Of a stretch of 64,000 bases of DNA, positions 1-64,000 are shown one piece after another. Positions within the stretch are counted from its first letter, which is position 1, and each line of letters starts with the position of its first letter. The notes under the pieces were generated by a model. That model was not told where the DNA came from and did no database searches. It saw only the letters and a list, made by a program, of their open reading frames with translations. The stretch comes from Gottschalkia acidurici 9a (lineage in GTDB: Bacteria > Bacillota > Clostridia > Tissierellales > Gottschalkiaceae): assembly GCF_000299355.1 (NCBI RefSeq), contig NC_018664.1, forward strand, positions 1,472,380 to 1,536,379. The letters run 5' to 3'. The position numbers and the translations under genes were made by a program.

Positions 1-163
1 GGATTCACTTATGGTAATAAAAGAAGTAAAGCCTAATGTTAAAGGGGTAATTGTTGTTGCTGAAGGAGCTGAAAATATAGAAGTGAAGGAAAAATTATAT
101 TCAGCGGTAAAAACAGTACTGGGTATATCGGGAAATAAAGTAGAGGTGTATTCAAGTAAATAA
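1..163 (+). CDS. spoIIIAG: Stage III sporulation protein AG, C-terminal end (partial)
   Basis: This is the last 53 codons of an open frame that enters from the left edge, read from base 2 to the TAA at 161-163. It sits 21 bp before spoIIIAH, which is the position of spoIIIAG in the spoIIIA operon. The tail has the alternating beta/alpha pattern of the ring-building domain of this family. SpoIIIAG forms part of the channel between mother cell and forespore. The call rests mainly on position and fold pattern, since most of the gene lies outside the window. Confidence 0.75.
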   Translation, partial: DSLMVIKEVKPNVKGVIVVAEGAENIEVKEKLYSAVKTVLGISGNKVEVYSSK

Positions 164-184
164 TTAATCAGAGGGGGAAATAAT

Positions 185-781
185 ATGTTTATGAAAAAGT
201 TTTTAAAGAAAAGAAGCGTTTTAGTATCTTCACTAGTATTTTTATTAGGGGTTGTGGGGTATTTCAATCATCAATTAACTCAAAAATCATTATTACAATC
301 ATCTAATGAATATGCAAAACATGAAGAAATGGAATTAAGTAGTTTAGGAAATTCAAAAGATGGTAATACTCAAGAAACATCTACAAAAAACGTAGAGGTA
401 ATAGATAGCAAAGGAAGTAAGGATGCAAAGCTTGCTAACTATTTTGTTGAACATAGATTATCTAGAGATAAGTTAAGGGGTGAATCAGTAGAAAGATTAA
501 ATAAAATGATAGAAGATGAAAAAACTGTAGCAGAAGTAAGAACAAATGCTCAAAAAGAATTAATAAGTATAGGTGAAAATTCAGAAATGGAACTGTATAT
601 AGAAGGTCTTATAAAAGGAAAAGGATTCGCAGATGCGTTAGTATTTTTAAATAAAGACAGTGCTAGAATAGTTGTAGATAAAGAAGAGCTAGAAGAAACT
701 GATGTAATGAAAATATTAGAAATAGTGACTACAGAAACAGAATTAGATTCTTCAAATATAAAAATTATGAAAAAGCAATAG
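185..781 (+). CDS. spoIIIAH: Stage III sporulation protein AH
   Basis: The 198-residue protein has a basic N-terminus, one membrane segment at about residues 11-27 and an extracytoplasmic domain containing a central charged helix and a YscJ/FliF-like ring-building fold. In sporulation SpoIIIAH is the mother-cell partner of forespore SpoIIQ and forms the feeding-tube channel across the two forespore membranes. The ATG at 185 follows an AGAGGGGG ribosome site. It is the last gene of the spoIIIA operon, directly after spoIIIAG; the next gene starts 70 bp later with its own ribosome site. Confidence 0.9.
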   Translation: MFMKKFLKKRSVLVSSLVFLLGVVGYFNHQLTQKSLLQSSNEYAKHEEMELSSLGNSKDGNTQETSTKNVEVIDSKGSKDAKLANYFVEHRLSRDKLRGESVERLNKMIEDEKTVAEVRTNAQKELISIGENSEMELYIEGLIKGKGFADALVFLNKDSARIVVDKEELEETDVMKILEIVTTETELDSSNIKIMKKQ

Positions 782-850
782 GAATGTTTGTAAAAAGACA
801 TACAGTTTGATATAATACACTCATAGGATTAAGGATACTTGGAGGTGGAG

Positions 851-1270
851 ATGTTGTCTAATGGAGATATCAATAGTGAAATAATGGATTATGGTCAAAT
901 TAAGATAGCAGACGAAGTGGTTGGAATTATTGCGGGACTGGCAGCTACAGAAGTTAAAGGAGTAGCAGGTATGAGCGGAGGTCTTGCAGGTGGTATAGCT
1001 GAGATGCTGGGGAGAAAAAATTTATCTAAAGGAGTAAAAGTAGAAGTTGGAGAAAGAGAAACTGCTATAGACCTATACATAATAGTAGAATATGGTATAA
1101 AGATACCAGAAGTAGCATGGGAAATCCAAGAGGGTGTTAAGAATGCAGTTGAAACTATGACAGGACTTAATGTTGTAGAAGTAAACATAAATATACAAGG
1201 TGTAAATATAGAAAAAGAAAGTAAAGAAGAAGATTTACAGTTACAGCAAAGTAGTAGTAGGCTAAAATAA
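851..1270 (+). CDS. Asp23/Gls24 family envelope stress protein
   Basis: About 139 residues with the Asp23 core: an IADEVVGIIAGLAATEVKGV-type N-terminal strand-helix, a glycine-rich GMSGGLAGGI loop and repeated valine-rich strands ending VEVNINIQGV. Asp23 proteins are cytoplasmic but held at the membrane by AmaP, and respond to envelope or alkaline stress. The next two genes are an AmaP homologue and a DUF2273 membrane protein, the usual partners. The ATG at 851 is chosen because GGAGGTG lies just upstream; a TTG at 854 is also possible. A terminator follows at once. Confidence 0.85.
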   Translation: MLSNGDINSEIMDYGQIKIADEVVGIIAGLAATEVKGVAGMSGGLAGGIAEMLGRKNLSKGVKVEVGERETAIDLYIIVEYGIKIPEVAWEIQEGVKNAVETMTGLNVVEVNINIQGVNIEKESKEEDLQLQQSSSRLK

Positions 1271-1273
1271 CTT

Positions 1274-1302
1274 AACCCTCTGATTTTTCAGAGGGTTATT
1301 TA
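1274..1302 (+). terminator. Hairpin terminator after asp23-like gene
   Basis: AACCCTCTGA pairs with TCAGAGGGTT across a TTTT loop and is followed by ATTTAAAA. It lies between the Asp23 gene and amaP, so it probably lowers rather than abolishes expression of the downstream pair. Confidence 0.8.
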
Positions 1303-1329
1303 AAATTGTTCAAAAATAAGGGGGTTAAT

Positions 1330-1872
1330 ATGAGTATATTCAATAAAATTTTTTCGAAAGTTGCTGTACTATTCCTAGGAGTAGTATCAGTTATATTTAT
1401 ATTTTTACCATTTAACACTATGAGTACTTTATCTTTTAAAAGTATAAGTGAATATGTTAATATAATAAATGGAAATTATTTATACTCGATATTAGGTGTT
1501 ATTTTGTTTATGCTAAGTATGATATCACTATTTTCAGGGGTAAAAACAAATTCAAACAGATCTAGTCATATTGTAACTTATATGAACTTTGGGGACTTAA
1601 GAATCTCAGATGAAGCTATAAAAGGACTAACTCACAATATAATTTCAAAAATTATAGGAATAAGAGATTCTAAAATAATAGTTAATTTTATAGAAGGATA
1701 TGTAATAATTCTTATAAAAGGACAAGTTAGTCCGGATATTAATATTCCTGAAGTTGCTAAAGAAATACAAGATAAAGTAAAAGAAACTATAGAAAACAAT
1801 ACTGGAATAGAAGTAAAAGAAGTAAATGTAGAAGTTGTAGCCATATCATCACCTATGAAAGCATTAAAATAG
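1330..1872 (+). CDS. amaP: Alkaline shock response membrane anchor protein AmaP
   Basis: About 180 residues with two N-terminal membrane segments (roughly residues 8-29 and 45-65) followed by a cytoplasmic Asp23-like domain that ends in VKEVNVEVVAI, closely echoing the neighbouring Asp23 protein. In Firmicutes AmaP anchors Asp23 to the membrane. The ATG at 1330 has AAGGGGGTT at the right distance; an upstream in-frame TTG has none. It lies 15 bp before the DUF2273 gene, so the two are likely co-transcribed. Confidence 0.8.
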   Translation: MSIFNKIFSKVAVLFLGVVSVIFIFLPFNTMSTLSFKSISEYVNIINGNYLYSILGVILFMLSMISLFSGVKTNSNRSSHIVTYMNFGDLRISDEAIKGLTHNIISKIIGIRDSKIIVNFIEGYVIILIKGQVSPDINIPEVAKEIQDKVKETIENNTGIEVKEVNVEVVAISSPMKALK

Positions 1873-1887
1873 TGTAGAGGTGTTAAA

Positions 1888-2112
1888 ATGTTAAATGAAA
1901 AATTAATAGAATTTTTTAAAAATAATACTGGAAAGATAATCGGAAGTTTGATAGGATTAGTTCTGGCAATTTTTATCTTAATAGTGGGATTATTTAAAAC
2001 TTTGTTTATTTTAATGTTTATATTGATGGGTTACTTTATTGGAAGCAAAATAGATAACAAAGAAGACTTAAGAGAAGTATTACGTCGTATACTTCCTCCT
2101 GATAAAATATAA
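1888..2112 (+). CDS. DUF2273 small integral membrane protein
   Basis: A 74-residue protein with a glycine-rich membrane hairpin (about residues 13-55, GKIIGSLIGLVLAIFIL then a second hydrophobic run ending GYFIGSKID) and a charged C-terminus. This is the DUF2273 protein that accompanies Asp23 and AmaP in Firmicutes; its molecular role is unknown, probably envelope-stress membrane organisation. The start is preceded by AGAGGTG. Confidence 0.8.
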   Translation: MLNEKLIEFFKNNTGKIIGSLIGLVLAIFILIVGLFKTLFILMFILMGYFIGSKIDNKEDLREVLRRILPPDKI

Positions 2113-2178
2113 TAGCACACATATAACTCGCATTTAATGCTAAAAATAGTCCTAAGAAAAAAATAATGGAGGATTAAT

Positions 2179-2592
2179 ATGGGAAGAAAAATAGCTAGAG
2201 AATCAGCAATGAAACTTTTATATCAAATGGAGGTTAATGATGACTTTTCACAAGATGCAATGAACATATTTTATGAAAATAATAAGCTTAGATCAGATGA
2301 AAGACTATATGTAGATGAAGTTGTGAAAGGTGTTATAAGTAACATTGAAAAAATTGATGAAGTCATAGAACAGAACTCACAAGGGTGGAAAATAAAAAGA
2401 ATAGCTAAGGTTGACCTATCAATACTTAGAATATCTATATTTGAAATAATGTTTAAAAGTGAAATACCTTATCAAGTTTCAATAAATGAAGCTATAAACA
2501 TATCTAAAGAATATAGCACAAATGATTCTAGTAAATTTATTAATGGGTTACTAGGAGCGTTTTCAAATAACTGGATTAGGGATAACAAGTAA
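2179..2592 (+). CDS. nusB: Transcription antitermination factor NusB
   Basis: A 137-residue all-helical protein opening with MGRKIARESAMKLLYQMEVN and containing the family signature ILRISIFEIMF and a C-terminal INEAINISKEYSTNDSSKFINGLLG segment. NusB binds boxA RNA with NusE (S10) in the rRNA antitermination complex. Length matches the family. It has a strong TGGAGGAT ribosome site, and sits upstream of xseA-xseB-ispA-dxs as in most Clostridia. Confidence 0.95.
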   Translation: MGRKIARESAMKLLYQMEVNDDFSQDAMNIFYENNKLRSDERLYVDEVVKGVISNIEKIDEVIEQNSQGWKIKRIAKVDLSILRISIFEIMFKSEIPYQVSINEAINISKEYSTNDSSKFINGLLGAFSNNWIRDNK

Positions 2593-2648
2593 ATTAAGTT
2601 TATCCCTTTATTTTAGTTGAAATTTAATTTGTAATGTTTGTAAATTAG

Positions 2649-2682
2649 GCCTGTTTCAACATAGTATAAGGACAGGCTTTTA
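2649..2682 (+). terminator. Hairpin terminator after nusB
   Basis: GCCTGT pairs with ACAGGC across an 18-nt loop and is followed by TTTTATTC. It separates nusB from the exonuclease VII genes. Confidence 0.6.
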
Positions 2683-2728
2683 TTCTAGAAAAAACTCTAG
2701 ATCATATAGATATGGAGGACTATTAATA

Positions 2729-3949
2729 ATGGAATTAAAACCATTGAAAGTTAGCGAGCTGAATCAATATATTAAAAGAATAATAATAAGTGATCCTATC
2801 CTTTACAATATAAGTGTTGAGGGTGAAATTTCTAATTTCAAGCATCATCATAATGGACATATGTACTTTACTATAAAAGACGAAAAAAGTAAGGTAAAAT
2901 GTATAATGTTTAGTGAAGATAACAATATCTTAGATTTCATTCCTGAAGATGGAATGAATGTATATATAACTGGATATGTATCTGTTTATGATAGAGAAGG
3001 TAGTTATCAACTATATATAAAAAAGATGAGAAAAAAAGGATTAGGTGAACTTTATGAAGCTTTTCAAAAGTTAAAATTGAGTTTAGAGAAGCAAGGATTG
3101 TTTAAAGAAGACAATAAAAAAACAATACCTTACATGCCAAGAAAGGTTGGGATAGTAACATCTTCAACAGGAGCTGCAGTTAGAGATATAATAACAACTA
3201 TAAAAAGAAGAATGAGAACAATAGATATTTTAATTTATCAAGTAATGGTTCAAGGAGATAAAGCACATATAGACATATGCAAAGGAATAAAATACTTTAA
3301 TAGTAGAAACGATATAGATGTCCTCATAATTGGGAGAGGTGGCGGATCTATAGAGGAGCTTTGGGCTTTTAATGAAGAGAGTATTGCAAGGGAAATATAT
3401 GATTCAAAGATTCCAGTGATCTCAGCTGTAGGACATGAAACAGATTTTACTATAGCTGATTTTGTTGCTGACATACGAGCGTCTACACCGTCAGTGGCTG
3501 CTGAAATTGCTACACCCTCTGTAGATAGTATTAAATATAAGATGGACTCTTTATTAAATAATCTTATAATGAACTACAGTAAGATAGTTGAATCAAAAAG
3601 AAAAGATATTGAGTTACTTAAAAAAGAAATAATTATAAATAGTCCTGTTTATAAAACCAAAGAATCAGAAATTAAATTAAAAGTCTTATACAAAGATCTA
3701 GTAGAAAAAATGAGTATGAAAATTAATTTAGAAAAGAATGATCTTAGAGAAAAATCAAATAAGTTAAATGCATTAAGCCCACTATCAGTATTGAATAGAG
3801 GTTATAATATAGCTATCAATGAGCAAAGTAAGACTGTAAAGTCTATAAATGATATTGAACAAGGTGAAAAACTAGAGCTTATATTCCAAGATGGAAATGT
3901 AAATGTTAAAATTGTAAGTGTTGAAAGTAAGGTGAATAATTATGAGTAA
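2729..3949 (+). CDS. xseA: Exodeoxyribonuclease VII large subunit
   Basis: 406 residues. The N-terminal OB-fold (about 1-100) contains SVEGEISNFKHH; the central catalytic domain carries GIVTSSTGAAVRDI and the signature GRGGGSIEELWAFNEE at about residues 204-219, followed by AVGHETDFTIADFVAD. A coiled-coil segment and a short C-terminal segment complete it. With XseB it degrades single-stranded DNA to oligonucleotides in repair. It overlaps xseB by 8 bp, which indicates translational coupling. Confidence 0.95.
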   Translation: MELKPLKVSELNQYIKRIIISDPILYNISVEGEISNFKHHHNGHMYFTIKDEKSKVKCIMFSEDNNILDFIPEDGMNVYITGYVSVYDREGSYQLYIKKMRKKGLGELYEAFQKLKLSLEKQGLFKEDNKKTIPYMPRKVGIVTSSTGAAVRDIITTIKRRMRTIDILIYQVMVQGDKAHIDICKGIKYFNSRNDIDVLIIGRGGGSIEELWAFNEESIAREIYDSKIPVISAVGHETDFTIADFVADIRASTPSVAAEIATPSVDSIKYKMDSLLNNLIMNYSKIVESKRKDIELLKKEIIINSPVYKTKESEIKLKVLYKDLVEKMSMKINLEKNDLREKSNKLNALSPLSVLNRGYNIAINEQSKTVKSINDIEQGEKLELIFQDGNVNVKIVSVESKVNNYE

Positions 3950-4178
3950 AGATGATTTAAATACTTCATTCGAAGAGTCGCTAAAAAGCTTAGAAGATAT
4001 AGTATCAAAGTTGGAAAAAGGAAGTCTGACATTAGATGAATCATTAGATGAATTTCAAAAAGGCATAGAAATTTACAAGTATTGCAACAAGATATTAAAT
4101 GATGCTGAAGGAAAAATAAAACTGATACTTGAAAGTGAAGATGGGGAAATAGTTAGTCATGAATTCGATAATATCTAA
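3942..4178 (+). CDS. xseB: Exodeoxyribonuclease VII small subunit
   Basis: A 78-residue helical protein with the family pattern FEESLKSLEDIVSKLEKGSL followed by LDESLDEFQKGIEIYKYCN. Several XseB helices wrap the XseA coiled coil to form the holoenzyme. It starts inside the end of xseA and is followed 25 bp later by ispA, so xseA-xseB-ispA-dxs probably form one transcript. Confidence 0.93.
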   Translation: MSKDDLNTSFEESLKSLEDIVSKLEKGSLTLDESLDEFQKGIEIYKYCNKILNDAEGKIKLILESEDGEIVSHEFDNI

Positions 4179-4203
4179 TAACAAAAAGATAGGAGAAGTA
4201 GAC

Positions 4204-5100
4204 ATGGAATTTAAGGACGAAATAAAAAAATACTCAGATATAATAGGAAAAAATTTAGAAAAAATATTACCTGATAATGATTGTTTCCAAGGAACAGTTT
4301 GTGAATCTATGAAATATAGTATACTTGCAGGTGGAAAAAGAATAAGACCAATATTAACTTTAAAAGCCTTTGAATTAGTGAGTAAAAGTAGCTTTGAAAA
4401 GGCATTGCCTTTTGCATCAGCTATAGAAATGATACACACGTATTCATTAATACATGATGATCTACCGCCAATGGATAATGATGATTTTAGGAGAGGAAAG
4501 CCTACAAATCATAAAGTATACGGTGAAGCTATGGCTATATTAGCAGGTGATGCACTTTTAAACTTTGCTTATGAAACTATGATAGAGAGTATTCCGGAAA
4601 CGTCAAAAGATGTATCTGGATATATAAAAGCTATTAAAGAAATAGGAAAGGCCGCAGGAGTATATGGTATGATAGGAGGACAAGTTGTAGATATCATATC
4701 AGATGAAAATATAATGAGTGAGGAACAATTAAGATTTATACATAATAAAAAGACATCAGCTTTGATAGAAGCTTCTATTTTGTCAGGAGCATTTCTAGCG
4801 AATGCAAGTGACAATCAGATAATCGCATTAAAAAAATATGGTGAAGCAATAGGCCTTTGTTTTCAGATAAGAGACGATATACTAGATAAAATAGGCGATA
4901 ATGAAAAGCTTGGAAAAAGTGTAGGTAGTGATGAAGCGAATAAGAAACTTACTTACTTAACTTTATATGGAATGGAAAAGTCTATAGAAAAAACTCATGA
5001 ATTATGTAAAGAAGCTATAGAAGCATTAGATATCTTTGATAGTAAGGACACTATATTTTTTAAACAATTTGCTGAGTATTTAGTATATAGAGAGAGTTAA
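4204..5100 (+). CDS. ispA: Polyprenyl synthetase (farnesyl/geranylgeranyl diphosphate synthase)
   Basis: 298 residues from the ATG at 4204, which has ATAGGAGAAG upstream; a longer in-frame start at 4159 overlaps xseB and has no ribosome site. The first aspartate-rich motif DDLPPMDNDD is at residues 85-94 and the second, IRDDILD, lies in the C-terminal half. The enzyme condenses isopentenyl diphosphate onto allylic diphosphates in the cytoplasm, feeding undecaprenyl phosphate and quinone synthesis. Its neighbour dxs starts the same MEP isoprenoid pathway. Exact chain length cannot be fixed by eye. Confidence 0.92.
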   Translation: MEFKDEIKKYSDIIGKNLEKILPDNDCFQGTVCESMKYSILAGGKRIRPILTLKAFELVSKSSFEKALPFASAIEMIHTYSLIHDDLPPMDNDDFRRGKPTNHKVYGEAMAILAGDALLNFAYETMIESIPETSKDVSGYIKAIKEIGKAAGVYGMIGGQVVDIISDENIMSEEQLRFIHNKKTSALIEASILSGAFLANASDNQIIALKKYGEAIGLCFQIRDDILDKIGDNEKLGKSVGSDEANKKLTYLTLYGMEKSIEKTHELCKEAIEALDIFDSKDTIFFKQFAEYLVYRES

Positions 5101-5124
5101 GTTAAAAATAATTATAAAAGTGGG

Positions 5125-7005
5125 ATGAATGAATTGAAAAGTATACTTGCTGATTATAAAAGCTTAGAAGATTTAAAAAAAATGGATATAGAAGAATTAA
5201 ATTTATTTGCTAAAGAGATAAGACAACTTATAATAGAGACTGTCTCGAATAATGGAGGTCATCTTTCATCAAACTTAGGAGTAGTAGAGCTTACTTTAGC
5301 TTTGCATAAGATTTTTAATACAGAAAGAGATAAAATAATATGGGATGTAGGACATCAATCTTATACTCATAAAATATTAACTGGTAGAAAAGATGATTTT
5401 CACACCTTAAGAAAATATAAAGGAATAAGTGGCTTTCCAAAGAGAAAAGAGAGCATTCATGATGCTTTTGATACTGGACATAGTTCAACATCTATATCCG
5501 CAGGATTAGGCTATGCGTTATCTAGAGATATAAAAAAAGAAGATTATAGCGTAGTATCAGTTATAGGAGATGGGGCTATGACTGCAGGCATGGCTTTTGA
5601 AGCATTGAATCATGCGGGTGATATAAAATCAGATTTAATTGTGGTATTAAATGATAATGAAATGTCAATATCTGAGAATGTGGGCGGGTTGTCAAGATAT
5701 TTAGAAGGATTAAGAACTACTCCAACATATTTTAAGGTAAAAGAGGACGTAGAATATATTCTTAATAGCATACCTGCTATAGGAAAAAGAGTACTGAAAA
5801 CCGCTGGAAGAGCTAAAGATAGTGTTAAATACTTCTTAGTCCCAGGAATGTTTTTTGAAGATATAGGGTTTAAGTATTTTGGTCCAATAGATGGTCATAA
5901 TATAAGTGAGATTATGAATGTTTTAAAAATGGCTAAAAAAGTGGGGGGACCTGTTTTAGTTCATGTAGTTACTAAAAAGGGTAAAGGCTATAAACCTGCT
6001 GAAAAACATCCAGATATATTTCATGGAGCATCATCATTTGATATAGAAACAGGAGAATCGCTTAAAAAGAATTCTAAAGAAACTTATTCAGATGTTTTGG
6101 GAAATACTTTAGTAGAGTTAGCAGAAAAAGATGAAAATATAGTAGCAATAACAGCAGCAATGCCATCTGGAACAGGACTAGATAGTTTTAGAGAAAATTT
6201 TAAAGATCGTTTCTTTGATGTAGGTATAGCTGAACAACATGGAGTGACATTTGCTGCAGGACTTGCAGCTAATGGAATGAAGCCGTTTTTTGCAGTATAT
6301 TCTACCTTTTTACAGAGAGGATATGATCAAATTATACATGATGTTTGTATTCAAAAACTACCAGTTACATTTATAATCGATAGAGCTGGTCTGGTAGGAG
6401 ATGATGGCGAGACGCATCATGGAGTATTTGACTTATCTTACTTGTCTCATATGCCTAACTTAATCATAATGGCGCCAAAGGATAAAAGTGAATTCATAGA
6501 AATGATAAAATTTTCATCAAAACTTGAATTACCTTCTGCGATAAGATTTCCTAGAGGAGCATGTATAAACTTTATAGAAGAAAAATGCCTACCTATAGAA
6601 GTAGGAAAGAGTGAAGTTATAAATCATGGTGAAAAAATAGCATTAATATCGCTAGGCAAGATGGTTGAGGTTAGCTATAAGGCCATAATGGAATTAAAGG
6701 AAATTGGAAAAAACATAACTTTAATAAATGGAAGGTTTGTAAAGCCGCTAGATGAAAAATTAATTTTGGATGTTGCTAAGAGTCATCAAGTAATAATAAC
6801 TTTAGAGGATAATGCTAAAATTGGTGGTTTCGGAAGCCTAATAAATAATTTACTAATAAAAAACAACTTTAAAGGAAAAGTTATAAATATATCTATACCT
6901 GATGAATTTGTAGAACATGGTAGTGTTGAGAAATTGTATGAGGAGCTTGGCATGGATAAAGAAAGTATAAAGAATATAATTCTTGAGAATTTAGTGGATT
7001 TATAA
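5125..7005 (+). CDS. dxs: 1-deoxy-D-xylulose-5-phosphate synthase
   Basis: 626 residues, the usual length. The N-terminal thiamine diphosphate domain has GHQSYTHKILTGRKDDF and GDGAMTAGMAFEALNHAG; the pyrimidine-binding domain has FDVGIAEQHGVTFAAGLA; a transketolase C-terminal domain follows. It condenses pyruvate and glyceraldehyde-3-phosphate in the first step of the MEP pathway. The ATG at 5125 has a weak GTGGG upstream, and a TTG at 5134 is a possible alternative. tlyA begins 13 bp after it. Confidence 0.96.
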   Translation: MNELKSILADYKSLEDLKKMDIEELNLFAKEIRQLIIETVSNNGGHLSSNLGVVELTLALHKIFNTERDKIIWDVGHQSYTHKILTGRKDDFHTLRKYKGISGFPKRKESIHDAFDTGHSSTSISAGLGYALSRDIKKEDYSVVSVIGDGAMTAGMAFEALNHAGDIKSDLIVVLNDNEMSISENVGGLSRYLEGLRTTPTYFKVKEDVEYILNSIPAIGKRVLKTAGRAKDSVKYFLVPGMFFEDIGFKYFGPIDGHNISEIMNVLKMAKKVGGPVLVHVVTKKGKGYKPAEKHPDIFHGASSFDIETGESLKKNSKETYSDVLGNTLVELAEKDENIVAITAAMPSGTGLDSFRENFKDRFFDVGIAEQHGVTFAAGLAANGMKPFFAVYSTFLQRGYDQIIHDVCIQKLPVTFIIDRAGLVGDDGETHHGVFDLSYLSHMPNLIIMAPKDKSEFIEMIKFSSKLELPSAIRFPRGACINFIEEKCLPIEVGKSEVINHGEKIALISLGKMVEVSYKAIMELKEIGKNITLINGRFVKPLDEKLILDVAKSHQVIITLEDNAKIGGFGSLINNLLIKNNFKGKVINISIPDEFVEHGSVEKLYEELGMDKESIKNIILENLVDL

Positions 7006-7018
7006 TGGGAGAAATTAG

Positions 7019-7816
7019 ATGAAAAAAGAAAGAATAGATGTACTTTTAGTTGAAAAAGGACTAGCTGAAAGTAGAGAGAAAGCCAAAAGATTTATAATGG
7101 CAGGAATAGTTTTTGTTGATAATGAAAAAATAGATAAAAGTGGAACTAAAGTATCAGTGGAAAGTGATATTTTAGTTAAAGGTAATCCATTACCATACGT
7201 AAGTAGGGGAGGACTCAAACTAGAAAAAGCATTGAAAGAGTTTCCAATTTCAGTAGAAGATAAAGTGGCTCTTGACATAGGCGCTTCAACAGGAGGATTT
7301 ACTGACTGTATGCTTAAAAATGGAGCAAAAAAAGTTTATGCAATAGATGTTGGATATGGACAGTTGGCTTGGGAAATTAGAAGTAACGAAAAAGTTATTC
7401 CTATGGATAGAACTAATATAAGATATGTTAAGAAAGAAGATATAGGAGAACTAAGTGATTTTGTAAGTATAGATGTATCTTTTATTTCTTTAAAACTGAT
7501 TCTTCCTGTAGTTAAAGAACTTACTAAAGAAGATGTGGAAGTCATAGCTCTTATAAAGCCACAATTCGAAGCTGGAAGAGAAAAGGTTGGAAAAAAAGGT
7601 GTAGTAAAAGATAAAAAGGTACATCAAGAAGTGATAGAACAGATAAATAGTTTCTGTGAAAGTATAGGACTATATATTAATGACTTAACTTATTCACCTA
7701 TAAAAGGTGCTGAAGGAAATCGTGAATATTTGGCCTATATAACTAAAAGAGAACCAAATAGAGATATAGTTGAATTAATTAATACGGTAGTTAACGAGTC
7801 TCATGATGAATTATAA
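7019..7816 (+). CDS. tlyA: TlyA family rRNA (cytidine-2'-O)-methyltransferase
   Basis: 265 residues. An S4 RNA-binding domain (about residues 1-60, IDVLLVEKGLAESREKAKRF) is followed by a class I SAM-binding domain with VALDIGASTGGFTDCML and the FtsJ-like SIDVSFISLKLILP strand. TlyA methylates 16S and 23S rRNA in several bacteria and was historically named hemolysin A. The gene lies between dxs and argR as in most Clostridia. The exact rRNA target here is inferred from the family. Confidence 0.9.
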   Translation: MKKERIDVLLVEKGLAESREKAKRFIMAGIVFVDNEKIDKSGTKVSVESDILVKGNPLPYVSRGGLKLEKALKEFPISVEDKVALDIGASTGGFTDCMLKNGAKKVYAIDVGYGQLAWEIRSNEKVIPMDRTNIRYVKKEDIGELSDFVSIDVSFISLKLILPVVKELTKEDVEVIALIKPQFEAGREKVGKKGVVKDKKVHQEVIEQINSFCESIGLYINDLTYSPIKGAEGNREYLAYITKREPNRDIVELINTVVNESHDEL

Positions 7817-7889
7817 ATAAGATTAATAAATTTCATGTAAGGGTTGTTATTATCTAGATGTAAAACTGAAAACAAAGGAGATAATAATA

Positions 7890-8342
7890 TTGAAAAAATA
7901 TGCAAGACAATCAAAAATTTTAGAACTTATAGAAAATAATGAAATAGAAACTCAAGAAGATTTAGCAGATCATTTAAAAAGACTAAAAATAGATGTGACT
8001 CAAGCAACAGTTTCAAGAGATATTAGAGAATTAAGATTAGTAAAGGTACTTTCAAGCACAGGAAAATATAAGTATGCGCCAATTGGTCAAAGTACCGAAG
8101 GAACCACAGATAGACTTATAAAAATCTTTAAGAACTCTATAATATCTGTTAATATAGCAGGACATATGTTAGTCGTGAAAACATTACCAGGAGCTGCTCA
8201 AATATGTGCATCAGCTGTAGATTCTTTAGGAATGGAAGAGATAGCTGGTAGTATAGCAGGTGATGATACTATATTCGTTGCAATAAGTGACATAGACAAA
8301 GTGAAAGAAATAGCTCAGACACTACAAAAACTTCTAAGCTAA
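7890..8342 (+). CDS. argR: Arginine repressor
   Basis: 150 residues with a TTG start positioned after AAAGGAGATAA. The N-terminal winged helix includes QEDLADHLKRLKIDVTQATV and SRDIRELRLVKV; the C-terminal hexamerisation and arginine-binding domain ends with EIAGSIAGDDTIFVAI. ArgR senses arginine and controls arginine synthesis or breakdown. No arginine genes lie nearby; the argR-recN pairing is the standard Firmicute arrangement. Confidence 0.95.
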   Translation: MKKYARQSKILELIENNEIETQEDLADHLKRLKIDVTQATVSRDIRELRLVKVLSSTGKYKYAPIGQSTEGTTDRLIKIFKNSIISVNIAGHMLVVKTLPGAAQICASAVDSLGMEEIAGSIAGDDTIFVAISDIDKVKEIAQTLQKLLS

Positions 8343-8360
8343 TAATTAAGAGGTGACTAT

Positions 8361-10064
8361 ATGCTTCTAGAACTTAATATACAAAATTTTGCTATAATAG
8401 AAAAAGCAAAAATATCTTTTACTGAAGGACTTAATATCATAACAGGAGAAACAGGAACAGGAAAATCTATAATAGTTGATGCTATAAATTTAGTATTAGG
8501 TGGAAGGGCAGATAGAAACTATATAAAAGATGGAGAAGAAAAAACTATAGTAGAAGCTTTATTTTATATAGAAAAGAAATCGTTAGTTACAGATATATTA
8601 AACAAGTATGGAATAGAAATTGAAACAGATGATAGTGTTTTAATTACTAGAGAGATACATTTAGGTGGGAAAAGTGTGTCAAGAGTAAATGGAAGAACAG
8701 TAACACTTAGTATGTTAATAGAAATAACAAGTAAGCTTATAGACATACAAGGTCAGCATGAAAATCAATCCTTATTAAACACAGAAAATCACATTACATT
8801 TGTAGATTTATTAGGAGATGACCAATTTAAAGTTTTAAAGGATAAAGTTAAAGTTGAATATGCTAAATTAATAGCACTAAAAAATAATTTGAGAAATTTA
8901 ATAAAAAATGAGCGAGAAAGAGAGCGAGAAATAGATTTATTGAAATTTCAAATAGAAGAGATAGATGAATTTGAGTTAGAAAAAGATGAAGAAGATTACT
9001 TAATGAAAAAATATGATATTATGTCAAACACTCAGGAAATTTCAACAACAATAAATAATATAAATGAGCAACTTAATTCTAGTAATTATAATAAAAGCTC
9101 AGTAATAGATCAATTAAGAAGTATATCTATAATGTTAAATAAAGTTTCACAATATGACCAAGAGCTAAAAAGGTATGGAGAGTCTATTGAGACTATATGC
9201 TACACAATAGAAGATATATCCAAAGAAATAAGAGATTATCAAAATAATATAGAATTTAATTTTGAAACGTTTATAGAGCTAGAAAATAGAATTAGCGGAT
9301 TAAATAAGTTAAAAAGGAAATATGGAAATACTATAGAAGATATTTTAAAATATAGAGAAGATATATTTGAAGAACTACAGATATTATTAAACTTAGAAGA
9401 AGAAATAAAAAGAATAAATGAAAATATAGAAAATGTAGAAAATAACCTTGATAAATATTGTCATAATTTAACTAATGAAAGAAAGAAAATATGTATGAAG
9501 TTAGAAAAAAATATTTCAAATGAATTAAATCAGTTAAACATGGAGAATACTATATTTAAGGTAAATATAAGAGAACTAGAGTATTTCTCTGAAAGTGGAA
9601 AAGACAATGTGGAGTTTTTTATATCTACAAACATTGGACAACAGTTGAAACCACTTTCTAAGGTAGCTTCAGGAGGAGAGATGTCTAGAATCATATTAAG
9701 CTTTAAAAATATATTAGCAGAATTAGATAATATAAATTCTTTGATTTTTGATGAGATAGATACTGGTATAAGTGGAAGGACAGCACAAACTGTTGGGGAG
9801 AAAATTGCTCAAATTTCTAAATCACATCAAGTTATATGTATAACTCATCTACCACAAATAGCTGTAATGGCAGATACTCATTTTTTGATAAATAAAGAGT
9901 TAATAGAGAACAAAACTTTAACTAAAATTAAAAAGCTAAATGAAGAAGAACAAATAGACGAAATCTGTAGACTAATAGGTGGCGTAAGTGTAACAGAGAT
10001 AACTAAAAAGCATGCAAAAGAAATGATCAAATTATCAAAACATATAAAAAATAATTGTTATTAG
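8361..10064 (+). CDS. recN: DNA repair protein RecN
   Basis: 567 residues, an SMC-like ATPase. Walker A GETGTGKSIIVDAI is near residue 31, a long coiled coil occupies the middle, and the C-terminal ATPase half has the ABC signature VASGGEMSRIIL and Walker B LIFDEIDTGISGRTA. RecN gathers and tethers DNA ends during double-strand break repair. It follows argR by 18 bp and ends at a strong terminator. Confidence 0.96.
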   Translation: MLLELNIQNFAIIEKAKISFTEGLNIITGETGTGKSIIVDAINLVLGGRADRNYIKDGEEKTIVEALFYIEKKSLVTDILNKYGIEIETDDSVLITREIHLGGKSVSRVNGRTVTLSMLIEITSKLIDIQGQHENQSLLNTENHITFVDLLGDDQFKVLKDKVKVEYAKLIALKNNLRNLIKNEREREREIDLLKFQIEEIDEFELEKDEEDYLMKKYDIMSNTQEISTTINNINEQLNSSNYNKSSVIDQLRSISIMLNKVSQYDQELKRYGESIETICYTIEDISKEIRDYQNNIEFNFETFIELENRISGLNKLKRKYGNTIEDILKYREDIFEELQILLNLEEEIKRINENIENVENNLDKYCHNLTNERKKICMKLEKNISNELNQLNMENTIFKVNIRELEYFSESGKDNVEFFISTNIGQQLKPLSKVASGGEMSRIILSFKNILAELDNINSLIFDEIDTGISGRTAQTVGEKIAQISKSHQVICITHLPQIAVMADTHFLINKELIENKTLTKIKKLNEEEQIDEICRLIGGVSVTEITKKHAKEMIKLSKHIKNNCY

Positions 10065-10101
10065 CAAACATCTCTAAATTATTAGAGATGTTTGTTTTTT
10101 T
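10065..10101 (+). terminator. Strong terminator after recN
   Basis: CAAACATCTCTAA pairs with TTAGAGATGTTTG and is followed by TTTTTTTTG. It ends the transcript that runs from argR. Confidence 0.9.
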
Positions 10102-10215
10102 TGTAAAATGAATAATTATTTGTGTAGAATAAATCAACCTCAAAAAGGCAAAATTAAAATCATAGCCTAAACTTCCACTATGAAAGATTAGGGGAAAATT
10201 GGAGGGTGGTTTTTA

Positions 10216-11583
10216 TTGAAAAAAAAGTTTTGTTTTAAAAAAATAATTTTCTTTAGTCTAATGTTAATGTTATCTATCGCATATACATTAGAACTAGTTA
10301 ATATATTGGATTATCCCTCACAAATAAATGTAAGTAAGGGTTCTAATAAAGAGTTAGATATAGTTTTTCCATTTACAGTAGAAATATTAGAAAATAGAGA
10401 TAAAGTTTTAGAACTTAATGAATCTTATAAAGATAAATTAAAATTAAGCATGAAAAACAACTATAACTTTAAACCAGTAAATAATGGTATGGCGAAACTA
10501 GGAATAAATTTTTTAGGACTTGTGCCAGTTAAACAAGTTAATTTTAATGTAATAGAAGATAAATATCTAATACCAGGAGGAGAAGCACTGGGAGTTAAAT
10601 TGAATACAAAGGGAGTATTAGTTGTTGGTACATCGGAGATAGAAGGAGTTAACGGAAAGAAATATAATCCAGCGTTAGATGCTGGAATAAAAATTGGAGA
10701 CTCTATAATTGAAATAGACAATAAAAAAGTTAAAGATGCTAATCATGTTATAGAGATTTTAAATAATATAGGTGATAAAAAAGTACAAATAGTCGCTGAA
10801 AGAGATAATAAAAGAATTGAAACAGAATTAACTCCCGTAAAAAGCAAGCAAGATAATAGCTATAGATTGGGTATATGGGTAAGAGACAAGACTGCAGGTA
10901 TTGGAACATTAACTTTTTATGATGAAGAATCTGAAAAATTTGGAGCTCTAGGTCACTCAATAACAGATGCTGATACTGGAACCTTGATGAATGCAGAAAA
11001 TGGTGAAATAATGAAAGCACAGATATCCTCGGTTGAACAAGGTAAAAAAGGTACTCCTGGCGAAATAAGAGGAATGTTTTTCGAGTCAGACAATGTATTA
11101 GGTAAAATAGAGTCTAACACTATATTCGGAATATATGGTAAGATGTATAAAGAAAACAAAATAACCAAGAAAAAATCTTTTCCAGTTGCATTACAAAATG
11201 AAGTGAAAACTGGAAAAGCTTATATATTAACTACAGTTGAAGACGACAAAGTAGAGGAATATGAAGTAGAAGTAGTAAAAACAGATAAACAATACTCTCC
11301 AGAACCTAAAAGTATGGTAATTAAAGTTACAGATAAAAGACTTTTAGAAAAAACGGGAGGAATAGTTAGAGGAATGAGTGGAAGTCCTATAATACAAAAT
11401 GGTAAAATAATAGGTGCAGTAACACATGTATTTGTAAATGATCCTACTAAAGGATATGGACTTTATATAGAATGGATGATGAAAGAGTCTGGAATGCTAG
11501 ACAATAAACAGGAAGTGAGTCATAAAGTTGAAAATAATTATAGCCCTTGTAAAAAGGGCTATAATTATTTTATAAAATGTTAA
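10216..11583 (+). CDS. spoIVB: SpoIVB sporulation serine peptidase (S55)
   Basis: 455 residues from a TTG after GGAGGGTGG. It has an N-terminal membrane anchor, a PDZ domain (about residues 110-195) and an S55 protease domain with the histidine motif ALGHSITDADTG and the serine motif GMSGSPIIQNGKIIGAVTHV. SpoIVB is made in the forespore, crosses into the intermembrane space and triggers pro-sigma-K activation. The adjoining spo0A is its usual neighbour. The last 25 or so codons run through a terminator hairpin. Confidence 0.95.
   Translation: MKKKFCFKKIIFFSLMLMLSIAYTLELVNILDYPSQINVSKGSNKELDIVFPFTVEILENRDKVLELNESYKDKLKLSMKNNYNFKPVNNGMAKLGINFLGLVPVKQVNFNVIEDKYLIPGGEALGVKLNTKGVLVVGTSEIEGVNGKKYNPALDAGIKIGDSIIEIDNKKVKDANHVIEILNNIGDKKVQIVAERDNKRIETELTPVKSKQDNSYRLGIWVRDKTAGIGTLTFYDEESEKFGALGHSITDADTGTLMNAENGEIMKAQISSVEQGKKGTPGEIRGMFFESDNVLGKIESNTIFGIYGKMYKENKITKKKSFPVALQNEVKTGKAYILTTVEDDKVEEYEVEVVKTDKQYSPEPKSMVIKVTDKRLLEKTGGIVRGMSGSPIIQNGKIIGAVTHVFVNDPTKGYGLYIEWMMKESGMLDNKQEVSHKVENNYSPCKKGYNYFIKC
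11533..11573 (+). terminator. Terminator inside the 3' end of spoIVB
   Basis: AAAATAATTATAGCCC pairs with GGGCTATAATTATTTT around TTGTAAAAA. The hairpin is entirely inside the spoIVB reading frame and encodes its last residues. Confidence 0.75.
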
Positions 11584-11591
11584 AAATAGAA

Positions 11592-11620
11592 GAAGGAAAT
11601 ATAAGATAGATAAAGAATAA
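11592..11620 (+). promoter_or_regulatory. Sigma-H promoter of spo0A
   Basis: GAAGGAAAT (11592-11600) matches the sigma-H -35 consensus RNAGGAWWW and AAAGAATAA (11612-11620) matches the -10 consensus RNNGAATWW, separated by 11 bp. In Bacillus subtilis spo0A is driven in sporulation by a sigma-H promoter, so this is the expected control site. It lies 33 bp before the GTG start. No clear 0A box was seen beside it. Confidence 0.75.
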
Positions 11621-11653
11621 TAATATATGGGGAAAAAATAGGGGGGTAATTTA

Positions 11654-12460
11654 GTGAACAACCAAAAAATAAGATTATTAATAGCAGATGATAATAAAGA
11701 TTTTTGTAATATTCTAAATGAATATTTATCTACTCAAGAAGATGTAGAAGTAATAGGAGTGGCAAAAGATGGATTAGAAGCTTTAGAACTTATTTCTATA
11801 AAAAATCCAGATGTATTAATACTAGATATCATAATGCCACACTTAGATGGACTAGGAGTACTAGAAAGACTGCACTCTACGGAGTTAGAAAAGTTTCCTA
11901 AGATTATAATACTATCGGCAGTTGGACAAGATAAAATAACTCAAAGAGCTATAAATTTAGGTGCAGATTATTATGTAGTTAAACCTTTTGATTTTGAAAT
12001 ATTTATGAAAAGAATAAGACAAGTTGCAGGAACAGCACCAGCTATGATCGAGAAAAGAAAACAGGTTCAACCTGCTACTCAAGGACTTGTGGTAAGTCAA
12101 AAAAATAATTCTTTAGAGGCTAAAATAACTAATATAATTCATGAAATAGGAGTTCCAGCTCATATAAAAGGATATCTATACTTGAGAGAAGCTATTACTA
12201 TGGTTGTAGATAATATGGAATTATTAAGCGCAGTTACGAAAGAACTTTATCCTAATATAGCTAAGAAGTTTAACACAACTCCAAGTAGAGTAGAAAGAGC
12301 TATTAGACATGCTATAGAAGTAGCTTGGAGCAGAGGTAAGGTAGATACTATAAATAGTTTATTTGGTTATACAGTTCATACAGATAAAGGGAAACCTACA
12401 AACAGTGAGTTTGTAGCAATGGTAGCTGATAAATTAAGATTAGAACAGAAGATATCATAA
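11654..12460 (+). CDS. spo0A: Sporulation master regulator Spo0A
   Basis: 268 residues from a GTG preceded by AGGGGGG. The receiver domain has the acidic pair at Asp12-Asp13, the phospho-acceptor Asp58 in LILDIIMP and the conserved VKPFD lysine. The C-terminal DNA-binding domain contains [19 protein letters not shown] and ends [15 protein letters not shown]. Phosphorylated Spo0A binds 0A boxes and commits the cell to sporulation. A decayed mobile element follows immediately, separating it from steA. A Spo0A-C-like protein occurs again in the 35-46 kb element. Confidence 0.98.
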
Positions 12461-12496
12461 ATAGGTGAAAATACAACATTATAAAAAATATGAATT

Positions 12497-12543
12497 GGTA
12501 CACATTTGGTTCTATAATGCAACTAATTATAAAATGTACCAGT
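12497..12543 (+). terminator. Hairpin downstream of spo0A
   Basis: TGGTACACATTT pairs imperfectly with AAATGTACCA. No long U-tract follows, so it could be a terminator, an mRNA-stabilising hairpin or the edge of the inserted element. Confidence 0.4.
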
Positions 12544-12550
12544 AAAAGAC

Positions 12551-12593
12551 AACTCTCTTATTCAATTATTTAAAATTGAAAGGGGAGTTTTTA
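12551..12593 (+). terminator. Terminator before the integrase remnant
   Basis: AACTCTC and TTCAATT pair with AATTGAA and GGGGAGTT, followed by TTTTATTTTG. It probably ends spo0A transcription; the right arm overlaps the ribosome site of the integrase remnant. Confidence 0.65.
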
Positions 12594-12595
12594 TT

Positions 12596-13574
12596 TTGTC
12601 TAAATTAACAGATTTTGAATTTCAAATTGAGGATTTTATGATTTACTGTGTGTCAAAAAAACTATCTACAAAAACAACTAAGTCATATGAGCAGACTTTA
12701 AAACTATTTGCTATGTATATGAAAGAAGAGCATAGTATTGATAACGCTGAGGATGTTAAAACAGCTCATATAAGACATTATATTAAATATCTTCAGGAGA
12801 TAGGAAAGTATACAGTTCAAACAAGAAATGAAAATATTAATTTTCCTCAAAATAGGACAGACAATGGAAAACAAATAAGTCCAAATACTATTAATAACTA
12901 TATACGAAATATAAAGGTCTTTTATAATTATCTAGTAGAAGAAAGAGTTATAAGAGAAAATCCACTTGATAGAGTTAAATTTTTGAAGAAGAGAGAAAGA
13001 ATAAAGGAATCTTTGTCTAGAACAGAGATAAATGTAATTTTGTCTAATTATAATTTAACAAGCTTTTATGGCTATAGAGACTACATTATAACTAAGCTAT
13101 TACTTACTACAGGTGCTAGAATAGGTGAAACTTTATCTTTATTAACAGAAGATATTGATTTTAAAAATAAAACAGTTCTTTTTAAGGATACAAAAAATAA
13201 AAAAGAGAAAATAGGCTATTTAAGCAATATGATGATGCAAGATCTTAGAAGATGGGTTTCTTATAAAGATAGATATATGACTACGGAATCGCTATTCCCT
13301 ACCAATCGTTGTACAAAGCTAAAATTGCATTCATATGAAAAGGCTTTAAAACGTGATGCATTACGTGGAGGCATAGAGAATGTGCTTCCTCATCGTCTAA
13401 GAGCTACTTTTGCCATAAGATTTCTTAAAAGCGGTGGAATTATGTGCATTAAGTCGTTTATTTGATCACTCTAATGTAGAGATCACAAGAGTATACTTAA
13501 ACTTAACTTAAGAAGAATTAAGGAAAGAATTTATGAAATATCATCCTTCAATAGATTTTGGAGGTGATAGGTAG
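12596..13574 (+). pseudogene. Tyrosine recombinase/integrase, frameshifted
   Basis: A TTG-started frame of 289 residues with a SAM-like N-terminal domain and catalytic-domain motifs (GARIGETLSLL, HRLRATFAIRF). The frame breaks near 13,435. The next frame then continues the family sequence as LSRLFDHSNVEITRVYLNL, including the catalytic tyrosine, then meets an in-frame TAA near 13,508 and ends in KYHPSIDFGGDR. Two lesions therefore separate the R/H residues from the tyrosine, so it should be inactive. It marks the left part of a decayed element beside spo0A. Confidence 0.85.
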
Positions 13575-14106
13575 TGTTAAATAGATACAATTACGATATT
13601 GAATTAGATCTATATTTAAAACCAATTACGAAAACAGTAATAGATGAGATACTAAAACATACTAATAAGCGTGGAATTGCCTTTCCTAGCGTTAAAACTA
13701 TAGATGACAATATAAATTATATCTAAGAACAGTACAACGTCATTTGAGGATAATTAGAGATATTAAAATGGATAATGGACTACCGTTTATGATCATATAT
13801 AGAAAAAGAAGTAATGATGAAATACTTAGTCATAATGTATACTATCTCCCTTGGCTGGACGGTAAGAAGTGGAAGGAATATATAAGGGATCATCATTTAA
13901 GCATAAATACAACACTAATCAAAGAATATGAAGAAGAGTTATATAAACAAATTTATGATAACCAAGCGACAGAAAAGCTAACTAATATTAAAAGAGATAG
14001 AATATTTATTTCTTATATCAATAAAACAGCGAAAAAGTTATCTAAAATTGGAGTAGATGAAGTGCTTAAAATTCTAGCATCTATAGGAGAAAGAATTATA
14101 AAGTAA
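13574..14106 (+). pseudogene. HTH / replication-type protein, frameshifted
   Basis: It begins at a GTG overlapping the integrase stop. The first frame reads KRGIAFPSVKTIDDNINYI and stops near 13,724; the next frame continues RTVQRHLRIIRDIK and runs on for about 120 residues to TAA at 14,106. Joined, they form a winged-helix protein of the kind found next to integrases on small plasmids and integrative elements. One frameshift near 13,720 splits it. The replication role is inferred from the fold and context. Confidence 0.65.
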
Positions 14107-14700
14107 TAAAAATTTTTTGTAATATATTAATACTTTAAATAGCCATTGTAACACCGGCTCTAAGAGATCTAAAGGGGTCTCCAGTTTGGTAACTCCTTTT
14201 TATTTCTATACGATTTTGAAGGATAGGTTTGTATTAGATGTATGAAATTTGAACAACTATATAGAGTTTGCTATAGAGTTCAAATAGTCCAAACAAATAG
14301 CATGGAACTATAGGATATATAACGAACGTAGCAACTTTCTATATAGTTAAGTAGTGGAGTCAACTAAACTATATAAGAAGCTTTATTAACAAAGTTATAT
14401 AAGGTGTGATAAATGATGGATAACCATAAATGTTACAAAGAACTGGACAAGCTTGAAAATGAAAATACGAAAGAATAAAATATGGATAATGATATGGAGG
14501 TATTAAAAATAAACAATACTAAAAGAGTTAGTAAAGAAAAAGAGATAAGCTATATAGTTATTTAACAAAGAAAATAAGAAGATATATGAAGAATTAGCTA
14601 AGTAAGATGAGTGTTTTTATTACTTTGAAGCTTTATTATATACTTACCATTATTATGACAGAATAAGCCCATATTGTGTATAATAGGAACAGATGGAATG
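14107..14700. other. Decayed DNA inside the spo0A-steA insertion
   Basis: AT-rich sequence with short broken frames, such as a 21-codon frame at 14,412 with a weak ribosome site and fragments such as NTKRVSKEKEISYIVI just before stops. No intact gene or RNA was recognised. It looks like remnants of element genes. Confidence 0.5.
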
Positions 14701-14709
14701 GAGGTGATT

Positions 14710-15051
14710 ATGATGAATTCAGAAGAAACTAAAGTAGAAAGTAAGTACAATGAGTATATGAAAAATGTGTATAAAGGTAGCACTTATAAAAATAGGTATG
14801 CTGATGTGCTAGGAGCAATAGCAGTTATAGAACTAATTGTTAGTATAGTGGGAGCAACATACATATGGAAAACCATGGCAACGATTGATAGAGGATTATA
14901 TTATTCAAGTCCAGAATATAATCCATTCGGAGTAGGTTTAAGTTTTACAATTTTAATTCAAGGAATAATTTTATTTATAGTAATGCAGACATTAAAAACT
15001 ACGGCAAAAGATGTTGTGGAAATTAAGAATAAAATTTTAAGTAAAGAGTAG
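14710..15051 (+). CDS. Small two-helix membrane protein of unknown function
   Basis: About 113 residues from an ATG directly after GGAGGTGATT. A charged, lysine- and glutamate-rich N-terminus is followed by membrane segments at about residues 31-51 (GAIAVIELIVSIVGATYIW) and 75-95 (GLSFTILIQGIILFIVM), then a charged tail ending in KNKILSKE. It is followed by a terminator and is the only intact gene of the spo0A-steA insertion. I do not recognise a family. Confidence 0.65.
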   Translation: MMNSEETKVESKYNEYMKNVYKGSTYKNRYADVLGAIAVIELIVSIVGATYIWKTMATIDRGLYYSSPEYNPFGVGLSFTILIQGIILFIVMQTLKTTAKDVVEIKNKILSKE

Positions 15052-15086
15052 AGTTGAATGAAATTATTAAGATAATTATTATTGAT

Positions 15087-15115
15087 AGTCCCACTTTCTG
15101 AGTGGGATATTTTAA
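15087..15115 (+). terminator. Terminator after the small membrane protein
   Basis: TCCCACT pairs with AGTGGGA around TTCTG and is followed by TATTTTAA. Confidence 0.75.
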
Positions 15116-15306
15116 TGAGTTTTTTAGCACTGTAAATAAACTACTTCAATATATAACATAAATATTGATATATAATGAGAAGATTTATGGAAAAATACTC
15201 TTCTATTTTATTTATGGTAATAAGCTTATCACCCTGGTATGGACAAGAATTATTGTATTGATAACAGTTTTGGAGTAATAAATTAATATAAAAAGAGGTG
15301 ATAGTT

Positions 15307-15354
15307 GTTGCATTGATTAATTGTCCAGAATGCAATAAAGAAATATTTGATTGA
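15307..15354 (+). pseudogene. Zinc-ribbon protein remnant
   Basis: After a GAGGTGAT ribosome site the frame reads VALINCPECNKEIFD and stops. This is the start of a common small zinc-ribbon protein (usually MALI.CPECGKEISD...), but the start codon is GTT, and a TGA ends it before the second Cys pair. Confidence 0.5.
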
Positions 15355-15835
15355 AAAGTTCATCTAAAGTCATGGCAAATATATCTAATTAATTACTTAT
15401 AAAAATAAGTAGATTAAGGGGCGTTTTGTTGTGTTTAAATATAAGATATTTAACATTTTATGTTGATAAACTTTACTTTATATTATATAAATATAGCTAA
15501 AAAGTCATAATCTATATAGATAGGACATTAAAAACTAAATAAAATGATTAGATGGCAATAAACATATAAATATTACAAAATAGTGATGTTATATAGTATT
15601 GAGATAATAATATATGTATAGTATAATAGAACATGAAGATATTACATTCAAATAATAACAAATATACTTATAATAACTAATAAACATTATCAAGATGGTT
15701 GAATAGGGAGTAAATAAACATTGAAAATTGGCTATATAAAGTTCACGAGAAATATGAATTCAAAAAAACAGAGAACTTATCGTAATATTGCTAATATACT
15801 TAAGCTACAAATAAGTATACTAGAGGCCTTTATAG
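15355..15835. other. Decayed AT-rich DNA
   Basis: No intact gene. Short frames near 15,720-15,860 (for example NIENWLYKVHEKYEF and NIANILKLQISILEAFIEHP) look like pieces of a small HTH or element protein. Confidence 0.4.
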
Positions 15836-15888
15836 AACATCCTGTTAATTATTTATTTAAATAGATAATTAGTAGGATGTTTTTAATT
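15836..15888 (+). terminator. Long hairpin terminator at the right side of the insertion
   Basis: AACATCCT pairs with AGGATGTT, with a further TAATTAT/ATAATTA stem inside, followed by TTTTAATT. Confidence 0.75.
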
Positions 15889-16080
15889 AGTGTAATGGAT
15901 GGAATAAAAAAGAAAATGTATAAAATTTTATCAAAATTGATTTTTATTATATAAACATCGTATCAAATATTATTAATTAGATAAAATACTATTAGTAAAT
16001 ACTTTACTAAGTTCTATTAATATAGTAAATTAGTGTAGAGATACAAATACTTTAAAACAAGTAGACGTGGAGGTTTACAA

Positions 16081-17202
16081 ATGAATGTAAAAGGAACTTT
16101 AAGAAAAGATAAAAAAACAAAGAACCTTGCTAAAAGATTAAATTTAGGTGAAATTGCAATTATAGATCATAAAGATATAGACGAAATAGCGGCTCTTTCA
16201 CTTGTTGAAACTAAAATAAAGTGTATATTGAATTTAGATAAGAGTATAAGTGGAAGATATCCTAATAAAGGACCTGAAATACTTCATGAAGCAGGTATTT
16301 TGATATTTGAATGTGAAGATAAGGAAATATTTAATGTGGTTGATGAAGGAGAAATACTAGAAATACAAGACAATAATATTGTATATAAAGAAAAAATTAT
16401 AGGTACATGTGAAGAGATAAATGAAGAGAAAATAAATCATTTATTAAAAATAGGATATGATAATATAGAAAATGAGTTAGACAATTTTATAGATAATACT
16501 CTTGAATATGCTAAAAAAGAAAAAGAGTTGGTTACAGGTGACATTAATATACCGGAAATTAAAACAACGTTTAAAAATAGACATGCATTAGTTGTCGTTA
16601 GAGGAAAAGACTATAAAAAAGATCTATTAGCTGTAAGAAATTATATAAGTGAAGTAAATCCTATATTAATAGGAGTTGATGGTGGCGGAGATGCACTATT
16701 AGAATTTGGATACATTCCAGATATGGTAATTGGTGATATGGATAGTGTTAGTGATAAATGCTTGCAAAGTTCTGGAGAGATAATTGTTCATGCTTATCCA
16801 AATGGTAAAGCACCTGGACTAAAAAGAGTGGAAGAATTAGGATTAGATAGTGTGGTATTTCCTTCACCAGGAACTAGTGAAGATATTGCTTTACTTTTAG
16901 CATATTCAAATGAAGTAGATTTAATTGTAGCTGTAGGAACTCATAATAGTATGATAGATTTCTTGGAAAAGGGTAGGAATGGAATGGCAAGTACATTTTT
17001 GGTAAGGCTTAAAGTAGGGGCAAAGCTTATAGATGCCAAAGGTGTTAATGAACTATATAAAAGTAGTTTAAAGCCTAAGTATATGATAGGTCTAGGATTA
17101 GCTGCACTATTACCTATTATAGTTATAGCTTTACTGTTTCCCCCAATGCAAGAACTAATTCAGTTAATACAGATTAAATTAAGAATATTATTAGGTTTTT
17201 AG
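16081..17202 (+). CDS. steA: SteA-like cytokinetic ring protein
   Basis: 373 residues. The central part has a thiamine-pyrophosphokinase-like fold (GVDGGGDALLEFGYIPDMVIGDMDSV, read as consecutive motifs) and the C-terminus has a membrane segment at about 340-358. SteA proteins sit with SteB at division sites in Actinobacteria; in Clostridia the gene normally follows spo0A. A TGGAGGTT ribosome site precedes the ATG. Here it is separated from spo0A by a 3.6-kb decayed insertion. Its role in Clostridia is inferred. Confidence 0.8.
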   Translation: MNVKGTLRKDKKTKNLAKRLNLGEIAIIDHKDIDEIAALSLVETKIKCILNLDKSISGRYPNKGPEILHEAGILIFECEDKEIFNVVDEGEILEIQDNNIVYKEKIIGTCEEINEEKINHLLKIGYDNIENELDNFIDNTLEYAKKEKELVTGDINIPEIKTTFKNRHALVVVRGKDYKKDLLAVRNYISEVNPILIGVDGGGDALLEFGYIPDMVIGDMDSVSDKCLQSSGEIIVHAYPNGKAPGLKRVEELGLDSVVFPSPGTSEDIALLLAYSNEVDLIVAVGTHNSMIDFLEKGRNGMASTFLVRLKVGAKLIDAKGVNELYKSSLKPKYMIGLGLAALLPIIVIALLFPPMQELIQLIQIKLRILLGF

Positions 17203-17213
17203 GAGGAATAATA

Positions 17214-18098
17214 ATGGTAGCAAATGTAAAGTATTATGTTGTGACTATAGTATCTATATTTCTTGCAATAGGAATAGGGATATTTATAGGTTTTATGTTA
17301 GATGCTCAAGACATTTTAACTTCTCAAAAAGATGATATAGTTTCACAACTAGAAAGCAGATTTGATTACTTGAAAGAAGAAAATCAAAAAATCAAAAAAG
17401 AAAGTGAAAATACAAATAAAGAAAACAAAAGATTAGAAGAATTTAATAGAATAGTATATCCAGAAATGGTGAAAGATAGATTATCAGGTATAAAAGTAGC
17501 AGTTATAGAGACTAATGATGACTATGTTTATTCCGGAATAAATCAAACCTTAGAATTAGCTGGAGCTGACATAAAATCAAATACAACTATAAATGACTTA
17601 ATGATGACAGATGTTGAAAAGTTAAAGGAGATTTATAAAAATGTAACAGGTAAAGAAGAAGAGAATATACAAAAAACCGTAATAAGAGAAGTAACATCAT
17701 CACTTATAAAGGGTGAAACTACTCCATTAGTACAAGCATTAAAAGAACAAGGTATTATAAACATATCTGGAATATATAATGAGCCTTTACAATATATAAT
17801 AATAGCAGGTGGTAGTAATGATAAGGGTGATGAACGTTATAAAATTATAGATGAAAATATAATAGATGTTGCTAAAAAAAGCAATATTCCAGTTATAGGT
17901 ATTGAGAAAGAGAATGTAAAGTATTCGTATATTGACAAATATAAAAATAGTAGAATATCATCCGTAGATAATGTCAATTCTATAATTGGAAAAATAACTT
18001 TAGTTTTAGCTATGGATGGACACCCTGGAAATTATGGAGTAAAGCCTAGTGCTGAGAGTTTAGCACCGGCTATAACACCACTACCTTCAGAGCAATAA
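17214..18098 (+). CDS. SteB/MctB-like membrane-anchored protein (annotated copper transporter family)
   Basis: 294 residues with an N-terminal membrane helix (about 7-28, ending GIFIGFMLD), a coiled coil (about 36-80, rich in K/E/N) and an extracytoplasmic domain. It starts 11 bp after steA with AGGAGGAATA, matching the SteA-SteB gene pair. The family is labelled MctB/copper transporter in databases, but that name comes from mycobacteria; a role as SteA partner at the envelope fits better here. Confidence 0.7.
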   Translation: MVANVKYYVVTIVSIFLAIGIGIFIGFMLDAQDILTSQKDDIVSQLESRFDYLKEENQKIKKESENTNKENKRLEEFNRIVYPEMVKDRLSGIKVAVIETNDDYVYSGINQTLELAGADIKSNTTINDLMMTDVEKLKEIYKNVTGKEEENIQKTVIREVTSSLIKGETTPLVQALKEQGIINISGIYNEPLQYIIIAGGSNDKGDERYKIIDENIIDVAKKSNIPVIGIEKENVKYSYIDKYKNSRISSVDNVNSIIGKITLVLAMDGHPGNYGVKPSAESLAPAITPLPSEQ

Positions 18099-18112
18099 GG
18101 AGATGAAGACAG

Positions 18113-18799
18113 ATGAGTAATAGCAAAAATGGAAAGGTAGTAGTTGTAATACCTGCCTATAATGAAGAAAAAACTATAAAAAGAACTATAGATAACGTTA
18201 AGTCTATAGATATGATAGATGAGATAGTGGTTGTTGACGATGGATCAATAGATAATACTTCTAAAGTAGTAGAAGATATGAATATTACTTTAATAAGATT
18301 GAACAAAAATTCTGGAAAAGGATATGCTATAAGAAAAGCTATAGAAACAATTAAATATGATTATCTAGTTCTATTAGATGGAGATCTAGGGGAATCTAGT
18401 AATGAAGTTGAAAAATTGATAAATCCAGTTATAAATAATGAGGTGGATGTTACAATTGCTAAGTTTGGGAAAGCTAAGAAAAAAGGTGGATTTGGACTTG
18501 TGAAAAAACTTGCCAAATATGGAGTATATTTTTATACAGGCAAGAAGATAGATACAACATTATCTGGACAAAGGGTTTACAAAAAAGAAGTTATAGAGGG
18601 TATATCTTATATACCAGATAGATTTGGTATAGAAGTTGCTATGACTGTTGGAGCTTTTAGAAAAGGTTTTACAGTTAAAGAGGTTGATGTATTGATGACT
18701 CATAATGAAACTGGACGAAATATAAGTGGATTTATTCATAGAGGAAGACAATTTTTAGATATATTTAAAACTTTAATACAACTTTCATATAAAAGATAG
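18113..18799 (+). CDS. Family 2 glycosyltransferase
   Basis: 228 residues with the GT2 nucleotide-sugar fold: VVVIPAYNEEKTIKRTI near the N-terminus, EIVVVDDGSIDNT, and the DxD-type LLDGDLG. No membrane segment is seen. The following gene is a MraY-like phosphotransferase, so the pair probably makes or modifies a lipid-linked cell-surface sugar. It follows the previous gene by 14 bp with AAGGAGATG. Confidence 0.85.
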   Translation: MSNSKNGKVVVVIPAYNEEKTIKRTIDNVKSIDMIDEIVVVDDGSIDNTSKVVEDMNITLIRLNKNSGKGYAIRKAIETIKYDYLVLLDGDLGESSNEVEKLINPVINNEVDVTIAKFGKAKKKGGFGLVKKLAKYGVYFYTGKKIDTTLSGQRVYKKEVIEGISYIPDRFGIEVAMTVGAFRKGFTVKEVDVLMTHNETGRNISGFIHRGRQFLDIFKTLIQLSYKR

Positions 18800-18813
18800 T
18801 AGGTGATTTAATA

Positions 18814-19620
18814 ATGAATTTAATAATATTTTTCATAAGTATCGTAGTTACATTATTATCTACTCCATATGTATATAATATGTTGCTAGATAACGACTGT
18901 ACAGCATTAAACTATAGAGAAGAGAAAATACCAATAGGGATGGGACTTGTATTCATATTAGTTCAATGTTTCATTATATCTATTACATCGATTTATATTA
19001 AAATAGATAGAACTATGATATTGTTTTATATTATAACTGTAATGTTAATGGGACTAGTAGGTATGCTAGATGATCTTATTGGTGAAAAGAATGTAAAAGG
19101 CTTTAAAGGACATATAAAATCTTTATTTAGAGGAAAACTTACAACAGGTGGACTCAAGGCTATAATAGGATTTTTATCGGCTACTTTATTTTCTATATCT
19201 ATATCAAAAAATTATTTAGATATGATAGTTAATATCTTCTTAATAGCATTATTTACAAACTTAATTAATTTATTTGACTTAAGACCAGGTAGAGCAGGAA
19301 AAGTGTTTGCAGTAATATCTATAACCCTGTTGATAACTTCATATATTAAATCTTATGACTTTATTATATATTCAGCATTAGGTATAATTATTGTGTATAT
19401 GAGATATGATTTGAAGGCTAGGGCTATGATGGGAGATGTAGGTTCAAATGCATTAGGAATAACACTAGGAGCATTTTGTGCTTTAACACATTCATTAAAT
19501 ATTAAAATAGTGTATCTAGTGATATTATTGATACTTCATATCATATCAGAATTTTATTCGTTTTCTAAAATAATCAATAAAAGTAAAATATTAAGCTTCT
19601 TAGATAACTTGGGTAGATAG
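18814..19620 (+). CDS. MraY/WecA-like sugar-phosphate transferase family membrane protein
   Basis: 268 residues with about eight membrane segments. The family motifs are present: GMLDDLIG with two aspartates, NLINLFDLRPGRAGKVF and MMGDVGSNALG. Such enzymes move a sugar-1-phosphate from a nucleotide to a polyprenyl phosphate carrier. At 268 residues it is shorter than true MraY (about 320), so it is probably a paralogue acting with the adjacent glycosyltransferase. Confidence 0.8.
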   Translation: MNLIIFFISIVVTLLSTPYVYNMLLDNDCTALNYREEKIPIGMGLVFILVQCFIISITSIYIKIDRTMILFYIITVMLMGLVGMLDDLIGEKNVKGFKGHIKSLFRGKLTTGGLKAIIGFLSATLFSISISKNYLDMIVNIFLIALFTNLINLFDLRPGRAGKVFAVISITLLITSYIKSYDFIIYSALGIIIVYMRYDLKARAMMGDVGSNALGITLGAFCALTHSLNIKIVYLVILLILHIISEFYSFSKIINKSKILSFLDNLGR

Positions 19621-19638
19621 ACATGGGGGATGATTTAA

Positions 19639-20733
19639 TTGATAAGCTTTAAAGAGGGAACTGTAGTTAGAATAATAGAATCATATGACGAGATTGACTG
19701 GATTGAGATAGAGATTAATGGTGAAATATCTAAAGGAGTAAATTATAGATCACTTACTGGAGAGATTACTATAGGAGACAGTGTAATACTTAACACTACT
19801 GCAGTAGACTTAAGTCTCGGTACCGGCGGACAGCACTTTGTTATACATAACAAAAAGAACACACATAAAGATATAGAGGGTAGTGGTCATATAATGAAGC
19901 TAAGATATACTCCTATGCAATTTAAATGCTTAGCTACAGAAGAGCAAGATAGTCCTTATCATAATCATATAAAAGACTTCACAAGCTTAGATAAAAAGAT
20001 TTTTATCGTAGGAACACTACATAGTATGCTAGCACCGATATCGGCTACAATAAAATATTTGAGACCAGAATTAAAAATAAATTATATTATGACAGATTCA
20101 GGTGCACTACCTATACAATTTAGCAAAACAGTCAAAAATCTTAAGCAAAAAGGTATTATAGATAATACTATAACTGTAGGACATTCTTTTGGAGGAGACT
20201 TTGAATGTATAAACATATATACTGGAATAATAACAGCAAAAGAAGTTTTAGATAGTGATATAACTATAATAACTATGGGGCCAGGAATAGTAGGAACAGG
20301 TACTAAATATGGATTTAGTGGAATAGAACAAGGTTATATTGTAGATGCTATAAATAGTTTAGGTGGAACTAGTATAGTTGTTCCAAGAATAAGTTTTAGA
20401 GATAAAAGAAATAGACATACTGGAATGAGTCATCATAGTTTAACTATCTTAAACGAAATAATAAAAACTAAAACTAATTTAATACTACCTAAACTAGACT
20501 TGGAAAAAGAGAATTTTATAAAAGATCAAATGAAAAACACAGATATATTTGAAAAACATGATATTAGCTATGAAGATGGAACTTGTGTAAAAAATGCTCT
20601 AGAGCACTATAAACTTAAAATAACTACTATGGGCAGAGGATATGATGAAGATAAGGAGTTCTTTACTACATTGGGGGCTGTGGCGAAAGGAGCACTATGT
20701 TATGATATACGAAGAAAAGACGATGAAAAGTGA
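19639..20733 (+). CDS. DUF3866 family protein
   Basis: 364 residues from a TTG after TGGGGGATGA. The DUF3866 pattern is visible: an N-terminal beta-rich EIEINGEISKGVNY domain, then IVGTLHSMLAPISATIKYL, YIMTDSGALPI, VGHSFGGDFE and TMGPGIVGTGTKYGFSGIEQ. The family is soluble, conserved in spore-formers and other Gram-positives, and of unknown function. It overlaps the NUDIX gene by 32 bp, suggesting coupled expression. Confidence 0.85.
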   Translation: MISFKEGTVVRIIESYDEIDWIEIEINGEISKGVNYRSLTGEITIGDSVILNTTAVDLSLGTGGQHFVIHNKKNTHKDIEGSGHIMKLRYTPMQFKCLATEEQDSPYHNHIKDFTSLDKKIFIVGTLHSMLAPISATIKYLRPELKINYIMTDSGALPIQFSKTVKNLKQKGIIDNTITVGHSFGGDFECINIYTGIITAKEVLDSDITIITMGPGIVGTGTKYGFSGIEQGYIVDAINSLGGTSIVVPRISFRDKRNRHTGMSHHSLTILNEIIKTKTNLILPKLDLEKENFIKDQMKNTDIFEKHDISYEDGTCVKNALEHYKLKITTMGRGYDEDKEFFTTLGAVAKGALCYDIRRKDDEK

Positions 20734-21235
20734 TAGAATATATGAAGGTAAAGTATTATCTTTGAGAATAGATACTGTTGAATTACCAAATAAGAAATAT
20801 TCAAAACGAGAAATTGTAGAGCATCCTGGGGCGGTAGCTGTTGTTGCTGTTACTGAAGACAATGAAGTGGTTTTTGTGAGACAGTATAGAAAAGCTATAG
20901 AGTGTGAGTTACTAGAAATACCAGCAGGTAAACTTGAGCTTAATGAAGATCCAATGGAATGTGCTAAAAGAGAGCTAAAAGAAGAAACCGGATATGAAAG
21001 TGAAGATATGGAGCTTCTATGTGAAACACATACCTCACCAGGGTTCTCTAACGAGAAAATATATATATACTTAGCCAAGAATTTAAAAAAGGGTAAAGCT
21101 AATCCAGACGAGGATGAATATGTAGAATCAGAGACAATTAGTATGGAAAAAATAATGAATATGATAGAAAATAAACAAATAACGGATTCGAAGACAATAA
21201 CAGGCTTCTTAATGACATATAGCAAACTTAAGTAA
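20702..21235 (+). CDS. NUDIX hydrolase, probable ADP-ribose pyrophosphatase
   Basis: About 177 residues from the ATG at 20,702, which has GAAAGGAGC at good distance; an ATG at 20,726 is possible. The NUDIX box includes AKRELKEETGYE, preceded by EIPAGKLE, and the FVRQYRKAIE strand is typical of NudF-type ADP-ribose pyrophosphatases. These hydrolyse ADP-ribose to AMP and ribose-5-phosphate. It overlaps DUF3866 and lies upstream of spoIIM, a common clostridial arrangement. Confidence 0.85.
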   Translation: MIYEEKTMKSDRIYEGKVLSLRIDTVELPNKKYSKREIVEHPGAVAVVAVTEDNEVVFVRQYRKAIECELLEIPAGKLELNEDPMECAKRELKEETGYESEDMELLCETHTSPGFSNEKIYIYLAKNLKKGKANPDEDEYVESETISMEKIMNMIENKQITDSKTITGFLMTYSKLK

Positions 21236-21300
21236 TAACATCCCCCTTACGAGCATATTATTTATTAAGAATATTGCATTCAAAAGGGGGACTACTTAGA

Positions 21301-21918
21301 TTGAAACTACTACATAATTTTAAGAAGCATGTAAAAGATAATGTTCTTCTATATTTTGCTTTGATTATAGTTTTTATGATAGGAATTTCTTCGGGAGCTA
21401 TAACAATAAATATGCTAAAAGGTACACAAAAAGAAGAACTTATAAAGTTTTTGGATTCTTTCTTCAAAGTGATAAATGAAAATGATGTAGATAATATTTT
21501 ATTGGTTAAGCAATCATTTAAAAACAATTTGCAAACTTTGATTATGATATGGTTTTTAGGTATAACAGTTATAGGTATACCCTTAGTTGCTGGAGTAGTA
21601 TTATTAAGAGGCTTTGTGGTTGGCTTTACAGTGGGCTTTTTAGTAAAAGAGTTAGGGTTAAAAGGATTCTTATTTTCTATATTATCGATATTGCCACAAA
21701 ATATATTTTTAATACCATGGATTATCGCATCTAGTGTTGTATCGATAGGATTTTCTATTAAGATTATAAAAAGTAGGACTAATAAAAGTAACAAGTTCGT
21801 TTTTTTAAATGAACTCACAAGATATAGCATAGTTATAGGAATTCTATTCTTAATATCTATAATTGGTATTTTAATAGAATCATATGCCACACCTATGTTT
21901 ATGAAACTTATTTCATAA
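21301..21918 (+). CDS. spoIIM: Stage II sporulation protein M
   Basis: About 205 residues from a TTG after AAAAGGGGG. Five or so membrane segments are present, with the conserved LKGFLFSILSILPQNIFLIPW segment read in two parts and SSGAITINML near the N-terminus. SpoIIM works with SpoIID and SpoIIP to thin septal peptidoglycan so that the mother cell can engulf the forespore. Its place between a NUDIX gene and xerD is typical. Confidence 0.92.
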   Translation: MKLLHNFKKHVKDNVLLYFALIIVFMIGISSGAITINMLKGTQKEELIKFLDSFFKVINENDVDNILLVKQSFKNNLQTLIMIWFLGITVIGIPLVAGVVLLRGFVVGFTVGFLVKELGLKGFLFSILSILPQNIFLIPWIIASSVVSIGFSIKIIKSRTNKSNKFVFLNELTRYSIVIGILFLISIIGILIESYATPMFMKLIS

Positions 21919-21962
21919 TCATATTTTTATAAGAGGTAAACTTATACAAGAGAGGAATAGAT

Positions 21963-22853
21963 ATGGATAATACTATATTATTAAGTTTTAAAGAATATAT
22001 AGAACGCGAAAGGAACTTTTCTAGCAATACGATTGAGTCATATATTAGAGATCTAAAGCAGTTTAGTGAATATTTAGAAAAGCATAGAGAAAACACTATA
22101 GTTCAAGTTAATAAAACGTTGATCATAACATACTTAATGCATTTACAGAAAGAAGGTAAGTCCACATCTACTATTTCAAGAAATATAGCTTCTATCAGAA
22201 GTTTGTACCAATTTTTATTAAATGAAGGAAAGATCCAGAAAGATCCTACTATAAACTTACAAACTCCAAAGCAAGAAAAGAAAATACCTAGTATACTAAC
22301 TGTCGAGGAAGTAGACTTATTTCTTGGACAGCCTTATGAAAATACTGCTAAAGGTATGAGAGATAAGGCAATGTTAGAGCTATTATATGCTACAGGAATT
22401 AGAGTTTCAGAACTTATATCATTAGATATAGAAGATATTAACCTAAATATGAATTATATATATTGTTCTAAAGATACCCCTAATGAGAGAGCTATTCCAA
22501 TAGGAAGGGTTGCATCAGATATAATTATAGACTATATAAGTAACTATAGAATAGAGTTAATAAAAGATGAAAGTGAGAGATCTTTGTTTGTTAACTATCA
22601 CGGTAAAAGATTGACTAGGCAGGGGTTCTGGAAAATAGTAAAGGACTATACTAAGGAAGCCAAAATAGATAAAAAGATAACCCCACATACTTTAAGGCAT
22701 TCCTTTGCTGTTCATTTGCTTCAAAATGGAGCGGATTTAAAATCTGTACAAGATATGCTAGGTCATCTAGATATATCAACAACTCAAAGATATACATTGG
22801 TTTATAATAAAAAAATAAATGATGTATATAAAAGCTCACATCCAAGAGCATAA
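21963..22853 (+). CDS. xerD: Tyrosine recombinase XerD
   Basis: 296 residues. The N-terminal SAM-like domain begins LLSFKEYIERERNFSSNTIE; the catalytic domain has ATGIRVSELISL, TPHTLRHSFAVHLLQNGAD, MLGHLDISTTQRYT and so the full R-H-R-H-Y set. XerD with XerC resolves chromosome dimers at dif. Unlike the damaged integrase at 12.6 kb it is intact. The ATG follows AGAGAGGAAT. Confidence 0.93.
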   Translation: MDNTILLSFKEYIERERNFSSNTIESYIRDLKQFSEYLEKHRENTIVQVNKTLIITYLMHLQKEGKSTSTISRNIASIRSLYQFLLNEGKIQKDPTINLQTPKQEKKIPSILTVEEVDLFLGQPYENTAKGMRDKAMLELLYATGIRVSELISLDIEDINLNMNYIYCSKDTPNERAIPIGRVASDIIIDYISNYRIELIKDESERSLFVNYHGKRLTRQGFWKIVKDYTKEAKIDKKITPHTLRHSFAVHLLQNGADLKSVQDMLGHLDISTTQRYTLVYNKKINDVYKSSHPRA

Positions 22854-22886
22854 AACCCCATTAAATTAATATGGGGTTTTTATAAT
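22852..22886 (+). terminator. Terminator after xerD
   Basis: AAAACCCCA pairs with TGGGGTTTT and is followed by TATAAT. The left arm overlaps the xerD stop codon. Confidence 0.85.
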
Positions 22887-22952
22887 ATGAGGGGTATAAT
22901 AAACTTATTGTTGTAAAAAAATTAATCGTTAACTTTATAGGAGGATATATAA

Positions 22953-23771
22953 ATGGAATTATTAAAAAAGATTAAAGAAACCACAGATTTTCTAAAAATG
23001 AAAGGTATAGACAAACCCGAAATAAGTATTGTACTTGGATCTGGATTAGGTAGTTTAGCTGAGGAAATATTAAATCCAATAAAAATTAAATATGATGAAA
23101 TACCAAATTTTTTAGTATCAACAGTTGAAGGACATGAGGGACAATTAGTCTATGGAACATTGAATGGAAAGAATGTTCTAGCAATGCAAGGTAGATTTCA
23201 TTTCTATGAAGGATATTCACTAGATTCGTCAGTTTTTCCCATAAGGGTAATGAATTCTTTAGGTTGTGAGAAAATAATAATTACTAATGCCGCAGGAGGA
23301 TGTAATACATCTTTCAAACCAGGAGATTTAATGATCATAAATGACCATATAAACTTTACTTTAAGGAATCCTCTTATAGGAAAAAACTATGAAGAGATAG
23401 GATCTCGATTTCCAGACATGTCACAAGCATATGATAGAGAGCTAATAGAAATATCTAAAAAAGCTGGAAGTGACTTAAACATAGAACTTAAAGAAGGTGT
23501 TTATATGTGGACTACAGGTCCAAGCTATGAAACACCTTCTGAAGTAAAAATGGCCCAAATTATAGGAGTTGATGCAGTTGGTATGTCAACAGTCCCTGAA
23601 GTCATAGTAGCAAGACACGGTGGGATGAGAGTATTAGGTATATCTTGCATAACTAATATGGCATCCGGTATATTAGATCAACCTTTAAATCATCAAGAGG
23701 TTATTGAAACTTCTGAAAAAGCAAAAGATGACTTTATAAAGTTAATAAAAGAGATAATTAAAAATATATAA
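22953..23771 (+). CDS. Purine-nucleoside phosphorylase
   Basis: 272 residues with trimeric PNP motifs: IVLGSGLGSLAEE near residue 26, HEGQLVYG, GRFHFYEGY, TNAAGG, GPSYETPSE and MSTVPEVIVARH. It splits purine nucleosides to free base and ribose-1-phosphate for salvage. AGGAGGATAT precedes the ATG. With the pyrimidine phosphorylase 30 bp downstream it forms a nucleoside salvage operon; deoB, often beside these in relatives, is absent. Confidence 0.93.
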   Translation: MELLKKIKETTDFLKMKGIDKPEISIVLGSGLGSLAEEILNPIKIKYDEIPNFLVSTVEGHEGQLVYGTLNGKNVLAMQGRFHFYEGYSLDSSVFPIRVMNSLGCEKIIITNAAGGCNTSFKPGDLMIINDHINFTLRNPLIGKNYEEIGSRFPDMSQAYDRELIEISKKAGSDLNIELKEGVYMWTTGPSYETPSEVKMAQIIGVDAVGMSTVPEVIVARHGGMRVLGISCITNMASGILDQPLNHQEVIETSEKAKDDFIKLIKEIIKNI

Positions 23772-23801
23772 GTAAGATATTAGAGAAGAGAGGCTAAAAT
23801 T

Positions 23802-25127
23802 ATGAGAATGTACGATATTATACAGAAAAAGAGGGATGGAAAAGAATTAACGAGAGAAGAAATAAATTTTTTTATAGATGGATACACTAAAGGAGATATA
23901 CCGGATTATCAAATGTCAGCACTTCTTATGGCTATATATTTAAAAAAGATGACAAAGCAAGAAACTGTAAATTTAACTAATGCTATGGTAAATTCAGGTG
24001 AAAAAGTTGACTTATCATCTATAAAAGGAATAAAAGTAGATAAACATAGTACTGGAGGTGTAGGAGATAAAACTACATTAGCACTAGGACCGATGGTAGC
24101 TGCATGTGGTTTGCCAGTTGTAAAGATGTCAGGTAGAGGGCTAGGTCATACTGGCGGAACGTTAGATAAATTAGACTCTATAAGAGGATTTAATACGGAT
24201 ATAAGTAAAGATAATTTTGTTAAAATAGTAAATAATATAAATATATGTATTGGTGGTCAGACAACCAACATAGCTCCCGCAGATAAAAAAATTTATTCAT
24301 TAAGAGATGTAACTGCAACAGTTGATGATATATCTCTTATAGCAAGTAGCGTAATGAGTAAAAAAATCGCGTCAGGAGCGGATGCAATAGTACTAGATGT
24401 AAAAGTAGGTAGTGGTGCTTTTATGAAAGATGAAGAAAGTGCATTTGAGTTGGCTCAAGAAATGGTAGACATAGGTGAAAATGTTGGTAGGAGAAGTGTA
24501 GCTATAGTAACTAATATGGATGAACCATTAGGATACTCAGTAGGAAATTCACTAGAAGTAAAAGAAGCAATAGATATATTGAAAAATGAAGGACCTAAAG
24601 ATTTACTGGAGTTATGTTTAACACTAGGATCTTATATGCTACTACTTGGCCAAAAAGTAAGTAGCTTCGATGAAGGTAAGAAAAAACTAATAGAAGTTTT
24701 AGAAAACGGTAAAGCTTTAGAAAAATTAAAAGAACTTGTAAAATTACAAGATGGAGATATTAGCTACATAGAAGATACTTCAAAACTACCTATGGCTTCT
24801 CATGTTCTAGCCGTAACAAGCGATAAAGAAGGGTATATAGAAAAGATAAATGCGGAACAAATAGGAAAATGTGCACTTGAACTTGGAGCGGGAAGAGAAA
24901 CTAAAGAAAGTAAAATAGATTTATCAGCAGGAATTGTATTATCAAAAAAGGTGAATGATAAAATAAATAAAGGTGAAACTTTAGCATTTATCCATAGTAA
25001 TGACATAGAAAAAGCTGAAAAAGTTATAAAAAAATTAAAAGATATAATTAAAATTAGCGACAAAGAAATTACAAATAAAAAGCTAATATATGGAGTAATT
25101 GATAAAAACAAAAAAATATTATATTAA
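23802..25127 (+). CDS. pdp: Pyrimidine-nucleoside phosphorylase
   Basis: 441 residues with the family II phosphorylase signature MSGRGLGHTGGTLDKLDSI and the phosphate-binding KHSTGGVGDKT. It cleaves uridine and thymidine to base and (deoxy)ribose-1-phosphate. Length matches Pdp/DeoA. The downstream terminator ends this two-gene salvage operon. Confidence 0.94.
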   Translation: MRMYDIIQKKRDGKELTREEINFFIDGYTKGDIPDYQMSALLMAIYLKKMTKQETVNLTNAMVNSGEKVDLSSIKGIKVDKHSTGGVGDKTTLALGPMVAACGLPVVKMSGRGLGHTGGTLDKLDSIRGFNTDISKDNFVKIVNNINICIGGQTTNIAPADKKIYSLRDVTATVDDISLIASSVMSKKIASGADAIVLDVKVGSGAFMKDEESAFELAQEMVDIGENVGRRSVAIVTNMDEPLGYSVGNSLEVKEAIDILKNEGPKDLLELCLTLGSYMLLLGQKVSSFDEGKKKLIEVLENGKALEKLKELVKLQDGDISYIEDTSKLPMASHVLAVTSDKEGYIEKINAEQIGKCALELGAGRETKESKIDLSAGIVLSKKVNDKINKGETLAFIHSNDIEKAEKVIKKLKDIIKISDKEITNKKLIYGVIDKNKKILY

Positions 25128-25143
25128 AAAATATTATTAAAAT

Positions 25144-25213
25144 TATGAGGCTATTTTTGCTAATTGGGATACAGTTTGAATTATTCCAAATCACGAAGAT
25201 AGTCTCATTTTTT
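25144..25213 (+). terminator. Terminator after pdp
   Basis: ATGAGGCTAT pairs with ATAGTCTCAT (one G.U) around a long loop and is followed by TTTTTTG. Confidence 0.65.
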
Positions 25214-25337
25214 GTGAAAAAGATCTTGAATAACTTAAATAATTGATGGTTAAGATAAATTTAAACTAAATAAAATTTAAATAATATAAATATAGCAATT
25301 AAAGTAGTTTAAAATTAGTTTGGAAGGAGGTACTATA

Positions 25338-26539
25338 ATTAATAAATTTAAATTATTTAAAAATAAAATATGTATTATTGTTTCAATGGCTTTAATTTTC
25401 TCAGTTGGAATAAGTCCAGTATATGCATTCGCAAACTTAGATCAGAAAGATAATCCAAAGCAAACTTTTGATATAGATGCAAAATCAGGGATATTAATAG
25501 ACTCTAGTTCAGGAGATATTATATATGAAAAAAATATACATGAAAAACTACCACCAGCTAGTATAACAAAAATAATGGTAATGCTTCTTGCAATGGAAGA
25601 TCTAGAAAGTAAAAAAATAACATTGGAAGATAAAGTTGTAGTAAGTCAGAATGCAGCTAAAATGGGAGGTAGCCAAGTTTATCTAGAGGAAGGTGAAGTT
25701 CAAACTGTACAAGATCTTTTAAAAGCTATTGCATTAAGATCGGCTAATGATGCTTCTACAGCCCTAGGAGAACACTTAAGTGGTAGTTTAGATTTATTTA
25801 TAGATAGAATGAATAAGAGAGCAAAAGAACTAGGAATGAAAAATACTCACTTTAAAAATACCACAGGTCTTCCTGATGAAGAACACTACTCTACTGCATA
25901 TGATGTAAGTGTAATGTCAAGAGAACTCTTAAAACATCCCAAGATAAATGATTGGCTATCTCTATGGATGGGAGAAATAAAAGTAGGTAAGAAAAAAGAT
26001 GTAACTCAAAATTTAGTTAATACAAATAATCTAATAAAGTTTTATCAAGGAGCTAATGGAATTAAGACAGGATTTACAAATGACGCGGGTTTCTGTTTAT
26101 CAGCGTCTGCTAAAAGAGGAAACCTAAGTTTAATTAGTGTTATTTTAGGATGCAATACGGCTCAGGTGAGGTTCAACGAAACAAAAAAATTATTAGATTA
26201 TGGTTTTGCCATGTATGATTCTGTAACAGTAAATAAAAAAGGTGACTTGATTAAAAAATTACCCGTAGCAAAAGGTAATATAAAAGAAACGTCTATAGTA
26301 ACTCAAGATAGTTTAAATATTCTTATAAAAAAGGTGAAAATAAAAATATACAAAAAGAAATAAAACTTCCTGAATATATAGATGCACCACTAAATAAAAA
26401 TCAAGTTGTAGGAGAGTATATAGTTAAAATAAATGGAAAAGAATATGGTAAAGTAAATCTTGTCACTAAAGAGAAAATAGAAAGAGCTTCATTTAAAAAT
26501 TTATTTAACAATAGTTTTAAGAGTATAATTGGAAATTAA
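25338..26539 (+). pseudogene. dacF: Sporulation D-alanyl-D-alanine carboxypeptidase DacF, two lesions
   Basis: Class A penicillin-binding carboxypeptidase with a signal peptide ending in VYAFA, catalytic PASITKIM (S-x-x-K), SANDAS (SxN-type) and KTGFT (KTG). Two defects are visible. A perfect AGGAGG is followed seven bases later by ATT at 25,338, not ATG. Near 26,329 the frame shifts by -1 in a run of six A, after which the family C-terminus (KEIKLPEYIDAPL) continues to the TAA at 26,539. DacF trims spore cortex peptidoglycan; dacB at 32.2 kb is an intact paralogue. Non-canonical start and frameshifting cannot be excluded. Confidence 0.8.
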
Positions 26540-26552
26540 ATATGATTTATAC

Positions 26553-26594
26553 AAAAGCTAGATATATGTATGAAAATATATCTAGCTTTTTATA
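26553..26594 (+). terminator. Terminator after dacF
   Basis: AAAGCTAGATATA pairs with TATATCTAGCTTT and is followed by TTATATAT. Confidence 0.85.
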
Positions 26595-26977
26595 TATTAG
26601 TTTTAGATAGCTTTATTCTTAGATGAAAGACTAAATATATAAAAAATAAAGAGAAAAAAGTTCAGAATTATAAAAAATATAAATTAAAATTATGATATAA
26701 AAATTTCCCAGGAAACTGAACTATAAAAATAAAGATAGAACTAAAAATTAAATAATCAGCTTAAATAAGGCAAATATTATATTTATTAAATGCTGATAGG
26801 ACAATTAACGTTTCCGATTTATTAAATTCATACAGTGAAATTAATAAATATAAAAATAGTTATATGTAGTGAAAAAGACGAACAATACAATATTCGAAAG
26901 ATAGTGCAATTGTTCATAAGCTAGCTATTAAATGAATAACAATTCAATATGAGCATTCAATTACTGGAGGTGTTTTA
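26595..26977. other. AT-rich intergenic region before the hydrolase gene
   Basis: About 380 bp without a coding frame I can support. It must hold the hydrolase promoter, but no confident sigma-A pair was found. Confidence 0.4.
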
Positions 26978-27790
26978 ATGGGATACTATGTTAGAGTAGA
27001 ACCTAATGTAAAGGTTTATGTAGAGGATCTTAATCAAGAAGGCAAAAAAACAATTGTATTTTTACACGGTTGGCCTGGAAGTCATAAGCTATTTGAATAT
27101 CAGTTTAATGAACTCCCTAAAAAAGGATATAGATGCATTGGTATAGATCAAAGAGGGTTTGGTGAATCGGATAAGCCATTTACGGGATATGACTACAATA
27201 GATTATCAGATGATGTCCGAGCTGTGGTTGATGCATTAAAACTAAATGATTTTGTGTTAGCGGGTCATTCAACAGGGGGAGCAATTGCTATTAGATACAT
27301 GGCTAGACATAATGGACATGGAGTATCCAAGCTTGCTCTTTTTGCAGCAGCGACTCCTAGTCTCATTAAACGTCCTAATTTTCCATATGGTCTAGACAGA
27401 GAAGTAGTGACTAATATCATTCATGATACATATAACGATCGTCCTAAAATGTTAAGCAACTTCGGGGACATATTTTTCTTTCAGCATATAACAGAGCCAT
27501 TTGCTAGTTGGTTTTTACAATTAGGGTTACAAGCAGCAGGATGGGCAACTGCTGCAATAGCAAATACTTGGTTACGTGAAGAATTATTTTATGACTTAGA
27601 GAAGATAAATGTTCCAACATTAATTATTCATGGTATTCATGATAAAGTTGTTCTATTTGAACTAGGCAAATTACAAGAACAAGGAATTAAAAATTCAAGA
27701 CTTATACCGTTTCAATATAGTGGTCACGGAGCGTTCTATGATCAACGAGATAAATTTAACGAAGAACTAACAAAATTTATTACAGAATAA
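26978..27790 (+). CDS. Alpha/beta hydrolase (chloroperoxidase/epoxide-hydrolase-like)
   Basis: 270 residues. The oxyanion HGWPGS, nucleophile GHSTGGA, acid IHGIHDKV and base SGHGAF are present in order, giving a full Ser-Asp-His triad. DQRGFGESDKP is typical of the chloroperoxidase/haloperoxidase-like branch. No signal peptide is seen. It has its own ribosome site (TGGAGGTG). Codons such as CGT and CAG-rich stretches are slightly unlike the neighbours, so transfer is possible. Substrate unknown. Confidence 0.85.
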   Translation: MGYYVRVEPNVKVYVEDLNQEGKKTIVFLHGWPGSHKLFEYQFNELPKKGYRCIGIDQRGFGESDKPFTGYDYNRLSDDVRAVVDALKLNDFVLAGHSTGGAIAIRYMARHNGHGVSKLALFAAATPSLIKRPNFPYGLDREVVTNIIHDTYNDRPKMLSNFGDIFFFQHITEPFASWFLQLGLQAAGWATAAIANTWLREELFYDLEKINVPTLIIHGIHDKVVLFELGKLQEQGIKNSRLIPFQYSGHGAFYDQRDKFNEELTKFITE

Positions 27791-27941
27791 AAAAGTGAAA
27801 GGTGAAAGTTACAAAATGATAAGTTATTCACGAAAATCTAATTTAGAAATGAGAGTAATTTATTATTGAAAAAGTATATTTTATTAAAATATATTATAAA
27901 ATGAGATTAAAGAATTATTAAAAATTTAATACATACTAAAC

Positions 27942-27975
27942 AAAAGAGATGAAGGTGAGACCTCATCTCTTTTAC
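27942..27975. terminator. Bidirectional terminator
   Basis: AAAAGAGATGA pairs with TCATCTCTTTT around AGGTGAGACC. It serves the hydrolase on the + strand and the Cys-rich gene on the - strand. Confidence 0.85.
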
Positions 27976-28002
27976 TAATAAATAATACTTTCTATATTAA
28001 TA

Positions 28003-28224
28003 TTATTTATTAAAGGATTTTATATTACCTCTGTTAGGAAGTGTTCCTAGAATCATATTTTGACATTGATTACAATCAGCGATAGGATAAGAACCTATAA
28101 GTTTATAACCTGATTCAGGTGTTGGACAAAAATGATCTTCAGTACACTTACTATATCTATAACAAAGATCTCCTGTACCCGGAAAAGAACAACTAAATTT
28201 CTCATATTTGCAACATAAAGTCAT
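28003..28224 (-). CDS. Small cysteine-rich protein, unknown function
   Basis: 73 residues with eight cysteines, including CC near the N-terminus and CNQC near the C-terminus, but no signal peptide or membrane helix. A strong GGGAGGATT ribosome site precedes the ATG and a terminator follows, so it is a real gene. The spacing suggests metal or Fe-S binding, but no family is recognised. It is the first - strand gene in the window and stands alone. Confidence 0.7.
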   Translation of the reverse strand: MTLCCKYEKFSCSFPGTGDLCYRYSKCTEDHFCPTPESGYKLIGSYPIADCNQCQNMILGTLPNRGNIKSFNK

Positions 28225-29080
28225 TATAAATCCTCCCTATATAAAATAATACTTTATTATTATTTCATATAGAGAAATATTTATTTAAATTTCCACTTAT
28301 AAAAATATGGCTATAATATAATTTTAAATAATACTATAAGAAATCTAATAAAAAAGTAAAAAATTAATGATTATTGTTTATTTTAGATTTAAAATATAAA
28401 TAAAGTTTTATTATATATAATACAGGAATTACAAGTTAAAAATGATAGAGTTAGTTTGACATACTACTTTTATCTATATAATCATGATATTATGAATGCA
28501 TAAGAATATAATTATAAATTAACATAAGGTTTTATAAAAAATGTAAATCTTGTTATATTTCTCTTAATTCTTTTAATTAATAATAAGTTAACGATAAATA
28601 TTAAATTATTTCTTAAGATTATCTTTAATAGTAATCTTATAAGTATAAAGAAATTTTTATAGGGTAACAAAAAATACAAAAAATCCATAAAGTGAAATTA
28701 GTGAGGTATTTCTAACATAGTTATTATAAAATTACTAATTAAAAATATTTAAAATTAAACAAAATGAAGGCTAGTTTGCAGAAATAGAGTCAAAACTAAG
28801 TAAGCATATAGGAAAGGAGCTTTTAATTATACTAAAGCTTTACTAATCAATAACATGCATTGTACAATCTACAAATGAAAAAGACAAGAAATTAATCTAG
28901 TTTTTTTCACTTGTAGATTGTATAATAGATAGTAACTAAATTTGAAGGGATGTAAGATAAAAACATTATTTTATATTCATATTTTTAAATAGACCGGTAA
29001 GATTTGTAATTTAAATATATAATATCAATAAGTTTTTGTGTAGTATATAAATATTTAATGTAAGAAATGGAGTGAATATA
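28225..29080. other. 855-bp AT-rich intergenic region with an inverted repeat
   Basis: No gene can be supported. TACAATCTACAA at 28,863-28,874 is inverted as TTGTAGATTGTA at 28,911-28,922, with A-rich and T-rich inner arms that also pair; this could be a terminator or an insertion remnant. A GGAAAGGAGC ribosome-like site at 28,811 is followed by no usable start codon, which suggests a lost gene. Confidence 0.5.
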
Positions 29081-29725
29081 ATGCTAGCAGTAGATAATAT
29101 GTTCAATTGGATAATAGCTAAATCAATTGCCTTACCAGGGCTACTTATTGCCATCATATTTCATGAACTTGCTCATGGATATTCTGCATATCTTCTAGGA
29201 GATTCTACAGCTAAAAATTATGGGAGACTTACTTTAAATCCAATATCACATATAGATCCTTTAGGCTTTATAATGTTGTATGTAATTGGATTTGGATGGG
29301 CAAAACCAGTTCCAATAAATCCAAATAATTTTAAAAATAGAAAAAGAGATAATATAATTGTTTCATTAGCTGGATCTTTTACAAATTTTATTATAGTAAT
29401 TATTACTATAATAGTGCTTGTAATAAGTGTTAAGTTAAAAGCAAATGATATTTTCATAAGCATTGTGTATATAATTATGCAATACAATCTATCATTTGGA
29501 ATATTCAACTTACTTCCATTTCCTCCGCTAGATGGCTCTAAAGTTGTAGCAAGTTTACTACCTTTGAAATATGAAATTAAGTTTTATCAATATGAAAGAT
29601 ACCTATATGCAGCTTTAATTGTTTTATTAATAACTAATAGAATTGATAAAATACTAGGAAAATTATTATTTATAGGCAATAGCCTTATAATGGATATGAT
29701 AAATATGTTAATTAGATTAATATAA
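29081..29725 (+). CDS. Site-2 protease family (M50) membrane metalloprotease
   Basis: About 214 residues with five to six membrane segments. HELAH at residues 28-32 is the HExxH zinc site and NLLPFPPLDGSK supplies the third ligand (NxxPxxxLDG), as in the small YwhC-type M50 proteases. The ATG at 29,081 is chosen because GGAGTGAA lies 6 bp upstream. It precedes scpA by 20 bp, a common clostridial linkage. Substrate unknown. Confidence 0.87.
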   Translation: MLAVDNMFNWIIAKSIALPGLLIAIIFHELAHGYSAYLLGDSTAKNYGRLTLNPISHIDPLGFIMLYVIGFGWAKPVPINPNNFKNRKRDNIIVSLAGSFTNFIIVIITIIVLVISVKLKANDIFISIVYIIMQYNLSFGIFNLLPFPPLDGSKVVASLLPLKYEIKFYQYERYLYAALIVLLITNRIDKILGKLLFIGNSLIMDMINMLIRLI

Positions 29726-29745
29726 ATATAAAATAGGAGAAAAAA

Positions 29746-30483
29746 ATGAAGTATAATATTATATTAGAATCTTTTGAAGGCCCACTAGACTTACTTTATC
29801 ATCTTATAGAAAAAGAAAAAGTTGATATATATGATATACCTATATCTAAGATAACAGATCAATATATAGCTCATATAGAAACTATGAAAGAACTAGATCT
29901 AGACGTTACTAGTGAATTTTTAGTGATGGCTGCTACACTATTGGAAATTAAATCAAAAATGCTTTTACCTGTATCTAAGAAAGATGAAGGTTTTCAGCAA
30001 TCTATGGACGAGTTAGATCCGAGGGTTGATTTAGTGAGAAGACTTATAGAGTACAAAAAGTATAAAGATGCTTCTGAAAAACTAAAATCTAGAGAAGAAT
30101 TATATAGTAAGATTTATTATAAAGCAAAAGAAGAAATAGAATATGAAGAAGAGGATATTGCGTTCGAAAATATAGACTTAGACCACTTAATAGTTGTGTA
30201 TAAAGAAATATTAAAAAAGTGTATTGATTATGAAAAAGAGGTAGAATATAAAGAAATAGCAAGAGATAAAGTAACAATAGAGGAAAGTATTGATAGTATC
30301 TTAGATATGGTTAACTATAGAAAAAAAGTGTTTTTTGAAGATTTATTTCAAGATAAAAATACGAAAGCAATGGTTGTAGTGACATTTTTAGCTTTACTAG
30401 AACTTATAAAGCAAAAACTTGTATCTATTAAACAAGAAGGGAATTTTGCAAGAATAGTAGTAGAATTAAAAAATACAAAATAA
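29746..30483 (+). CDS. scpA: Segregation and condensation protein A
   Basis: 245 residues. The N-terminus FEGPLDLLYHLIEKEKVDIY and LLEIKSKMLLP are diagnostic of the kleisin ScpA. It bridges SMC heads with ScpB to form the chromosome condensin. scpB follows 15 bp downstream, as expected. Confidence 0.95.
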   Translation: MKYNIILESFEGPLDLLYHLIEKEKVDIYDIPISKITDQYIAHIETMKELDLDVTSEFLVMAATLLEIKSKMLLPVSKKDEGFQQSMDELDPRVDLVRRLIEYKKYKDASEKLKSREELYSKIYYKAKEEIEYEEEDIAFENIDLDHLIVVYKEILKKCIDYEKEVEYKEIARDKVTIEESIDSILDMVNYRKKVFFEDLFQDKNTKAMVVVTFLALLELIKQKLVSIKQEGNFARIVVELKNTK

Positions 30484-30498
30484 AACTAGGAGTGCCTT

Positions 30499-31038
30499 AT
30501 GGATAAGAGAGAGATAAAATCTGTAATTGAAGGGTTATTATTTACATGGGGTGACCCTTTATCGATTAAAGACATTAGGGACGTTTTGGAAATCCCTGAA
30601 AAGGAAGTTAATGATATACTGCATGAAATGATAGATGAGTTTAATTATGAAAGAAGAGGTATACAAATACTAAAAACTAATAATACATATCAGTTAGGTA
30701 CAAGAGCAGAACACTTTGAATGGATGAAAAAACTTTGCGTACCAAAGGAAAGTAAAACACTTTCTGCTGCTGCACTGGAGACACTATCTATTATAGCTTA
30801 TAAACAACCGATAATTAAGAGTGAGATAGAAGCTATAAGAGGTGTAAAGTGTGATAAGGCAATATCAACTTTATTAGAAAAGAAGTTAATAAAAGAAGCT
30901 GGTAGATTAGAGAAAACAGGAAGACCCATATTGTATGGTACTACAGATGAGTTTTTAAAGTGTTTTGGACTAGATACATTGAAACAATTACCTCAGTTAA
31001 AAGAAATAATTGAAGATAAAGAAGAGAAGAATATTTAA
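30499..31038 (+). CDS. scpB: Segregation and condensation protein B
   Basis: 179 residues with tandem winged helices: EGLLFTWGDPLSIKDI near the N-terminus and AALETLSIIAYKQPI plus IRGVKCDKAISTLLEKKLI in the second. Partner of ScpA in the SMC complex. A strong terminator overlaps its end. Confidence 0.95.
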   Translation: MDKREIKSVIEGLLFTWGDPLSIKDIRDVLEIPEKEVNDILHEMIDEFNYERRGIQILKTNNTYQLGTRAEHFEWMKKLCVPKESKTLSAAALETLSIIAYKQPIIKSEIEAIRGVKCDKAISTLLEKKLIKEAGRLEKTGRPILYGTTDEFLKCFGLDTLKQLPQLKEIIEDKEEKNI

Positions 31039-31072
31039 ATAACACAAGTTTTTGTGTTATTTTTTTTTTATT
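31039..31072 (+). terminator. Terminator after scpB
   Basis: ATAACACAA pairs with TTGTGTTAT around GTTT, followed by nine T. Confidence 0.9.
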
Positions 31073-31119
31073 GGGAAAAATAACTTTTAAACTGTATATA
31101 TAGAATGGGGTGAATTAGA

Positions 31120-31734
31120 TTGAAATTAATTATATTTTTTATACTTTTTATATTTATAATTATATTCGCTATATTGTTAAGTACTTATAAAATAAAGATT
31201 ACTATAAAAATAAAGGATGAACATAGCTACTTTAGCATAAGAGCTTCTACGCTTCAAGGATTATTAAAGCACCAATATGAAGTTCAATTTATAGATTTAA
31301 TTTTACATGAAAATAAACCTCTTTTAAAGACAATCACAGCTCGGAAAGAAAAAGATTCATATACAAAAAAAGAAGAGAAGTTAAATTTAAATGAAATAAA
31401 AAATTATATAAATATTATTAAAAAAAATAAGGAAATATATGAAGAAATATTAAATTACATATTGGAAAAAATGATAATAGAGAAATTTAATCTAGATATT
31501 AAGGTTGGATTAAATGATGCTGCTACAACTGCGATAATTTATGGAGCTACTAATTTTCTAGTTGGAATACCCATAAACGTTATAACTAGAAAAAAAAGTT
31601 TTACAGAAATGAATATAAATATTACTCCAGAATTTAATAAGAATATTTTAGAAGTAAATTTTAACTGTATAATTATCCTGAGATTAGTAAATATTATTAT
31701 TGCAAGACGTAAAGCGAAACCTGTAAACATTTAG
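31120..31734 (+). CDS. DUF2953 family protein
   Basis: 204 residues from a TTG after GGGGTGA. One N-terminal membrane helix (about 2-22) is followed by a soluble domain with FNLDIKVGLNDAATTAIIYGATNFL, read in parts, which is the DUF2953 signature. The family is found next to ytfJ in spore-formers and is of unknown function. Confidence 0.8.
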   Translation: MKLIIFFILFIFIIIFAILLSTYKIKITIKIKDEHSYFSIRASTLQGLLKHQYEVQFIDLILHENKPLLKTITARKEKDSYTKKEEKLNLNEIKNYINIIKKNKEIYEEILNYILEKMIIEKFNLDIKVGLNDAATTAIIYGATNFLVGIPINVITRKKSFTEMNINITPEFNKNILEVNFNCIIILRLVNIIIARRKAKPVNI

Positions 31735-31761
31735 TTACAAATTTAAAAGGTGGTGAAGTAA

Positions 31762-32184
31762 ATGGGAGATCATCCTATAGAGGGACTAATGAAAACTACT
31801 ATGGAAAGCATTAAGGGCATGATAGATGTAAACACGATTGTAGGAAGCCCTGTACAGACTCCGGATGGCCAGGTAATAATACCTATATCTAAAGTTTCTT
31901 TTGGATTTGCATCTGGTGGTGGAAATTATGTTGTGGATAAAGAAGGAGAAGAGGAAATTCCTTTTGCTGGTGGGTCAGGAGCTGGAGTATCAGTTCAACC
32001 AGTAGCTTTCATGGTGGTTGGAAACAGTAAGATGAAGCTATTACCTGTAGATCAAGGAAATAATATGCTAAATAGTATATTAGACTTTATTCCTAAAATA
32101 TCAAATGAAATGAAAAAAAATGATAAAAGTAAAAAAATAATGACAATGATATATGTGAAAGTGATTATGAAAACTAAAGAGTAA
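31762..32184 (+). CDS. ytfJ: GerW family sporulation protein YtfJ
   Basis: 140 residues: GSPVQTPDGQVIIPISKVSF and GFASGGGNY, GGSGAGVSVQPVAFMVV are the family core. YtfJ/GerW is a forespore protein needed for full spore resistance and lysozyme-independent germination in Bacillus. The C-terminal 30 residues are unusually Lys/Met-rich (MTMIYVKVIMKTKE) and the last codons form the left arm of a terminator. Confidence 0.87.
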   Translation: MGDHPIEGLMKTTMESIKGMIDVNTIVGSPVQTPDGQVIIPISKVSFGFASGGGNYVVDKEGEEEIPFAGGSGAGVSVQPVAFMVVGNSKMKLLPVDQGNNMLNSILDFIPKISNEMKKNDKSKKIMTMIYVKVIMKTKE

Positions 32185-32206
32185 ACAACTGCTCTTTAGT
32201 TTTTCA
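32171..32206 (+). terminator. Terminator at end of ytfJ
   Basis: AAACTAAAGAG pairs with CTCTTTAGTTT and is followed by TTC; the left arm lies inside the coding region. Confidence 0.8.
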
Positions 32207-32242
32207 ATACAAAACTACACTTGGACTATTTGGAGTGATAAT

Positions 32243-33364
32243 ATGAAGTTTAAAAGACTAATTACCATTATTATAGCTATAATATTATTTCAAAGTGGTA
32301 TAGTTACTGTATATGGTACAGAAGATAATAGTATAAAATTATCAGCAAAAAGTGCTGTTTTAATAGATTCTGCTACAGGTAGAATATTGTATTCAAACAA
32401 TGGTGATAAACGACTCCCAATGGCTAGTACTACTAAAATAATGACTGCACTTGTAGCAATTGAGAAAGGCGATTTAGATAAAAAAGTAACTATTAAAAAG
32501 GAATCTGTTGGAATAGAAGGATCAAGTATATATTTAGCTGAGAATGAAGAAATCTCACTAAGAGATTTACTATATGGCCTTATGCTTAGATCAGGAAATG
32601 ATGCGGCTACGGCTATAGCTAATGAAATAGGAGGTTCAACTGAAGAATTCTCTAAAATGATGAATGAAAAAGCTAAACAGATTGGAGCTAAAAATAGTAA
32701 CTTTATGAATCCACATGGTTTGCATGATGAAAATCATTATACCACAGCTTATGATCTGGCTATTATAACCAAAGAGGCTCTTAAAAGTAAAGAATTTAGA
32801 GAAATATCAAAAGCTAGAACATGGATTGCAGAGAGAGAAATAAATAAACATTTTTATAATAAAAATAATACACTATGGGAGTATGAAGGTGGAGATGGAG
32901 GAAAGACAGGCTTTACAAAGGCTGCAGGAAGATGTCTTGTCACAACTGCAACTAGAAATGGTACACAACTAATAGCTGTAGTACTTAATGATGGAAACTG
33001 GTTTAATGACTGCTATACTTTAATGGATTATGGTTTTAAAAACTATAAATCTTTTGTAATCTATAGTGAAAATCAATTCATAAGGAATATAGATGTAATA
33101 AATGGAGTTAAAGAAAATATATCAGTAATTACAAAAGATGAGTTAATAATTCCACTGAAAGAGGAAGAAAAGGATAAAATAAAAACAGTTGTGAAATTAC
33201 CTAAGGAATTAAGTGCACCTATTAACAAAGGGGATAAAATTGGTGAATTACAAACATTTCTAGAAGGAGAGTTAATATCTACTACAGATTTAGTATCTAA
33301 TGATAAGGTAAGTGAAAAAAGTAAATATAATAAAATAAAAGATATGCTTAAGAAAATAATATAG
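32243..33364 (+). CDS. dacB: D-alanyl-D-alanine carboxypeptidase (DacB type)
   Basis: 373 residues with a signal peptide ending in VYG/T, catalytic MASTTKIMTA, SGNDAATA and KTGFTKAAG, and a C-terminal beta domain. It trims the terminal D-Ala of peptidoglycan stem peptides outside the membrane; DacB-type enzymes act on spore cortex. The ytfJ-dacB neighbourhood supports a sporulation role. It is an intact paralogue of the damaged dacF. Confidence 0.88.
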   Translation: MKFKRLITIIIAIILFQSGIVTVYGTEDNSIKLSAKSAVLIDSATGRILYSNNGDKRLPMASTTKIMTALVAIEKGDLDKKVTIKKESVGIEGSSIYLAENEEISLRDLLYGLMLRSGNDAATAIANEIGGSTEEFSKMMNEKAKQIGAKNSNFMNPHGLHDENHYTTAYDLAIITKEALKSKEFREISKARTWIAEREINKHFYNKNNTLWEYEGGDGGKTGFTKAAGRCLVTTATRNGTQLIAVVLNDGNWFNDCYTLMDYGFKNYKSFVIYSENQFIRNIDVINGVKENISVITKDELIIPLKEEEKDKIKTVVKLPKELSAPINKGDKIGELQTFLEGELISTTDLVSNDKVSEKSKYNKIKDMLKKII

Positions 33365-33408
33365 TATAAAGGTTTGATTTAATAAAATCAGACCTTTATA
33401 TTTTTTGT
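33365..33408 (+). terminator. Terminator after dacB
   Basis: TATAAAGGTTTGATTT pairs with AAATCAGACCTTTATA (one G.U) and is followed by TTTTTTG. Confidence 0.9.
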
Positions 33409-33474
33409 AACAAAATATGAATTATAAAATAATCTATATATTATAATATTATATTTTGAGAGGAGGATAAATCT

Positions 33475-34443
33475 TTGAAACATAGACTAGAATGCATTGA
33501 TGCAGGAAGTGAATATTGTCCTTGTTACTTAGCTGAAACAAATGATTGTATAACGTGCTCACACTTACAAGGAAAGGAATTTTGTGAGTGTAATTGGAGG
33601 GGAATATGCATATATCAGGAATATGTTATGAATGGTTGTAAGAGGAAAAAGCAAAGGGAGTCTAATGTTGCTAAAGTAGAGGAGATAAAAAATATAAGTG
33701 ACAATTGCATTATATTAAAACTTAAAGTAAATAACACATTAGCAAGACAATTGAAGGAACCTGGTGCTTATGTTTTTTTAAGAGGAGAAGAGTTACCACA
33801 TTATTTCGATACTCCAATGTCTATAATGGATGTAGATGAAGTAAATGGATATATATATATAGCGTATCAAATATTGGGATCTAAAACAAAGAAACTTGAG
33901 AAGGATAGAGAAGAGTATCTAGTTAGAGGACCTTACTGGAATGGATTATATGGAATGAAAAACTTAAAGAAAGTATCAAACAAGGAATGTCTTGTAGTAG
34001 TAAAAGGAATTGCACAAGCACCAGCAATACTGGTAGTAAAGAAATTACTTAAGAACCAAAATAATGTGACGTTTATCGTGGATAAAGGAGCTATAGGAGA
34101 TGTGTTTATAAAGGATTTTATAAAAGGTTTAAATATGAAAACTATAGAAACAAATCTCCAGAGTAGTAGTGGTGAAATGTTAATTAAGAATATCCTAAAA
34201 AATAATGATATAGGATTAGTTTATAGTGGCGGATCTGATGTACTTCACAGTTCAATAATAAGAATGATTGATGAAACTAAAAAAGATCCATTTATAGTAG
34301 TTACTAATAATAATGAAATTTGTTGCGGGGAAGGAGTTTGCGGTGGATGTACTATAAGGCTAGCAGATGGAGTAAGAGCAAAATCTTGTAAAACGCAATT
34401 AGATGCAAGAAAAGTAATAGAGAGGAGAGTTCTTAATGACTAA
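33475..34443 (+). CDS. Dihydroorotate/sulfide-dehydrogenase-like electron-transfer flavoprotein
   Basis: 322 residues from a TTG after GAGAGGAGG. An N-terminal region with eight cysteines (about 5-62) is followed by a ferredoxin-reductase-type FAD domain, an NAD domain and a C-terminal 2Fe-2S loop CCGEGVCGGCTIR like that of PyrK. It overlaps the next oxidoreductase by 8 bp, so the two form an operon and probably one electron-transfer complex. Substrate unknown. The partner gene is interrupted by the 11-kb element. Confidence 0.82.
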   Translation: MKHRLECIDAGSEYCPCYLAETNDCITCSHLQGKEFCECNWRGICIYQEYVMNGCKRKKQRESNVAKVEEIKNISDNCIILKLKVNNTLARQLKEPGAYVFLRGEELPHYFDTPMSIMDVDEVNGYIYIAYQILGSKTKKLEKDREEYLVRGPYWNGLYGMKNLKKVSNKECLVVVKGIAQAPAILVVKKLLKNQNNVTFIVDKGAIGDVFIKDFIKGLNMKTIETNLQSSSGEMLIKNILKNNDIGLVYSGGSDVLHSSIIRMIDETKKDPFIVVTNNNEICCGEGVCGGCTIRLADGVRAKSCKTQLDARKVIERRVLND

Positions 34444-35230
34444 AGTTATAGTTATTGGAGGAGGATGGGCCGGATGTGCAGCTGCACTAAGTGCTAAAAA
34501 AGCTGGTGGTGATGTCACATTAATAGAAAAAACAGATCTTTTAGTAGGACTAGGTAATGTAGGCGGTATAATGAGAAATAATGGTAGATTTACTGCTACA
34601 GAAGAAAATATTTTACTGGGTGCTTCTGAACTATTCAATATAACAGATAAAGTAGCTAGACATAAAAATATAAAATTTCCGGGACATGATCATGCCACAC
34701 TATATGATGTTACTAAAGTAGAACCCGAGGTAAGAAGATTGTTAGAAGACAGAGGTATAAAAGTGCTTCTTGAAGCCAGAGCTATGGACGTTATAATGGA
34801 AGATAGTAAATTAAAAGGTATAGTATTAGCAGATGAAACTATAGTATATGGTGATGTATTTATAGAAACTACTGGATCCACGGGGCCAATAGGTAACTGT
34901 TTAAAATATGGAAATGGTTGCTCCATGTGCATATTAAGATGTCCTTCATATGGGCCAAGAGCAAGTATTAGTAGTTTAGCTGGAATTGAAGATATAGTTG
35001 GAAAAAGAGGAGATGAATGCTATGGTGCGTTTAGTGGATCTTGCAAGTTAAATAAAGATTCATTAAGTAAAGAGGTTATTGAGACCTTAAATAGGGAAGG
35101 CGTAGTGATACTAAAAATTCCAGATGAGGATATAAACTTAGAAAAACTTAATATTAAGGTTTGTCAGCAATATGCATTAAAGGAATTCGCACAGAATGTG
35201 ATCTTACTAGATACTGGTCATGCACTATGA
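34436..35230 (+). CDS. FAD-dependent oxidoreductase, 5' part (split by element)
   Basis: 264 codons as it stands. The N-terminal dinucleotide fold is VIVIGGGWAGCAAALSAKKA, followed by an FAD-family middle domain with ETTGSTGPIGNC and a CSMC segment. After LLDTGHA the frame runs into the element and stops at once (TGA 35,228-35,230). The C-terminal cap that closes FAD in this GidA/TrmFO-like family is missing here and is found 11 kb downstream at 46,214. Unless the element excises, this product is probably inactive. Confidence 0.9.
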   Translation: MTKVIVIGGGWAGCAAALSAKKAGGDVTLIEKTDLLVGLGNVGGIMRNNGRFTATEENILLGASELFNITDKVARHKNIKFPGHDHATLYDVTKVEPEVRRLLEDRGIKVLLEARAMDVIMEDSKLKGIVLADETIVYGDVFIETTGSTGPIGNCLKYGNGCSMCILRCPSYGPRASISSLAGIEDIVGKRGDECYGAFSGSCKLNKDSLSKEVIETLNREGVVILKIPDEDINLEKLNIKVCQQYALKEFAQNVILLDTGHAL

Positions 35231-35243
35231 ACAAAAGAACAAC
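35221..35243. other. attL of the intervening element
   Basis: The TGCAC core (35,221-35,225) is followed by the left 18-bp inverted-repeat arm (35,226-35,243). The recombinase stop codon (complement of CTA at 35,225-35,227) lies across core and arm. Confidence 0.85.
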
Positions 35244-36940
35244 TCTGAATTGAGTTGCTCCAGTTCATCAATTGTATACTCCCTTGTGGAAAAATCACCA
35301 TAATTGCTATCAGGATCCGTACTAGTACCTATAAATTTAATTCTTATTTTTTTCTTATCACCGTACCAATATATAGTGTCTATTAAAGCATTTATTAGTT
35401 GTTTTTGTTCTTCTCTAGAAAGTTTATCAATTAAAGCACATCTATTTAATATACTTGAAATAAAACTAATATCTAATTGTTCCATTTCTATATCTTTTGT
35501 TTCACTATCTATATTTTTTAATTTCTTGCTAAGGCCATTACATTCTTCTTTTAATGATTTTATTTTATCCATAAGTATCTCATCTATACTAGTATTTATA
35601 GAGAGCTTATTAACTAAATTATCTATCTGAAGTTTCTTTTCCTTCAAAGTATTTTCGATTGTGACTTTTTCTAATTCACTTTTACTATTAGTTAGGATTT
35701 CTTTATTTTTAGATTTCAATTTACATATGTATTCATTCTTTTCTTCGGCAAGTTTTTTAAGGCTAGCTATAACTAAATCATCTAACTCTGAAGCATTAGC
35801 ATTCTTATTATCACATAGCTTTTTTCGAGATTTTTTTTTAAGAGAGCATACATAGTAAAATACTTTTTCACCTGTAACCTTAGACACTCTTCCATGCTGA
35901 ACAGTCATATAACTGTCACAATAGCCACATCGTATTTTACCTGTTAAAAGTACATTGTGAGTTTTTCCGAGTCGTGGAAACTTATCTCTATTTATATCAA
36001 ACTGTTCTTGCACTTTTAACCATAGATCGGGTTCTAAAGCTCCCTTTATTTTGCTGACGGCCGCAAATCTTTTGCCAGTAGTGTTTACTAACTTAACACT
36101 TTTACCACCTCTACTAATATTTTCAGTTTTATTGTAGGTTAGTAGTGAGTGCATACCATCAGGCTCTCCATATATTTCCCAATTATTTTTCAATAGGTAG
36201 TCAATTACTTTATTACTAGATTTCACATATACAGGATTTTGAAGAATTATTTTTAATGTAGATTTCTCATATATTATACCATTTGTTGATTTTATATTGT
36301 TTTCATGCATATAGATTTCAAGTTTATGTAAACTACCTAACTCTAAGTATTTTTCATATAGGAACTTAACAAAATTCATTTCTTTTTCATCTATAATTAA
36401 AAGAGATTTTTCTTTTTTAGATCCTTTGTTATCTATATATACTACTTTTTCAGAATTAAATCCTAATGGTATTCTACCACCTGTCCATCTTCCATTCTTA
36501 GCAAGCTCAATCATATTGTCTTTTATGCGTTCAGCAATAGTCTCTCTTTCTAACTGTGCAAATACACTAGCGATATACATCATAGCTCTTCCCATAGGTG
36601 TAGAGGTATCGAACTGCTCCCTTATAGAAATAAAATCTATTTTAAGAGATTGCAATTTTTCAACTAGGACAGAAAAGTCAGCAACATTCCTACTTATTCT
36701 ATCTAATCTATAGCACACTAGAACATCAAACTCTTCATTTCTAGCGTCTTTCATTAATTTTTTAAACTGAGGTCTATCAGTATTCCCACCAGAGAATCCT
36801 TCATCTTCATAACATATAAATTTAAGATCTTCACCTAACTGTCTAGTAGCAAAGCTTTTACACATTTCAATTTGATTTTCAATACTATCTCCTTTTCCTG
36901 TAAACTTAGATTTACGGGAGTATATAGCAACTCTTTTCAA
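35225..36940 (-). CDS. Large serine site-specific recombinase (SpoIVCA-like)
   Basis: 571 residues from a TTG after AAAGGAGATG. The resolvase domain (about 1-150) has the nucleophile Ser8 in AIYSRKS, CYRLDRISRN and GRAMMYIASVFAQLERETIAERI read in parts. The recombinase domain (NGRWTGGRIPLGF), a zinc ribbon (CGYCDSY ... CSLKKKSRKKLC) and a C-terminal coiled coil follow, the layout of SpoIVCA, TnpX and phage integrases. It should integrate and excise the element at attL/attR. The length and motifs are intact, so the enzyme looks functional. Confidence 0.94.
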   Translation of the reverse strand: MKRVAIYSRKSKFTGKGDSIENQIEMCKSFATRQLGEDLKFICYEDEGFSGGNTDRPQFKKLMKDARNEEFDVLVCYRLDRISRNVADFSVLVEKLQSLKIDFISIREQFDTSTPMGRAMMYIASVFAQLERETIAERIKDNMIELAKNGRWTGGRIPLGFNSEKVVYIDNKGSKKEKSLLIIDEKEMNFVKFLYEKYLELGSLHKLEIYMHENNIKSTNGIIYEKSTLKIILQNPVYVKSSNKVIDYLLKNNWEIYGEPDGMHSLLTYNKTENISRGGKSVKLVNTTGKRFAAVSKIKGALEPDLWLKVQEQFDINRDKFPRLGKTHNVLLTGKIRCGYCDSYMTVQHGRVSKVTGEKVFYYVCSLKKKSRKKLCDNKNANASELDDLVIASLKKLAEEKNEYICKLKSKNKEILTNSKSELEKVTIENTLKEKKLQIDNLVNKLSINTSIDEILMDKIKSLKEECNGLSKKLKNIDSETKDIEMEQLDISFISSILNRCALIDKLSREEQKQLINALIDTIYWYGDKKKIRIKFIGTSTDPDSNYGDFSTREYTIDELEQLNSELFFCS

Positions 36941-37007
36941 ATTTTCATCTCCTTTGCTTTTTAGTGTTTAAATTAGTACATATTATAATATATATTTTTA
37001 ATTGCTG

Positions 37008-37037
37008 ACTTTATGAACTAATTACTTTATTATATTA
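37008..37037 (-). promoter_or_regulatory. Candidate sigma-E-type promoter of the recombinase
   Basis: Reading the - strand, TAATATA (37,037-37,031) matches 6 of 7 positions of the sigma-E -35 consensus KMATATT; 15 bp later CATAAAGT (37,015-37,008) matches CATACANT except for one base. It lies about 70 bp before the TTG. Mother-cell sigma-E drives spoIVCA in Bacillus. The region is very AT-rich, so chance matching is a real risk. Confidence 0.35.
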
Positions 37038-37107
37038 CTGTTTATAAATATATTAGAGTGTAAACTCTAATACCAACTGAAGTATGGGAAAATAACGTTT
37101 TTATATA

Positions 37108-37136
37108 TTGAAATATGTGCCTCGATATAGTATGGT
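37108..37136 (+). promoter_or_regulatory. Candidate sigma-A promoter before the Spo0E-like remnant
   Basis: TTGAAA (37,108-37,113) and TATGGT (37,131-37,136) are 17 bp apart and lie 35 bp before the start codon. Confidence 0.4.
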
Positions 37137-37170
37137 TAAGCGATAATGTTGATTAAATGAGGCGATAAAA

Positions 37171-37300
37171 ATGGATAAAGATAAATTAATTAGAAAAGAG
37201 CTAAGACTAATTATAGGAAGATTAGGATTGCTTAATAATAATTGTCTAAAATTAAGCACTTGATAATTTGATACTAGATTATGTATATCTTTATCTCTAA
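37171..37300 (+). pseudogene. Spo0E-like aspartyl-phosphate phosphatase, frameshifted
   Basis: After TGAGGCG and ATG the frame reads IRKELRLIIGRLGLLNNN then CLKLS and stops at 37,263. In a shifted frame the sequence continues ALDNLILDYVYLYL to TAA at 37,300. Together they match the Spo0E pattern (two short helices with an S-x-x-x-D signature, here LS..ALD). A 5-bp loss between AAGC repeats would explain the break. Spo0E proteins dephosphorylate Spo0A~P. Family call is by pattern only. Confidence 0.55.
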
Positions 37301-37709
37301 TTTGATTAACTTCACTATATAATTTCTATCTATCAATTATAATATATTCAGATTTGATCCATATAAATGATAAGTTAAAGTCTGAGCAGATCTGATGCTA
37401 TTAGAAATTATATGACTTTTTTATAAATTATTGTTGGTAACTATAAAAGTTATCATTAATAGTTTATTCTCTAGGTGTTGAACTATAGTTATTAATATTA
37501 GCATCTATGTCTTTACATTTTGCGATATCAGAAATAGAAGTTAGTACTAATATAAATATTAAAACAGTTGATACAAATTTTCTTTTTATCTACAATCATT
37601 ATAAAAACAATAAGCTCAAATATTTTCTAAAAAGCATGTATCTATCGCAAAATTTGACATTTATTTAAATGTGTAAAATTAGCAATCAATCAAATGATTT
37701 TACAATTCC
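37301..37709. other. Element intergenic region
   Basis: About 400 bp with no supported + strand gene. On the - strand between 37,599 and 37,464 a broken frame resembles a small exported peptide (VSTVLIFILVLTSISDIA then a short polar tail), but the only ATG is out of frame with it. Confidence 0.4.
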
Positions 37710-37751
37710 TGTCGGAAGATGTCGACAAAAGCCCTACTTCTCTAATATAAC
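37710..37751 (+). promoter_or_regulatory. Promoter with two tandem 0A-box-like sites before the agr module
   Basis: TGTCGGA (37,710-37,716) and TGTCGAC (37,720-37,726) each match 6 of 7 bases of the Spo0A box TGNCGAA and start exactly 10 bp apart, one helical turn. The second overlaps a -35-like TCGACA (37,722-37,727), followed 18 bp later by TATAAC (37,746-37,751). This is the layout of promoters that Spo0A activates. The agr sensor gene starts 38 bp downstream. Confidence 0.55.
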
Positions 37752-37788
37752 AATAAGTGTTAAGATTAATATAAGAGGTGATGTATTT

Positions 37789-38643
37789 GTGGATATTATG
37801 ACTCTTAAGGAAATATTAATAGTAGGTGTACCAGAAGTATTTATTGTAATTTTAATAGGATTAGTACTTGGATTTAGTAATGATTTTTTTAAACAGATAA
37901 GACTATGGGGTTTAAAACTTTTCATATCAGTAATGTTTATTTTAATAGGTATATATTTTATTAGGAGTAGAGCAACAAGTATTCAAAGTATAAGTATATT
38001 TTGTCTTATTACATATATAGCAAGTTATAAGTTTATATTCGAGATGAACACTAGAAAAAGTATAATAATTGGAAGTATAGTTATGTTTCTAATACTTTCA
38101 TCAGAAATAGTTACATTTCCAGTTTTAAAGTATATAGAAAATGGAGTCTATTTTAAGAATAGAATTAATGTAACTATTATAACTAGAGTTATTCAGATTA
38201 TTATTTTAGTATTGTTTTATAAAGCTAATATGCACATAAGTAATATAAATATGATCTCGTGTAAATGGAGAGATCTTAAGATTAAAGAAAAAATAACTAT
38301 TGTATTTATAATATCTTTATTAGTATTATGCGTAATATTTAATGCTAGCTATTCAGACTTATATGTAAAGTTAAATATTAGTAATTTAAAACTTGAAGAT
38401 AGCTATATAAGATTAAACATGTTTATGTATTTTATGGAAAATATACTTTTTATATTCATAGTATTGTATCTTCTTAACAGAACAAAAAACTATTATATTT
38501 TTGAGGAATTTTTATTACAGGGAGATGAAGCAATCCTTCGTGACTTATTAGAATTAGCAGATGAGGAGAGAATTAGGGAGTATAAAAAAATCTGTGATCA
38601 ATATCTTGAAGAATTAGATATACCTAATAGGGTGACTGAATGA
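37789..38643 (+). CDS. AgrC-like membrane sensor without kinase domain
   Basis: 284 residues from a GTG after GAGGTG. Six or seven membrane segments fill residues 9-240, followed by a 45-residue acidic cytoplasmic tail (LLELADEERIREYKK). No H-box or ATP-binding domain is present. It overlaps agrD by 4 bp (ATGA). By layout it resembles the pheromone-sensing half of AgrC; whether it senses the peptide, exports it or gives immunity is unknown. Confidence 0.6.
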   Translation: MDIMTLKEILIVGVPEVFIVILIGLVLGFSNDFFKQIRLWGLKLFISVMFILIGIYFIRSRATSIQSISIFCLITYIASYKFIFEMNTRKSIIIGSIVMFLILSSEIVTFPVLKYIENGVYFKNRINVTIITRVIQIIILVLFYKANMHISNINMISCKWRDLKIKEKITIVFIISLLVLCVIFNASYSDLYVKLNISNLKLEDSYIRLNMFMYFMENILFIFIVLYLLNRTKNYYIFEEFLLQGDEAILRDLLELADEERIREYKKICDQYLEELDIPNRVTE

Positions 38644-38780
38644 ATAAAAAGTTTGCTCTTAAACTAATAGAAACTACTATGAGGTTAATAGTTTCTTTAT
38701 TTTCAATGTTAGCCGTACAAGCTCAAACATGCTCTGCAGCATTTTGGAAAACTAAAATGTCAAAAGCACTAGAAAAATAA
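38640..38780 (+). CDS. agrD: AgrD-like cyclic autoinducer peptide precursor
   Basis: 46 residues, too short for most gene finders. An amphipathic N-terminal helix (residues 3-26) leads to AQTCSAAFW and then the charged tail KTKMSKALEK. The cysteine at position 31, five residues from an aromatic pair, fits a thiolactone ring of the CSAAF type, and the tail is the part AgrB recognises. It overlaps the sensor gene and is followed by a hairpin. agrB lies two genes later. Confidence 0.8.
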   Translation: MNKKFALKLIETTMRLIVSLFSMLAVQAQTCSAAFWKTKMSKALEK

Positions 38781-38812
38781 GAACAGGAGCTTCCTCCTGT
38801 TCTTATTTAAAG
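38779..38812 (+). terminator. Hairpin between agrD and the Spo0A-C-like gene
   Basis: AAGAACAGGAG pairs with CTCCTGTTCTT around a 4-nt loop and is followed by ATTTAA. It could favour high agrD output over the downstream genes. Confidence 0.75.
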
Positions 38813-38825
38813 AGGAGGGAGTTAG

Positions 38826-39113
38826 TTGAAAATAACTGAATTACTTAATGAGCTTGGAGTAGATAACTTCAGGGATAGAGCATTTCTGTATAAAATAATA
38901 TCTATATTTAAAGGAAATAATCAGTGTGATAATTTCGTTCAAACTATTATAAATGAATTTGAAAGAGACTATTCTACTATAAGAAAGAGAATGAAGAGAA
39001 TTATAGAAAGTAATGAAAATAATATATCAAATGTACTAGATATACAAAAGGATAAATTAACAAGTAAGGCTTTTGTACAAAAGCTAATTAAAAAAACAGG
39101 AGCAAAGAAATGA
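38826..39113 (+). CDS. Spo0A C-terminal-domain-like DNA-binding protein
   Basis: 95 residues from a TTG after AGAGGAGGG. It aligns by eye along the whole DNA-binding domain of the chromosomal Spo0A in this window: ITELLNELGV against [25 protein letters not shown] against [15 protein letters not shown], and KLTSKAFVQKLIKK against [14 protein letters not shown]. There is no receiver domain, so it cannot be phosphorylated like Spo0A. It overlaps agrB by 4 bp. It may act at 0A boxes, including those before this operon. Confidence 0.7.
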   Translation: MKITELLNELGVDNFRDRAFLYKIISIFKGNNQCDNFVQTIINEFERDYSTIRKRMKRIIESNENNISNVLDIQKDKLTSKAFVQKLIKKTGAKK

Positions 39114-39700
39114 ATGGAATTATTAAACTATTTGCATATAAAATATATAAACATACCGATAAATATAACAAAGATAAACATGATAAAGACGAATGGAGAG
39201 AAGTGTTAGAATATATAGTTTATAGAATCATGACATTTACTCTACTTATAACAATGCTAGTTATATTATCAAATCTATTTACAATAGATAATGATATATA
39301 TGTATTTACTATTAGCTTTTTAATTTTAAAAAGAAAGTTTGGTGGAATGCATCTAGAAAGTGAAGTGGGATGTTTTATATTAAGTCTAATATTTCCACTC
39401 ATCGTATATTTCTTATTTAAAAATACTCATACCCAAAGCGAAATTCTTATAATTATGAGCATTACTTCTGCTTTCATGCTGGCTAAAATAGGAACGGTAG
39501 ATAATGTAGTGAGAAAGCTAAAGAAAGAACATAAATTAAAGTTACAAAAACAGGGGATTATAGTCCTAATAATAATGTTATCAATAAATTTATATACAAA
39601 TAATCAGTTTATATCTTTAGCGCTAATTTTTACAGTAATAAACTGCTTAATTGGTAAAATTCAATATATTAAAAAAATTGCAGGACATGAGAAAAAATAA
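39110..39700 (+). CDS. agrB: AgrB-like peptide-processing membrane protease
   Basis: 196 residues with four to six membrane segments and the AgrB catalytic block KRKFGGMHLESEVGCFILSL, which holds the conserved His and Cys. AgrB removes the AgrD tail and forms the thiolactone. It is translationally coupled to the Spo0A-C-like gene. An intact protease, precursor and sensor-like protein make the module plausibly functional. Confidence 0.88.
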   Translation: MNGIIKLFAYKIYKHTDKYNKDKHDKDEWREVLEYIVYRIMTFTLLITMLVILSNLFTIDNDIYVFTISFLILKRKFGGMHLESEVGCFILSLIFPLIVYFLFKNTHTQSEILIIMSITSAFMLAKIGTVDNVVRKLKKEHKLKLQKQGIIVLIIMLSINLYTNNQFISLALIFTVINCLIGKIQYIKKIAGHEKK

Positions 39701-39774
39701 TATAATAAAGCTCACAAACAAATATTCCTTTTATGCTGTAGACTTATTAGTATAAGACAAGGAGGAATATAGTA

Positions 39775-39834
39775 ATGATAAAATATATACTTTGGTATGG
39801 TAATTATATAGATAAATATGGCTGCGATATATAA
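39775..39834 (+). CDS. 19-residue peptide with strong ribosome site
   Basis: AAGGAGGAATATAGTA precedes an ATG opening a 19-codon frame rich in Tyr and Ile (MIKYILWYGNYIDKYGCDI). It lies directly before a large palindrome. It may be a tiny peptide or the cut-off start of a lost gene. Confidence 0.35.
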   Translation: MIKYILWYGNYIDKYGCDI

Positions 39835-39850
39835 GCTTAGATTATAAAGC

Positions 39851-39910
39851 TAGTTAAACAAAAGAGAGGTAAAATCTATTAATAGATTTTACCTCTCTTT
39901 TGTTTAACTA
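39851..39910. terminator. Perfect 60-bp palindrome
   Basis: Bases 39,851-39,880 and 39,881-39,910 are exact reverse complements with no spacer; the arms contain AAACAAAAGAGAGGTAAAAT and its complement. On RNA it would form a long hairpin ending the agr transcript from either side, though no separate U-tract follows. Confidence 0.75.
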
Positions 39911-40131
39911 AGGATATGTTGAATTTTGTATTTTTTAAAAGAATTCTCAAAGCGTTTATATATTTAGTAATTTTACATATTACACTGTAATAATTTAAAT
40001 ACAGATAAATTTTATCATTTCTTAAATGAAGTCATTTAGATTTATTTTAATAGATTCTAAACTAGATATTTCTATGTTCCTAATCTTTTAGTTATCTATA
40101 TATTAGTGTTAGAATATTGGAAAGTAACACT
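39911..40131. other. AT-rich spacer inside the element
   Basis: No gene or RNA recognised. Confidence 0.4.
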
Positions 40132-40248
40132 ATGGAAAAAGTTAAGATAAAACTATCCTATAAATATAAGCTCATAAAAAGAAGTAAGTGCAGGCTAAGC
40201 TATAAGGTAGTGAAGAAGTATATTTACTTCAAATTAGTTAATTATTAA
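40132..40248 (+). CDS. Possible 38-residue very basic peptide
   Basis: ATG after TTGGAAAG opens a frame with 11 Lys and 2 Arg among 38 residues (MEKVKIKLSYKYKLIKRSKC then RLSYKVVKKYIYFKLVNY). It has no recognised family; it could be a phage-type small protein or chance. Confidence 0.25.
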   Translation: MEKVKIKLSYKYKLIKRSKCRLSYKVVKKYIYFKLVNY

Positions 40249-40323
40249 CTTAGCTTTAAACTAGCTAATAGACTGTCATAGGACATTCAGTGGTACACAT
40301 AGCATTTAGTAAGGAGGTTGAAA

Positions 40324-40485
40324 ATGTATAAAGTTGAACTGATTTTGCCTAAAGATATTCAACCATTAAAAGAAAGAATGACTGATGTACTCACAGATAT
40401 ATGGATAAAGAAGTTAGGTACAAAAGAGAAAGTAGATCATCTTATAAAAGAATTAGAGAAAGAAGATATAGAAGAATTTCTTTAA
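40324..40485 (+). CDS. Small element protein, 53 residues
   Basis: A near-perfect AAGGAGGTTGAAA ribosome site precedes the ATG. The product is soluble and helical, with a charged C-terminus (VDHLIKELEKEDIEEFL). No family recognised. It may be the first gene of the phage-type cluster that continues at 41.2 kb. Confidence 0.55.
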   Translation: MYKVELILPKDIQPLKERMTDVLTDIWIKKLGTKEKVDHLIKELEKEDIEEFL

Positions 40486-41262
40486 AAAAGACGTAAGATA
40501 AACACAACATTAGACTTTAAAAATTATTTGTATATAGTTGCTTTTTACAGTATTAAAGGATTAATCTTAAATTTTAAGAAAAGGACAAAATATAACGAAA
40601 GGTAGTGCATTAATAAACCTTCGCTATAAAAATAGAATTAAATAACGTGTGCTGCTATAGAATATACAATTAGATCTTATGATTTACACTAAAATACGGT
40701 TGAAAATAATAATAACATAATAAGAAGATCTTAAATGTTTAATATAATTATTTAACTATTAGAATCGAGGAATAATACTATGAGACTCTACAGTTTATAA
40801 GATAGAGCTATAGATATAATAGTTATCAGTATATATAATGACAAACACAAGAAACAATAGAACTAAAAGTGAAGATTATAGCTTTATTGGCCAATAAATT
40901 AAAAAGAAAAAGGTTCTTCAGATCTGACACTCTGAAGAACTTAAACTTGATAGCTTAAAAATATGTTTAATATAAGCGTTATACTACATAGAAATGAGCT
41001 TTATGAAGAGAAATAATTCAATAATTTAAATCTCTTAGAACTATTATAAAAGTTATCAATATCTCCTTTAAGAACAAAGTGTAAAGAAAAAATACAAAAG
41101 AATATACATGCTTTAAAGAATCATTATTTAAATCTTTAAAAAATAACGATAGCATAAAAATTTTAAAAAAATAGTGATTGGATAAAGGATACATAAAAGA
41201 AGAAAAAGAGATTTTAAATAGATCACAAAAAACTAGAGAACAAGTTATAGCTTTAGGAATGA
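40486..41262. other. Decayed DNA inside the element
   Basis: Nothing intact. Short frames such as KEEKEILNRSQKTREQVIAL (41,178-41,312, TTG start) look like a phage-gene remnant. Confidence 0.4.
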
Positions 41263-41451
41263 ATGACGAAAATGATTATGAAAATTATAAGAGATGTTAT
41301 AAATACTCATAAACCTTTAGGTCTGTTTTGGGCAAAAGATACCAAGGCTAATTTATATATAGCAGTAAATAATAATATAGGGAAAGCTTATAAACAAAAG
41401 TTCAAATCACTAGAAGAATGCATAAATTGGTTAATGAAGGAGGAAGTATAG
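41263..41451 (+). CDS. Small phage-type protein, 62 residues
   Basis: The frame ends KSLEECINWLMKEEV and has TLYIAV-like strands (KANLYIAVNNNIGKAYKQKF), a pattern of short phage proteins of unknown role. The ATG at 41,263 has a weak AGGA close by; 41,272 is an alternative start. Three more small genes follow closely in the same direction. Confidence 0.5.
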   Translation: MTKMIMKIIRDVINTHKPLGLFWAKDTKANLYIAVNNNIGKAYKQKFKSLEECINWLMKEEV

Positions 41452-41453
41452 TG

Positions 41454-41696
41454 ATGTATACAGAGTCAGTAGAATCACTAAAAAAAGTAGAGTTAGCCAT
41501 AAATACTTTAAATGATTTAGAAGGTGATGAAGCAATTAGTGGTGATGAGATTTTAAATATAATAGAGCCTTCAACTGAACGCTTACATGAACTTAGAATA
41601 AGATTAAAATTAGATATTAATAAGTGTCAAGAGGACAGGTATTCACTAAAAGAAGATAAAGCAGATATCTTCAGAAAGATAGCAAAAGGATATTAA
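41454..41696 (+). CDS. Small phage-type helical protein
   Basis: 80 residues from the ATG at 41,454, preceded by GAAGGAGGAAG; a GTG at 41,451 is also in frame. The product is mostly helical and acidic (VELAINTLNDLEGDEAISGD). It lies upstream of a Rad52-like gene, where phages keep recombination accessory genes. No family recognised. Confidence 0.55.
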   Translation: MYTESVESLKKVELAINTLNDLEGDEAISGDEILNIIEPSTERLHELRIRLKLDINKCQEDRYSLKEDKADIFRKIAKGY

Positions 41697-41698
41697 AC

Positions 41699-41902
41699 AT
41701 GAAAAAGCTTATAAAGGAATGGAAATACAGACTTAAAAATATAGATGAAAACTTACAGATACACATAAAAGCAATTGAGAATAAAGAATATACAAAAGAC
41801 ATGAGAGACTATGCAAGAAGTAGAGTGATTAGTTTAACAGAATATAAGAATCTTATAGAAAGTACAATAGAAGCACTTGAGAAAGTGAAAGAGGAGGTAT
41901 AG
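41699..41902 (+). CDS. Small phage-type coiled-coil protein
   Basis: 67 residues, helical throughout (WKYRLKNIDENLQIHIKAIE), starting 2 bp after the previous stop and ending just before the Rad52-like gene. The previous gene's last codons (AAAGGATATTAA) provide the ribosome site. No family recognised. Confidence 0.5.
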   Translation: MKKLIKEWKYRLKNIDENLQIHIKAIENKEYTKDMRDYARSRVISLTEYKNLIESTIEALEKVKEEV

Positions 41903-41905
41903 AAA

Positions 41906-42586
41906 GTGAATATCAGGGCATTAAGGTCTGATGAAATAGAATGTAGAGTACAAACAGTAAAGCAAAATGGATGTTCTTTGCTTCTGTTTAAAGATGCAAG
42001 ATGTGATATGAAAATACTAGATGAAACCTTTGGAATAATGGGATGGCAAAGAAAGCATGAGCTTATAAATAATAACCTGTTTTGTACTATATCAGTTTGG
42101 GATAAAGATAAACAAATGTGGATTAGTAAACAAGATGTTGGAGTTGAAAGCTATGCAGAAAAAGAAAAAGGGCAAGCATCAGATAGCTTTAAAAGAGCAT
42201 GTTTTAACTTAGGTATAGGTAGAGAACTTTATACAGCTCCTTTTATATGGATTAGTTTAAATAGTAATGAGATAATTGAGAATAAAGGAAAGTATAATGT
42301 CAAAACAAAGTTTAGAGTTAAAGAAATAAGTTATAACGAAAACAAAGAGATAGATAGACTAGTTATAGTTGATAACCAAGGAACAGTAAGATATGAGACA
42401 GGAAAGCATATAAAAGCAGACAATATTAATCGCAATACGAACAGTAAAAGCAACACTGAAAAAGATAAAGAAACAGACTATAAGTGCTTAGAATGTGGAG
42501 TAGATATTATACAAGCAGTAAATGCATATAGCAATAATAAATTTGGACGAGCATTGTGTAGAGATTGTCAAAATAAGCAAAGGTAG
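41906..42586 (+). CDS. Rad52/DdrA-like single-strand annealing protein (phage type)
   Basis: 226 residues from a GTG after GAGGAGGT. The core MGWQRKHELINNNLFCTISV, QDVGVESYAEKEKGQASDSF and KRACFNLGIGRELY is the pattern of the phage Rad52/DdrA annealing family. A C-terminal zinc ribbon (CLECGVDI ... ALCRDCQ) follows. Such proteins pair complementary strands during phage replication and recombination. It points to a phage origin for the element. Confidence 0.8.
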   Translation: MNIRALRSDEIECRVQTVKQNGCSLLLFKDARCDMKILDETFGIMGWQRKHELINNNLFCTISVWDKDKQMWISKQDVGVESYAEKEKGQASDSFKRACFNLGIGRELYTAPFIWISLNSNEIIENKGKYNVKTKFRVKEISYNENKEIDRLVIVDNQGTVRYETGKHIKADNINRNTNSKSNTEKDKETDYKCLECGVDIIQAVNAYSNNKFGRALCRDCQNKQR

Positions 42587-42594
42587 ATGAGATT

Positions 42595-42702
42595 ATGAGG
42601 AGATACAGCTATGAAGAATATCTACGAATATGTTATTGGAATGACGAAGAACCAATGACTGAGAAAGAGTATGCAGAGTTTTTAGAAACTAATTATGACT
42701 AA
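42595..42702 (+). CDS. 35-residue small phage-type protein
   Basis: A short acidic frame (MRRYSYEEYLRICYWNDEEP) starting 8 bp after the Rad52-like gene with GATGAGAT upstream and ending before a terminator. Likely a real small phage gene, but the evidence is context only. Confidence 0.4.
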   Translation: MRRYSYEEYLRICYWNDEEPMTEKEYAEFLETNYD

Positions 42703-42710
42703 GTAAATAT

Positions 42711-42742
42711 AGGGGTCTCTACAATAAGAGATCCCTAATAAA
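42711..42742 (+). terminator. Terminator of the phage-gene cluster
   Basis: AGGGGTCTCT pairs with AGAGATCCCT (one G.U) and is followed by AATAAAAAG; it ends the 41.2-42.7 kb cluster. Confidence 0.65.
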
Positions 42743-43319
42743 AAGATATATAAATATCATGCTTGTTATAATTGTTCTATTACTAAGAATAATGAAAGTC
42801 TGTGCTGAAAATCATGTTATGGGAAACCCAAAATACAAAAAGAAAATAATATTGATTTTGAAAATATTTCAATCAATACAAAGAACTTTTAAATTATATG
42901 ATATTACAAATAAACATTATATCTTATAACGAATCTGGCTTGAATAAAGAATACTCCCTAGCTTCAACGCTTTAAGTTTTACATTCACTTATAGTGATAG
43001 AAAACAAAGATTTTCTAAAAAAATATAATAATGAAAATACCTCATTGATAAAGAGAAAACTTAAGCAGTAAAGACATAAACAGTCGCTAAAAACAAGATT
43101 TTTCAAGAAATGGAGGTAAAAGAGAAAGAGTTTAGAAAAAATCATAAAAGACTTAAGTCTATATTGGGATTTCATGAAGATTTAACTAAAGCTAGAGTAA
43201 TTTTAAGAACAAGTTCATATGTGAAAATTTGAAATAGTAAATATTTAGGATGGTATCAGAGAAATAAAGGAATATTATCTTTTACATAGAAATTTATATG
43301 TAAAGGGGAGTGATAGTAG
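42743..43319. other. Decayed element DNA
   Basis: No intact gene. A 40-codon frame at 43,110-43,232 (MEVKEKEFRKNHKRLKSILG) lacks clear support. Confidence 0.4.
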
Positions 43320-43549
43320 ATGGATAAAGATAAAATTATAAATCATATAGGTGAAAATTTTAAAAAGGATGCCCTATGTGTAATGGCATGGAATGGGATA
43401 TATGCAATAACTTATCAAGCAGCTATCCTTTAAGCAGTAAAAACGGTAGTTATGAGTGGGAACAAAAAGGAAAGGTAAATCCTGTAGTAGAAGTTATATG
43501 CTTACATTGTGGATTTGTAGCGGGAATATCTACTTTAGTAATGAGATAG
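43320..43549 (+). pseudogene. Zinc-finger phage protein, frameshifted
   Basis: ATG after AGGGGAGTG opens MDKDKIINHIGENFKKDA. A second frame then carries CPMCNGMEWDICNN and, near its end, CLHCGFVAGISTLVMR up to TAG at 43,549. Joined at about 43,370 they give a 75-residue protein with a CxxC...CxxC zinc ribbon, so a single frameshift has probably killed it. Confidence 0.6.
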
Positions 43550-44337
43550 AGACTAAGAGCCTACTTGTTGTTCTTTTAATCTTAAAAAATAATTAAAATA
43601 TTTGAGTAAATATAGAATCATAAATAATTGAACAAATTATAAAGTTAAATTAAATATCTATGTTAATTGCTGAAATGGCGGAAATATAATAAAAAATAAA
43701 TAATTTTAAACATAATAACAAAGAAAAAGATAAGTGGCTGATAGCTTAGAGACAACAAAATCACTTTTAATAGACCTTTAAAGGGCTAGTATATGACAAT
43801 AGAGAGGATCAATAACTTTACATTAAGGCTAGAAAACGGAAATATAAAAAATTATTTTAAAGATGTCCAAAAGCACCATAGACAAAATATTGACATGCTA
43901 GCAAGTTATATTCGCAACCGAAAGAGAAGATAGAAATTAAAGGAGAAATATATCTGAAAAGGTTTTGGAGAGGTAATCCGGATTATAAATCAAGAGATCT
44001 TGTATGTGAAATATTACAAAATGATAGGAAATCTACCGAGAAGTTAAAAAGGTTAACTTAATTTAAAAAAGGGTCTAAGCAGCAAAGGCTCTTTTTTATG
44101 TAATAAGGCAATTTTAATATGTATACGAGCATAACGTAAGTGTTATACAATGATAAAAATGATTATTCTTTTTACTCCACAAAAATAATATTTGTTAAAA
44201 TGATATTTAGAGAGACTTAATTTCTTTATATGGCTTATATGCTATATATAATATCTTTATCTTAATATCCTAAGATCTACTTATTGTTGAATTTCAATAT
44301 TTACAAATACTACATACGACTTCCAGTAAATGTTTGA
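43550..44337. other. Decayed element DNA
   Basis: Fragments only: a 46-codon basic frame at 43,793-43,933 (MTIERINNFTLRLENGNIKN) and a frame ending LVCEILQNDRKSTEKLKRLT at 44,061. Neither has a convincing ribosome site. Confidence 0.4.
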
Positions 44338-44520
44338 TATAATGAATTAAGATAAATATTATAATTTTACTATCTATGAAGTTTAATTATATAAAAGTAG
44401 ATGAATTCTTATGAGAATAAAACGAATTAATTACTCGGTGCAGTTTATATAAATGATAGTATATTGTACCGAGAAAAGAAAAATATTACTATCAGCGTAA
44501 CTGCATCGTCCTTTTTAGTA
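44315..44520 (+). promoter_or_regulatory. Promoter and attenuator-like leader of the methyltransferase gene
   Basis: TATAAT (44,338-44,343) has a weak -35, TACGAC, 17 bp upstream. The leader can fold two ways. CTCGGT (44,434) with ACCGAG (44,468) forms a short hairpin. Alternatively 44,436-44,445 pairs with 44,499-44,508 over ten positions, enclosing GATAGT/ACTATC, and is followed by CCTTTTT, a terminator. The two share bases, so only one can form. A 13-codon frame (MRIKRINYSVQFI, 44,411-44,452) crosses the switching arm. Confidence 0.5.
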
Positions 44521-44548
44521 TCCAGATAATATTAGGGAGGAAAGGGTT

Positions 44549-45307
44549 ATGAATCGTGATAGACTTAGAAGAATATGGAAGAAGGAAGAGAATAAGGTTT
44601 TTAAAGGATGGGATTTTTCTTATTTAGACAGCAGATGGTATGATGAAAAGCTACCTTGGAACTATAAAAAAATATTAAAAGAGTATTTAAAATCAGAATA
44701 TAAAATACTTGATATGGGAACAGGTGGAGGAGAATTCTTATTATCTTTAAATCATCCATATAATAAAACTTCAGTTACAGAGATGTGGGAACTTAATATA
44801 AAAGTATGTAAGGAAAAACTAGCTCCGCTAGGTATTGGTGTGTACCAAATATACCAAGATAAAATCTTACCTTTTAAAGATAATTCTTTTGACATGATTA
44901 TAAATAGACATGAATCGTATGATGTAAAAGAAATAAAGAGAATATTAAGGCCTAGAGGTATATTTATTACTCAACAAGTTGGTGGGAGAAATAATGAAAT
45001 TCTTTCGAATCGGTTAATAAAAGATTTTAACCCGCAATTTAAGAACATTAGCTTAGATAATGCTATATACGAATTAAAAGAAAACTTCTTTAACATCATA
45101 TATAAGAATGAGTATTTTCCATACTTACATTTTTATGATGTTGGTTCTATTGTATACTTTGCAAAAATCATAGAGTGGGAGTTTCCAAACTTTTCGGTAG
45201 ATAGTTGCTTTAATGAACTATATGACTTATATAAAGAACTAAAACAAAAGTCATATGTAGAAAGTTTTGAACACAGATTTATTATAGTATGTAAAAATAT
45301 AAAATAG
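44549..45307 (+). CDS. Class I SAM-dependent methyltransferase
   Basis: 252 residues with motif I LDMGTGGGEFLLSL, LPFKDNSFDMIINRHESYD and EIKRILRPRGIFITQQVGG, the usual SAM fold of small-molecule or macromolecule methyltransferases. It has its own promoter, a regulated-looking leader, a GGGAGGAAAGG ribosome site and a terminator, so it is a free-standing cargo gene. The leader layout recalls antibiotic-inducible resistance genes, but the substrate is not evident. Confidence 0.85.
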   Translation: MNRDRLRRIWKKEENKVFKGWDFSYLDSRWYDEKLPWNYKKILKEYLKSEYKILDMGTGGGEFLLSLNHPYNKTSVTEMWELNIKVCKEKLAPLGIGVYQIYQDKILPFKDNSFDMIINRHESYDVKEIKRILRPRGIFITQQVGGRNNEILSNRLIKDFNPQFKNISLDNAIYELKENFFNIIYKNEYFPYLHFYDVGSIVYFAKIIEWEFPNFSVDSCFNELYDLYKELKQKSYVESFEHRFIIVCKNIK

Positions 45308-45319
45308 CTACTTATATAA

Positions 45320-45360
45320 TAAGGGGTTTGATATCTAACATTCAAACCCTTTAAATATTT
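45320..45360 (+). terminator. Terminator after the methyltransferase
   Basis: AAGGGGTTTGA pairs with TCAAACCCTTT; AAATATTTT follows. Confidence 0.8.
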
Positions 45361-46194
45361 TATAATTTTATGTTAGATTTAAAAGTATATTAGTGTATTG
45401 ACAGAAGAAGTAGATAATACTATTACTGTTATAAATATTTCAATATCTTAATAAATAAATAAAAAACTAAAATATGAAAGTAAACAATAAATAAAAACAT
45501 ATATAAATATGGGAGCTTATATAGAGTAAATGGATCAATAAGTATTGCCTGTAGAAAAGGATTAAAAAGATTTAAAGATAGAATTGAGGCATTTACATAT
45601 AATGGATCGAAAGGTAATAATAATGCAATGTAAAGGTGAGGAAAAAAGAGAGTCTGTAATTCCAAAATGCACTATTTTAATTGGACAGTATTGAGAAAAA
45701 ATATGAGCATATTATTTAGGATATTACATGATCAAATAGTATTAGAACTTTAGATAGTTAAATGTTAATGTATCAGACGAAATCTTGAAAATATTTTAAA
45801 TATGTCATATCAGTCTGTATTAAAATCTTTAAGTGAAAGGGACAAAGAGAAACTATGAAACAAATAGCAATAGTTTAATAAATAGATATCATTTTAATTA
45901 GTAAATGTAATGACTAAACTAATAACTCTAAGTTATTCTAGGGAAAATAATATGCTGTTAAATTATGTTGTGAGAATAAAATTTTAAAATATTGTGGATA
46001 GTATTTTTTGTTTGTAACTTATTAATAAAATTTGTTATAGGAATAAGTTCTACTTATGTTCCATTTAATAATTCTTTAATAGTTGTATTACTCATTTTTC
46101 TTAACTTGCAAAGTATAGTAGATATATTATACCTAGATAGTGTAGAATATAATGTGGAGATGATATTTTCTATATTGATAAATGTGTTTTTAAT
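45361..46194. other. Decayed right end of the element
   Basis: Broken frames such as GLKRFKDRIEAFTYNGSKGN and NLENILNMSYQSVLKSLSER (HTH-like) with stops around them. A hydrophobic TTG frame at 45,992 runs into attR but has no ribosome site. Confidence 0.45.
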
Positions 46195-46218
46195 GTTGTT
46201 CTTTTGTTCATACTGCAC
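46195..46218. other. attR of the intervening element
   Basis: The right 18-bp inverted-repeat arm (46,195-46,212), one C, then the TGCAC core (46,214-46,218). Host sequence ATGCTAAG resumes at 46,219. Confidence 0.85.
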
Positions 46219-46715
46219 ATGCTAAGTTAATGTCTTCATTTTATCCACTTGAAAGATTGAGAAAAATAAGAGGACTAGAAAGTGCTAGATATGAAGATCC
46301 TTACTCAGGTGGGAAAGCTAACTCAGTTAGATATCTTTCCATAGCTCCAAGAGATAATAAAATGAAAGTTGCTGGATTAGATAACTTACTGTGTGGTGGA
46401 GAAAAAGCAGGTTTATTTGTAGGTCATACTGAAGCAATAACTACAGGAAGTTTAGCAGGGCACAATAGTGTAAGATTAAGTTTAGGAATGCCTCTATTAG
46501 AGCTTCCAAGGAATCTTGCAGTAGGAGATATTATTGCTTATGCTAATGAGAGCATAGGTACGAAAGATGGACTTAAGAAAAGATTTACATTTGCGGGTTC
46601 AGAATTTTTTGAAAGAATGAAGGTTACAGGATTATATACTACAAACATAGAGGAAATTAGGAAGAAAATAGATGGATTAAATTTACTTGGAATATATGAA
46701 GAAAAATTAGTATAA
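46214..46715 (+). CDS. FAD-dependent oxidoreductase, 3' part (split by element)
   Basis: The frame carries the missing C-terminal FAD cap: LRKIRGLESARYEDPYSGGK, GLDNLLCGGEKAGLFVGHTE and ITTGSLAGHNSVRL. Joined to 34,436-35,220 it gives one 428-residue protein. An internal ATG at 46,230 (MSSFYPLERL) has no ribosome site, so this part is probably not translated alone. Downstream it is followed by rluB. Confidence 0.9.
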
Positions 46716-46751
46716 TGAACTTGAAGATTTTCAGATAAAGGAAGGTTAAAA

Positions 46752-47459
46752 ATGAGGTTACAAAAATTTATGGCTCAATGTGGAGTTGCTTCTAGAAGAA
46801 AGTCAGAAGAAATAATCCAAGAAGGAAGAGTTAAAGTAAATGGAATTATAGTTAAAGAACTAGGAGTATCTATAGACTCACTTGAGGATAATATAACTGT
46901 AGATGATAAAAGGATAAAACCTGAAGGAAATAAAGTATATATAGCTTTAAATAAACCAACTGGCTATATAACAACCGTTTCAGATCAATTTGGAAGGAAA
47001 ACGGTAATAGATTTAATAAGTGATATTAAAGAGCGTGTTTATCCAATCGGAAGATTAGATAGTGATACATCTGGTCTACTATTATTAACAAATGATGGAG
47101 ATCTTGCATATAAAATTACACATCCTAAACATGAAATAAGTAAAAAATATATAGCTAAAGTGAAAGGTATACCTAAAGAGCATAAGCTTAAGCAATTTAG
47201 AGAAGGACTCAAGATAGATGATTATATTACATCTAAAGCAAAGGTAAAAATAATTAATGAATTTGAAGGAAACTCTATATTAGAAATAGAAATTCATGAA
47301 GGGAAAAATCGACAAGTAAGAAAAATGTGTGAAAAAATAGGTCATGAAGTTATAGAATTAGAAAGAATTGCAATTGGAGAAATTAATCTTAAAAAAATAC
47401 CACTAGGAAAATGGAGGTTTTTAGAAAAAAAGGAGATAGAGTACTTAAAAAGGCAGTAA
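46752..47459 (+). CDS. rluB: Pseudouridine synthase RluB/RsuA family
   Basis: 235 residues. An S4 domain (MRLQKFMAQCGVASRRKSEE) leads to the catalytic YPIGRLDSDTSGLLLLTNDG with its aspartate, and EGKNRQVRKMCEKIGHEV near the C-terminus. It makes a pseudouridine in large-subunit rRNA. AAAGGAAGG precedes the ATG. Confidence 0.93.
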   Translation: MRLQKFMAQCGVASRRKSEEIIQEGRVKVNGIIVKELGVSIDSLEDNITVDDKRIKPEGNKVYIALNKPTGYITTVSDQFGRKTVIDLISDIKERVYPIGRLDSDTSGLLLLTNDGDLAYKITHPKHEISKKYIAKVKGIPKEHKLKQFREGLKIDDYITSKAKVKIINEFEGNSILEIEIHEGKNRQVRKMCEKIGHEVIELERIAIGEINLKKIPLGKWRFLEKKEIEYLKRQ

Positions 47460-47462
47460 GAA

Positions 47463-47505
47463 AAAGCTACTACCTCTAGCTATATATCAATCAGAGGTAG
47501 TAACT
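47463..47505 (+). terminator. Terminator-like hairpin after rluB
   Basis: AAGCTACTACCTCT pairs with AGAGGTAGTAACTT, with two mismatches; the T-tract is weak. Confidence 0.5.
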
Positions 47506-47592
47506 TAATATATATTTAATTATCATTACATATATCTAAGATGCTATTATAGTAAAAGAATTTTAGGCAAAATTATTTAACGGAGGAAGAAA

Positions 47593-48024
47593 ATGATCAT
47601 AGCGAGAAAAATAAACTCAGAAAAAGAAGAAGAAGTTTTAAAAAATATATTAAGGCAGTATAATATAAATGATGAACATAAAGATAACGATGTTACTTAT
47701 ATTTTACTTTTAGATGATAAAATAGTTGGTGTATGTAAGTTAACGTGCTATCATGATATAGGAATATTAAAATATATAGTAATAGACAAAAAAGAAACAG
47801 GGCAAGATTTGGGAGATGCGCTATTACGATCTGCTTTAAACTATTGTTTTAGAAATAATATATCTAGAGTTTACTATAAGACAATTGATGATTATTTAAT
47901 TAAAAAAGGATTTGAAAAAAACAAGAATTACTTAAAGAATGTAGAACACGAGGAAGAATATTTATTAGAAGTCAACTTAGAACGCTTTTTTAACAGACCT
48001 TGTAAATCTTCAGGAGGGAGATAG
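47593..48024 (+). CDS. GNAT family acetyltransferase
   Basis: 143 residues with the GNAT core YIVIDKKETGQDLGDALLRS (motif A, an acetyl-CoA loop variant) and a C-terminal beta strand pair (YYKTIDDYLIKKGFEKNK). Substrate unknown. CGGAGGAAG precedes the ATG. It ends 3 bp before mnmM with AGGAGGGAG in its own last codons, so the two are coupled. Confidence 0.75.
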   Translation: MIIARKINSEKEEEVLKNILRQYNINDEHKDNDVTYILLLDDKIVGVCKLTCYHDIGILKYIVIDKKETGQDLGDALLRSALNYCFRNNISRVYYKTIDDYLIKKGFEKNKNYLKNVEHEEEYLLEVNLERFFNRPCKSSGGR

Positions 48025-48027
48025 GAC

Positions 48028-48618
48028 TTGTATAAGCATCTCAACAGTATAATAAGTATAGCTAAGGAGATAATTGATAGAACTGTAAAAAAAGGTAGCA
48101 TAGTGGTAGATGCAACTGTTGGAAATGGTCAAGATACGATAAAATTAGCTGAATTAGTAGGTGAAACTGGAAAGGTATATGGGTTTGATATTCAAAGTAT
48201 AGCTATAAAAAATACAAAAAAGAGGTTAATACAAGAAAATTTAGAGAATAGGGTAGAATTGATAAATGATGGACATGAAAAAATAGACTGCTATATAAGT
48301 AAAGAAGTTGATTTTATAATATTTAACCTAGGATATTTGCCTGGAGGAGACCATACTATAGTTACAAGAAAAGACTCTACATTAGAGGCTATAAAGAAAA
48401 GTTTAGTTATACTAAAGCCTAACGGAATTATGCTTCTAGCAGTATATCATGGACACTATGAAGGGAAAGTAGAGAAGAGATATATAGATGAACTACTTAA
48501 AGAATTGAGTCAGAAAAAATTTAATACTTTAAAATTTGAGTTTATAAATCAGATAAATAATCCACCAATACTTTATGCCATTGAAAAAAATATGAGCTTT
48601 TTAAAGGAAATGAGATAA
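48028..48618 (+). CDS. mnmM: tRNA (mnm5s2U34) methyltransferase MnmM (YtqB)
   Basis: 196 residues from a TTG. SAM motif VVDATVGNGQDTIKLAELVG is followed by NLGYLPGGDHTIVTRKDSTL, the signature of the YtqB/MnmM family that completes the wobble-uridine modification in Gram-positives. The stop overlaps the ATG of the RpiR gene. Confidence 0.88.
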   Translation: MYKHLNSIISIAKEIIDRTVKKGSIVVDATVGNGQDTIKLAELVGETGKVYGFDIQSIAIKNTKKRLIQENLENRVELINDGHEKIDCYISKEVDFIIFNLGYLPGGDHTIVTRKDSTLEAIKKSLVILKPNGIMLLAVYHGHYEGKVEKRYIDELLKELSQKKFNTLKFEFINQINNPPILYAIEKNMSFLKEMR

Positions 48619-49484
48619 TGGAAGAGAAAATTGACTTAATAAATTTAATTAAAGAAAAGTTTGAGGACTTAAGTAAAGGCCAAAAACTTATAGCAAATTA
48701 TATAATATCTAACTATGATAAGGCAGCATTTATGACAGCGGCAAGATTAGGTCAAGTAGTAGGAATAAGTGAATCTACAGTAGTAAGATTTGCTAATACA
48801 ATGGGATATGATGGTTACCCTAATCTTCAAAGTGAATTACAAGAGTTAATAAAAAGTAAGTTAACTACTGTACAGAGATTAAGTATGTCTCAAGATGACT
48901 ATTCTAACAAAAATATAGGTGTAAGGAAAATACTAAAGACTGATATGGAGAACATAAGACATACTATAGATGATATAGATACCGAGATATTTGAAGAGGT
49001 AGTTAATAGTATTCTTAAAGCAAAAAAAGTTTATATATTAGGTCTTCGTAGCTCTAATGCACTTTCTTCATATCTAGGATTTTACTTAGGTGTAATATTG
49101 GATGATGTAAAGGTAGTGAACTTAGGAATAAGTGATATATTTGAACAACTTATAAGAGTCACTAAAGATGATGTGGTTATAGGTATAAGTTATCCAAGGT
49201 ATTCGAGGAGAACCTTGGATGCATTGAAATATGTCAGAGATCAGGGATGCAAAGTCATAGGAATAACTGATAGTGAGGCGTCTCCTATAACGAGTATTGC
49301 ACACTTAACATTATTTGCAAGGAACAATATGGTTTCCTTTGTAGATTCATTGGTAGCTCCGATGAGTCTTATAAATGCATTAATAGTTTCAATAGGTATG
49401 AGAGTAAAGAATGAGGTGGCGGAATACTTTCAAGAACTAGAAAATATATGGGAAGAATATAATATATATGATAGAAAGCTATAG
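48618..49484 (+). CDS. MurR/RpiR family transcription regulator
   Basis: 288 residues. The N-terminal HTH is GQVVGISESTVVRFANTMGY and the C-terminal SIS sugar-phosphate domain includes YILGLRSSNALSSYLGFYLG and VIGISYPRYSRRTLDAL. Such regulators respond to phosphosugars, but no sugar genes lie beside it, so its target is not clear. Confidence 0.88.
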   Translation: MEEKIDLINLIKEKFEDLSKGQKLIANYIISNYDKAAFMTAARLGQVVGISESTVVRFANTMGYDGYPNLQSELQELIKSKLTTVQRLSMSQDDYSNKNIGVRKILKTDMENIRHTIDDIDTEIFEEVVNSILKAKKVYILGLRSSNALSSYLGFYLGVILDDVKVVNLGISDIFEQLIRVTKDDVVIGISYPRYSRRTLDALKYVRDQGCKVIGITDSEASPITSIAHLTLFARNNMVSFVDSLVAPMSLINALIVSIGMRVKNEVAEYFQELENIWEEYNIYDRKL

Positions 49485-49486
49485 AT

Positions 49487-49535
49487 AGAGAAGTCATTTT
49501 TATAAGATTTATTTATAAGAGTGACTTCTCTATTT
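49487..49535 (+). terminator. Terminator after the RpiR gene
   Basis: AGAGAAGTCA pairs with TGACTTCTCT around a long AT loop and is followed by ATTTTAAA. Confidence 0.75.
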
Positions 49536-49642
49536 TAAATGAATTAATGACGAAGAATATCATCATAATTGATTGCTAAAAATAACTAGATTAATATTAT
49601 TAAATTGATATAATAATACTATATTTATTAAAGGAGGCTTAT

Positions 49643-50254
49643 ATGACCAAATTATATTTACTTAGACATGGACAATCTGAATGGAATATATTAAACAAAG
49701 TTCAAGGGCAAGAAGATACTGAATTAACAGATAAAGGTATTAAACAAGCTAAGCAAGCTGCTGATAGGCTGTATAATGAAGAAATAGACTTAATATATAC
49801 TAGTGATTTAAAACGAGCCTATGAAACTGCTAAGATAGTAGGTAATAAGCTAAAATTAGATATAAACAAAGTTGAAGGACTTAGAGAAATAAACTTTGGA
49901 ATTTGGCAAGGACTAAACTTAGATGAAATAAAAAAAGACTATGAAGAAGAATACAGTTTATGGAGAAAAGAACCTCATAAGCTAAATCTTGAAACGGCTG
50001 AAAAGCTTTCGGAATTACAAGACAGAATGTTGAAAACTGTAAATGATTTAATAATGAGAAACCCTAATAAGAATATATTACTTGTATCTCATGGAACAGC
50101 TATAAAAGCATTAATATTAGGTATATTAGATATAGATATTTCAAAATATAATAAAATAACTATTGGAAATGTAGGTTTAAGTATCATAGAATTTAGGGAG
50201 TTTTCGCCAGTAATAAAAGTTTTAAATGATACAAATCATGTTAGGGAGGATTAA
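49643..50254 (+). CDS. Histidine phosphatase (phosphoglycerate mutase-like)
   Basis: 203 residues with LLRHGQSEWN near the N-terminus (catalytic His), YTSDLKRAYETA, and VSHGTAIKAL (second His). It belongs to the PhoE/CobC/GpmB branch; no cobalamin genes lie nearby, so a general phosphatase is most likely. AAAGGAGG precedes the ATG. The next gene starts 2 bp later. Confidence 0.87.
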   Translation: MTKLYLLRHGQSEWNILNKVQGQEDTELTDKGIKQAKQAADRLYNEEIDLIYTSDLKRAYETAKIVGNKLKLDINKVEGLREINFGIWQGLNLDEIKKDYEEEYSLWRKEPHKLNLETAEKLSELQDRMLKTVNDLIMRNPNKNILLVSHGTAIKALILGILDIDISKYNKITIGNVGLSIIEFREFSPVIKVLNDTNHVRED

Positions 50255-50256
50255 TT

Positions 50257-51486
50257 TTGTCAGAAAAAGTAGCAGTGATAGGAGGGGGACCAGCAGGAAT
50301 GATAGCAGCTGGAACCGCAGGATCCCTTGGGAAAAGTGTAACAATATTTGAAAAAAATGAGAAGCTAGGCAGGAAGATGTTTATAACAGGAAAAGGTAGA
50401 TGTAACATTACAAATAATGCGGATATAGAGGTTCTTATAGAAAATGTAGTTAACAATAATACTTTTTTATATAGCTCATTCTATACTTTCACAAATCAAG
50501 ATATTATAAATCTTCTAAATAATTACGGAGTAAAGGTAAAGACTGAAAGAGGAAACAGGGTATTTCCTGAAAGTGATAAATCTAGTGATGTAATTAAGGC
50601 ATTAGAAAGATATTTAAAAGAAAACAATGTAAAAATAAAATTAAATCAAGAAGTAAAAAAAATAGTTAAAAACAATGAATTATTCTTTATAGAATTCCCA
50701 AATGGAAAAATAGAAAGTTTTGATAAGGTGATAATAGCTACAGGAGGAAAATCTTATGAGCAAACAGGCTCAACTGGAGATGGTTATGTTTTCGCTAAGA
50801 ACTTTAATCACACAATAAAGAATTTAAAACCAGCTTTAGTTCCATGTGAAGTTAAAGAATCATTTATAAAAGAGTTACAGGGTCTTTCTCTTAAAAATGT
50901 AAGAATATATTCATATGTGAATAATAAAAAAGTGTTTGAAGATTTCGGAGAAATGCTATTTACCCATTATGGTATTTCTGGGCCTATTGTTCTGACTATG
51001 AGTAACTATATAAATAAATACACAAGCAATAATACAAATATTGAGATAGTTATAGACTTGAAACCAGCTTTAGATGAGCAAAAGCTAGAGAATAGAATAA
51101 TAAATGATTTTGAAAAATATTCTAAAAAGCAATTTAAGAATTCTCTAGATGATTTATTACCTATTAAATTGATACCGATAATTGTAAGATTATCAGAAAT
51201 ACCTGAAGATAAATTTGTAAATCAGATAACCAAAGAAGAAAGGAAAAATTTAATTAAACTTTTAAAAGGTTTTAAGTTAACCTTTTCCAAGTTTAGACCT
51301 TTGAATGAAGCGATAGTTACTTCGGGAGGAGTATCTACTTTAGAAATTGACTCTTCTACTATGGAATCTAAAATAGTTTCAGGTTTATATTTTGCAGGAG
51401 AAGTTATAGATGTAGATGCTCTTACAGGAGGATTTAATCTTCAGATTGCATACTCGACAGGATATATAGCTGGATTAAATTGTTAA
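50257..51486 (+). CDS. BaiN/HI0933-like flavoprotein
   Basis: 409 residues from a TTG after TTAGGGAGGAT. FAD fold VAVIGGGPAGMIAAGTAG, GRKMFITGKGRCNITNN and the C-terminal VTSGGVSTLEIDSSTMESKI and LTGGFNLQIAYSTGYIAG are typical of this widespread NAD(P)/FAD oxidoreductase. Its physiological role is unclear. It is coupled to the phosphatase gene. Confidence 0.88.
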   Translation: MSEKVAVIGGGPAGMIAAGTAGSLGKSVTIFEKNEKLGRKMFITGKGRCNITNNADIEVLIENVVNNNTFLYSSFYTFTNQDIINLLNNYGVKVKTERGNRVFPESDKSSDVIKALERYLKENNVKIKLNQEVKKIVKNNELFFIEFPNGKIESFDKVIIATGGKSYEQTGSTGDGYVFAKNFNHTIKNLKPALVPCEVKESFIKELQGLSLKNVRIYSYVNNKKVFEDFGEMLFTHYGISGPIVLTMSNYINKYTSNNTNIEIVIDLKPALDEQKLENRIINDFEKYSKKQFKNSLDDLLPIKLIPIIVRLSEIPEDKFVNQITKEERKNLIKLLKGFKLTFSKFRPLNEAIVTSGGVSTLEIDSSTMESKIVSGLYFAGEVIDVDALTGGFNLQIAYSTGYIAGLNC

Positions 51487-52194
51487 GTACAAGAATCACA
51501 AGCTAAATGACATAGAATTTTAAATATAGTTAAATCATACTTAAATATAAATATGATAAACTAAAGAATGTAGAGAATAAGAATACGGAAGTTCCTACAT
51601 TCTTTAAGTGTGTCTATTATTCTATTAATCTATTTAATTTTCAGAATACATACTTTATATAGACTAGTATGAGTAGATGTTAATCTGTTTTAAATCTTAA
51701 CTTATATAAATATTGCTTAAATTCATATCAAATTCTACTCTGGTATTATCTCTGAAAAAAATATATCTTTATAATTATTATATTTGAAAGGCTTTCAGTA
51801 ATACTTTTAATTTATTAAGCTATAGACCCTATTTTTAATTTATTAGATCTGTAGAACACAAATTTTCTTGTTTCTTACTATATTATAGTGAAAAAAATTT
51901 GAAATACATATATTCACTAATTTGTATTGCTGCTAAAGATATTTAAAGTTAATAAATTTATTTTACTTTTAGAATAGATATTTCATGTTATAATAATGCT
52001 AAGATTATGAGAGAATAGAAATTTTACTTTAATAAAAACATATATATAATTAATGTAAAATTCTATTCTTTTAATAATTAATAAATTTTATACAAACATT
52101 TAAATTAAGAGTACCAAAGAAAGATTATGCTGATGCTAAACATATAATTTATTATAATGAATGTACTATATTGTTATAGGGAGGACTACAAATC
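51487..52194. other. 708-bp AT-rich intergenic region
   Basis: No gene supported. AAAGAATGTAG at 51,563 pairs with CTACATTCTTT at 51,595-51,605, a terminator-like hairpin lacking a U-tract. A second stem joins GAATAGAAATTTTAC (about 52,013) to GTAAAATTCTATTC (about 52,058) and is followed by TTTTAATA. The cmk promoter must lie in the last 100 bp. Confidence 0.55.
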
Positions 52195-52851
52195 ATGAAA
52201 AATATATCTATAGCTATAGATGGGCCTGCTGGTGCTGGAAAAAGCACAATAGCTAAAATTATAGCTAAAAAACTTAATATTGACTACATAGATACAGGTG
52301 CAATGTATAGAGCATTTACACTAAAACTAATTAAAAATAATATAGATTTAGAAGATTTCAAAACTATATCATCTGTACTAAATGACACTTCTATAGACTT
52401 TAGCGACAATCATATATATTTAGACGGGTTAGTAGTAGATGATGAAATTAGAAACAATCAAATTAGTAATAAAGTATCCATAGTAGCTAAAATAAAAGAA
52501 GTTAGGGAAAGGCTTGTTCAATTACAAAAAGATATAGCTAAGAATAAAGATATAATTATGGATGGACGAGATATAGGAACATCTGTGTTACCTAATTCTA
52601 AATATAAATTTTTCTTAAATGCGTCTGTGGAAGAAAGAGCATTAAGGCGATTTAATGAATTAAAAGCTAACTCTGATACAGTTGAACTTGAAACCATAAA
52701 AAAAGAAATAGAAAAAAGAGATGAAATAGATAAGACTAGAGAAATATCGCCACTTATCAAGAGTCATGACGCTATAGAAATAGATACAACAAATAAAAGT
52801 ATCGACGATGTGGTAGATACAATATTAAGTATAATTAAGAAGGATAATTAA
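52195..52851 (+). CDS. cmk: Cytidylate kinase
   Basis: 218 residues with P-loop AIDGPAGAGKSTIAKII at the N-terminus, YIDTGAMYRAFT and MDGRDIGTSVLP. It phosphorylates CMP and dCMP. The cmk-plsC-ispH/rpsA order is typical of Clostridia. TAGGGAGGAC precedes the ATG. Confidence 0.95.
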   Translation: MKNISIAIDGPAGAGKSTIAKIIAKKLNIDYIDTGAMYRAFTLKLIKNNIDLEDFKTISSVLNDTSIDFSDNHIYLDGLVVDDEIRNNQISNKVSIVAKIKEVRERLVQLQKDIAKNKDIIMDGRDIGTSVLPNSKYKFFLNASVEERALRRFNELKANSDTVELETIKKEIEKRDEIDKTREISPLIKSHDAIEIDTTNKSIDDVVDTILSIIKKDN

Positions 52852-52852
52852 A

Positions 52853-53431
52853 ATGTATTTCTATAAGATTACATGTACATTGTTTAACTTTATTTTTAGA
52901 ATAATGTATAAGATGGATATAGAGGGATTAGAAAATGTACCTTTAAAAGGAAGAGTTATTATATGTTCTAATCATGTCAGTTTATTAGATCCTTTAGTTT
53001 TAGCAGCTATATCACCTAGAAAATTAAACTATATGGCTAAAAAAGAGCTATTTGAAAAAAAAGTATTAGGATTTTTGATAAAAAATTTAGGAGCATTTCC
53101 GGTTGATAGAGATAAAGGGGGATTAAGTGCCATTAAAATGGCTATTAAAATATTAAATAAAGATGATGCATTTGCAATGTTTCCACAAGGAACTAGAGTT
53201 CATGATGTGAATGATAATAATAGCAAGCCAGGTATAGCTATGATTGCAATAAAGTCTAAATCTCCAATTATACCCATATATATTGATACAGAGTACAAGC
53301 TTTTTAAGAAGTTAAAATTAACTATTGGAAAGCCAATAAGTTTTAATGAATATTATGATCAGAAAATAGATACAGATCAATATAAAAACTTAAGTGAATT
53401 AATATTAAAAGAAATCTATGATTTAAAATAA
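52853..53431 (+). CDS. plsC: 1-acyl-sn-glycerol-3-phosphate acyltransferase
   Basis: 192 residues with the acyltransferase NHVSLLDP (HX4D) and the FPQGTR motif, a variant of FPEGTR. It makes phosphatidic acid at the membrane. It starts 1 bp after the cmk stop with GAAGGATAA inside cmk as its ribosome site. Confidence 0.88.
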   Translation: MYFYKITCTLFNFIFRIMYKMDIEGLENVPLKGRVIICSNHVSLLDPLVLAAISPRKLNYMAKKELFEKKVLGFLIKNLGAFPVDRDKGGLSAIKMAIKILNKDDAFAMFPQGTRVHDVNDNNSKPGIAMIAIKSKSPIIPIYIDTEYKLFKKLKLTIGKPISFNEYYDQKIDTDQYKNLSELILKEIYDLK

Positions 53432-53464
53432 TTTTTTTAAATTTATAAAGTAGGAGGTATTAAC

Positions 53465-55447
53465 TTGAAAGTACTTATTGCAAAAAATTCTGGATTTTGT
53501 TTTGGAGTTAAAAATGCTATAGATACCACTATGAATATATTTCAAAATACCAACGACAATAAAAATGTATATTCATTAGGCCCACTAATACACAATAATC
53601 AAGCTATAGAGGAACTAAAAAAAACCGGATTAGAGGTTATAGATAGTATATACGATGTAGGTAAAGGTAAAGTAATTATAAGATCACATGGTGTTCCTTT
53701 AGATATATATGATATTGCAGAAGAAAGACAGTTAGATATTGTAGATTGTACATGTCTTTTTGTTAGAAAAATACAAAAAAAAGTAAATGAGTGCTATAAT
53801 AAAGGTAAAAATGTGGTTATAATAGGTGATCGCAATCATCCTGAAGTCATAGGTATAAATGGTTGGTGTAATAATAAGGCGTATATAGTAAATAGTGAAG
53901 AAGATGTAAATAAAATTCCTAGCTTAGATCAAATTTGTATAGTAGCACAAACTACTATAACTAATGAAAAGTTTGAAACGTTATCTGAATTAGTATCAAA
54001 AAAATCAACTGATGTTGAAATATGTAATACTATATGTAATGCTACGCATATTCGTCAGAATTCATGTAAAGATGTTTCACAAGAAGTTGATGCGATGATA
54101 GTTATAGGCGGATATCATAGTTCGAATACTCAAAAGCTGGTGGAAATCAGTAAAATGTATTGTAAAAATGTGTATCATGTAGAGACTGCTGATGAGTTAC
54201 CTTTAGACGCACTAAAAAAACATGATAAAATAGGAATTACAGCTGGAGCGTCTACGCCTACATGGATAATAGAGGAGGTATATGATAAAATGGTTAATAT
54301 TTCAGAAGATAATAATGATATGGCGGCATTGTTAGAGAATAGTTTTAAAAATATAAGTAAAGGCGATATTGTAAAAGGACAAGTTATATCTATAGGGGAA
54401 GAGGTAGTAGTTAACATAGGATATAAGTCTGATGGCATAATTACTAAGCAAGAACTAACTAATGATTTAAACACGAATCCATATGAAGTAGTTAAGATAG
54501 GGGAACAAATAGATGTACTTGTACTTGAAATAAATGATGGAGAGGGTAATGTATTACTTTCTAAGAAAAGAGTAGACAATAAAAAGAGCTGGCAAGATTT
54601 AGAAGGTAACTATAAGAATGAGGATATTATAACTGTAAAAGTTACTGAAGTTGTAAATGGTGGAATTGTAGTAAATGTGAAAGGATTAAGAGGATTTATA
54701 CCTGCTTCTCAAGTGTCAAATAAGTTCATAAAAGATTTGAATTCACTTATAGGAAGAGAGCTAGATGTTAAAATTATAGAGTTTAATAAAGAAAAGAATC
54801 GTATAGTTATGTCGAGAAAAATAATTGAATCTGAAGAAATAGAAAATACTAAAGAAAGAGTATGGTCTAAAATAAAAAAAGGTCAAAAATTAAATGGAAA
54901 GATAAAGAGATTAGCTGACTTTGGAGCATTCATAGATATAGGCGGAGTAGATGGACTAGCGCATATTTCAGACTTGTCATGGTCACGTTTAAAACATCCA
55001 TCGGAGGTAGTGAATGTAGATGATGAAATAGAAGTTGTTATTTTAGATCTTGATAAAGAAAAAAATAGAATTTCCCTTGGAGTAAAACAATTAATTCCTC
55101 ACCCTTGGGAAAGTGCAGTTAGTAAATACAAGATAGGAGATATAGTGGAAGGTAAAGTTGTGAGGCTATCAAACTTTGGAGCATTTATAGAGCTAGAGCC
55201 TGGAGTAGACGGTTTAGTTCATATATCTCAAATCACATATGAAAACATATCTAAACCTTCAGATGTACTTAACATGAATGACACTGTAAAGGTAAAAATT
55301 CTAAACATAAGTCCTGATGAAAGAAAAATGGAACTGAGTATAAAAGAAGCGGATACTTCAACAAGTGAATATTTAGATAAATATAATGAAGAAGATAATT
55401 TCACAATAGGGGATATTTTAAATATAAAAGATACACAAGATAAATAA
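53465..55447 (+). CDS. ispH: IspH-S1 fusion: HMBPP reductase and ribosomal protein S1-like
   Basis: 660 residues from a TTG after TAGGAGGTAT. Residues 1-285 are IspH: GFCFGV (Cys12), IRSHGVP, CTC and CNTICNATHIRQ give the 4Fe-4S cysteines, the last step of the MEP pathway begun by dxs. Residues 300-635 hold four S1 RNA-binding repeats (for example KIKRLADFGAFIDIGGVDGL and KVVRLSNFGAFIELEPGVDG). This fusion is common in Clostridia. A short acidic tail ends the protein. Confidence 0.95.
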   Translation: MKVLIAKNSGFCFGVKNAIDTTMNIFQNTNDNKNVYSLGPLIHNNQAIEELKKTGLEVIDSIYDVGKGKVIIRSHGVPLDIYDIAEERQLDIVDCTCLFVRKIQKKVNECYNKGKNVVIIGDRNHPEVIGINGWCNNKAYIVNSEEDVNKIPSLDQICIVAQTTITNEKFETLSELVSKKSTDVEICNTICNATHIRQNSCKDVSQEVDAMIVIGGYHSSNTQKLVEISKMYCKNVYHVETADELPLDALKKHDKIGITAGASTPTWIIEEVYDKMVNISEDNNDMAALLENSFKNISKGDIVKGQVISIGEEVVVNIGYKSDGIITKQELTNDLNTNPYEVVKIGEQIDVLVLEINDGEGNVLLSKKRVDNKKSWQDLEGNYKNEDIITVKVTEVVNGGIVVNVKGLRGFIPASQVSNKFIKDLNSLIGRELDVKIIEFNKEKNRIVMSRKIIESEEIENTKERVWSKIKKGQKLNGKIKRLADFGAFIDIGGVDGLAHISDLSWSRLKHPSEVVNVDDEIEVVILDLDKEKNRISLGVKQLIPHPWESAVSKYKIGDIVEGKVVRLSNFGAFIELEPGVDGLVHISQITYENISKPSDVLNMNDTVKVKILNISPDERKMELSIKEADTSTSEYLDKYNEEDNFTIGDILNIKDTQDK

Positions 55448-55467
55448 AAAAATAATCAAACTTAAAA

Positions 55468-55510
55468 GCTTATACTGTGGTATAGATATTGCCACAGTGC
55501 TTTTTTTTGG
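55468..55510 (+). terminator. Terminator after ispH-rpsA
   Basis: ACTGTGG pairs with CCACAGT around a 13-nt loop and is followed by GCTTTTTTTTGG. Confidence 0.85.
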
Positions 55511-55549
55511 TATAATAGAATTATGCTATAATAAATAGGATGTGAAGAC

Positions 55550-56332
55550 ATGGATAAATATGAATCGTTCAAAAGCAAAGTGTATACACTGACAGGTATT
55601 AACTTGTCTTTATACAAGGAAAAGCAAATGAAGAGAAGAATAACTTCCTTGGGAAATAGAAACGGTTATAAAGATTTTGATAGCTACTTTGAGTCTATAA
55701 AAAAAGATAAAAAATTGTTTGATGAATTTATAAATTATCTTACTATAAATGTGTCGGAATTTTATAGGAATCCTGCCCAATGGAATACACTAGAGAAAGA
55801 CTTGCTTCCTAAACTTGTTAAAAGTAATAGAAAACTTAATGTTTGGAGTAGTGCTTGTTCTACTGGTGAAGAGCCATACTCTCTAGTTATGCTTTTATCG
55901 AAGTTCTATGATATAAAGGACATAAAGATAACAGCCACTGATATAGATCTTGGTGCTATTCAAAAAGCTAAGATGGGAGTTTATAGTGAGAAGAGTCTTC
56001 AGAATCTTCCATTAGACTTTAAAACTAAATTTTTTGATAAGGTTGGAACATCTTTTAAAGTGAAAGATATAGTTAAGAATTGCGTTGATTTTAAACAAAT
56101 GAATTTACTAGAAGATAAGTATCCTAGTGGATATAATCTTATACTTTGTAGAAATGTTCTTATATACTTCACAGAAGAGGCTAAAGATTTAATATATAAA
56201 AAGTTCCATGATGCTTTAACAGATGACGGAATACTGTTTGTAGGGAGTACAGAACAAATAATAATGCCTGAAAGATATAATTTAAAGTCATCTAAAATGT
56301 TTTTTTATGAAAAAACTACACATAATAGTTAG
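55550..56332 (+). CDS. cheR: CheR-type protein-glutamate methyltransferase
   Basis: 260 residues. An N-terminal helical domain with NVSEFYRNPAQW leads to the SAM domain NVWSSACSTGEEPYSLVMLL, ITATDIDLGAI and ILCRNVLIYF. CheR methylates chemoreceptor glutamates. It stands alone here with no other chemotaxis genes. Confidence 0.9.
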   Translation: MDKYESFKSKVYTLTGINLSLYKEKQMKRRITSLGNRNGYKDFDSYFESIKKDKKLFDEFINYLTINVSEFYRNPAQWNTLEKDLLPKLVKSNRKLNVWSSACSTGEEPYSLVMLLSKFYDIKDIKITATDIDLGAIQKAKMGVYSEKSLQNLPLDFKTKFFDKVGTSFKVKDIVKNCVDFKQMNLLEDKYPSGYNLILCRNVLIYFTEEAKDLIYKKFHDALTDDGILFVGSTEQIIMPERYNLKSSKMFFYEKTTHNS

Positions 56333-56352
56333 AGTATATTAGATACATAGTT

Positions 56353-56382
56353 TAAAAGGCCAGTAGATTACTGGTCTTTTAA
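56353..56382 (+). terminator. Terminator after cheR
   Basis: AAAAGGCCAGTA pairs with TACTGGTCTTTT (one G.U). Confidence 0.75.
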
Positions 56383-56423
56383 GTTGAGACAACTATATAA
56401 TCGTGTTCTAAGGAGGAGAAACA

Positions 56424-57479
56424 ATGAAAGATTTAAAAGAATTTATACAGAAACTAAGCAATAATCATGGTGTTTCAGGATACGAAGAAAATATATCTAC
56501 TTTAGTAAGAGATACTTTCAATGAGCATTGCGATGAAACTTATGTGGATTCTTTATATAATACAATATGCATAAAAAAAGGTGAAAATAATTCTAAAAAT
56601 ATAAAGATAATGCTAGCTGCACATATGGATGAAATAGGGCTTATGATAAAAGATATAGATGAAGACGGATTTTTATACTTTACTACAATTGGTGGTTTTG
56701 ATCCAAGAGTTCTTCTATATCAAGAAGTAATAATTCATGGGAAAGATAAAGTTTTTGGAGTAATAGTTCCTGCAAAGTCTATTAAGGCATATGAAGATAC
56801 TAGTAAAGCTTTAGGAATTGATGACTTAAAAATAGACATTGGATTTAATGAAAAAGATGCTAAAGAACTGGTACAGATAGGTGATGTAGTTACAGTAAAA
56901 AGAGAATTGATAGAGCTTAAAAACAATAATATAAGTGGAAAAGCTCTAGATGATAGGGCTTGTATAGGAGTTATGTACGAATGCGCTAAAGAGTTAAATA
57001 AATTTAGACATCAATCAGACGTATATTTTGTAGGAACTGTTCAAGAAGAAGTAGGAACTAGAGGGGCAACTACGAGTACATTTGCAATAAACCCGGATAT
57101 AGGAATAGCTATAGATGTGAGCTTTGGATATACACCAGAACTTCCTAAAGAGCGAACTTTAGAATTAGGAAAAGGTCCTGGAATAACAATAGGTGGAAAC
57201 ATACATACAAAATTAAGAGCTAAGCTAATTGAAGTGTGTAAAGAATATAATGTTCCTTTCCAGTATGAAATTGATCCAGGTCCAACTGGTACAGATGCAA
57301 GAGCTATACAAATAACTAGATGTGGAATACCAACATTGCTTATTTCTATACCTTTAAAATATATGCATACGTCTACAGAGGTAGTTAATTTAACGGATGT
57401 TAAGACTTCTGGAAAGCTATTAGCCACATTCATATCTAGTATTACAAGTGATAACTTGGAGGGATTACTATGCTATTAA
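56424..57479 (+). CDS. M42 family aminopeptidase, first of three
   Basis: 351 residues. Metal and catalytic motifs AAHMDEIGLM, GKALDDRACIG, QEEVGTRGA and the late KYMHTSTEVV histidine are complete, so it should be an active dinuclear peptidase of the tetrahedral TET type. AGGAGGAGAAA precedes the ATG. It overlaps the next M42 gene by 10 bp. The three together may form one complex. Confidence 0.9.
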   Translation: MKDLKEFIQKLSNNHGVSGYEENISTLVRDTFNEHCDETYVDSLYNTICIKKGENNSKNIKIMLAAHMDEIGLMIKDIDEDGFLYFTTIGGFDPRVLLYQEVIIHGKDKVFGVIVPAKSIKAYEDTSKALGIDDLKIDIGFNEKDAKELVQIGDVVTVKRELIELKNNNISGKALDDRACIGVMYECAKELNKFRHQSDVYFVGTVQEEVGTRGATTSTFAINPDIGIAIDVSFGYTPELPKERTLELGKGPGITIGGNIHTKLRAKLIEVCKEYNVPFQYEIDPGPTGTDARAIQITRCGIPTLLISIPLKYMHTSTEVVNLTDVKTSGKLLATFISSITSDNLEGLLCY

Positions 57480-58468
57480 GAAAATTATCTGAATTAAATG
57501 GCGTATCGGGAAATGAAAAAGAAGTTAGAGATTTTATAATAAATGAGATTAAAGACTATGTTGCTGATATTAAAGTTGATAGATTAGGAAATATAATAGC
57601 TTATAAAAAAGGACTAATGGAGAATGAAACTAAAATTGTAGTATCTGCACATATGGATGAAGTTGGCCTTATGATAAACAAAATAAATTCTGAAGGATTA
57701 CTAGGATTTACACTTGTTGGAGATATTGATAGTAGAGTATTGATATCCAAGCCTGTATTAGTAGGAGATAATAAAATAAAGGGAGTTATAGGAGCTAAAC
57801 CAATACATCTTCAAAAAAAAGATGAGCGTAAAAAGTCATTAGAATATAATCAGCTATACATAGATATAGGGAGTAGTAGTAAAGAAGAGTCAGAAAAGTT
57901 AATTAATATTGGTGACTACGTATCTTTTGATAGTAATTTTATAGATTTTGGAGATAATTTAGTAAAGGGTAAGGCTCTAGATAATAGGGCAGGCTGTAAT
58001 ATATTAATAGATACTATAAAAAGAAATAGCGATATATCTTTCTACGCAGTATTTTCTGTTATGAAAGAAATAGGTATATTTGGTGGAGAACCAGCTAACT
58101 ATTATATAAATCCTGATATTAATATAATTTTAGATAGTTCTTTCAAGGAAAAATCTCTTAATAATGGTCCCATAATATCTTTTATGGAAAATAGAACTCA
58201 TTTTAGTAGGGATTTAACTGAGAAGCTTGCAAGTATTGCTAAGGATAATAATATAGACTATCAACTGTCTGGTTTTGACTGCAGCTCTTCGGATGCTAAT
58301 AAAATACAAACTTCCGGCAATGGATCTAAAATAGCGAGAATATCTATTCCTTGTAGATATGAATTTTCTCCAGTTAATGTAATGAGTACTCAAGATATAA
58401 ACAATACAGAGAAGTTATTAATAGAAACACTTAAATTATTAGGAGGTAATAATAATGGAAATGAATAG
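57470..58468 (+). CDS. M42-like protein, second of three, catalytic residues missing
   Basis: 332 residues with the M42 fold and first ligands (SAHMDEVGLM, ALDNRAG) kept. The position of QEEVG reads VMKEIG, so the general base Glu is Lys, and the late HSP/HTS histidine reads YEFSPVN, so the last metal ligand is lost. It is therefore probably a non-catalytic partner of its two neighbours. It overlaps the third gene by 14 bp. Confidence 0.85.
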   Translation: MLLRKLSELNGVSGNEKEVRDFIINEIKDYVADIKVDRLGNIIAYKKGLMENETKIVVSAHMDEVGLMINKINSEGLLGFTLVGDIDSRVLISKPVLVGDNKIKGVIGAKPIHLQKKDERKKSLEYNQLYIDIGSSSKEESEKLINIGDYVSFDSNFIDFGDNLVKGKALDNRAGCNILIDTIKRNSDISFYAVFSVMKEIGIFGGEPANYYINPDINIILDSSFKEKSLNNGPIISFMENRTHFSRDLTEKLASIAKDNNIDYQLSGFDCSSSDANKIQTSGNGSKIARISIPCRYEFSPVNVMSTQDINNTEKLLIETLKLLGGNNNGNE

Positions 58469-59450
58469 TAAACTATTTAAAAAACTACTATCTTCATATT
58501 CTCCGTCTGGTGATGAAGAAAACATAACAGAGGTTATAAAGGAAGAGATTAAAGGATATGTTGATGAGATAAAAGTAGATAATCTTGGAAATTTGATATG
58601 TCATAAAAAAGGAACTGGAAAAAAAGTAATGATTGCGGCTCACATGGATCAAATTGGATTGATGATTACAGATATAGAAAAAGAGGGGTTTTTAAGATTC
58701 ACAAACATTGGTGGAATTTCGCCACTAATATCTTTAGGGCAAAAGGTTATATTTAAAAATGGAACTATAGGAGTTTTATATGCAGAAGAAAAAAGAGCTA
58801 GGAAAATAAAGCTGGATGATATGTATATAGACATTGGAGTAAGTAGTAAAGAAGATGCTGAGAAGCTTATTAGCATAGGTGATTCGTGTGTGTATCATAG
58901 TGAATACATAGAAGACGATACTAGAGTGGTTTCGGGTGGAATAGATGATAGAGTAGGGTGCTACATAGCCATAGAAGCTATTAAAAAACTATCTACTAAC
59001 AAAAATGATATATATTTTACATTCACTGTTCAAGAAGAACTAGGGCTTAGAGGAGCTAAAACATCTTCTTATTCTATTAATCCAGATATAGGGATATCTT
59101 TAGATGTAACTGGAAGTGGAGATACTCCAGGAGCTACAAGATTTGCTGTTAGTCTTGGTAAGGGAGCTGCTATAAAAGCAAAAGATAATAGTATAGTTGT
59201 TAATCCTAAAGTTAAGAATTTTATGGTAGAGGTTGCAAAGGAAAATAGTATACCTTATCAAATAGAAGTTCTCGAATATGGAGGTACAGACTCAGGAGCA
59301 ATACACCTATCTAGAGAAGGGGTTCTTACAGGTGCTATATCCGTACCTACTAGATATATTCATAGCCCGAATGAAACTGCGTTTAAAGAAGATATTATTA
59401 GCTGTATAAAGCTATTAGTGTCAATATTAGAAAAGGATATAGATATATAA
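58455..59450 (+). CDS. M42 family aminopeptidase, third of three
   Basis: 331 residues with AAHMDQIGLM, GGIDDRVGCYI, QEELGLRGA, DVTGSGDTPG and RYIHSPNET all present, giving a complete active site. It begins inside the second M42 gene at a start after TTAGGAGGTAAT. All three genes are translationally coupled. Confidence 0.9.
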   Translation: MEMNSKLFKKLLSSYSPSGDEENITEVIKEEIKGYVDEIKVDNLGNLICHKKGTGKKVMIAAHMDQIGLMITDIEKEGFLRFTNIGGISPLISLGQKVIFKNGTIGVLYAEEKRARKIKLDDMYIDIGVSSKEDAEKLISIGDSCVYHSEYIEDDTRVVSGGIDDRVGCYIAIEAIKKLSTNKNDIYFTFTVQEELGLRGAKTSSYSINPDIGISLDVTGSGDTPGATRFAVSLGKGAAIKAKDNSIVVNPKVKNFMVEVAKENSIPYQIEVLEYGGTDSGAIHLSREGVLTGAISVPTRYIHSPNETAFKEDIISCIKLLVSILEKDIDI

Positions 59451-59471
59451 TAAATAAAATATTCGTATTTA

Positions 59472-59493
59472 ATGTTTCAATGTATCGAAACAT
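59472..59493. promoter_or_regulatory. Dyad upstream of the MerR gene
   Basis: ATGTTTC and GAAACAT face each other across 8 bp. A second GTTTC/GAAAC dyad sits 66 bp downstream. Confidence 0.4.
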
Positions 59494-59558
59494 GATGATT
59501 AATAGTGGAAAACTACTAGAGGAAAATCTATTTTAATAAAGAATACTTAAGTATAGAG

Positions 59559-59580
59559 GTTTCAAAAGGGGGACTGAAAC
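59559..59580 (+). promoter_or_regulatory. Hairpin holding the MerR ribosome site
   Basis: GTTTCA pairs with TGAAAC, with AAAGGGGGAC in the loop, directly before the ATG. The ribosome site is therefore presented in a hairpin loop. Confidence 0.5.
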
Positions 59581-60168
59581 ATGTTCGATACAGACAAAGA
59601 ATATACAATATCAGAAATATCAGAGATAACTGACTATCCTACTCATGTGCTTAGATACTACGAAAAGGAATTTGACATTGAAGTTCCTAGAAATGGCGTT
59701 AACCATAGATACTATACTTATAAAGAAATTGAGACCTTTAACTATATAAAAACTTTACAAGAAAAAGGTTTCTCAAATAAACAAATAAAACTAATTCTTG
59801 ATTCGCCAGAAATGCTAGTAGAAGATGAGATAGCAGCTACGTCTTTAGTTAAAAATGACACTGAGCTTGCTTTAAATCAAGAAGAGATGTTTGAAATATT
59901 CAAAGAAATAATAGTAGAAGAGATAGCTCCTAATATTATTAGTATTAATGATGAGAATTTGAAAGCTATAGGTGAACTCAAGGAAGAGGTTGTGCAATTA
60001 AGAACAGATATAAACAGCAAGGAACGTGATGTTTTAATCTGTGAAAATGCTAAGCTTAAACTAAAAGTACAGGAAAACGCATATGAGTTGGATAGAATAA
60101 AAAAAGAGTTAGAAAAAGAGCAGCAAAATAGTAAAAGTTTTTTAAAAAGATTATTTAAAGTAAAGTAA
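59581..60168 (+). CDS. MerR family regulator with coiled coil
   Basis: 195 residues. The winged helix YTISEISEITDYPTHVLRYY and LQEKGFSNKQIKLIL are at the N-terminus; the rest is a long charged helix ending KRLFKVK. No metal-binding cysteines are present. Its target is unknown; the two dyads upstream suggest self-regulation. Confidence 0.83.
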   Translation: MFDTDKEYTISEISEITDYPTHVLRYYEKEFDIEVPRNGVNHRYYTYKEIETFNYIKTLQEKGFSNKQIKLILDSPEMLVEDEIAATSLVKNDTELALNQEEMFEIFKEIIVEEIAPNIISINDENLKAIGELKEEVVQLRTDINSKERDVLICENAKLKLKVQENAYELDRIKKELEKEQQNSKSFLKRLFKVK

Positions 60169-60198
60169 CTATGGTCTAACATATGTGGAGGAAAATCA

Positions 60199-61659
60199 AT
60201 GGAAAAACTAGAGAACATACAATTAGATAAACAAAGTGACGAGTACTTGTATATTCAGTTGTATAAAAAAATTAAACAATTACTATTAGAAGGAAATATA
60301 GAACCACATTCAAAGCTTCCTACTATAAGACATTTGGCTAAGCAACTAGATGTTAATAATGTAACTATAGTAAATACATATAATTTATTAGAACAAAAAG
60401 GATATGTATATAAAAAAGTAGGTAGTGGTACATTTGTGCAAGATATATTAAATAAGAATAGATCTTTAGCGTTTAGAGATGATGATGGAAGTTCAACAAA
60501 GGAAGAAAATAATATAATTAACTTTGTAAGCACTGCTCCTACTGAAGATTTGTTTCCTATAGAGGATATTAAAATAGCTATTAATCAGGTGCTAGATAGA
60601 GATAAAGGAATGGCTTTTACGTATCAAGAAAGCCAAGGATACTATCCTCTAAGAAATTCCATTAAAAACTATTTAAGTGAATATGGTATAAGTACTTCAG
60701 AAGATAATATTCAAATTATATCAGGAGCTCAGCAAGGGATAGATATTTTATCTAAAGCATTGATAGACTATGGTGATATAGTATTTACAGAAAACCCTAC
60801 TTATTCTGGTGCTATTGCTGTCTTTAAGTCTAGATCTGCTAGGGTTATAGAAATTAATTTAGAGGAAGATGGTTTAGACATAAGAGATCTTGAAAACAAA
60901 CTTAGAAGCTTTAGACCTAAATTTATTTATGTAATGCCTATTTTTCAAAATCCCACGGGATATTCGTATTCTGTGAATAAAAAGTATCAGTTACTAGAGT
61001 TGGCTAGTAAATACGATTTTTATATAATAGAAGATGATTTCCTTAGTGATTTATCTTTCAATAATGATGATAATCAAACTTTAAAATCGTTAGATAAGGA
61101 TGATAGAGTTATATATTTAAAAAGTTTTTCTAAAATAGCCATGCCAGGATTGCGACTAGCTTTCATGGTAATTCCTAGAGCTATATACAATGAAGTTCTT
61201 TCTGCTAAGCATATTTCTGATATATCAACATCTGGACTCATTCAAAGATCCTTTGATGTCTATTTATCTAGCGGAAAATGGAAAAAGAATCTTGAGTATA
61301 TAAGTGTTGAATATATGAATAGGTTTACTGTGATGGTGGAAAGTGTAAAAGAGTATATGCCTAAAGATATAAAATATATATTACCAAAAGGGGGTCTAAA
61401 CTTTTGGTTTTCGTTACCTGACGGATATTCTTCAAATGAACTATATAAAAAATGTTTGCAGAATAACTTATCTATAGCTCCAGGCTCAGCTTTTAATGTA
61501 AATCAAACAGACAATGAGCACTTTAGATTAAGTGTGGCATCTCTAGATTGTGATGAGATAAGATTAGGAATAAATAAACTTTCCAAAATTATAGAGGAAT
61601 TTTTAGAAGAATATAAACGTATAAGACCATCCGTAGAAATGTATAATACATTTATTTAA
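60199..61659 (+). CDS. MocR-type regulator (GntR HTH plus aminotransferase domain)
   Basis: 486 residues. Residues 8-80 form a GntR winged helix (HSKLPTIRHLAKQLDVNNVT) and the rest a class I aminotransferase fold with PLP-binding YLKSFSKIAMPGLRLAF and MPIFQNPTGYSY. Relatives include PdxR and GabR, which respond to PLP or amino acids. No obvious target gene adjoins. TGTGGAGGAAAA precedes the ATG. Confidence 0.9.
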   Translation: MEKLENIQLDKQSDEYLYIQLYKKIKQLLLEGNIEPHSKLPTIRHLAKQLDVNNVTIVNTYNLLEQKGYVYKKVGSGTFVQDILNKNRSLAFRDDDGSSTKEENNIINFVSTAPTEDLFPIEDIKIAINQVLDRDKGMAFTYQESQGYYPLRNSIKNYLSEYGISTSEDNIQIISGAQQGIDILSKALIDYGDIVFTENPTYSGAIAVFKSRSARVIEINLEEDGLDIRDLENKLRSFRPKFIYVMPIFQNPTGYSYSVNKKYQLLELASKYDFYIIEDDFLSDLSFNNDDNQTLKSLDKDDRVIYLKSFSKIAMPGLRLAFMVIPRAIYNEVLSAKHISDISTSGLIQRSFDVYLSSGKWKKNLEYISVEYMNRFTVMVESVKEYMPKDIKYILPKGGLNFWFSLPDGYSSNELYKKCLQNNLSIAPGSAFNVNQTDNEHFRLSVASLDCDEIRLGINKLSKIIEEFLEEYKRIRPSVEMYNTFI

Positions 61660-61667
61660 TAAACCCT

Positions 61668-61718
61668 ATGAAGATCATAGCTGCATGTAAATTAGTGTAG
61701 TTATGGTCTTTATTTGTC
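61668..61718 (+). terminator. Terminator after the MocR gene
   Basis: GAAGATCATAGCT pairs with AGTTATGGTCTTT with G.U pairs and is followed by ATTTG. Confidence 0.6.
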
Positions 61719-62156
61719 TAGTATAATAAAAAAGATTTTTATAGATTAGATATATAGCAATATCTTACTTTCTAAATATGATTACTTAATTATAAAAAAT
61801 TACTGGCATTACAATATTGTATTTAACATAAGTAAATTTTTAAATCTTAGTTTAGAAGAGTATTAATATAAATATCAAAACTTATAAATATTTAAGCTTT
61901 AATCGCATCACTTACTTAGTTTTGATTAGAAGTCTTACTATATAATTTACTAATTTTTTGCTTTTAGCCTTAGATGTAAATATCATATATTGTATCTTTA
62001 ATAATTTCTTTTACTATTACATCATAGTTTGCATGAAATTTCTTTAACTATCGCTTATAAACTTTTTACTATATATAATCATCGATAAATAAGTCACAAA
62101 CTGTATCAACCAATAATCATAAGACATTAATTTATGAACTTATATATAATAATAAC
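61719..62156. other. AT-rich intergenic region
   Basis: About 440 bp with no gene or RNA recognised. Confidence 0.45.
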
Positions 62157-62185
62157 TTGACATGAATATATAGTGATGCTATATT
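62157..62185 (+). promoter_or_regulatory. Sigma-A promoter of the Xre-def operon
   Basis: TTGACA (62,157-62,162) and TATATT (62,180-62,185) are spaced by 17 bp, a near-consensus promoter. Confidence 0.8.
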
Positions 62186-62191
62186 TTGAAT

Positions 62192-62207
62192 GTAAGGTTA
62201 ACGTTAC
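62192..62207. promoter_or_regulatory. Operator-like dyad before the Xre gene
   Basis: GTAAGGTTAACGTTAC is a 16-bp palindrome with only one mismatched pair, placed 7 bp after the -10 box and just before the ribosome site. The Xre protein it precedes is the likely repressor. Confidence 0.55.
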
Positions 62208-62221
62208 AGAGGTGACAATTG

Positions 62222-62458
62222 GTGAAAAATAAATTAAAAGAGCTTCGGAAATCTTTTGGATTAACTCAGGAACAATTAGGAGAACTTGTAGGTGTATCAA
62301 GACAAGCAATTAATGCTATTGAAACAGAAAAATTCGAACCATCTATATGGTTAGCGTATGATATCTCTAAAGTATTTAATTCTTGTATAGAAGAAGTTTT
62401 TATTTTTGAAGAAAGTGAAAGAAAATCAAGATCACAACAAAGTAGAGGTGTATTTTAA
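62222..62458 (+). CDS. Xre/YgzD-like HTH regulator
   Basis: 78 residues. The HTH is FGLTQEQLGELVGVSRQAIN, followed by AIETEKFEPSIWLAYDISKVF. The GTG at 62,222 has AGAGGTG at 8 bp; a TTG at 62,219 is less well spaced. It ends with its stop codon directly before def, so the two are one operon. Such proteins often regulate themselves. Confidence 0.83.
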   Translation: MKNKLKELRKSFGLTQEQLGELVGVSRQAINAIETEKFEPSIWLAYDISKVFNSCIEEVFIFEESERKSRSQQSRGVF

Positions 62459-62911
62459 ATGGCATTAAGACAAATTAGACTCTTTGATGATGAAATATTA
62501 AGAAAAAAGAGTAAGGAAGTTGACTTAGTAGATGAAAAAGTAAGACAAATACTGAATGACATGGTGGATACTATGTATAATACAAAAAATGGAGGAGGAT
62601 TAGCAGCTCCGCAGGTAGGTATATTAAAGAAGTTAGTTGTGATAGATCTTGGAGATGGGCTTATAAAACTAATTAACCCAAAGATAATTAGGCAAGAAGG
62701 AATTCAAGAGGTTATAGAGGGATGCTTGAGCATTCCAAATAAATGGGGAAAGTTAATAAGACCAGCAAAAGTAATAGTACAAGCGTTAAATGAAAATGGT
62801 GAGGAAATTATACTAGAAGGCACAGGAGATCTTGCCAAATGTCTCTGTCATGAAATAGATCATTTAGAAGGTATTCTCTTTACTGATTTAGTTACTGAAT
62901 ATATAAATTAG
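62459..62911 (+). CDS. def: Peptide deformylase
   Basis: 150 residues with GGGLAAPQVG, EGCLSIP and CHEIDHLEG, the three deformylase motifs with Cys and both His metal ligands. It removes the formyl group from new proteins. It starts directly after the Xre stop codon, with AGTAGAGGTG as its ribosome site. A second def gene elsewhere is possible. Confidence 0.94.
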   Translation: MALRQIRLFDDEILRKKSKEVDLVDEKVRQILNDMVDTMYNTKNGGGLAAPQVGILKKLVVIDLGDGLIKLINPKIIRQEGIQEVIEGCLSIPNKWGKLIRPAKVIVQALNENGEEIILEGTGDLAKCLCHEIDHLEGILFTDLVTEYIN

Positions 62912-62949
62912 CACTACTTTGTATTAATACTGAATTGAGGAGGTTGTAA

Positions 62950-63411
62950 ATGAGTGATATAGTAGTAAAGAAGTTAAATAGTGGTGATGAAATTCCGTAT
63001 GGATTGCTTATGTTAGCAGATCCATCGACTGAAAGTATAGATGATTACATTCATAGAGGAGACTGTTATGCTGCTTATATAGATAATATAATTGTAGGAG
63101 CCTATGTAATTATAAAAACAAGACCCCTAACTATTGAACTCGTCAATATTGCTGTTAGTGAAATATATCAAAGTAAAGGAATAGGAAAGAAGTTAATACT
63201 AGATGCAATAGATAAAGCAAAGAAAGAAAATGCAAAAATTATAGAAGTAGGTACAGGAAACTCTAGTATAATTCAGATAACACTTTATCAAAAATGTGGA
63301 TTCCGTATAGATGGTATAGATAAAGATTATTTTAAACAACACTATAAAGATAAGATTATTGAAAATGGAATCGAATGTATTGATATGATTAGATTAAGGA
63401 AGTATCTGTAA
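62950..63411 (+). CDS. GNAT family acetyltransferase
   Basis: 153 residues. Motif A, LVNIAVSEIYQSKGIGKKLI, contains the Q-x-x-G-I-G acetyl-CoA loop; IIEVGTGNSSIIQITLYQKC and GFRIDGIDKDYF complete the fold. Substrate unknown. GAGGAGGTTG precedes the ATG. Confidence 0.87.
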   Translation: MSDIVVKKLNSGDEIPYGLLMLADPSTESIDDYIHRGDCYAAYIDNIIVGAYVIIKTRPLTIELVNIAVSEIYQSKGIGKKLILDAIDKAKKENAKIIEVGTGNSSIIQITLYQKCGFRIDGIDKDYFKQHYKDKIIENGIECIDMIRLRKYL

Positions 63412-63901
63412 TCTATATAGTATGTAACTATTAATATTGAGAGATCTTATTGATAATTTGGCTAGTATTATGTATAAGATTTTTAACTTTAAGACTTCTT
63501 GCGACCTGTCAGTTTAACCAGATCACATTACATTGGAAAGTGCATGGTTTTGGTTGTGTGGTAAGCCTTAACTTCTCTTGATTCTCTCCTATGAACCAAG
63601 TCCATTTCTCATTTATCTTTCATTGGTTTCTGCTTCTTTTATATCGATACCAGTTTTGGCATATTGCTCATAACTGTACAGAAAAGCATTTCACTTTGCA
63701 TAGAACTTATATAGAGTATATTTTCCATATATCCCTTTTCATCATCATTCACTGTAGTTACTTTGTTCATTCTTACGTATACGGTGTGATATAATTTATC
63801 CTCTGTACTATAGTTTGCTGTTTTCATCTATTGATTTAATTTGTATGGAGAAGGCCATAAGTATCTTCTATATTTACAGAGTATGAAATATCAGTTTCAT
63901 T
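63412..63901. other. Decayed region with different base composition
   Basis: No intact gene. On the - strand, frames such as ANYSTEDKLYHTVYVRMNKV and YSVNIEDTYGLLHTN are broken by stops, as in a degrading gene. The region uses more C and G than its neighbours. Confidence 0.45.
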
Positions 63902-64000
63902 CTAACTATTCGTGCCTCCCTTATTCTCGTCTTTCTTTTCGACGTCTTTGCTCTCACTTATTTGTTCAACAGATGCACCCTGCTTGCTTTTTTTTATTAC
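63902..64000 (-). CDS. C-terminal tail of an unknown protein (partial)
   Basis: 32 codons reach the right edge and end at TAG (complement of 63,902-63,904). The tail is polar and charged (VEQISESKDVEKKDENKGG) with more GAC, GTC and AAG codons than the rest of the window. It may be a linker of a surface or phage-type protein, or a continuation of the decayed region. Confidence 0.35.
   Translation of the reverse strand, partial: VIKKSKQGASVEQISESKDVEKKDENKGGTNS

What the first reader, a model, noticed from the sequence alone, without database searches (positions are those of the whole stretch)
34436..46715. An 11-kb element splits an oxidoreductase gene, and its precise excision restores one reading frame
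Seen directly: TGCAC at 35,221 and 46,214, 18-bp perfect inverted repeats just inside, a large serine recombinase at the left end, and 1,287 bases (429 codons including stop) of open frame if 35,220 joins 46,214. The first half has the N-terminal FAD fold, the second the C-terminal FAD cap. Known family precedent: sigK skin elements and other sporulation-gene intervening elements excised by SpoIVCA-type recombinases. Inference: this flavin oxidoreductase may be rebuilt only when the element leaves, perhaps during sporulation in the mother cell. I know of no description of this gene as a target.
Basis: partly seen in the sequence, partly recalled or inferred. Interest (0 to 1): 0.93.

Follow-up and report, generated by a model that had tools for sequence, protein, structure and literature searches.

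The report
Excisable element splitting sporulation oxidoreductase gene
An 11-kb mobile element cuts a spore-former's flavoenzyme gene in two and looks built to jump out in the mother cell and mend it; other species have the same gene cut at four different places in all, so this gene is a new recurrent target of developmental gene splitting.

Summary
A 10,999-bp element with a large serine recombinase (LSR) splits a flavin oxidoreductase gene. The core is CATGC (35219-35223 / 46218-46222); excision gives 1,281 nt, 426 aa.

The reading is well supported by sequence, but nothing was assayed. (1) The same gene is split by LSR elements in nine other genomes, at four codon positions; the joins computed restore the frame. 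C. ljungdahlii (3,090-bp element) against intact C. ragsdalei is a clean full/empty pair. (2) The operon has a conserved sigma-K-type promoter (36 of 59 loci; shuffles 0.02) that in this genome also precedes coat-like genes. (3) The element carries a 53-aa ORF, the likely excision factor; its promoter motif (ATAG[GT]ACA-N12-CATAnnnT) occurs twice in the whole genome, both times before such an ORF. (4) The genome also carries a split sigK and a split subtilase. (5) Split halves evolve under purifying selection.

Best reading: a sporulation-gene intervening element excised in the mother cell. No paper found names this target. New member of a known kind, new hotspot.

The parts
33407..33436 (+). 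sigma-K-type promoter of the operon, GTAACA-N16-ATAATCTA
   Evidence: conserved in 36 of 59 orthologous upstream regions against a shuffle mean of 0.02; best-scoring such site in the 64 kb; 38 nt before the start codon
33475..34443 (+). PRK05802-type FAD/NAD-binding [2Fe-2S] electron-transfer partner, first gene of the operon, intact
   Evidence: NF004470 401 bits against a cut-off of 313; adjacent to the FAD gene in most relatives
34436..35223 (+). 5' half of the FAD oxidoreductase gene (codons 1-261 plus the core)
   Evidence: GIDA/FAD_oxidored N-terminal part; colinear with intact orthologues
35219..35223 (+). left copy of the crossover core CATGC (attL)
   Evidence: restores the family's LLDTGHAKLM and 426 aa
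35226..35243 (+). attP arm, perfect inverted repeat with 46195-46212
35225..36940 (-). large serine recombinase, 571 aa, ending flush with attL
   Evidence: Resolvase, Recombinase and Zn_ribbon_recom above Pfam cut-offs; 60% identical to the LSR at the same site in G275
40278..40305 (+). sigma-E/SpoIIID-like promoter ATAGGACA-N12-CATAGCAT before the candidate RDF
   Evidence: exact N12 form found twice in 3.1 Mb, both before such ORFs; reversed-pattern control 0
40324..40485 (+). candidate recombination directionality factor (RDF), 53 aa
   Evidence: 43% identical over 51 aa to the small ORF of the sister site-2 element in G275, the only protein besides the LSR clearly shared by the two elements on the contigs held; weak profile link to the small ORFs of other elements
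37789..38643 (+). cargo: membrane protein, no family match
38826..39113 (+). cargo: 95-aa protein, unassigned
39110..39700 (+). cargo: AgrB-like peptidase
   Evidence: PF04647 E=2.5e-20
41906..42586 (+). cargo: Erf/Rad52-type annealing protein
   Evidence: phrog_14970 E=1.9e-93 and Erf-like phrog_1097; 56% identical to the protein in the C. ljungdahlii element
44549..45307 (+). cargo: SAM-dependent methyltransferase
   Evidence: PF08241
46195..46212 (+). attP arm, perfect inverted repeat with 35226-35243
46218..46222 (+). right copy of the crossover core CATGC (attR)
46218..46715 (+). 3' half of the FAD oxidoreductase gene (codons 262-426 and stop)
   Evidence: GIDA C-terminal part; colinear with orthologues; dN/dS about 0.11 against G003

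Best explanation
This is a sporulation-gene intervening element (skin-like). An LSR-borne mobile element integrated at a conserved GHAK-coding site of a mother-cell flavoenzyme gene. In vegetative cells the second gene of the PRK05802-FAD operon is cut at codon 262. During sporulation a sigma-E/SpoIIID-type promoter turns on a 53-aa directionality factor in the mother cell. With it the LSR recombines attL and attR across CATGC, releases a 10,999-bp circle and rebuilds a gene for 426 residues. A sigma-K-type promoter then transcribes the mended operon late in the terminal mother cell, so the germ line keeps the element. Shown by sequence: boundaries, empty sites, frame restoration, recurrence, promoter motifs, small-ORF family. 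Inferred: that the 53-aa ORF is the RDF, the timing, the cell type, and that the rebuilt enzyme works.
For: Exact empty sites: G003 has the intact gene, and joined C. ljungdahlii aligns with no gap at the junction, 94.7% over 4.1 kb, to intact C. ragsdalei. Recurrent splitting at codons about 85, 262, 296 and 332, with exact core joins and LSRs tending to group by site. Sigma-K-type promoter in 36/59 loci, and the same motif before coat-like genes in this genome; the sigma-K -35 is AC in C. difficile (PMC3789822). Candidate RDF shared with the sister element and its rare promoter motif; in C. difficile skin the RDF gene is controlled by sigma-E and SpoIIID (PMC5025042). Split sigK with an LSR in the same genome. 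All 24 sampled orthologues at 60% identity or more lie in spoIVA-positive genomes, against 220/293 overall. Split gene dN/dS 0.067 in C. ljungdahlii against C. ragsdalei; about 0.10 in the window against G003.
Against: No reads, PCR or transcript data; excision was not seen. The insertion could be recent, so purifying selection could predate it. The window gene is 4-5 points further from the nearest outgroups than G003's (77.0/82.2, 73.7/77.9, 74.6/78.4), which may be mild relaxation; scpB shows a similar gap for two of them. The profile link of the 53-aa ORF to the wider small-ORF family is weak by itself (E=0.4-0.9). GTAACA also resembles the C. difficile SpoIIID box. No sigma-E or sigma-K-type promoter was found before the LSR itself. 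The spoIVA co-occurrence is not corrected for ancestry.
Confidence: 0.8

Rival explanations
1. An ordinary LSR mobile element or prophage remnant that uses this conserved gene as attB. It leaves only for its own spread, and the host gene is simply knocked out in carriers.
For: LSR elements do use conserved genes as attB; the Erf-like cargo is phage-type; elements of 34-80 kb sit at other sites of the gene; mild rate excess in the window.
Against: The candidate RDF has mother-cell-type promoters in several elements. The target operon itself has a sigma-K-type promoter. Both split halves stay conserved. The same genome has two more such splits, one in sigK.
Confidence: 0.14
2. A permanently split, decaying gene: the recombinase no longer acts and the halves are pseudogenes.
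For: Low coding density in parts of the element (for example about 42.6-44.5 kb); some rate excess.
Against: LSR, att sites and candidate RDF are intact; no stop or frameshift in either half; dN/dS about 0.10 for the pair; the C. ljungdahlii 3' part, whose ORF has no start before the codon aligned to residue 117, has dN/dS 0.05.
Confidence: 0.05
3. Assembly artefact or chance repeats.
For: None found.
Against: The same architecture occurs in complete and draft genomes of other genera; the window lies in a 3.1-Mb contig.
Confidence: 0.01

Closest known systems
skin element of C. difficile (in sigK; LSR CD1231, RDF CD1234)
   Same: LSR, small element-encoded RDF, precise rebuild of a mother-cell gene; RDF gene under sigma-E and SpoIIID (PMC5025042)
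   Different: The target here is a flavin oxidoreductase operon, not a sigma factor; excision is unproven here; element content differs
yin element in yabG of C. botulinum (PMC10747680)
   Same: Clostridial intervening element in a sigma-K-regulated gene, with a putative sigma-K promoter before its putative RDF
   Different: Different target; reported from one strain, whereas the gene here is hit at four sites in several genera
gin element in gerE of B. cereus (PMC5595907)
   Same: Intervening element without phage genes in which a serine recombinase and an additional factor restore the gene
   Different: 28.6 kb with three recombinases; Bacillus; different target
SP-beta prophage in spsM of B. 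subtilis (PMC4191935)
   Same: Element excised in sporulation to rebuild a spore gene
   Different: Active prophage; different target
sigK-splitting element of this same genome (G000:C2:1449988-1461546)
   Same: 11.6 kb, LSR 42% identical to the window LSR, 68-aa candidate RDF with a near-match to the same promoter motif
   Different: Target sigK, core GTATTGATAAT, other cargo

Membership tests
sporulation-gene intervening (skin-like) element | splits a coding sequence; short direct repeats; joining restores the intact frame | tested here: met
   empty sites
sporulation-gene intervening (skin-like) element | encodes a SpoIVCA-type large serine recombinase beside an att site | tested here: met
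   three Pfam domains over cut-off; gene ends at attL. Not compared directly with SpoIVCA or CD1231
sporulation-gene intervening (skin-like) element | encodes a small RDF expressed in the mother cell | tested here: inconclusive
   53-aa candidate with a conserved partner in G275 and a rare sigma-E/SpoIIID-like promoter; activity and expression not testable here
sporulation-gene intervening (skin-like) element | target gene belongs to the sporulation programme | tested here: inconclusive
   conserved sigma-K-type promoter, spoIVA co-occurrence, neighbours ytfJ and dacB; no expression data
sporulation-gene intervening (skin-like) element | excision observed during sporulation and circle formed | not testable with these tools
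   no reads or cells
sporulation-gene intervening (skin-like) element | rebuilt gene is functional | not testable with these tools
   proxy only: low dN/dS
intact prophage | phage structural and packaging genes | tested here: inconclusive
   of 10 ORFs scanned only the Erf-like protein and the integrase match phage families clearly; one weak terminase-small hit (E=0.004); not every ORF was scanned

The most novel reading that the evidence does not exclude
The PRK05802-FAD operon is a late mother-cell redox module of clostridial spore-formers, and its FAD gene is a second sigK-like hub: several groups of LSR elements, from 3 to 80 kb, have converged on four conserved motifs of it and put their excision factor under mother-cell control, so that about one species in eight carrying the gene depends on DNA excision to make the enzyme.
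Probability: 0.6. Interest if true: 0.8.

Novelty: new member of a known kind. Interest (0 to 1): 0.74.

Why it matters
Only a handful of sporulation genes (sigK, spsM, spoVFB, gerE, yabG) are named as rebuilt by excision in the papers read here. This adds a metabolic enzyme gene that is hit again and again across Clostridia, at four sites and by differing LSR groups, often enough (3 of 23 sampled orthologues apart from the window) to study convergence. It predicts a function in late spore formation for an uncharacterised flavoenzyme. The candidate RDF family and its promoter motif give a sequence signature for finding developmentally excised elements. The 3.09-kb element of C. ljungdahlii, set against C. 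ragsdalei, is a small non-pathogen test case.

Tried and rejected
G011 as a further split: its contigs overlap by 30 nt at site 2, so this may be only an assembly break; not counted. G087: cut by a contig end; not counted. A sigma-K or sigma-E-type promoter before the LSR genes: none convincing. Sigma-F enrichment upstream of the operon: its hits sit on ribosome-binding sites. An earlier promoter-like site at 37437-37466 before a 53-codon ORF without a ribosome-binding site: dropped in favour of 40278-40305. Third genome hit of the sigma-E/SpoIIID-like pattern (spacing 13): inside a ribosomal-protein-like coding stretch, chance. One paper search had an illegal term and one region request was over length. 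Paper searches for this target found no prior description, in an open-licence library only. No structure prediction was made: the joined protein is not readable in one piece from the window, and sequence families already placed both halves.

Full report
OBSERVATION. The sequence is as described: a split FAD oxidoreductase gene, 18-bp perfect inverted arms, and a 571-aa LSR flush with the left end. One detail is wrong. The 26 intact relatives printed have GHAKLM, or a one-residue variant of the same length, at this spot, so the crossover core is CATGC, not TGCAC. The element is 10,999 bp, and excision restores 1,281 nt (426 aa), not 1,287. The reconstructed attP has 18-bp arms around CTGCACATGCAC with central CA; serine integrases need a non-palindromic centre for direction (general knowledge), which the TGCAC reading would not give.

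EMPTY SITES. The window genome is G000 (3.1 Mb). Of the three other genomes held for its family, one, G003, has the intact gene, 79% identical over its full length; the other two lack the gene. The collection scan returned 73 loci, most of them intact. The sharpest pair is C. ljungdahlii ERI-2 (split, 3,090-bp element, core CATGCT) and C. ragsdalei (intact): the computed join aligns over 4,063 nt at 94.7% with no gap at the junction.

RECURRENCE. Partial tblastn matches led to further split copies. Site 1, codon about 85 (PGH[KE]HA): C. ljungdahlii 3 kb, Tepidibacter formicigenes about 51 kb, Clostridiaceae 14S0207 about 34 kb. Site 2, codon 262 (GHAK): the window, and G275, whose LSR is 60% identical over its full length. 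Site 3, codon about 332 (GHTEA): T. thalassicus about 35 kb, another Tepidibacter (G009), Hathewaya massiliensis about 80 kb, and the record labelled Lutibacter sp. B2 (G004). Site 4, codon about 296 (DPYAGG): G197, with a more distant LSR. In each an LSR gene lies at the split. Computed joins restore full-length frames for C. ljungdahlii, T. formicigenes, 14S0207, T. thalassicus, G009 and Hathewaya. For G004 and G197 the core was read by eye from the junction sequences, and for G275 only the left junction is assembled; in G009, G004, G197 and G275 the two halves lie on different contigs. LSRs tend to group by target site (all labels together 2 changes, the minimum; as low in 1 of 200 shuffles), although most forks are weakly resolved. 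In an even sample of 293 Clostridia, 24 genomes carry an orthologue at 60% identity or more and 4 of these are split, 3 of 23 without the window genome.

IS THE GENE A SPORULATION GENE? It is the second gene of a two-gene operon with a PRK05802-type FAD/NAD-binding iron-sulphur protein, commonly beside ytfJ, dacB, scpAB and rluB. All 24 orthologues lie in spoIVA-positive genomes, against 220 of 293 overall; the five gene-positive, spoIVA-negative genomes have only matches of 58% identity or less (not corrected for ancestry). Upstream of the operon, GTAAC[AC]-N16/17-ATAnnnTA occurs in 36 of 59 loci (several are overlapping copies of one genome) against a shuffle mean of 0.02. In C. difficile, sigma-K promoters have AC at -35 and a -10 like that of sigma-E (PMC3789822). 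In G000 the motif with GTAACA occurs 30 times (reversed control 16); many sites stand shortly before coat-like Cys-, Tyr- or His-rich proteins and cell-wall amidases, while about nine lie inside large ORFs. 'Coat-like' is judged from composition; Pfam names only the amidases and a few domains. The copy before this operon is the best-scoring in the 64 kb (it was one of the 12 training sites). GTAACA also resembles the C. difficile SpoIIID box; both readings point to the mother cell.

HOW EXCISION IS TIMED. Small ORFs of 54-61 aa in six elements form one family. The window ORF 40324-40485 (53 aa) is only weakly linked by profile but is 43% identical to the small ORF of the sister G275 element; LSR and this ORF are what the two elements clearly share on the contigs held. 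ATAG[GT]ACA-N12-CATAnnnT stands 17-33 nt before these ORFs in the window, the subtilase element, T. thalassicus and T. formicigenes: four distinct exact hits in 2.2 Mb of loci, all before such ORFs, reversed control 0. In the whole genome the exact N12 form occurs twice, both before candidate RDFs (a third hit with spacing 13 is inside a coding stretch). The pattern was derived from these sequences, so its specificity, not its presence, is the evidence. In G275 and 14S0207 the small ORF instead follows a sigma-K-type motif. In C. difficile the skin RDF CD1234 is under sigma-E and SpoIIID while the LSR is not cell-type specific (PMC5025042), the same logic.

CONTEXT. The same genome has sigK split by an 11.56-kb LSR element and a subtilase split by a 4.4-kb LSR element; both joins restore full frames.

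SELECTION. C. ljungdahlii split gene against C. ragsdalei: 42 synonymous, 11 non-synonymous, dN/dS 0.067; partner gene 0.197. Window against G003: dN 0.136, below the flanking genes tested (0.16-0.22); both halves dN/dS about 0.1, with synonymous sites near saturation. Against this, the window copy is somewhat further from close outgroups than G003's, and the date of insertion is unknown.

VERDICT. Shown: boundaries, frame restoration, empty sites, recurrence, conserved promoter motifs, small-ORF family. Inferred: the RDF role, mother-cell timing, enzyme function. It works like, and most likely is, a sporulation-gene intervening element on a target that no paper found here describes.

Noticed in passing
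G000:C2:1449988-1461546 (L115): sigK is split by an 11,558-bp LSR element (core GTATTGATAAT); the join restores a SigK-like frame of about 240 aa.
   Followed up: yes
G000:C2:2990569-2994985 (L117): A subtilase gene is split by a 4,416-bp element (core TCTGCTATACA) carrying an LSR, a MATE transporter, a polysaccharide-deacetylase-like protein and a 54-aa candidate RDF: another possible new intervening-element target.
   Followed up: partly
L132, L133, L134 (record Lutibacter sp. B2): At least five copies of the last ~99 codons of the FAD gene, those read each following an attR-like sequence, are strung along one contig with no LSR found in the stretches read: a tandem array of elements carrying alternative 3' ends, or repeated integration; unexplained.
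   Followed up: partly
window 39110-39910: AgrB-like gene followed by a 19-codon ORF with a good ribosome-binding site (possible peptide signal) and a 60-bp perfect palindrome (30-bp arms, no loop) inside the element.
   Followed up: no
L120:5122-8211: The C. ljungdahlii element is minimal: LSR, 57-aa candidate RDF and an Erf-like protein 56% identical to the window's.
   Followed up: partly
L115:8583-9074: A DUF1259-domain protein inside the sigK element has its own sigma-K-type promoter motif, so cargo on the excised circle may be expressed late in the mother cell.
   Followed up: no
L120, L126, L127, L171 and window 35219-35223: Sites 1 and 2 share the core CATGC although they lie in different parts of the gene (both encode His-Ala).
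   Followed up: no
window 12596-13465: A tyrosine-recombinase-like ORF that looks shortened at its C-terminus lies just downstream of spo0A.
   Followed up: no
L121 and L122 (G011): Two contigs of a MAG end with a 30-nt overlap exactly at site 2 of the FAD gene; could be an assembly break or a mixed population with and without an element.
   Followed up: partly

What the first reader, a model, noticed from the sequence alone, without database searches (positions are those of the whole stretch)
37710..37751. Two 0A-box-like sites, 10 bp apart, overlap the -35 of the agr operon
TGTCGGA and TGTCGAC (each 6/7 to TGNCGAA) start exactly one helical turn apart, and the second overlaps a -35-like TCGACA, the usual arrangement for Spo0A-activated promoters. 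Such GC-containing words are rare in this AT-rich DNA. Either host Spo0A~P or the element's own Spo0A-C-like protein could act here, which would close a regulatory loop.
Basis: partly seen in the sequence, partly recalled or inferred. Interest (0 to 1): 0.68.

Follow-up and report, generated by a model that had tools for sequence, protein, structure and literature searches.

The report
Spo0A-type boxes before an agr operon
In a spore-forming bacterium, a piece of mobile DNA carries a cell-to-cell signalling operon whose start region holds an unusually rare pair of sites resembling those read by the master switch of sporulation, so the signal may be timed by sporulation, but binding has not been shown.

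Summary
TGTCGGA (37710) and TGTCGAC (37720) start 10 bp apart, 79 and 69 bp before the GTG start of an agr-type operon. TGTCGN5TGTCG occurs twice in the 3.1 Mb genome, once in 479 kb around the window, and in none of 60 simulations of that length. Both boxes keep G2, C4 and G5, the bases Spo0A contacts, and lie where bound C. difficile boxes lie. The host's Spo0A has the DNA-reading helix of the solved Spo0A. The promoter itself is weak evidence: the minus strand scores as well, and an upstream promoter would put the boxes at its start site. Relatives give partial support: exact TGTCGAA lies 92-97 bp upstream in 3 of 4 distant operons with a small gene after agrD (one of the 3 in a terminator-like hairpin), while two paralogous operons in this genome lack both gene and boxes. 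The "Spo0A-C-like" protein is only suggestively Spo0A-related: no Pfam match, reading helix not conserved. Best reading: a Spo0A-type site, more likely read by host Spo0A~P than by the element's protein. Binding and direction are untested.

The parts
37710..37716 (+). box 1, TGTCGGA (5/6 fixed bases of TGNCGAA; keeps G2, C4, G5), starts 79 bp before the GTG start
37720..37727 (.). box 2, TGTCGAC inside the palindrome TGTCGACA; readable on either strand; starts 69 bp before the GTG start
37722..37751 (+). candidate promoter of the operon: TCGACA (37722-37727), 18 bp, TATAAC (37746-37751), 10/12
   Evidence: consensus match only
37697..37725 (-). equally good divergent candidate promoter: TCGACA, 17 bp, TAAAAT, 10/12, pointing towards the recombinase gene about 750 bp away
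   Evidence: consensus match only
37679..37706 (+). alternative upstream promoter TTAGCA, 16 bp, TACAAT, 9/12; its start (about 37713) would fall on box 1
   Evidence: consensus match only
37789..38643 (+). receptor-like membrane protein, 284 aa from GTG 37789, no kinase domain found; two paralogs in this genome (47-48% identical)
38640..38780 (+). AgrD-like peptide precursor, 46 aa
   Evidence: similar to the peptide of the paralogous operon; no family match
38826..39113 (+). 95-aa protein X, possibly related to the Spo0A DNA-binding domain
   Evidence: for; against:
39110..39700 (+). AgrB, 196 aa
   Evidence: PF04647, E 2.5e-20
35225..36940 (-). large serine recombinase of the element
35224..46222 (.). 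the element (10,999 bp between CATGC cores) that interrupts an FAD-dependent oxidoreductase gene
11654..12460 (+). host Spo0A, full length, the likeliest reader of the boxes

Best explanation
The two boxes form a Spo0A-type operator that ties the element's agr operon (receptor, AgrD, small protein X, AgrB) to the host's sporulation switch. Most likely host Spo0A~P binds both boxes side by side and helps RNA polymerase start at TCGACA-N18-TATAAC, so that the peptide signal is made on entry into stationary phase or sporulation. X, if it is a Spo0A-type domain, could compete or co-bind. Shown: the sequence, its rarity, its position, the intact host Spo0A, the gene order. Inferred: binding, activation, timing, and any role of X.
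For: Tandem TGTCG at 10 bp: 2 places genome-wide, 1 in 479 kb against 0 in 60 simulations. The genome also holds one exact tandem of the same geometry, TGACGAAAAATGTCGAA, 58 and 48 bp before the ATG of a transporter-like gene. Both boxes keep G2, C4 and G5, the bases that C. difficile and B. subtilis Spo0A need, and start at -79/-69, against -67 to -82 for four C. difficile boxes in fragments bound by Spo0A (PMC3485338, passages). The host's Spo0A DNA-binding domain matches the solved Spo0A domain and its reading helix is identical. In distant relatives with a small gene after agrD, exact TGTCGAA lies at -92 (L047), -94 (L048) and -97 (L049) and is missing within 150 bp in L054, where the expected rate is about 0.003-0.010 per 150 bp per strand. 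In L049 a full-length Spo0A paralog (TIGR02875 E 9.8e-78) is the gene directly upstream of the receptor.
Against: Neither box is exact. In L049 the TGTCGAA is one arm of a strong terminator-like hairpin (-19.9 kcal/mol), as it is in loci of another family, so these are not clean evidence. The stretch upstream of the host's spo0A shows no such box, and its spoIIGA promoter shows only weak boxes in the reverse direction (read by eye), so the host's own rules are not calibrated here. Conservation of this very site cannot be tested: close relatives of the operon are two paralogs without boxes and a remnant without promoter. In B. subtilis the boxes at spo0A act mostly as repressing sites (PMC12090719, passages), so activation is a guess.
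Confidence: 0.48

Rival explanations
1. The boxes are the element's own operator: protein X (95 aa) binds them and sets its own operon's expression, with the kinase-less receptor controlling X directly rather than through phosphorylation.
For: Boxes go with the small gene: exact or near boxes in 4 of 5 receptor operons with a small gene after agrD (window, L047, L048, L049; not L054), none in 8 receptor loci without it (two in L014, L053, L070, L071, L072, L073, L075), leaving aside 4 loci (L050, L069, L076, L077) whose box lies in a hairpin. No other DNA-binding regulator was recognised in the element. X aligns collinearly with Spo0A's DNA-binding domain, 0 of 500 shuffles as good.
Against: X matches no Spo0A_C model; hhalign E 0.03 for a single comparison; 4 of 2000 shuffles beat it by local profile score; the small proteins of L047 and L054 show no Spo0A signal. 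Residues aligned with Spo0A's reading helix differ. The association was chosen after the fact and fades if the four hairpin loci are counted (4 of 5 against 4 of 12) or if L049 is dropped.
Confidence: 0.22
2. A dyad or palindrome operator (TGTCG-N8-CGACA, or TGTCGACA) for an unrelated dimeric repressor of host or element, possibly shared by divergent promoters of the agr operon and the recombinase.
For: TGTCGACA is a perfect palindrome, and TGTCG/CGACA is the only such dyad with loop up to 20 in 479 kb; equal promoter-like matches point both ways.
Against: No candidate repressor recognised in the element; dyad and tandem are the same bases, so this adds no independent signal; the recombinase start is about 750 bp away.
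Confidence: 0.13
3. Chance: two GC-containing words happen to lie near a promoter-like stretch in AT-rich DNA.
For: With the loose definition the window is expected to hold about one such pair; promoter-like matches are at chance level.
Against: With the shared bases the chance is small, and position and contact bases fit.
Confidence: 0.17

Closest known systems
Spo0A-controlled promoters with 0A boxes (B. subtilis abrB, spoIIG; C. difficile spo0A, sigH, lplA, ssuA)
   Same: TGTCG core with G2, C4, G5; boxes 67-82 bp before the start codon in C. difficile; tandem at 10 bp, as recalled for abrB
   Different: neither box is exact; box 2 is palindromic; no binding data; the target is a peptide-signalling operon on a mobile element
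agr quorum sensing (AgrB, AgrD, AgrC, AgrA)
   Same: AgrB by Pfam, AgrD-like precursor and membrane receptor in one operon
   Different: no kinase domain found in the receptor and no AgrA/LytTR gene in the operon; a small protein X lies between agrD and agrB
agr genes of C. difficile phage phiCDHM1 (PMC3901668, abstract and outline seen)
   Same: agr genes carried by a mobile element
   Different: the phage carries a histidine kinase AgrC; X, receptor and AgrB have no match in 50,697 phage records
C. difficile agrB1D1, activated by RgaR (PMC11210211, passages seen)
   Same: agr signal linked to sporulation
   Different: there the direct activator is the response regulator RgaR; here the site looks like a Spo0A box

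Membership tests
Spo0A-bound promoter | exact core TGTCGAA | tested here: not met
   TGTCGGA and TGTCGAC, one mismatch each; many real targets also have degenerate boxes (PMC3485338 section 22)
Spo0A-bound promoter | contacted bases G2, C4, G5 present | tested here: met
   both boxes
Spo0A-bound promoter | position close to the start codon as in C. difficile targets | tested here: met
   -79 and -69
Spo0A-bound promoter | host Spo0A with conserved DNA-reading helix | tested here: met
Spo0A-bound promoter | Spo0A binding and Spo0A-dependent expression | not testable with these tools
   needs footprint and promoter fusion
Spo0A_C (PF08769), for protein X | match above the family cut-off | tested here: not met
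   no match
Spo0A_C (PF08769), for protein X | collinear similarity over the whole domain | tested here: inconclusive
   0 of 500 shuffles as good, but hhalign E 0.03 for one comparison, 4 of 2000 shuffles better locally, model pLDDT 52.8
Spo0A_C (PF08769), for protein X | residues of the reading helix conserved | tested here: not met
   host [12 protein letters not shown] aligns with STIRKRMKRIIE; which residues contact DNA is recalled
agr system | AgrB | tested here: met
   PF04647 E 2.5e-20
agr system | AgrD | tested here: inconclusive
   no family match for the window's peptide; right place and 47% identical to the paralogous operon's peptide; the relative in L049 matches TIGR04223
agr system | AgrC histidine kinase and AgrA regulator in the operon | tested here: not met
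   receptor has no kinase family match; no LytTR match among the operon's proteins

The most novel reading that the evidence does not exclude
A peptide-signalling cassette without kinase or AgrA, in which a miniature Spo0A-type protein encoded beside agrD is the output regulator and shares its boxes with the host's Spo0A, so that a mobile element listens to, and feeds into, the sporulation decision; distant relatives (L047, L048, and L049 beside a full Spo0A paralog) would be further members.
Probability: 0.17. Interest if true: 0.82.

Novelty: new variant of a known kind. Interest (0 to 1): 0.5.

Why it matters
If true, Spo0A, the sporulation master regulator, directly times a quorum-sensing operon carried by an element that interrupts a chromosomal gene and whose clean removal would restore it. 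It also points to a little-described agr layout, kinase-less receptor plus small protein, found in a few distant clostridial genomes, whose output is unknown and now has a concrete candidate site to test.

Tried and rejected
Relatives of protein X: in the order, 1 of 249 genomes, the window's own, with the intact gene and a 29-residue remnant; none in genome contigs, viral contigs, phages or plasmids. Ten of 391 genomes of a class sample hit at E up to 0.01 (the own genome among them); the nine others (E 0.001-0.01, partial, mostly inside long frames) were not pursued. Receptor and AgrB: none in phages; AgrB none in viral contigs; receptor none in genome contigs and viral contigs; the L048 receptor none in plasmids, the L049 receptor none in phages. 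The single-sequence fold of X is poor (pLDDT 52.8) and its Foldseek matches mean nothing (best E 4).

I first took the exact TGTCGAA of L050, L069, L076 and L077 as conserved boxes, then dropped them: they lie in a terminator-like hairpin in L069 and L076 (-18.9, -24.0 kcal/mol) and in a weaker fold in L050 (-12.1); L077 was not folded but its sequence is close to that of L069. L049 has the same weakness and is kept but marked. L054 has TGTCGAA only at -392 and is counted as a miss. Weak receptor hits L006, L007, L008 and L051 were left out of the promoter table.

Rejected: the site as a terminator (hairpin only -6.0 kcal/mol, no T run). The second genome-wide TGTCGN5TGTCG (L045) lies between genes, about 215 bp before a transporter gene on the other strand, with no clear role. 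Literature: searches listed no paper whose title or abstract start describes a Spo0A-type protein inside an agr operon or 0A boxes before a kinase-less agr receptor; I saw listings, plus passages of PMC3485338 (and its section 22), PMC12090719, PMC2530871, PMC4168254 and PMC11210211, and the abstract and outline of PMC3901668. Subscription journals are mostly missing from the library.

Full report
What is there. The window lies at C2:1472380-1536379 of a 3,108,248-bp genome in 2 contigs; the sizes fit Gottschalkia acidurici by recall only. At 37710 and 37720 stand TGTCGGA and TGTCGAC. The next gene on the plus strand starts at GTG 37789, chosen because it aligns with the ATG of two paralogs and follows AGAGGTGAT; the frame is open from 37669. 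The operon is receptor (37789-38643), AgrD-like peptide (38640-38780), 95-aa protein X (38826-39113), AgrB (39110-39700; PF04647 E 2.5e-20).

The setting. The operon sits in an element with a large serine recombinase. The element splits an FAD-dependent oxidoreductase gene; joining the flanks at the 5-bp core CATGC restores one open frame of 426 residues, so the element is 10,999 bp. The host's Spo0A is in the same window (11654-12460).

Is it chance? It depends on the definition, and I give both. Allowing one mismatch to TGNCGAA in each box, a pair at spacing 10 is expected about once per window, and 479 kb hold 3. Demanding the shared bases, TGTCGN5TGTCG is found twice in the whole genome, and in 479 kb TGTCGN5TGTCG and TGNCGN5TGNCG are each found once against 0 and 0.07 in simulations. 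In 479 kb only two direct TGTCG pairs lie within 40 bp of each other, this one and one at spacing 30, and only one inverted pair, again this one. So the repeat is real; that it is a pair of 0A boxes is an inference.

Does it fit Spo0A? Passages of PMC3485338 report that Spo0A contacts G2, C4 and G5 of TGTCGAA, that single changes there lower binding about tenfold, and that C. difficile fragments bound by Spo0A have boxes at -75, -78, -67 and -82 from the start codon. Here both boxes keep the three bases and start at -79 and -69. The host's Spo0A domain aligns with the solved domain (1lq1, E 2.6e-56) with [18 protein letters not shown] identical. A perfect tandem with the same spacing, TGACGAAAAATGTCGAA, stands once in this genome, 58 and 48 bp before the ATG of a transporter-like gene, which suggests the host uses this geometry. 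Against easy confidence: the stretch upstream of the host's spo0A shows no such box, and the spoIIGA promoter shows only weak boxes reading the other way, TTCGACT, AGTGACA, TTGAACA (by eye).

Promoter and direction. TCGACA-N18-TATAAC (10/12) places box 2 on the -35, the arrangement recalled for Spo0A-activated promoters. But TGTCGACA is a palindrome, and the minus strand gives TCGACA-N17-TAAAAT (10/12), while TTAGCA-N16-TACAAT upstream (9/12) would put the boxes at the start site, a repressing position. Promoter-like matches in 37000-40400 are not above chance (24 against 28.7 expected). In B. subtilis the boxes at spo0A itself are mostly repressing (PMC12090719, passages). So activation is my guess, not a result.

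Relatives. Two paralogous loci in this genome (receptors 47-48% identical) have receptor, AgrD-like gene and AgrB, intact in one and decayed in the other, but neither X nor a TGTCG box upstream. A remnant about 31 kb away keeps the end of agrD and the start of X but no promoter. A class sample of 391 genomes gave 6 with a receptor match and a second of 392 gave 11. I examined the upstream 200 bp of 17 receptor loci. Five have a small gene after agrD (window, L047, L048, L049, L054; AgrB follows it in the window, L048 and L049, and was not seen in the fetched stretches of L047 and L054). Of the four besides the window, exact TGTCGAA within 150 bp is present in three: L047 (-92), L048 (-94), L049 (-97); not in L054. 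Eight loci without such a small gene have none (two in L014, L053, L070, L071, L072, L073, L075; L053 has instead a 261-aa gene). Four loci of another family (L050, L069, L076, L077) have it, within hairpins of -12 to -24 kcal/mol where folded, so I set them aside; L049's box is also one arm of a hairpin (-19.9). With the background of 0.003-0.010 per 150 bp per strand, two or three exact boxes in four loci is unlikely by chance (my estimate from those rates: about 1e-4 leaving L049 out), but the criterion was fixed after seeing the loci, and the loci are few. L049 adds a full-length Spo0A paralog (TIGR02875 E 9.8e-78, PF08769 E 3.9e-28) directly upstream of the receptor, which links this receptor family to Spo0A-type regulators by gene neighbourhood.

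Is X a Spo0A-type protein? End-to-end alignment to Spo0A domains scores 5.3 standard deviations above shuffles with 30 domains (0 of 1000 as good) and 4.5 with every third of them (0 of 500); 1 of 438 real fragments does as well. The small protein of L049 behaves alike (z 5.2, 7 of 438), that of L048 less (z 2.9), those of L047 and L054 not at all. Profile tests are negative: no PF08769 match, hhalign E 0.03-0.25 for single comparisons, and 4 of 2000 shuffles beat it locally. Pfam prefers, also below cut-off, a nucleotidyltransferase-binding family (E 0.0055). The reading helix differs (STIRKRMKRIIE against [12 protein letters not shown]). I therefore treat X as a candidate only, and the claim that X reads exactly these boxes as the weaker of the two readings.

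Verdict. Host Spo0A~P is the best-supported reader (0.48), X next (0.22); an unrelated dimeric repressor (0.13) and chance (0.17) remain. Direction, promoter and loop are open. The unexpected part is the wider pattern: a kinase-less agr receptor family whose operons sometimes carry a small gene and Spo0A-type boxes together.

Noticed in passing
35224-46222: The element interrupts an FAD-dependent oxidoreductase gene; joining the flanks at CATGC restores a 426-residue open frame, as skin-like elements do.
   Followed up: partly
L014 8040-9640 and 10186-11304: Two neighbouring paralogous agr loci elsewhere in the genome without protein X; the second is decayed (broken agrD, only the end of agrB left).
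   Followed up: partly
L002 1381-1587: Remnant of an agrD end and the first 29 codons of X outside the element, about 31 kb from the intact gene.
   Followed up: partly
L049 623-1366: Full-length Spo0A paralog directly upstream of a receptor-AgrD-small gene-AgrB operon in a distant genome, with TTCGACA about 70 bp before its start.
   Followed up: partly
39777-39836: A short frame after agrB, MIKYILWYGNYIDKYGCDI, with a good ribosome-binding site (read): possible small peptide.
   Followed up: no
L050, L069, L076, L077, about 116 bp before the receptor start: TGTCGAA shared by four related loci but lying in or near a terminator-like hairpin; a trap for box searches.
   Followed up: yes

What the first reader, a model, noticed from the sequence alone, without database searches (positions are those of the whole stretch)
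37789..39700. agr quorum-sensing operon with a Spo0A-C-like DNA-binding protein on the element
Four compact genes: AgrC-like sensor, AgrD precursor (Cys31 thiolactone pattern), a 95-residue protein resembling only the DNA-binding half of Spo0A, and AgrB with its His/Cys pair. 4-bp overlaps link sensor to agrD and the Spo0A-C-like gene to agrB. agr genes on a Clostridioides difficile phage (phiCDHM1) are a precedent, but I know of no report of this combination. Inference: the element could read population density and use a truncated Spo0A to bias host sporulation, perhaps favouring its own spread or dormancy.
Basis: partly seen in the sequence, partly recalled or inferred. Interest (0 to 1): 0.83.

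Follow-up and report, generated by a model that had tools for sequence, protein, structure and literature searches.

The report
Agr operon with Spo0A-like DNA-binding protein
A decayed virus inside a spore-forming bacterium's chromosome carries a four-gene cell-to-cell signalling operon in which the usual sensor enzyme has lost its kinase and the output protein looks like just the DNA-binding half of the sporulation master switch, an arrangement also found in unrelated clostridia and not described in the papers I could search.

Summary
The operon is real and intact. It lies on an ~11-kb prophage remnant inserted by a large serine recombinase; joining the flanks restores an oxidoreductase gene. 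Order: receptor–agrD–X–agrB, with two 4-bp overlaps. AgrB is certain. AgrD fits a five-residue thiolactone ring (CSAAF). Correction: the "AgrC" is only the sensor half, with no kinase. X (95 aa) is missed by Pfam, NCBIfam and PHROGs. Family-level evidence nevertheless supports remote homology to the Spo0A DNA-binding domain: an HMM of the X family picks out Spo0A genes in whole genomes, and profile comparison aligns end to end (P 4e-5). The arrangement is not unique. Four loci in three other clostridial genomes keep receptor–agrD–X, two of them with agrB, and one adds a full-length Spo0A. New here: all five X-bearing operons have Spo0A-box-like sites 63–120 bp upstream (background about 2%); operons without X have none. 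The same genome holds an X-less chromosomal paralogue. Best reading: a kinase-less agr variant whose output is a receiver-less Spo0A DNA-binding domain acting at 0A-type boxes. That AIP controls X, and that host sporulation is affected, is inferred and untested.

The parts
37710..37726 (+). Tandem 0A-box-like sites TGTCGGA (37710-37716) and TGTCGAC (37720-37726), 10 bp apart, at -79 and -69 of the receptor start; both keep G2, C4, G5 of TGTCGAA
   Evidence: the only such tandem pair in the 64-kb window; 0A-box core and contacted bases from PMC3485338
37789..38643 (+). Kinase-less AgrC-type membrane receptor, 284 aa (GTG start), about 6-7 hydrophobic segments plus a ~50-aa cytosolic tail
   Evidence: No kinase in Pfam/NCBIfam; sensor half of AgrC by hhalign P 1.6e-9; paralogues and relatives of the same length; hydropathy
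38640..38780 (+). AgrD-like signal precursor, 46 aa; predicted thiolactone ring CSAAF from Cys31
   Evidence: Sequence; aligned with the chromosomal paralogue; relatives match TIGR04223
38775..38808 (+). RNA hairpin (15-bp stem) overlapping the agrD stop codon and ending just before the ribosome-binding site of X
   Evidence: -20.3 kcal/mol, z -3.7; a hairpin lies at the same place in the relatives, with variable significance
38826..39113 (+). X: 95-aa protein (TTG start) resembling the Spo0A C-terminal DNA-binding domain without a receiver domain
   Evidence: not found by Pfam/NCBIfam/PHROGs
39110..39700 (+). AgrB processing/export protease, 196 aa, His81/Cys88
   Evidence: PF04647 E 2.5e-20; residues
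35225..36940 (-). Large serine recombinase (integrase) of the element, 571 aa
   Evidence: Resolvase + Recombinase + Zn ribbon; phrog_95 integrase E 1.4e-109; 44% identical to a Terrisporobacter phage integrase
35219..46222 (.). Mobile element (decayed prophage) bounded by a CATGC direct repeat at 35219-35223 and 46218-46222
   Evidence: Joining the flanks restores an open reading frame through the interrupted gene
41906..42586 (+). Phage-type Erf/Rad52-like annealing protein on the element (prophage evidence)
   Evidence: phrog_14970 E 1.9e-93 and phrog_1097; 48-59% identical to proteins of Butyrivibrio, Fusobacterium and Ruminococcus phages
11654..12460 (+). Host spo0A (268 aa), the only full Spo0A of the genome; comparison point for X
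   Evidence: PF08769 E 9.5e-47, single match in the genome

Best explanation
A variant agr quorum-sensing operon carried by a decayed prophage. AgrB cuts and exports AgrD as a small thiolactone peptide (predicted ring CSAAF). The peptide is sensed by a membrane protein that is only the sensor half of AgrC and cannot phosphorylate anything. The output is X, a receiver-less Spo0A-type DNA-binding domain that would need no phosphorylation. X, probably in competition or cooperation with the host's Spo0A~P, acts at the tandem 0A-type boxes overlapping the operon promoter, and possibly at host 0A boxes. Most likely the receptor's short cytosolic tail holds or releases X according to peptide binding. 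Shown here: gene content, order and intactness; AgrB identity; the receptor's kinase-less AgrC-sensor nature; remote Spo0A-C homology of X; recurrence of the arrangement in other clostridia; 0A-type boxes upstream of X-bearing operons. Inferred: peptide production, DNA binding by X, receptor-X coupling, any effect on sporulation.
For: Receptor-agrD-X order in five loci of four genomes, three of them with agrB directly after X. One of these (L084) also has a full Spo0A (receiver + Spo0A_C, E 3.9e-28) just upstream. X family to Spo0A-C: an X-only HMM over 391 genomes gives 24 non-seed hits at E<=0.01, of which 9 are Spo0A genes, including the host Spo0A as the best non-seed hit (E 1.1e-4). Ranking AUC is 0.99, against 0.68-0.89 for shuffled and reversed controls. 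hhalign P 4.3e-5 over 103 columns; 0 of 400 column shuffles reach the real score. X84 aligns end to end with the Spo0A of its own operon, E 0.010; window X with X84, E 4e-6; window X with host Spo0A-C, E 0.017. 0A-type boxes: 5 of 5 X-bearing operons at -63 to -120, against 4 of 223 control upstream regions and none of the X-less operons. An isolated Spo0A DNA-binding domain binds its targets without phosphorylation (PMC3485338).
Against: No curated library calls X a Spo0A domain. Single-sequence AlphaFold gives low confidence (pLDDT 53) and the fold search does not return Spo0A. A leave-one-out HMM finds the window X only at rank 16, and X84 not at all. The 0A-box test was devised after seeing the data and rests on five loci, four of them from one family and two of those from one genome. 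The chromosomal paralogue and G598 have the receptor and AgrB/D without X, so X is not essential to this receptor family. No direct evidence links receptor and X.
Confidence: 0.5

Rival explanations
1. The 0A-type boxes serve the host's own Spo0A~P only: the operon is switched on when the host starts to sporulate, and X is an accessory that competes with or dampens Spo0A (a decoy or autorepressor) rather than the output of the peptide receptor. The receptor, AgrD and AgrB form a separate signalling branch.
For: Boxes match the Spo0A consensus, exactly so in L080, L081 and L084. In C. difficile, Spo0A boxes at -67 to -82 of start codons are functional binding sites (PMC3485338). X in G355/G377 lacks the basic residues at the Spo0A recognition positions (alignment).
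Against: X is the only cytosolic non-enzyme product in the operon and is kept between agrD and agrB in distant genomes. Boxes are absent from X-less operons of the same receptor family.
Confidence: 0.27
2. The kinase-less receptor works through a borrowed host histidine kinase, or heterodimerises with one, and that kinase feeds host Spo0A. X is a minor modulator.
For: The receptor is the sensor half of AgrC-type kinases, and in other Firmicutes sensor and kinase are split into two adjacent genes. Orphan kinases have been studied as regulators of clostridial sporulation initiation (PMC11210211, title and abstract).
Against: No kinase gene lies next to any receptor of this family. The tail has no recognisable dimerisation/phosphoacceptor domain in Pfam.
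Confidence: 0.13
3. X is an unrelated small helical protein; the similarity to Spo0A-C is convergent helix pattern plus chance, and the locus is an ordinary agrBD with an unknown partner.
For: No hit in Pfam, NCBIfam or PHROGs; poor AlphaFold model with no Spo0A match.
Against: Spo0A enrichment in an unbiased whole-genome HMM scan, controls by shuffling and reversal, end-to-end alignments, and the independent 0A-box association.
Confidence: 0.1

Closest known systems
agr quorum sensing (AgrB, AgrD, AgrC, AgrA) of staphylococci and clostridia
   Same: AgrB with its His/Cys pair; AgrD-type precursor; AgrC-type sensor domain
   Different: No histidine kinase domain and no LytTR response regulator; a Spo0A-C-like protein sits between agrD and agrB
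agr3 of Clostridioides difficile phage phiCDHM1 (PMC3901668)
   Same: agr genes on a (pro)phage, with no response regulator gene
   Different: There AgrC is a 453-aa protein with a HATPase domain and no Spo0A-like gene is described; here the receptor is kinase-less
Agr1 (agrB1 agrD1) of C. difficile (PMC8534292, PMC10602386)
   Same: AgrBD without a cognate AgrC/AgrA pair; linked to sporulation
   Different: No receptor or DNA-binding gene in the operon
Spo0A and stand-alone Spo0A_C proteins on mobile elements
   Same: DNA-binding domain without a receiver; such short proteins also occur on prophages and conjugative elements
   Different: Those match PF08769 clearly and are not in agr operons; X is far more diverged
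Rap-Phr and other phage RRNPP systems next to spo0E or abrB homologues (PMC10075063)
   Same: Peptide signalling on mobile elements tied to sporulation regulators
   Different: Cytosolic receptors of imported linear peptides; no AgrB/AgrD, no Spo0A-type protein

Membership tests
agr quorum-sensing system | AgrB membrane protease with catalytic His/Cys | tested here: met
   PF04647 E 2.5e-20; H81/C88
agr quorum-sensing system | AgrD precursor: amphipathic leader, Cys-containing ring, acidic/proline tail | tested here: inconclusive
   Window AgrD has no TIGR04223 hit; its paralogue is at the cut-off and relatives L084 and L085 are above it; same C-xxx-aromatic plan
agr quorum-sensing system | AgrC sensor (membrane) domain | tested here: met
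   hhalign 96%, P 1.6e-9 to sensor half of AgrC kinases
agr quorum-sensing system | AgrC histidine kinase (DHp + HATPase) | tested here: not met
   284 aa, no kinase domain; same in all close relatives
agr quorum-sensing system | AgrA LytTR response regulator | tested here: not met
   None among the module or element proteins scanned; none next to the relatives
agr quorum-sensing system | Processed thiolactone peptide | not testable with these tools
   Needs mass spectrometry
Spo0A (sporulation master regulator) | Receiver domain | tested here: not met
   95 aa, no Response_reg hit
Spo0A (sporulation master regulator) | Spo0A_C DNA-binding domain | tested here: inconclusive
   Below Pfam detection, but remote homology supported
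Spo0A (sporulation master regulator) | Binding to 0A boxes | not testable with these tools
   Box-like sites are present upstream; binding needs an in vitro test
phiCDHM1-type phage agr3 | agrD, agrB and a HATPase-bearing agrC on a phage | tested here: not met
   Receptor lacks HATPase; definition from PMC3901668
RRNPP peptide systems | Cytosolic TPR receptor next to a propeptide | tested here: not met
   Receptor is a membrane protein

The most novel reading that the evidence does not exclude
A phosphorylation-free membrane-to-DNA quorum-sensing route: a kinase-less AgrC-type receptor directly captures or releases a receiver-less Spo0A DNA-binding domain in response to a cyclic peptide, giving mobile elements and clostridia density-dependent control over promoters carrying 0A boxes, and so over entry into sporulation.
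Probability: 0.3. Interest if true: 0.88.

Novelty: new variant of a known kind. Interest (0 to 1): 0.72.

Why it matters
Agr loci without a kinase or AgrA are common puzzles in clostridia. This family offers a concrete candidate for how some could signal: through a Spo0A-type DNA-binding protein encoded in the same operon. It would tie peptide quorum sensing directly to the master regulator of sporulation and show a (pro)phage carrying both signal and effector. Phage-borne sporulation hijacking has been proposed for RRNPP systems with spo0E/abrB neighbours (PMC10075063) but, in the papers searchable here, not for agr with a Spo0A domain. The 0A-box association makes it directly testable.

Tried and rejected
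Searches for X, receptor or AgrB in 50,697 phage and 72,556 plasmid records and in viral contigs found nothing. Genome-contig scans with X and with the three-receptor alignment found nothing. Weak hits of the single X sequence in the order were spurious, mostly long unrelated frames. AlphaFold on X alone was too poor to use and its fold search was uninformative. Deriving the receptor tail from the kinase dimerisation helix: the global alignment was too weak there, so the idea was dropped. A Spo0A-like reading of the 261-aa gene in the X position of L082: not supported (P 0.26). A terminator after agrD: the hairpin has no T-tract. Short stand-alone Spo0A_C proteins in the order lie in other contexts (prophage-like, conjugative-element-like), not in agr operons.

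Full report
OBSERVATION. AgrB is unambiguous (PF04647, E 2.5e-20; His81/Cys88). AgrD (46 aa) carries Cys31. The window copy misses the AgrD model, but its chromosomal paralogue reaches the cut-off and two relatives exceed it. All eight precursors compared share a Cys, three residues and then a bulky residue (F, H, Y or W) followed by an acidic or proline-rich tail, except that L085 may have a longer ring; this predicts a five-residue ring CSAAF here. A 15-bp RNA hairpin spans the agrD stop codon and ends just before the ribosome-binding site of X.

THE SENSOR HAS NO KINASE. The 284-aa 'AgrC' has only hydrophobic segments and a ~50-aa tail, with nothing in Pfam or NCBIfam. It is not a broken gene: three copies in this genome and relatives elsewhere have the same length. 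A profile of the family hits the sensor half of full AgrC kinases, and of small sensor genes followed by separate kinase genes, in other Firmicutes. hhalign gives 96% and P 1.6e-9 over residues 1-174. So it is an AgrC-type receptor without its output enzyme.

THE SETTING. The operon lies on an ~11-kb element. A large serine recombinase (35225-36940, minus strand) sits at one end. A CATGC repeat marks both junctions, and joining the flanks restores an open frame through an FAD oxidoreductase gene. An Erf/Rad52-type annealing protein (phrog_14970) and phage-like integrase matches mark it as a decayed prophage. The genome has one full Spo0A, at 11654-12460 of the window. It also has a chromosomal paralogue of the operon at C2:238039-239639 (L024) with receptor, agrD and agrB but no X, followed by a decayed second copy. 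A fragment of another X copy (163 bp, 94%) lies about 6 kb past the window.

RELATIVES. Using three receptor paralogues as a profile, 391 clostridial genomes gave six loci with recognisable receptor operons, in four genomes outside this one, G355, G377, G421 and G598. Order: L081 receptor-agrD-X-agrB; L084 Spo0A-receptor-agrD-X-agrB; L080 and L083 receptor-agrD-X without agrB; L082 agrB-receptor-agrD-261-aa protein (no Spo0A similarity); L085 agrB, then receptor-agrD, no X. L084 lies beside a tyrosine recombinase gene. The order was found independently of X, because the receptor was the query. Caveat: G377 is 61% complete and G421 is scored 11% contaminated.

IS X SPO0A-C? Curated libraries say nothing, and AlphaFold on the lone sequence is unusable, although it predicts six helices. 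Family evidence: (a) an HMM of the five X proteins, holding no Spo0A, run over six-frame translations of 391 genomes, gave 24 non-seed hits at E<=0.01; 9 are Spo0A genes, the best being the host's own Spo0A, E 1.1e-4. (b) Among 1139 ORFs it ranks Spo0A-C proteins with AUC 0.99 (38 of 46 in the top 50); reversed and shuffled controls give 0.68-0.89; some loci in that set were fetched by X itself, but 30 were fetched by Pfam. (c) Profile-profile comparison: P 1.6e-4 and, with more diverse Spo0A, 4.3e-5, 69%, 103 columns end to end; none of 400 column shuffles reaches it. (d) X84 aligns end to end with the Spo0A of its own operon (27%, E 0.010); window X with X84 E 4e-6 and with host Spo0A-C E 0.017. 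In these alignments the basic residues at the Spo0A recognition-helix positions Arg214/Arg217 (positions from memory, not tested) read Lys/Lys in the window X and Arg/Lys in X84, but are not basic in the G355/G377 type. I put homology at about 85%.

0A BOXES. The core site is TGTCGAA, with contacts at G2, C4 and G5, and functional C. difficile sites lie about 67-82 bp before the start codon (PMC3485338). Upstream of the window operon are TGTCGGA and TGTCGAC, 10 bp apart at -79 and -69, the only such tandem in 64 kb. L080, L081 and L084 have exact boxes (-92, about -85 to -94, -120 and -97, and -73 before its Spo0A); L083 has a tandem of one-mismatch sites. Criterion (exact box, or 10-bp tandem with at most 2 mismatches): 5 of 5 X-bearing operons, none of the X-less ones, 4 of 223 other upstream regions, 1.2% of sliding 200-bp windows. 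The criterion was set after looking, but the excess is large.

HOW IT PROBABLY WORKS. Shown: composition, conservation, promoter sites. Known: the isolated Spo0A DNA-binding domain binds targets without phosphorylation (PMC3485338). Inferred: X is a constitutive 0A-box-type binder; its only co-encoded partner is the receptor, whose tail is its only sizeable cytosolic part; peptide binding therefore most likely changes capture of X. The alternative that Spo0A~P alone uses the boxes is the main rival. Effects on sporulation are plausible but untested.

NOVELTY. Searches of open papers found phage agr with a HATPase-bearing AgrC (PMC3901668), AgrBD-only loci tied to sporulation (PMC8534292, PMC10602386), and RRNPP systems beside spo0E/abrB on phages (PMC10075063), but no agr operon with a Spo0A domain. 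That library lacks most subscription papers. I file it as a new variant of agr.

Noticed in passing
window 34436-35230 and 46230-46715: The element splits an FAD-dependent oxidoreductase gene lying in a run with scpA, scpB, a YtfJ-like gene and a D-Ala-D-Ala carboxypeptidase. Precise excision would restore the gene, so a skin-like developmental excision is conceivable.
   Followed up: partly
window 35221-35243 and 46195-46217: Nearly perfect 23-bp inverted repeat (96%) at the two ends of the element, next to the junctions.
   Followed up: no
window 38775-38821: The 3' arm of the hairpin after agrD (CUUCCUCCUG) could instead pair with the ribosome-binding site of X (GAGGAGGGAG), and the agrD stop codon lies in the 5' arm: possible translational switch between agrD and X.
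   Followed up: partly
L024 10185-11303 and L003 about 1410-1587: Decayed second copies: a chromosomal receptor-agrD(stop)-agrB remnant, and a fragment of agrD end plus X start next to a CPBP-family protease gene.
   Followed up: partly
L024 6305-7726: The chromosomal paralogue sits downstream of a sigma-70-type factor and small proteins that look like the DUF1659/DUF2922/YvrJ set (recalled, not tested).
   Followed up: no
L055, L056-L058, L060, L142: Other short Spo0A_C-only proteins: 117 aa and 186 aa in prophage-like contexts, and a ~71-aa family beside topoisomerase/conjugation-type genes and insertion sequences.
   Followed up: partly
L081 2078-8571: In G377 the operon lies among genes that look sporulation-related (dipicolinate synthase subunits, a YtaF-like membrane protein, a SleB-like hydrolase).
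   Followed up: no
L063-L070: A group of ~280-aa response regulators with a receiver and a strongly diverged Spo0A_C-like domain (EQRIRRAI motif), below or near the Pfam cut-off.
   Followed up: no
window 39851-39910: Perfect 30-bp inverted repeat with no loop just downstream of agrB; possible bidirectional terminator.
   Followed up: no
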